Positions 1-5,173 of a stretch of DNA of 5,173 nt are shown one piece after another. The stretch is from Anaerolinea sp. (lineage in GTDB: Bacteria > Chloroflexota > Anaerolineae > Anaerolineales > Anaerolineaceae). The number at the start of each line of letters is the position of its first letter. Position 1 is the stretch's first letter. Location of the stretch: contig JARKOV010000098.1 of NCBI GenBank assembly GCA_029975965.1, positions 1 through 5,173 on the forward strand. Reading direction: 5' to 3'. The notes under the pieces were generated by a model. It ran no database searches. It was given only the letters and a program-made list of their open reading frames with translations, and was not told where the DNA came from. A program made the position numbers and the translations under genes.

Positions 1-1169
1 TCCACCAGCCCGTAATCATACAACTGCCGGAAGTCAATTGCACCTACCAGCAGCGACGAAAATTCGGCGACGTTCAGCCGGATTTCAGCATCGGCGTTGG
101 CCGTGGGCTGAAGGCTGGCCCGGCCGCCCTCGAATCGGATCACGTGGCTGGCGGCATTGGATGGATAGAACGAATCGGTCAGCGTGATGCGCAGGGTCAG
201 GCTCTGCCCGCCGAAGTCATGCCCGGCCAGAGCCTTGAAAACCTGCGGCACGCTGGTCACGCGGTACATCAGCCCTATGCCGGAGACGTTGGTCTGGTGG
301 TAGACCGGCGGCAGCAGGGCGTCCGTCCCGTCGCGCGGGTCGCTCAACAGGTGGTAGAAGCCGTCGTCCTGGGTGTAGAACGCGATGCGCCCCACCTGAT
401 CGGCCTGGGTGTGCAGATAGGCGAAGAACTCCCCCAGCACCTCCCGATCCGGCGCGACGATCTCGCGCACGGTCAGGTCATAGCTGAAGGTATTGCTCTG
501 GCTTGGCTCCTCGAAGCGGGTGATCAGGTAGCCGCGCAAGGTGGCTCCGTCCCAGTAACCAACCGCCGTGTTTTTCATGTCCAGCAACCGCTCGAACTCG
601 ACCGGGCGGCGGGTCAACAGGCCGTGGCGGGTCTTCATGTAGCGGTTATAGCAGGCCATCACGGCGTCCTGATCGTCCTCCGACAGGAAGCGCAGGTGGG
701 CGCGCGAGGTCCCGGCGGGCAGCGCCGCCGGCAGGACATGGTAGCGGTGCTTCTGCGTGCCATACCCAAAGCCCATCTGGCGGTAGAAATCCGGGCGGAA
801 GGGGTAGAGGGTCAGCAGGCCCACGTCCTTGCGGGCGTAGCGCTCGATGAAATACTGGATCATGTCGCGCGCGATCTTCTCCTTCTTGTGGATCAGATCG
901 ACCGCCACCGAACCCACGCCGCCCACCCCCAGGCGCGTCTGGCCGAACTGCATCTGGAAATCGTACAGGATCATCCCGCCCAGCAGGCGGCCGTCGCGGT
1001 ACGCCCCATAGGCGGTCGCGATCGGGTCCTGATCCTGCATCTTGCCCACCACGCCGATGAAGCGCTCCTTGGCCTCCTGGGTGTTCAGGTGGCTGGTGGG
1101 ATAGGCGCGGGCGATGATGTCCGCAAAGGCGGCGTAATGCTCCTCCGGCAAGAGCGCGATCTCCGTCAT
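1..1169 (-). CDS. Eis-like GNAT N-acetyltransferase with C-terminal sterol-carrier-like domain (partial, 3' end outside window)
   Basis: The reading frame runs on the minus strand from ATG at 1169 to the window edge: 389 codons with no stop, so only a short C-terminal piece is missing if the protein has the usual length of about 400 residues. Purine-rich AGAGGA (complement of 1179-1184) lies 9 bases before the ATG and supports this start. Residues 1-140 form the first GNAT fold, with a VGGVGSVAV strand (82-90) and the family-typical LYPFRPDFYRQMGFGYG (121-137). Residues 150-290 look like the second GNAT fold, and 300-389 like the SCP2-type C-terminal domain (LLVGAIDFRQLYDYG, 373-387). Eis proteins acetylate amines from acetyl-CoA in the cytoplasm; the substrate here is unknown. 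The acetyl-CoA loop, normally RRxGxG/A-like, reads HKKEKIARDM (94-103), so the usual glycine is replaced. Family assignment is fairly sure; activity is not. Confidence 0.88.
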   Translation of the reverse strand, partial: MTEIALLPEEHYAAFADIIARAYPTSHLNTQEAKERFIGVVGKMQDQDPIATAYGAYRDGRLLGGMILYDFQMQFGQTRLGVGGVGSVAVDLIHKKEKIARDMIQYFIERYARKDVGLLTLYPFRPDFYRQMGFGYGTQKHRYHVLPAALPAGTSRAHLRFLSEDDQDAVMACYNRYMKTRHGLLTRRPVEFERLLDMKNTAVGYWDGATLRGYLITRFEEPSQSNTFSYDLTVREIVAPDREVLGEFFAYLHTQADQVGRIAFYTQDDGFYHLLSDPRDGTDALLPPVYHQTNVSGIGLMYRVTSVPQVFKALAGHDFGGQSLTLRITLTDSFYPSNAASHVIRFEGGRASLQPTANADAEIRLNVAEFSSLLVGAIDFRQLYDYGLV

Positions 1170-1245
1170 GGGCAGGTGTCCTCTCGTGGCTGAGTAGCGC
1201 AGGTGTGCGCGGAGCCGGTGCGCGATCCCCGCGCGCGTCCTTTTA

Positions 1246-1275
1246 ACGATACCACACCCCGCGCGGGCGTGGGAA
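1246..1275 (-). promoter_or_regulatory. Possible promoter of the acetyltransferase gene
   Basis: Read on the minus strand, TTCCCA (complement of 1270-1275) is followed after 18 bases by TATCGT (complement of 1246-1251). Each matches the sigma-70 consensus at four of six bases. It would place transcription start about 70 bases upstream of the ATG. The match is weak and rests on position and spacing alone. Confidence 0.3.
1252..1272. repeat. Imperfect palindrome inside the acetyltransferase promoter spacer
   Basis: CCAC (1252-1255) and GTGG (1269-1272) flank the perfect 10-base palindrome CCCGCGCGGG (1258-1267), with two unpaired bases on one side and one on the other. It fills almost exactly the spacer between the proposed -35 and -10 boxes, a place where a repressor or a MerR-type activator could bind. 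The area is very GC-rich, so chance palindromes are likely, and the regulatory role is inference. Confidence 0.35.
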
Positions 1276-1292
1276 TCGGAGAGCGCTGATCG

Positions 1293-1357
1293 GGTGCCTG
1301 TAGGGACGGATCATGTGCGACCTCGCCCGTTGGACGCACCGCGCCGGTGCAGGCACC
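1293..1357. repeat. Nested inverted repeats, possibly a decayed intergenic repeat
   Basis: GGTGCCTG (1293-1300) is perfectly complementary to CAGGCACC (1350-1357). Inside it, GTGCG (1315-1319) can pair with CGCAC (1335-1339). An overlapping alternative is the tight hairpin GCACCG-CGC-CGGTGC (1336-1350). The two inner folds exclude each other. The start of the element, TGTAGGGACGGATCATGTG (1299-1317), resembles from memory intergenic repeats beginning TGTAGGGGCGGATCAT that occur in many copies in some bacterial genomes. It may therefore be a degenerate repeat copy and not a functional RNA. Confidence 0.45.
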
Positions 1358-1382
1358 GACACTACGAAAACTCCCCCGGATT

Positions 1383-1412
1383 CCAACATAACGCTGATGC
1401 CCTTCCTATACA
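1383..1412 (+). promoter_or_regulatory. Possible hsp20 promoter
   Basis: CCAACA (1383-1388) and TATACA (1407-1412) are separated by 18 bases and would start transcription near 1419, just ahead of the foldable leader. The -35 match is poor (three of six) and the -10 moderate (four of six). An alternative -10, TATCAT (1453-1458, five of six), has no recognisable -35 and would cut the leader short. I see no clear heat-shock sigma promoter, CIRCE element or complete HspR site. Confidence 0.25.
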
Positions 1413-1430
1413 GCTTTTACGCAGCGCCAA

Positions 1431-1516
1431 CATTCCTCTGATACAGCAGCGCTATCATGAGGGTCAAGATAAGGAACACACCAGAACAGTGGTTTAACCC
1501 TAGCGCTTGAGGAGTG
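1431..1516 (+). promoter_or_regulatory. hsp20 leader that can hide its Shine-Dalgarno site (candidate RNA thermosensor)
   Basis: CATTCCTC (1431-1438) can pair over eight contiguous positions, one of them G-U, with GAGGAGTG (1509-1516), which contains the hsp20 Shine-Dalgarno core. Inside this stem three more fit without conflict: TGATA/TATCA (1439-1443 with 1453-1457), AGGGT/ACCCT (1460-1464 with 1497-1501) and ACCA/TGGT (1480-1483 with 1490-1493). In a competing fold CCTC (1435-1438) pairs with GAGG (1459-1462), extending the TGATA/TATCA hairpin past a bulged T and freeing the ribosome site. Heat-melted leaders of this general design are established for small heat-shock genes (ROSE and fourU types), but no known class motif is seen here. 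Confidence 0.4.
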
Positions 1517-1522
1517 AACACA

Positions 1523-1948
1523 ATGCCAGTCATGATCCGCAGAACCCCATGGGCCGAGATGGCGCGCCTGAACCGTGAGATGGCCGAGCGCTTCGCCGAG
1601 GAAGGCGGCGCCCGTACCTACCGCCTGGCCCTGAATGCCTACGAGACCGATGAAGCCATCGTGATCAGCGCCGCCGTGCCCGGCCTGGAGCCGGAGGACA
1701 TCCACATCAACCTGGAAGACGACGTGCTGACCATCGACGGCGAGTTCAAGAGTAACATCGAGGACGTCAACTACCTCCTGCGTGAGCGCGCCGACGAAGG
1801 CCGCTTCCACCGCAGCCTGCGCCTGAACGTGCCGGTGGACGTCGAGAAGATCGAGGCCGTGTTCAACAACGGCATCCTGACCCTGACCGTCCCCAAGGCC
1901 CCGGAGGCCCGTCCGACGACCATCCCGGTCAAGAAAATCGCAAACTAA
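1523..1948 (+). CDS. hsp20: Small heat-shock protein, Hsp20 / alpha-crystallin family
   Basis: This encodes a 141-residue cytoplasmic ATP-independent holdase that binds unfolding proteins and keeps them soluble for refolding by ATP-driven chaperones. The N-terminal arm (1-33) contains PWAEMARLNREM, typical of bacterial class A small heat-shock proteins. The alpha-crystallin domain spans about 34-125, with AAVPGLEPEDI (50-60), LRLNVPVDVEKI (99-110) and the conserved FNNGILTLTVPK (114-125). The C-terminal tail carries the I-x-V oligomerisation motif IPV (134-136). Length is normal and the domain complete. I chose ATG at 1523 because GAGGAG (1509-1514) lies 8 bases before it; the in-frame GTG at 1514 overlaps that site and would have none. 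The gene is monocistronic: a strong terminator follows. Control may act through the foldable leader upstream. Confidence 0.96.
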   Translation: MPVMIRRTPWAEMARLNREMAERFAEEGGARTYRLALNAYETDEAIVISAAVPGLEPEDIHINLEDDVLTIDGEFKSNIEDVNYLLRERADEGRFHRSLRLNVPVDVEKIEAVFNNGILTLTVPKAPEARPTTIPVKKIAN

Positions 1949-1954
1949 CCTGCT

Positions 1955-1984
1955 GCGCGGCGCGTCCTACCAGGGCCGCCGCGC
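1955..1984 (+). other. GC hairpin just after the hsp20 stop
   Basis: GCGCGGCG (1955-1962) and CGCCGCGC (1977-1984) form a perfect 8-base-pair stem with a 14-base loop, six bases after the stop codon. No T-run follows, so it is not itself an intrinsic terminator. It may protect the 3' end of the hsp20 message or be a by-product of high GC content. Confidence 0.45.
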
Positions 1985-2018
1985 CTGGGACCGCGCTATG
2001 CGGCCAAGTCAGGGCAAC

Positions 2019-2062
2019 CCGCCCGGTCTGGCTTCCCCCTCCAGGCCGGGCGGCCTTTTTTT
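2019..2062 (+). terminator. Strong intrinsic terminator of hsp20
   Basis: CCGCCCGGTCTGG (2019-2031) pairs with CCAGGCCGGGCGG (2041-2053) over 13 positions, one of them G-U, around a 9-base loop. CC and then seven Ts follow (2056-2062). It lies 70 bases after the hsp20 stop and separates that gene from the transporter operon. On the minus strand no T-run follows the hairpin, so it should work in one direction only. Confidence 0.93.
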
Positions 2063-2066
2063 GTTC

Positions 2067-2094
2067 TTGCCAAACCAATCACTATTGCTATAAT
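2067..2094 (+). promoter_or_regulatory. Near-consensus sigma-70 promoter of the transporter operon
   Basis: TTGCCA (2067-2072, five of six) is followed after 16 bases by a perfect TATAAT (2089-2094), preceded by TGC to give an extended -10 (TGCTATAAT). Transcription should start near 2101. The -35 begins only four bases after the T-run of the hsp20 terminator. It is by far the best promoter in the window and lies about 380 bases upstream of the permease start, which implies a long untranslated leader. Confidence 0.82.
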
Positions 2095-2202
2095 CCTCCC
2101 CGGTGTTTCTCTTGAAAAGTCTGCGTGTGGAACACAATGGACGACTCGGATAGTTCGGATTTCCATAGGCTGCCTTGACCCCGGTCTTGTCGTCTCCTCT
2201 GC

Positions 2203-2351
2203 GATAGCTTCTCACCCAGACCAGACAGACACGACCACTTAAGGTGTGTCATTCTGGTCAGCCAGATAACTGCTTCATCACATCCTATACCGTTTCGGAT
2301 TGCCGTATCTGGCCGTCCAATCAAGCTGTCATCTCACAGGCAGCTTTTTGG
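2203..2351 (+). promoter_or_regulatory. Candidate riboswitch or attenuator: closed three-way junction competing with a terminator hairpin
   Basis: GATAGCTT (2203-2210) pairs with AAGCTGTC (2323-2330) over eight positions, one G-U. This stem would enclose two hairpins. The first spans 2219-2259: GACCAGA/TCTGGTC outer stem, GACAC/GTGTC, then ACC/GGT around loop ACTTAA. The second spans 2261-2313: GCCAGATA perfectly paired with TATCTGGC. Joining strands are 8, 1 and 9 bases. AAGCTGTC is also the 5' arm of the terminator-like hairpin at 2323-2349, so the two states exclude each other. A third option, TCTGG-TCAG-CCAGA (2253-2266), would break both hairpins. The predicted logic is that a stabilised junction leaves the operon on. 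No known riboswitch class was recognised; all pairings were found by eye, without energy calculation. Confidence 0.45.
2317..2351 (+). terminator. Terminator-like hairpin inside the transporter leader
   Basis: AAGCTGTC (2323-2330) pairs with GGCAGCTT (2339-2346) around an 8-base loop, with one G-U pair; the 3' arm runs into five Ts (2345-2349). An outer CCAA/TTGG (2317-2320 with 2348-2351) can extend the stem but would use up the last Ts. It sits about 250 bases into the transcript and 125 bases before the permease gene, where premature termination would switch the operon off. The T-run is short and the stem moderate, so leaky termination is expected. Confidence 0.5.
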
Positions 2352-2378
2352 CATCTATCCACAAAGCCCGATCGTGAC

Positions 2379-2412
2379 CCTTGAACAGGGAGCTTAAGAC
2401 CCTGGTCAAAGG
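2379..2412 (+). other. Strong hairpin in the transporter leader
   Basis: CCTTGAACAGGG (2379-2390) and CCCTGGTCAAAGG (2400-2412) form eleven base pairs with one A-G mismatch and one bulged A, around loop AGCTTAAGA (2391-2399). No T-run follows. The role is unknown: it could stabilise the message or be a second control step downstream of the terminator-like hairpin. Confidence 0.5.
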
Positions 2413-2423
2413 TTTGCGGATAG

Positions 2424-2447
2424 GTGCCGTTGCGTTGGCGACGGTGC
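2424..2447 (+). other. Hairpin just upstream of the permease ribosome site
   Basis: CCGTTGC (2427-2433) pairs with GCGACGG (2438-2444), one pair being G-U, around the tetraloop GTTG; two more G-U pairs and a G-C pair can extend it to 2424-2447. It ends 16 bases before the Shine-Dalgarno site and does not cover it. It could hold the ribosome site in an open single strand. Confidence 0.45.
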
Positions 2448-2463
2448 TCGCAGGGTGATACGC

Positions 2464-2472
2464 AGGAGGTGA
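2464..2472 (+). promoter_or_regulatory. Consensus ribosome binding site of the permease gene
   Basis: AGGAGGTGA matches the full anti-Shine-Dalgarno complement and lies three bases before the ATG at 2476, measured from its last base. It fixes the start of the permease. I found no good complementary strand in the leader, so any leader control would more likely act on transcription than on translation start. Confidence 0.9.
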
Positions 2473-2475
2473 ACC

Positions 2476-4203
2476 ATGAATCGTGAGCGGCTGTTCCGTG
2501 TCCCTATGGTTGTTCGCCAGCGCTCCCTGCTGGCGGATGTGATTATCCTGCTCGTGTTGGCGGTGGTGCTTTACCTGGGCGTCCGCCTGGCGCTGGATAC
2601 GCCGGCTATCATCCAAGGCCCGGAAATCAGCCATGACCTCGCCGCCTTACCCTACTACACCCTCCTCTCTCTCGGACGCATGCTGGCGGCTTACCTGCTA
2701 TCGCTGACCTTCTCAATCAGCTATGGGTATCTGGCTGCCCACAACCCACGCGCCGAACGCTGGCTGATGCCGATCCTGGATATCCTCCAGTCCGTGCCAA
2801 TCCTGTCCTTCCTGCCGATCGTCCTGCTGAGCCTGATTGCCATCCTGCCCCAGGGCCTCGCCATTGAGCTGGCTTCGATCATCCTGATCTTCACCAGCCA
2901 GGCCTGGAACCTGACCTTCAGCTTTTACCAATCGATGACCACGATTCCCAGCGAATACCGCGAGGCAGCGGCCGTGTTCCGCTTCAGTCGCTGGCTGCGT
3001 TTCAAAAACGTGGAGCTTCCTTTCGCCAACGTGGGGCTGATCTGGAACAGCATGATGTCCTGGGCCGGGGGATGGTTCTTCCTGATGGCGGCGGAAATCT
3101 TCACCCTGGGCGACCGCGACTTTCGCCTGCCAGGGCTGGGCGCCTTTTTGCAAACGGCTGCCAACGAGGGCGATACGAGCAACTTGCTGATCGGCATCGG
3201 CGTGCTGGTTCTGGTCATCATACTGCTCGATCAGTTCGTCTGGCGGCCCTTGTTGGCCTGGGCAGAACGCTTCAAAGTATCCCAGGTGGAAAGCGAGATT
3301 CCCGCCACCTCCTGGTTTCTGGATAGCCTCTCGCAATCGCGGCTGGCGCACTTCATCGGGCAGCAGTTGAATCGATTGAGCAAGCAACTCGATCGCGTTT
3401 TCAGCCGCCAGCCCGAAATGATCCCCAGCCTGGAATCGGCAGAACCCGCGCCAAAACGTACCTGGCGCAGTTGGATCGTGCCAGCAATGGTCGGGGTGGT
3501 GATTGCGTATGGCGCTTTTCGGGCGCTGGAGCTTTTCCTCACCTTGCCGGTAGCAATCTGGCCCCAGATCGCCCTGGGCGCGGGGGCGACTTTTCTGCGA
3601 GTCGTGATTGCGCTGCTCATCGCTCTCGCCTGGACGATCCCGGTCGGCGTGCTCATTGGGACCAACGCGCGAGCCGCGGCCTTGCTCCAACCGGTGGTCC
3701 AGATTACTGCCTCTGTCCCGGCGACTGCCCTCTTCCCGGTGTTGTTGCTGGGATTGGTGGGCCTGCCCGGCGGCGCGAACCTCGCTGCAATCCTGTTGAT
3801 GCTCCTCGGCACGCAGTGGTATCTGCTGTTCAACATCATCGCCGGGGCATCGGCTATCCCGCAGGACCTCCAGTTCACCAGCGCGCTGTTGCGCGTACGC
3901 GGCTGGCGGCGCTGGCGCGTCCTGATCCTACCCGCGCTGTTCCCCTACATTGTCACCGGCCTGATTACCGCCAGCGGCGGCGCCTGGAACGCCAGCATCG
4001 TGGCCGAATATACCCACTTTGGCGGGCAGACCAGTCAAGTGACCGGCCTGGGCGCGCTGATCACCTCGGCCACCGCCAAAGGCGACTATGCGCTGCTGCT
4101 GGCTTCTACCCTGACCATGATCGTCATGGTCGTACTGATCAACCGTCTGGTCTGGCGGCGCTTATACCACCTGGCCGAAGTGCGCTTCCGGATGGACCAA
4201 TAA
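2476..4203 (+). CDS. Fused two-domain ABC transporter permease, NitT/TauT type
   Basis: This 575-residue inner-membrane protein carries both permease halves of an ABC importer in one chain. Half one (about 18-262) has hydrophobic segments near 18-40, 63-88, 98-124, 128-145 and 236-252. Its ATPase-coupling loop begins EYREAAAVF (160-168) and ends in ELP (180-182). Half two (about 333-565) repeats the plan, with coupling loop 464-488 ending in LILPALFP (483-490). Internal duplication is visible: LPGLGAFLQTAANEGD (218-233) matches VTGLGALITSATAKGD (522-537), and QFVWRPL matches RLVWRRL. A polar linker (263-332) joins the halves. Both coupling loops are degenerate: the first lacks the usual glycine after EAA, the second lacks EAA. 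The partner is the ATPase gene 17 bases downstream. Relatives include nitrate, sulfonate and thiamine-precursor importers; the substrate here is unknown. Confidence 0.93.
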   Translation: MNRERLFRVPMVVRQRSLLADVIILLVLAVVLYLGVRLALDTPAIIQGPEISHDLAALPYYTLLSLGRMLAAYLLSLTFSISYGYLAAHNPRAERWLMPILDILQSVPILSFLPIVLLSLIAILPQGLAIELASIILIFTSQAWNLTFSFYQSMTTIPSEYREAAAVFRFSRWLRFKNVELPFANVGLIWNSMMSWAGGWFFLMAAEIFTLGDRDFRLPGLGAFLQTAANEGDTSNLLIGIGVLVLVIILLDQFVWRPLLAWAERFKVSQVESEIPATSWFLDSLSQSRLAHFIGQQLNRLSKQLDRVFSRQPEMIPSLESAEPAPKRTWRSWIVPAMVGVVIAYGAFRALELFLTLPVAIWPQIALGAGATFLRVVIALLIALAWTIPVGVLIGTNARAAALLQPVVQITASVPATALFPVLLLGLVGLPGGANLAAILLMLLGTQWYLLFNIIAGASAIPQDLQFTSALLRVRGWRRWRVLILPALFPYIVTGLITASGGAWNASIVAEYTHFGGQTSQVTGLGALITSATAKGDYALLLASTLTMIVMVVLINRLVWRRLYHLAEVRFRMDQ

Positions 4204-4220
4204 CCAGAGGAGAATGCCTC

Positions 4221-5173
4221 ATGGACTCCAAGACCACCTTGCTCCGCGTCGACAAAGTCTCTCGTGATTATGGTACGGGCGAGCGCCGGTTTACGGCAGT
4301 CAAGGATATCAACTTGACTCTGCAAGCGGGTGAGTTCGTGGCCCTGCTAGGCCCGTCCGGCTGCGGCAAAAGCACCCTGCTGCGCATGATCACCGGCCTG
4401 ATTGCCCCAAGCCAGGGCACAGTCTTCTACCGCGATAAGCCGGTAATAGGCGTCAACCCGCATACCACCATGGTCTTTCAGTCTTTCGCACTCTATCCCT
4501 GGCTGAGCGTCCTGGGCAATGTGGCCCTGGCCCTACAGGCCAGAGGGATTCCCACGGATGAAAGCCAGCAGCGCGCGATCAAGCTGATCGACCTGGTGGG
4601 CATGGACGGCTTCGAGAATGCGTACCCACGTGAATTGTCCGGCGGGATGCGCCAGAAAGTCGGCTTTGCACGGGCGCTGGCCGTGGAGCCGGAGATGCTG
4701 TGCCTGGACGAGCCGTTCAGCGCCCTGGACGTGCTGAGCGCCGAGGCCCTGCGCGGCGAGCTGCTGGAATTGTGGACCAACCAGCGGCTCCCGATTCAAG
4801 CCATTCTGATGGTCAGCCACAACATCGAGGAAGCAATCAGCATGGCCGACCGGATCGTGGTCATGGACAAGGAACCGGGCCGCATCGTCACCGAGTTTCC
4901 GGTCAACCTGCCTCGTCCGCGTTCCCGCACACAGCCGGGCTTCGAAGCCCTGATGGACCGCATCTACGCCGCCATCGCCGGCCGGACCGAACCGGAAGCG
5001 CTGGAAGTCGGCACCGCTCCCGGCGCGCCAGGCCAGACCAGGCTTTTGCCCCCATCTTCGGTGAACGCCCTGGCCGGTATGCTGGAACATCTCAATGAAG
5101 CGGAGGGTAAACACGACATCTACCAGCTCGACCACGATCTGGAGATCGACATGGAAGACCTGGTGCATACCAT
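4221..5173 (+). CDS. ABC transporter ATP-binding protein, NitT/TauT type with C-terminal AAA-associated region (partial)
   Basis: This is the ATPase that powers the preceding permease from the cytoplasmic face. The frame is open to the window end (317 codons, no stop). All nucleotide-binding motifs are intact: Walker A GPSGCGKST (44-52), Q-loop FQSFALYPW (86-94), signature LSGGMRQ (139-145), Walker B MLCLDEP (159-165), D-loop SALD (167-170) and H-loop histidine 200. After a linker (about 240-278), VNALAGMLEHLNEAEGKHD (281-299) and the following residues look like the start of the AAA_assoc_C domain (PF09821 from memory), a helical, possibly ligand-sensing region on some NitT/TauT ATPases. GGAG (4209-4212) lies 8 bases before ATG 4221. 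The nearer ATG at 4214 is out of frame and soon stops. No promoter separates it from the permease, so the two are co-transcribed. Confidence 0.93.
   Translation, partial: MDSKTTLLRVDKVSRDYGTGERRFTAVKDINLTLQAGEFVALLGPSGCGKSTLLRMITGLIAPSQGTVFYRDKPVIGVNPHTTMVFQSFALYPWLSVLGNVALALQARGIPTDESQQRAIKLIDLVGMDGFENAYPRELSGGMRQKVGFARALAVEPEMLCLDEPFSALDVLSAEALRGELLELWTNQRLPIQAILMVSHNIEEAISMADRIVVMDKEPGRIVTEFPVNLPRPRSRTQPGFEALMDRIYAAIAGRTEPEALEVGTAPGAPGQTRLLPPSSVNALAGMLEHLNEAEGKHDIYQLDHDLEIDMEDLVHT

Follow-up and report, generated by a model that had tools for sequence, protein, structure and literature searches.

Ribosome-mediated attenuators of the trp type carry an upstream open reading frame (uORF) followed by alternative pairings that end in an intrinsic terminator. 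To our knowledge, the sensing of Mg2+ by how hard an acidic peptide is to translate has been described only in enterobacteria. In Escherichia coli and Salmonella, the Mg2+ transporter gene mgtA is preceded by mgtL, a short uORF whose peptide has acidic residues early on; the RNA forms alternative structures, and efficient mgtL translation keeps the transporter gene off. The accessible part of PMC11282234 describes ribosome drop-off at the EPDP of MgtL under low Mg2+, which lets mgtA be transcribed, and, like the accessible part of PMC11552253, action through Rho; the latter text treats as not fully settled whether Mg2+ acts directly on the RNA or through mgtL translation. For mgtQ of the Salmonella mgtB gene, a tiny ORF with the acidic residues Asp2 and Glu5, the accessible part of PMC8092293 reports that acidic codons 2 and 5 raise mgtB translation, poor translation of the ORF freeing the downstream gene by stem exchange. 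The M-box (ykoK) Mg2+ riboswitch (RF00380) is an aptamer for which a covariance model exists.

The window analyzed here (the whole stretch of 5,173 nt) contains a GNAT/SCP2 gene on the minus strand, an Hsp20 gene, a leader, and the genes of a two-domain ABC permease and an ABC ATPase. The permease gene (2476–4203, on the plus strand like all features below) encodes 575 aa with two family matches to BPD_transp_1 and is preceded by the ribosome binding site AGGAGGT (2464–2470), which was found by eye and scored as Shine-Dalgarno (SD)-like. The ATPase gene (4221–5173), recognized from the sequence, runs past the window end. Databases name this kind of permease NitT/TauT, and its relatives are abundant, with all 8000 of 8000 scored candidates reaching E ≤ 1e-30. 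The near-consensus promoter proposed by the first-pass annotation was found as a sigma-70-type site at 2067–2094 (TTGCCA-16-TATAAT, with TG ahead of the −10), matching the consensus at 11 of 12 positions. Contig JARKOQ010000025.1, from an Aggregatilineales MAG (locus L001), matches the window almost completely, at 99.8% identity with 11 mismatches and a single gap across 5174 columns. Just 5' of the permease ribosome binding site, position 2460 is A in the window and C in the L001 contig (ATACGC versus ATCCGC).

The first-pass annotation had also described one strand shared by a junction stem and a terminator, and this architecture held up. GATAGCTT at 2203–2210 (segment 2, the 5' strand of the junction stem), AAGCTGTC at 2323–2330 (segment 3), GGCAGCTT at 2339–2346, and five T at 2345–2349 were all present, and by eye AAGCTGTC forms eight pairs, one of them G-U, with either outer strand. 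Segment 3 can thus serve in the junction stem or as the 5' arm of the terminator, whose 3' arm, segment 4 (AGGCAGCTT, 2338–2349), runs into TTTTT; sequence and pair probabilities point to segments 2, 3, and 4, and comparison with shuffles to segments 2 and 4. The two hairpins claimed inside the junction, 2219–2259 and 2261–2313, both appeared in the minimum free energy (MFE) structure. The fold of 2195–2360 reached −54.3 kcal/mol, against −35.1 ± 3.3 in 200 shuffles (z −5.79), and that of 2200–2349 gave z −4.72. The junction stem was dominant in RNA that stops at 2335, with a mean pair probability of 0.92–0.97, while in RNA 2137–2349 the pair probability was 0.94 for the terminator and 0.02 for the junction. 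The fold and these probabilities support a competition between antiterminator and terminator ahead of the transporter operon. Against shuffles of 2190–2218, the pairing of segments 2 and 3 gave p ~0.012. With 8 pairs, two of them using U's of the tract, the terminator hairpin reaches a modest −10.1 kcal/mol, and a simple terminator scan did not list it.

Several further features of the leader were seen. A long palindrome follows the terminator at 2350–2428 (GGCATCTATCC...GGATAGGTGCC, with central AGCTTAAG, by eye), and a similar element, CTATCCGTAAACCC...GGGCTTAAGCCC...GGGTTTACGGATA, occurs at L005. Since that element is missing at the same place in the relative L004, as judged by eye, the palindrome may have arisen by insertion of a REP- or MITE-like element. 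The leaders of the window (2311–2317), L008, and L009 have GCCGTCC in common, with GGCGCAGCCGTCC in L008 and L009; by eye, GCCGTCC could pair with GGACG at the uORF start, and the window MFE structure contains such a pairing. A 14-nt near repeat, TTCGGATTTCCATA (2154–2167) and TTCGGATTGCCGTA (2294–2307), connects the uORF and the second hairpin.

The uORF itself, overlooked by the earlier annotation, sits between the promoter and the junction. It spans 2137–2178 (MDDSDSSDFHRLP-stop, 13 codons) and is recognized from its sequence and from acidic leaders at other loci; so are, from sequence and codon bias, its acidic segment DDSDSSD (2140–2160) and an AGU serine at codon 6 (2152–2154). The end of the uORF, AGGCTGCCT at 2167–2175 (segment 1), can pair with segment 4, the duplex of 2167–2175 with 2338–2346 reaching −15.1 kcal/mol (shuffling 2101–2198 gave p 0.006, and shuffling 2152–2192 gave p 0.0015). 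The stem of segments 1 and 4 encloses that of segments 2 and 3, so both can coexist. As in leader-peptide attenuators, a short ORF separates the promoter from the structural gene. In silico, the terminator and the antiterminator exclude each other, with one antiterminator strand inside the uORF, and the peptide has the early acidic residues of the MgtL/MgtQ type (D2, D3, D5, and D8). Of the initial reading as an ON riboswitch, the competition between structures stands, while a ligand-binding riboswitch is displaced as first choice by the uORF and the pairing of segment 1 with the terminator 3' arm; these two features point to ribosome-mediated attenuation.

We consider it probable that the leader is a ribosome-controlled transcription attenuator similar to MgtL and MgtQ, proposed to sense low Mg2+ through translation of the uORF, and that the transporter belongs to a Mg2+ regulon. 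In this model, the antiterminator would consist of the 2:3 stem (2203–2210 with 2323–2330) and the 1:4 stem (2167–2175 with 2338–2346) nested around it, and the terminator of the 3:4 pairing. When the uORF is translated to its end, the ribosome would cover segment 1, segment 4 would displace segment 2, and transcription would stop. When the ribosome pauses or drops off at the acidic, AGU-containing start, segment 1 would be free, the 1:4 stem would close over the 2:3 stem, and the permease-ATPase operon would be made. A shortage of intracellular Mg2+ would be what slows the ribosome, in line with the proposal for E. coli MgtL; as a member of the regulon, the transporter may import Mg2+. In calculations on these conformers, the terminator was favored by 3.8 kcal/mol with no ribosome and by 10.4 kcal/mol with 2163–2190 blocked (ribosome at the stop codon), whereas the antiterminator was better by 1.8 kcal/mol with 2137–2163 blocked (ribosome on the acidic codons), in keeping with an operon that is off after full translation and on upon early pausing. 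We judge predicted energies for RNAs of 200 nt to carry an uncertainty of several kcal/mol, as much as two of these three differences. Plain loss of the ribosome leaves the terminator favored in these energies, so the model needs a junction stem that forms early and is held by segment 1.

Compared by features, since peptides this short do not lend themselves to homology searches, the window differs from mgtL in having DDSDSSD with an AGU codon, a predicted intrinsic terminator, and an ABC permease. It resembles the trp-type attenuators in its uORF and alternative pairings leading into a terminator, but it has no run of codons for a single amino acid and its antiterminator would be two nested stems. 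Unlike mgtQ, which controls translation initiation, the window has no standout SD-sequestering helix (z 0.11). Sequestration of the SD by an anti-SD after the uORF was also rejected as a general rule, being significant in 6 of 38 permease leaders (L023, L029, L030, and L073 among the six) and in 0 of 10 mgtE leaders; at some loci it is clear by eye.

If such leaders serve Mg2+ supply, they would be expected also ahead of known Mg2+ transporters, for which mgtE genes provided the test. From 200 permease loci, 149 upstream regions were retained after those with no hit, no start codon, less than 150 nt upstream, or a duplicate were dropped; from 90 mgtE loci, 89 were retained, L234 having no usable start. 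The control genes, drawn from the same loci, were script-called ORFs of 250 aa or more rather than annotated genes. uORFs beginning M[DE][DE] preceded 24 of the 149 homologous permeases (20 shuffles: mean 2.35, maximum 7). For control genes the count was 6 in 354, and still 6 within the 224 whose 250 nt upstream were mostly ORF-free (Fisher p 5e-9 and 6e-6, respectively, relatedness ignored). Counterpart motifs with basic, aliphatic, amide, or hydroxyl residues were not enriched in the permease set. Upstream of mgtE, 10 of 89 regions carried M[DE][DE] uORFs (shuffles: mean 1.20, maximum 3), with Fisher p 2e-4 against all controls and 0.004 against the 224, again with relatedness ignored; related leaders count as independent throughout. 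In this set the control motif M[NQ][NQ] was also above shuffles (3 vs 0.75). Because it was the permease set that first revealed the acidic motif, independent testing comes from the mgtE set alone. Because related peptides precede known magnesium transporters, the leader may sense low Mg2+ through translation instead of small-molecule binding. For corA, acidic leaders were found in 0 of the 18 scorable loci among 30, the other 12 having failed the simple gene finder.

Leaders of the permease set include MDDYPSSKRCPALL (L140), MDDYPSSQRCPT (L132), MDDSPSSQRCPALV (L186), MDDNSSHPKKFSSIIAVLW (L128), and MDDGPGHSPGCRLTVIPRH (L008), with looser relatives carrying DPDHST or HSST, and those of the mgtE set include MDDSSQQFQNEHATLW, MDESSQGTRYN, and MEESSSPPSPGQ. 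Operons joining mgtE and the permease have MDEGPATSGLD at L052 and, at L062 and L072 (Chloroflexus islandicus), MDSSHSRQRQ with one acidic residue. At most of the 149 loci no acidic leader was seen, the majority of the 68–72% homologues among them; these, the closest permeases in the genomes searched, have no acidic leader or a different one. Permeases with 74–77% identity (P0002, P0003, and P0005) are encoded on metagenome contigs. A DNA pattern for MDDYPS/MDDSPS gave one match (G123) in 396 class genomes, a sample without the genomes in which such leaders had been seen, most of which stemmed from the order-level search. Among the matches listed by a literature search, none concerned such acidic leaders in Chloroflexota.

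Codon comparison was made for codons 2–9 of nine permease leaders plus five pairs, excluding the HSST and DSD sets, whose codons are not alignable without gaps. In frame, 69 of 162 differences were synonymous, compared with 27 of 139 and 26 of 160 when the two other frames were read; this in-frame excess suggests, at the level of sequence, constraint on the leaders as peptides. Of 52 leaders tried by hand, L060, L126, and L261 were without a hairpin, leaving 49 curated leaders (36 permease, 13 mgtE). In 38 of 48 leaders, the 85 nt upstream of the uORF contained a promoter-like site that agreed at 9 or more of 12 positions, the mean being 9.7 matches versus 7.3 in shuffles.

Complementarity between the 3' part of the uORF and the terminator recurs in relatives, as in CCGGTTCGA/TCGAACCGG (L023), CTGGTTCG/CGAACCAG (L038), CGGTTGATG/CATCAACCG (L073), and GGTTGAAG/CTTCAACC (L035, Thermanaerothrix daxensis), the last extending over the stop codon. 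A pairing matrix was built from 23 of the 49 leaders, in 16 groups, each with a GC-rich hairpin and a T-rich tail whose bounds were set by eye. With one representative for each of the 16 groups, a leader's own uORF-end/terminator pairs averaged −29.4 kcal/mol versus −24.1 kcal/mol for all pairs, and 0 of 20000 permutations were as good. In only 8 of 23 loci was a hairpin's own leader the top-ranked one, and L029, L039, L149, L049, and L073 came mid-field or lower. For the window hairpin, its own leader was second best of 23, and four other hairpins bind the window leader better. The pairings of the window itself are predicted from thermodynamics and the family pattern.

Magnesium transporters and switches recur around the permease. 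At 18 of the 149 loci, mgtE (13, with L057 and L077 by 31%-identity matches), mgtC (3), or corA (2) lay within ~4 kb of it, a raw count without a control count, in which 16 of the 149 loci had less than 1.2 kb of upstream sequence. Neighbors were checked with Pfam at L072, L021, L052, L193, and L197, and corA came from a PF01544 search. In the class, mgtE (PF01769) was present in 119 of 249 genomes, and 17 M-box riboswitches were found in 14 of 249. Nine of the 17 lie 0.1–2.4 kb upstream of a permease homologue on the same strand (G104, G116, G124, G142, G169, G212, G231, G232, and G242), the M-box in G134 is divergent beside a permease homologue, and two precede mgtE matches (G186:C121 and G209:C257). 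The nine homologues share 43–45% identity with the window permease in eight cases (G231 being a fragment), which form one branch, and 58% in G116. An Rfam scan of mgtE loci gave an M-box in 0 of the 40 scanned of 90. The downstream gene is a Mg2+ transporter in the mgtE set, and the window permease is linked to Mg2+ by association alone; a literature search offered nothing useful on direct assignment of its substrate. Mg2+ is inferred as the signal at the window because of this regulon. The first-pass annotation had suggested that the leader senses the transported ligand or a related metabolite; Mg2+ acting on translation is likelier as the signal than the anion implied by the NitT/TauT name.

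Other elements were noticed in these neighborhoods. Rfam matches outside the leaders of selected loci were fluoride riboswitches, tRNA, and M-boxes. The fluoride riboswitches (RF01734) lie 2–5 kb upstream of the permease at L023 (698–758), L038 (883–943), and L049 (Anaerolinea thermolimosa; 3884–3946), and in our own reading of the sequence a few loci have a CrcB-like ORF among the neighbors. At L151 and L192, translated pieces upstream of the permease resemble, also in our reading, the C-terminal end of Nramp-type transporters; PMC4072509, as far as its accessible part indicates, deals with a Mg2+ transporter related to Nramp.

The M-boxes upstream of homologous operons, being true Mg2+ riboswitches, also bear on whether the three-way junction (2203–2330) itself binds a metabolite or Mg2+ and blocks the terminator without a ribosome, for which its strong fold and the clean exchange between the 2:3 and 3:4 pairings would speak as well. 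We regard this as unlikely. The window does not match the M-box covariance model: its Rfam scan gave no family at or above the gathering score, in line with the first-pass statement that no known class fits, and up to E 10 only three chance-level matches, all outside the leader and none an M-box. Leaders of ten homologous loci gave none at gathering level either, and an M-box scan of the window's genome (G001) was without a match. A search of that genome for a second leader copy returned only four chance-level matches, and blastn and nhmmer across the 149 permease and 89 mgtE upstream regions returned a long leader match only in its own contig, L001; the best other match was 21 nt at the uORF start (L186, E 0.04). 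A riboswitch would also leave the uORF and its pairing with the terminator unexplained.

Ribosome-controlled attenuation could in principle report something other than Mg2+, and the codon usage of the leaders bears on this. In the first 15 codons of the 49 curated leaders, 52 of the 117 serine codons are AGT, whereas among the 1330 serine codons of the permease genes the share is 10%; 39 of the 49 have at least one AGT there, and the share drops to 3 of 37 in codons 16–30. Among strict M[DE][DE] leaders, AGU makes up 20 of 45 serine codons in the 24 of the permease set and 11 of 24 in the ten of the mgtE set, compared with 11% (permease set) and 16% (mgtE set) in other uORFs of the same regions. 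As far as we know, serine richness and AGU are no part of the MgtL picture. The serine-rich leaders with their strong AGU bias, and a four-segment logic like that of amino-acid attenuators, would suit a leader peptide that responds to the level of charged tRNA (serine or aspartate) or to translation slowing down in general. This seems quite improbable to us, however, as the associated genes and switches concern Mg2+ transport rather than serine or aspartate metabolism and acidic residues at positions 2–3 recur in two gene sets. That the region is instead a fortuitously structured intergenic stretch with a spurious short ORF, as the lack of covariation behind the window stems, the unrelated upstream regions of most nearest homologues, and the modest terminator might suggest, is very improbable given a fold at z −5.8, acidic uORFs enriched in two gene sets over shuffles and control genes, and a promoter at the expected place.

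We know of no description for MgtL of AGU wobble reading as part of a sensor. More tentatively than for the window itself, we suggest that in Chloroflexota, and perhaps some neighbors, widespread acidic leaders with a conserved AGU may act as a ribosome-based Mg2+ gauge before mgtE and the two-domain ABC permease, that this permease could be an unrecognized class of Mg2+ uptake system, governed by M-boxes in sister lineages, and that the G-U wobble reading of AGU may be part of the sensor. If so, Mg2+ sensing by translation of an acidic peptide would be widespread also in a distant phylum, and an orphan NitT/TauT-like permease would gain a role in Mg2+ supply. Riboswitch and leader peptide would then be interchangeable means of control, and the AGU preference raises the testable question of whether low Mg2+ slows wobble decoding beside acidic residues.
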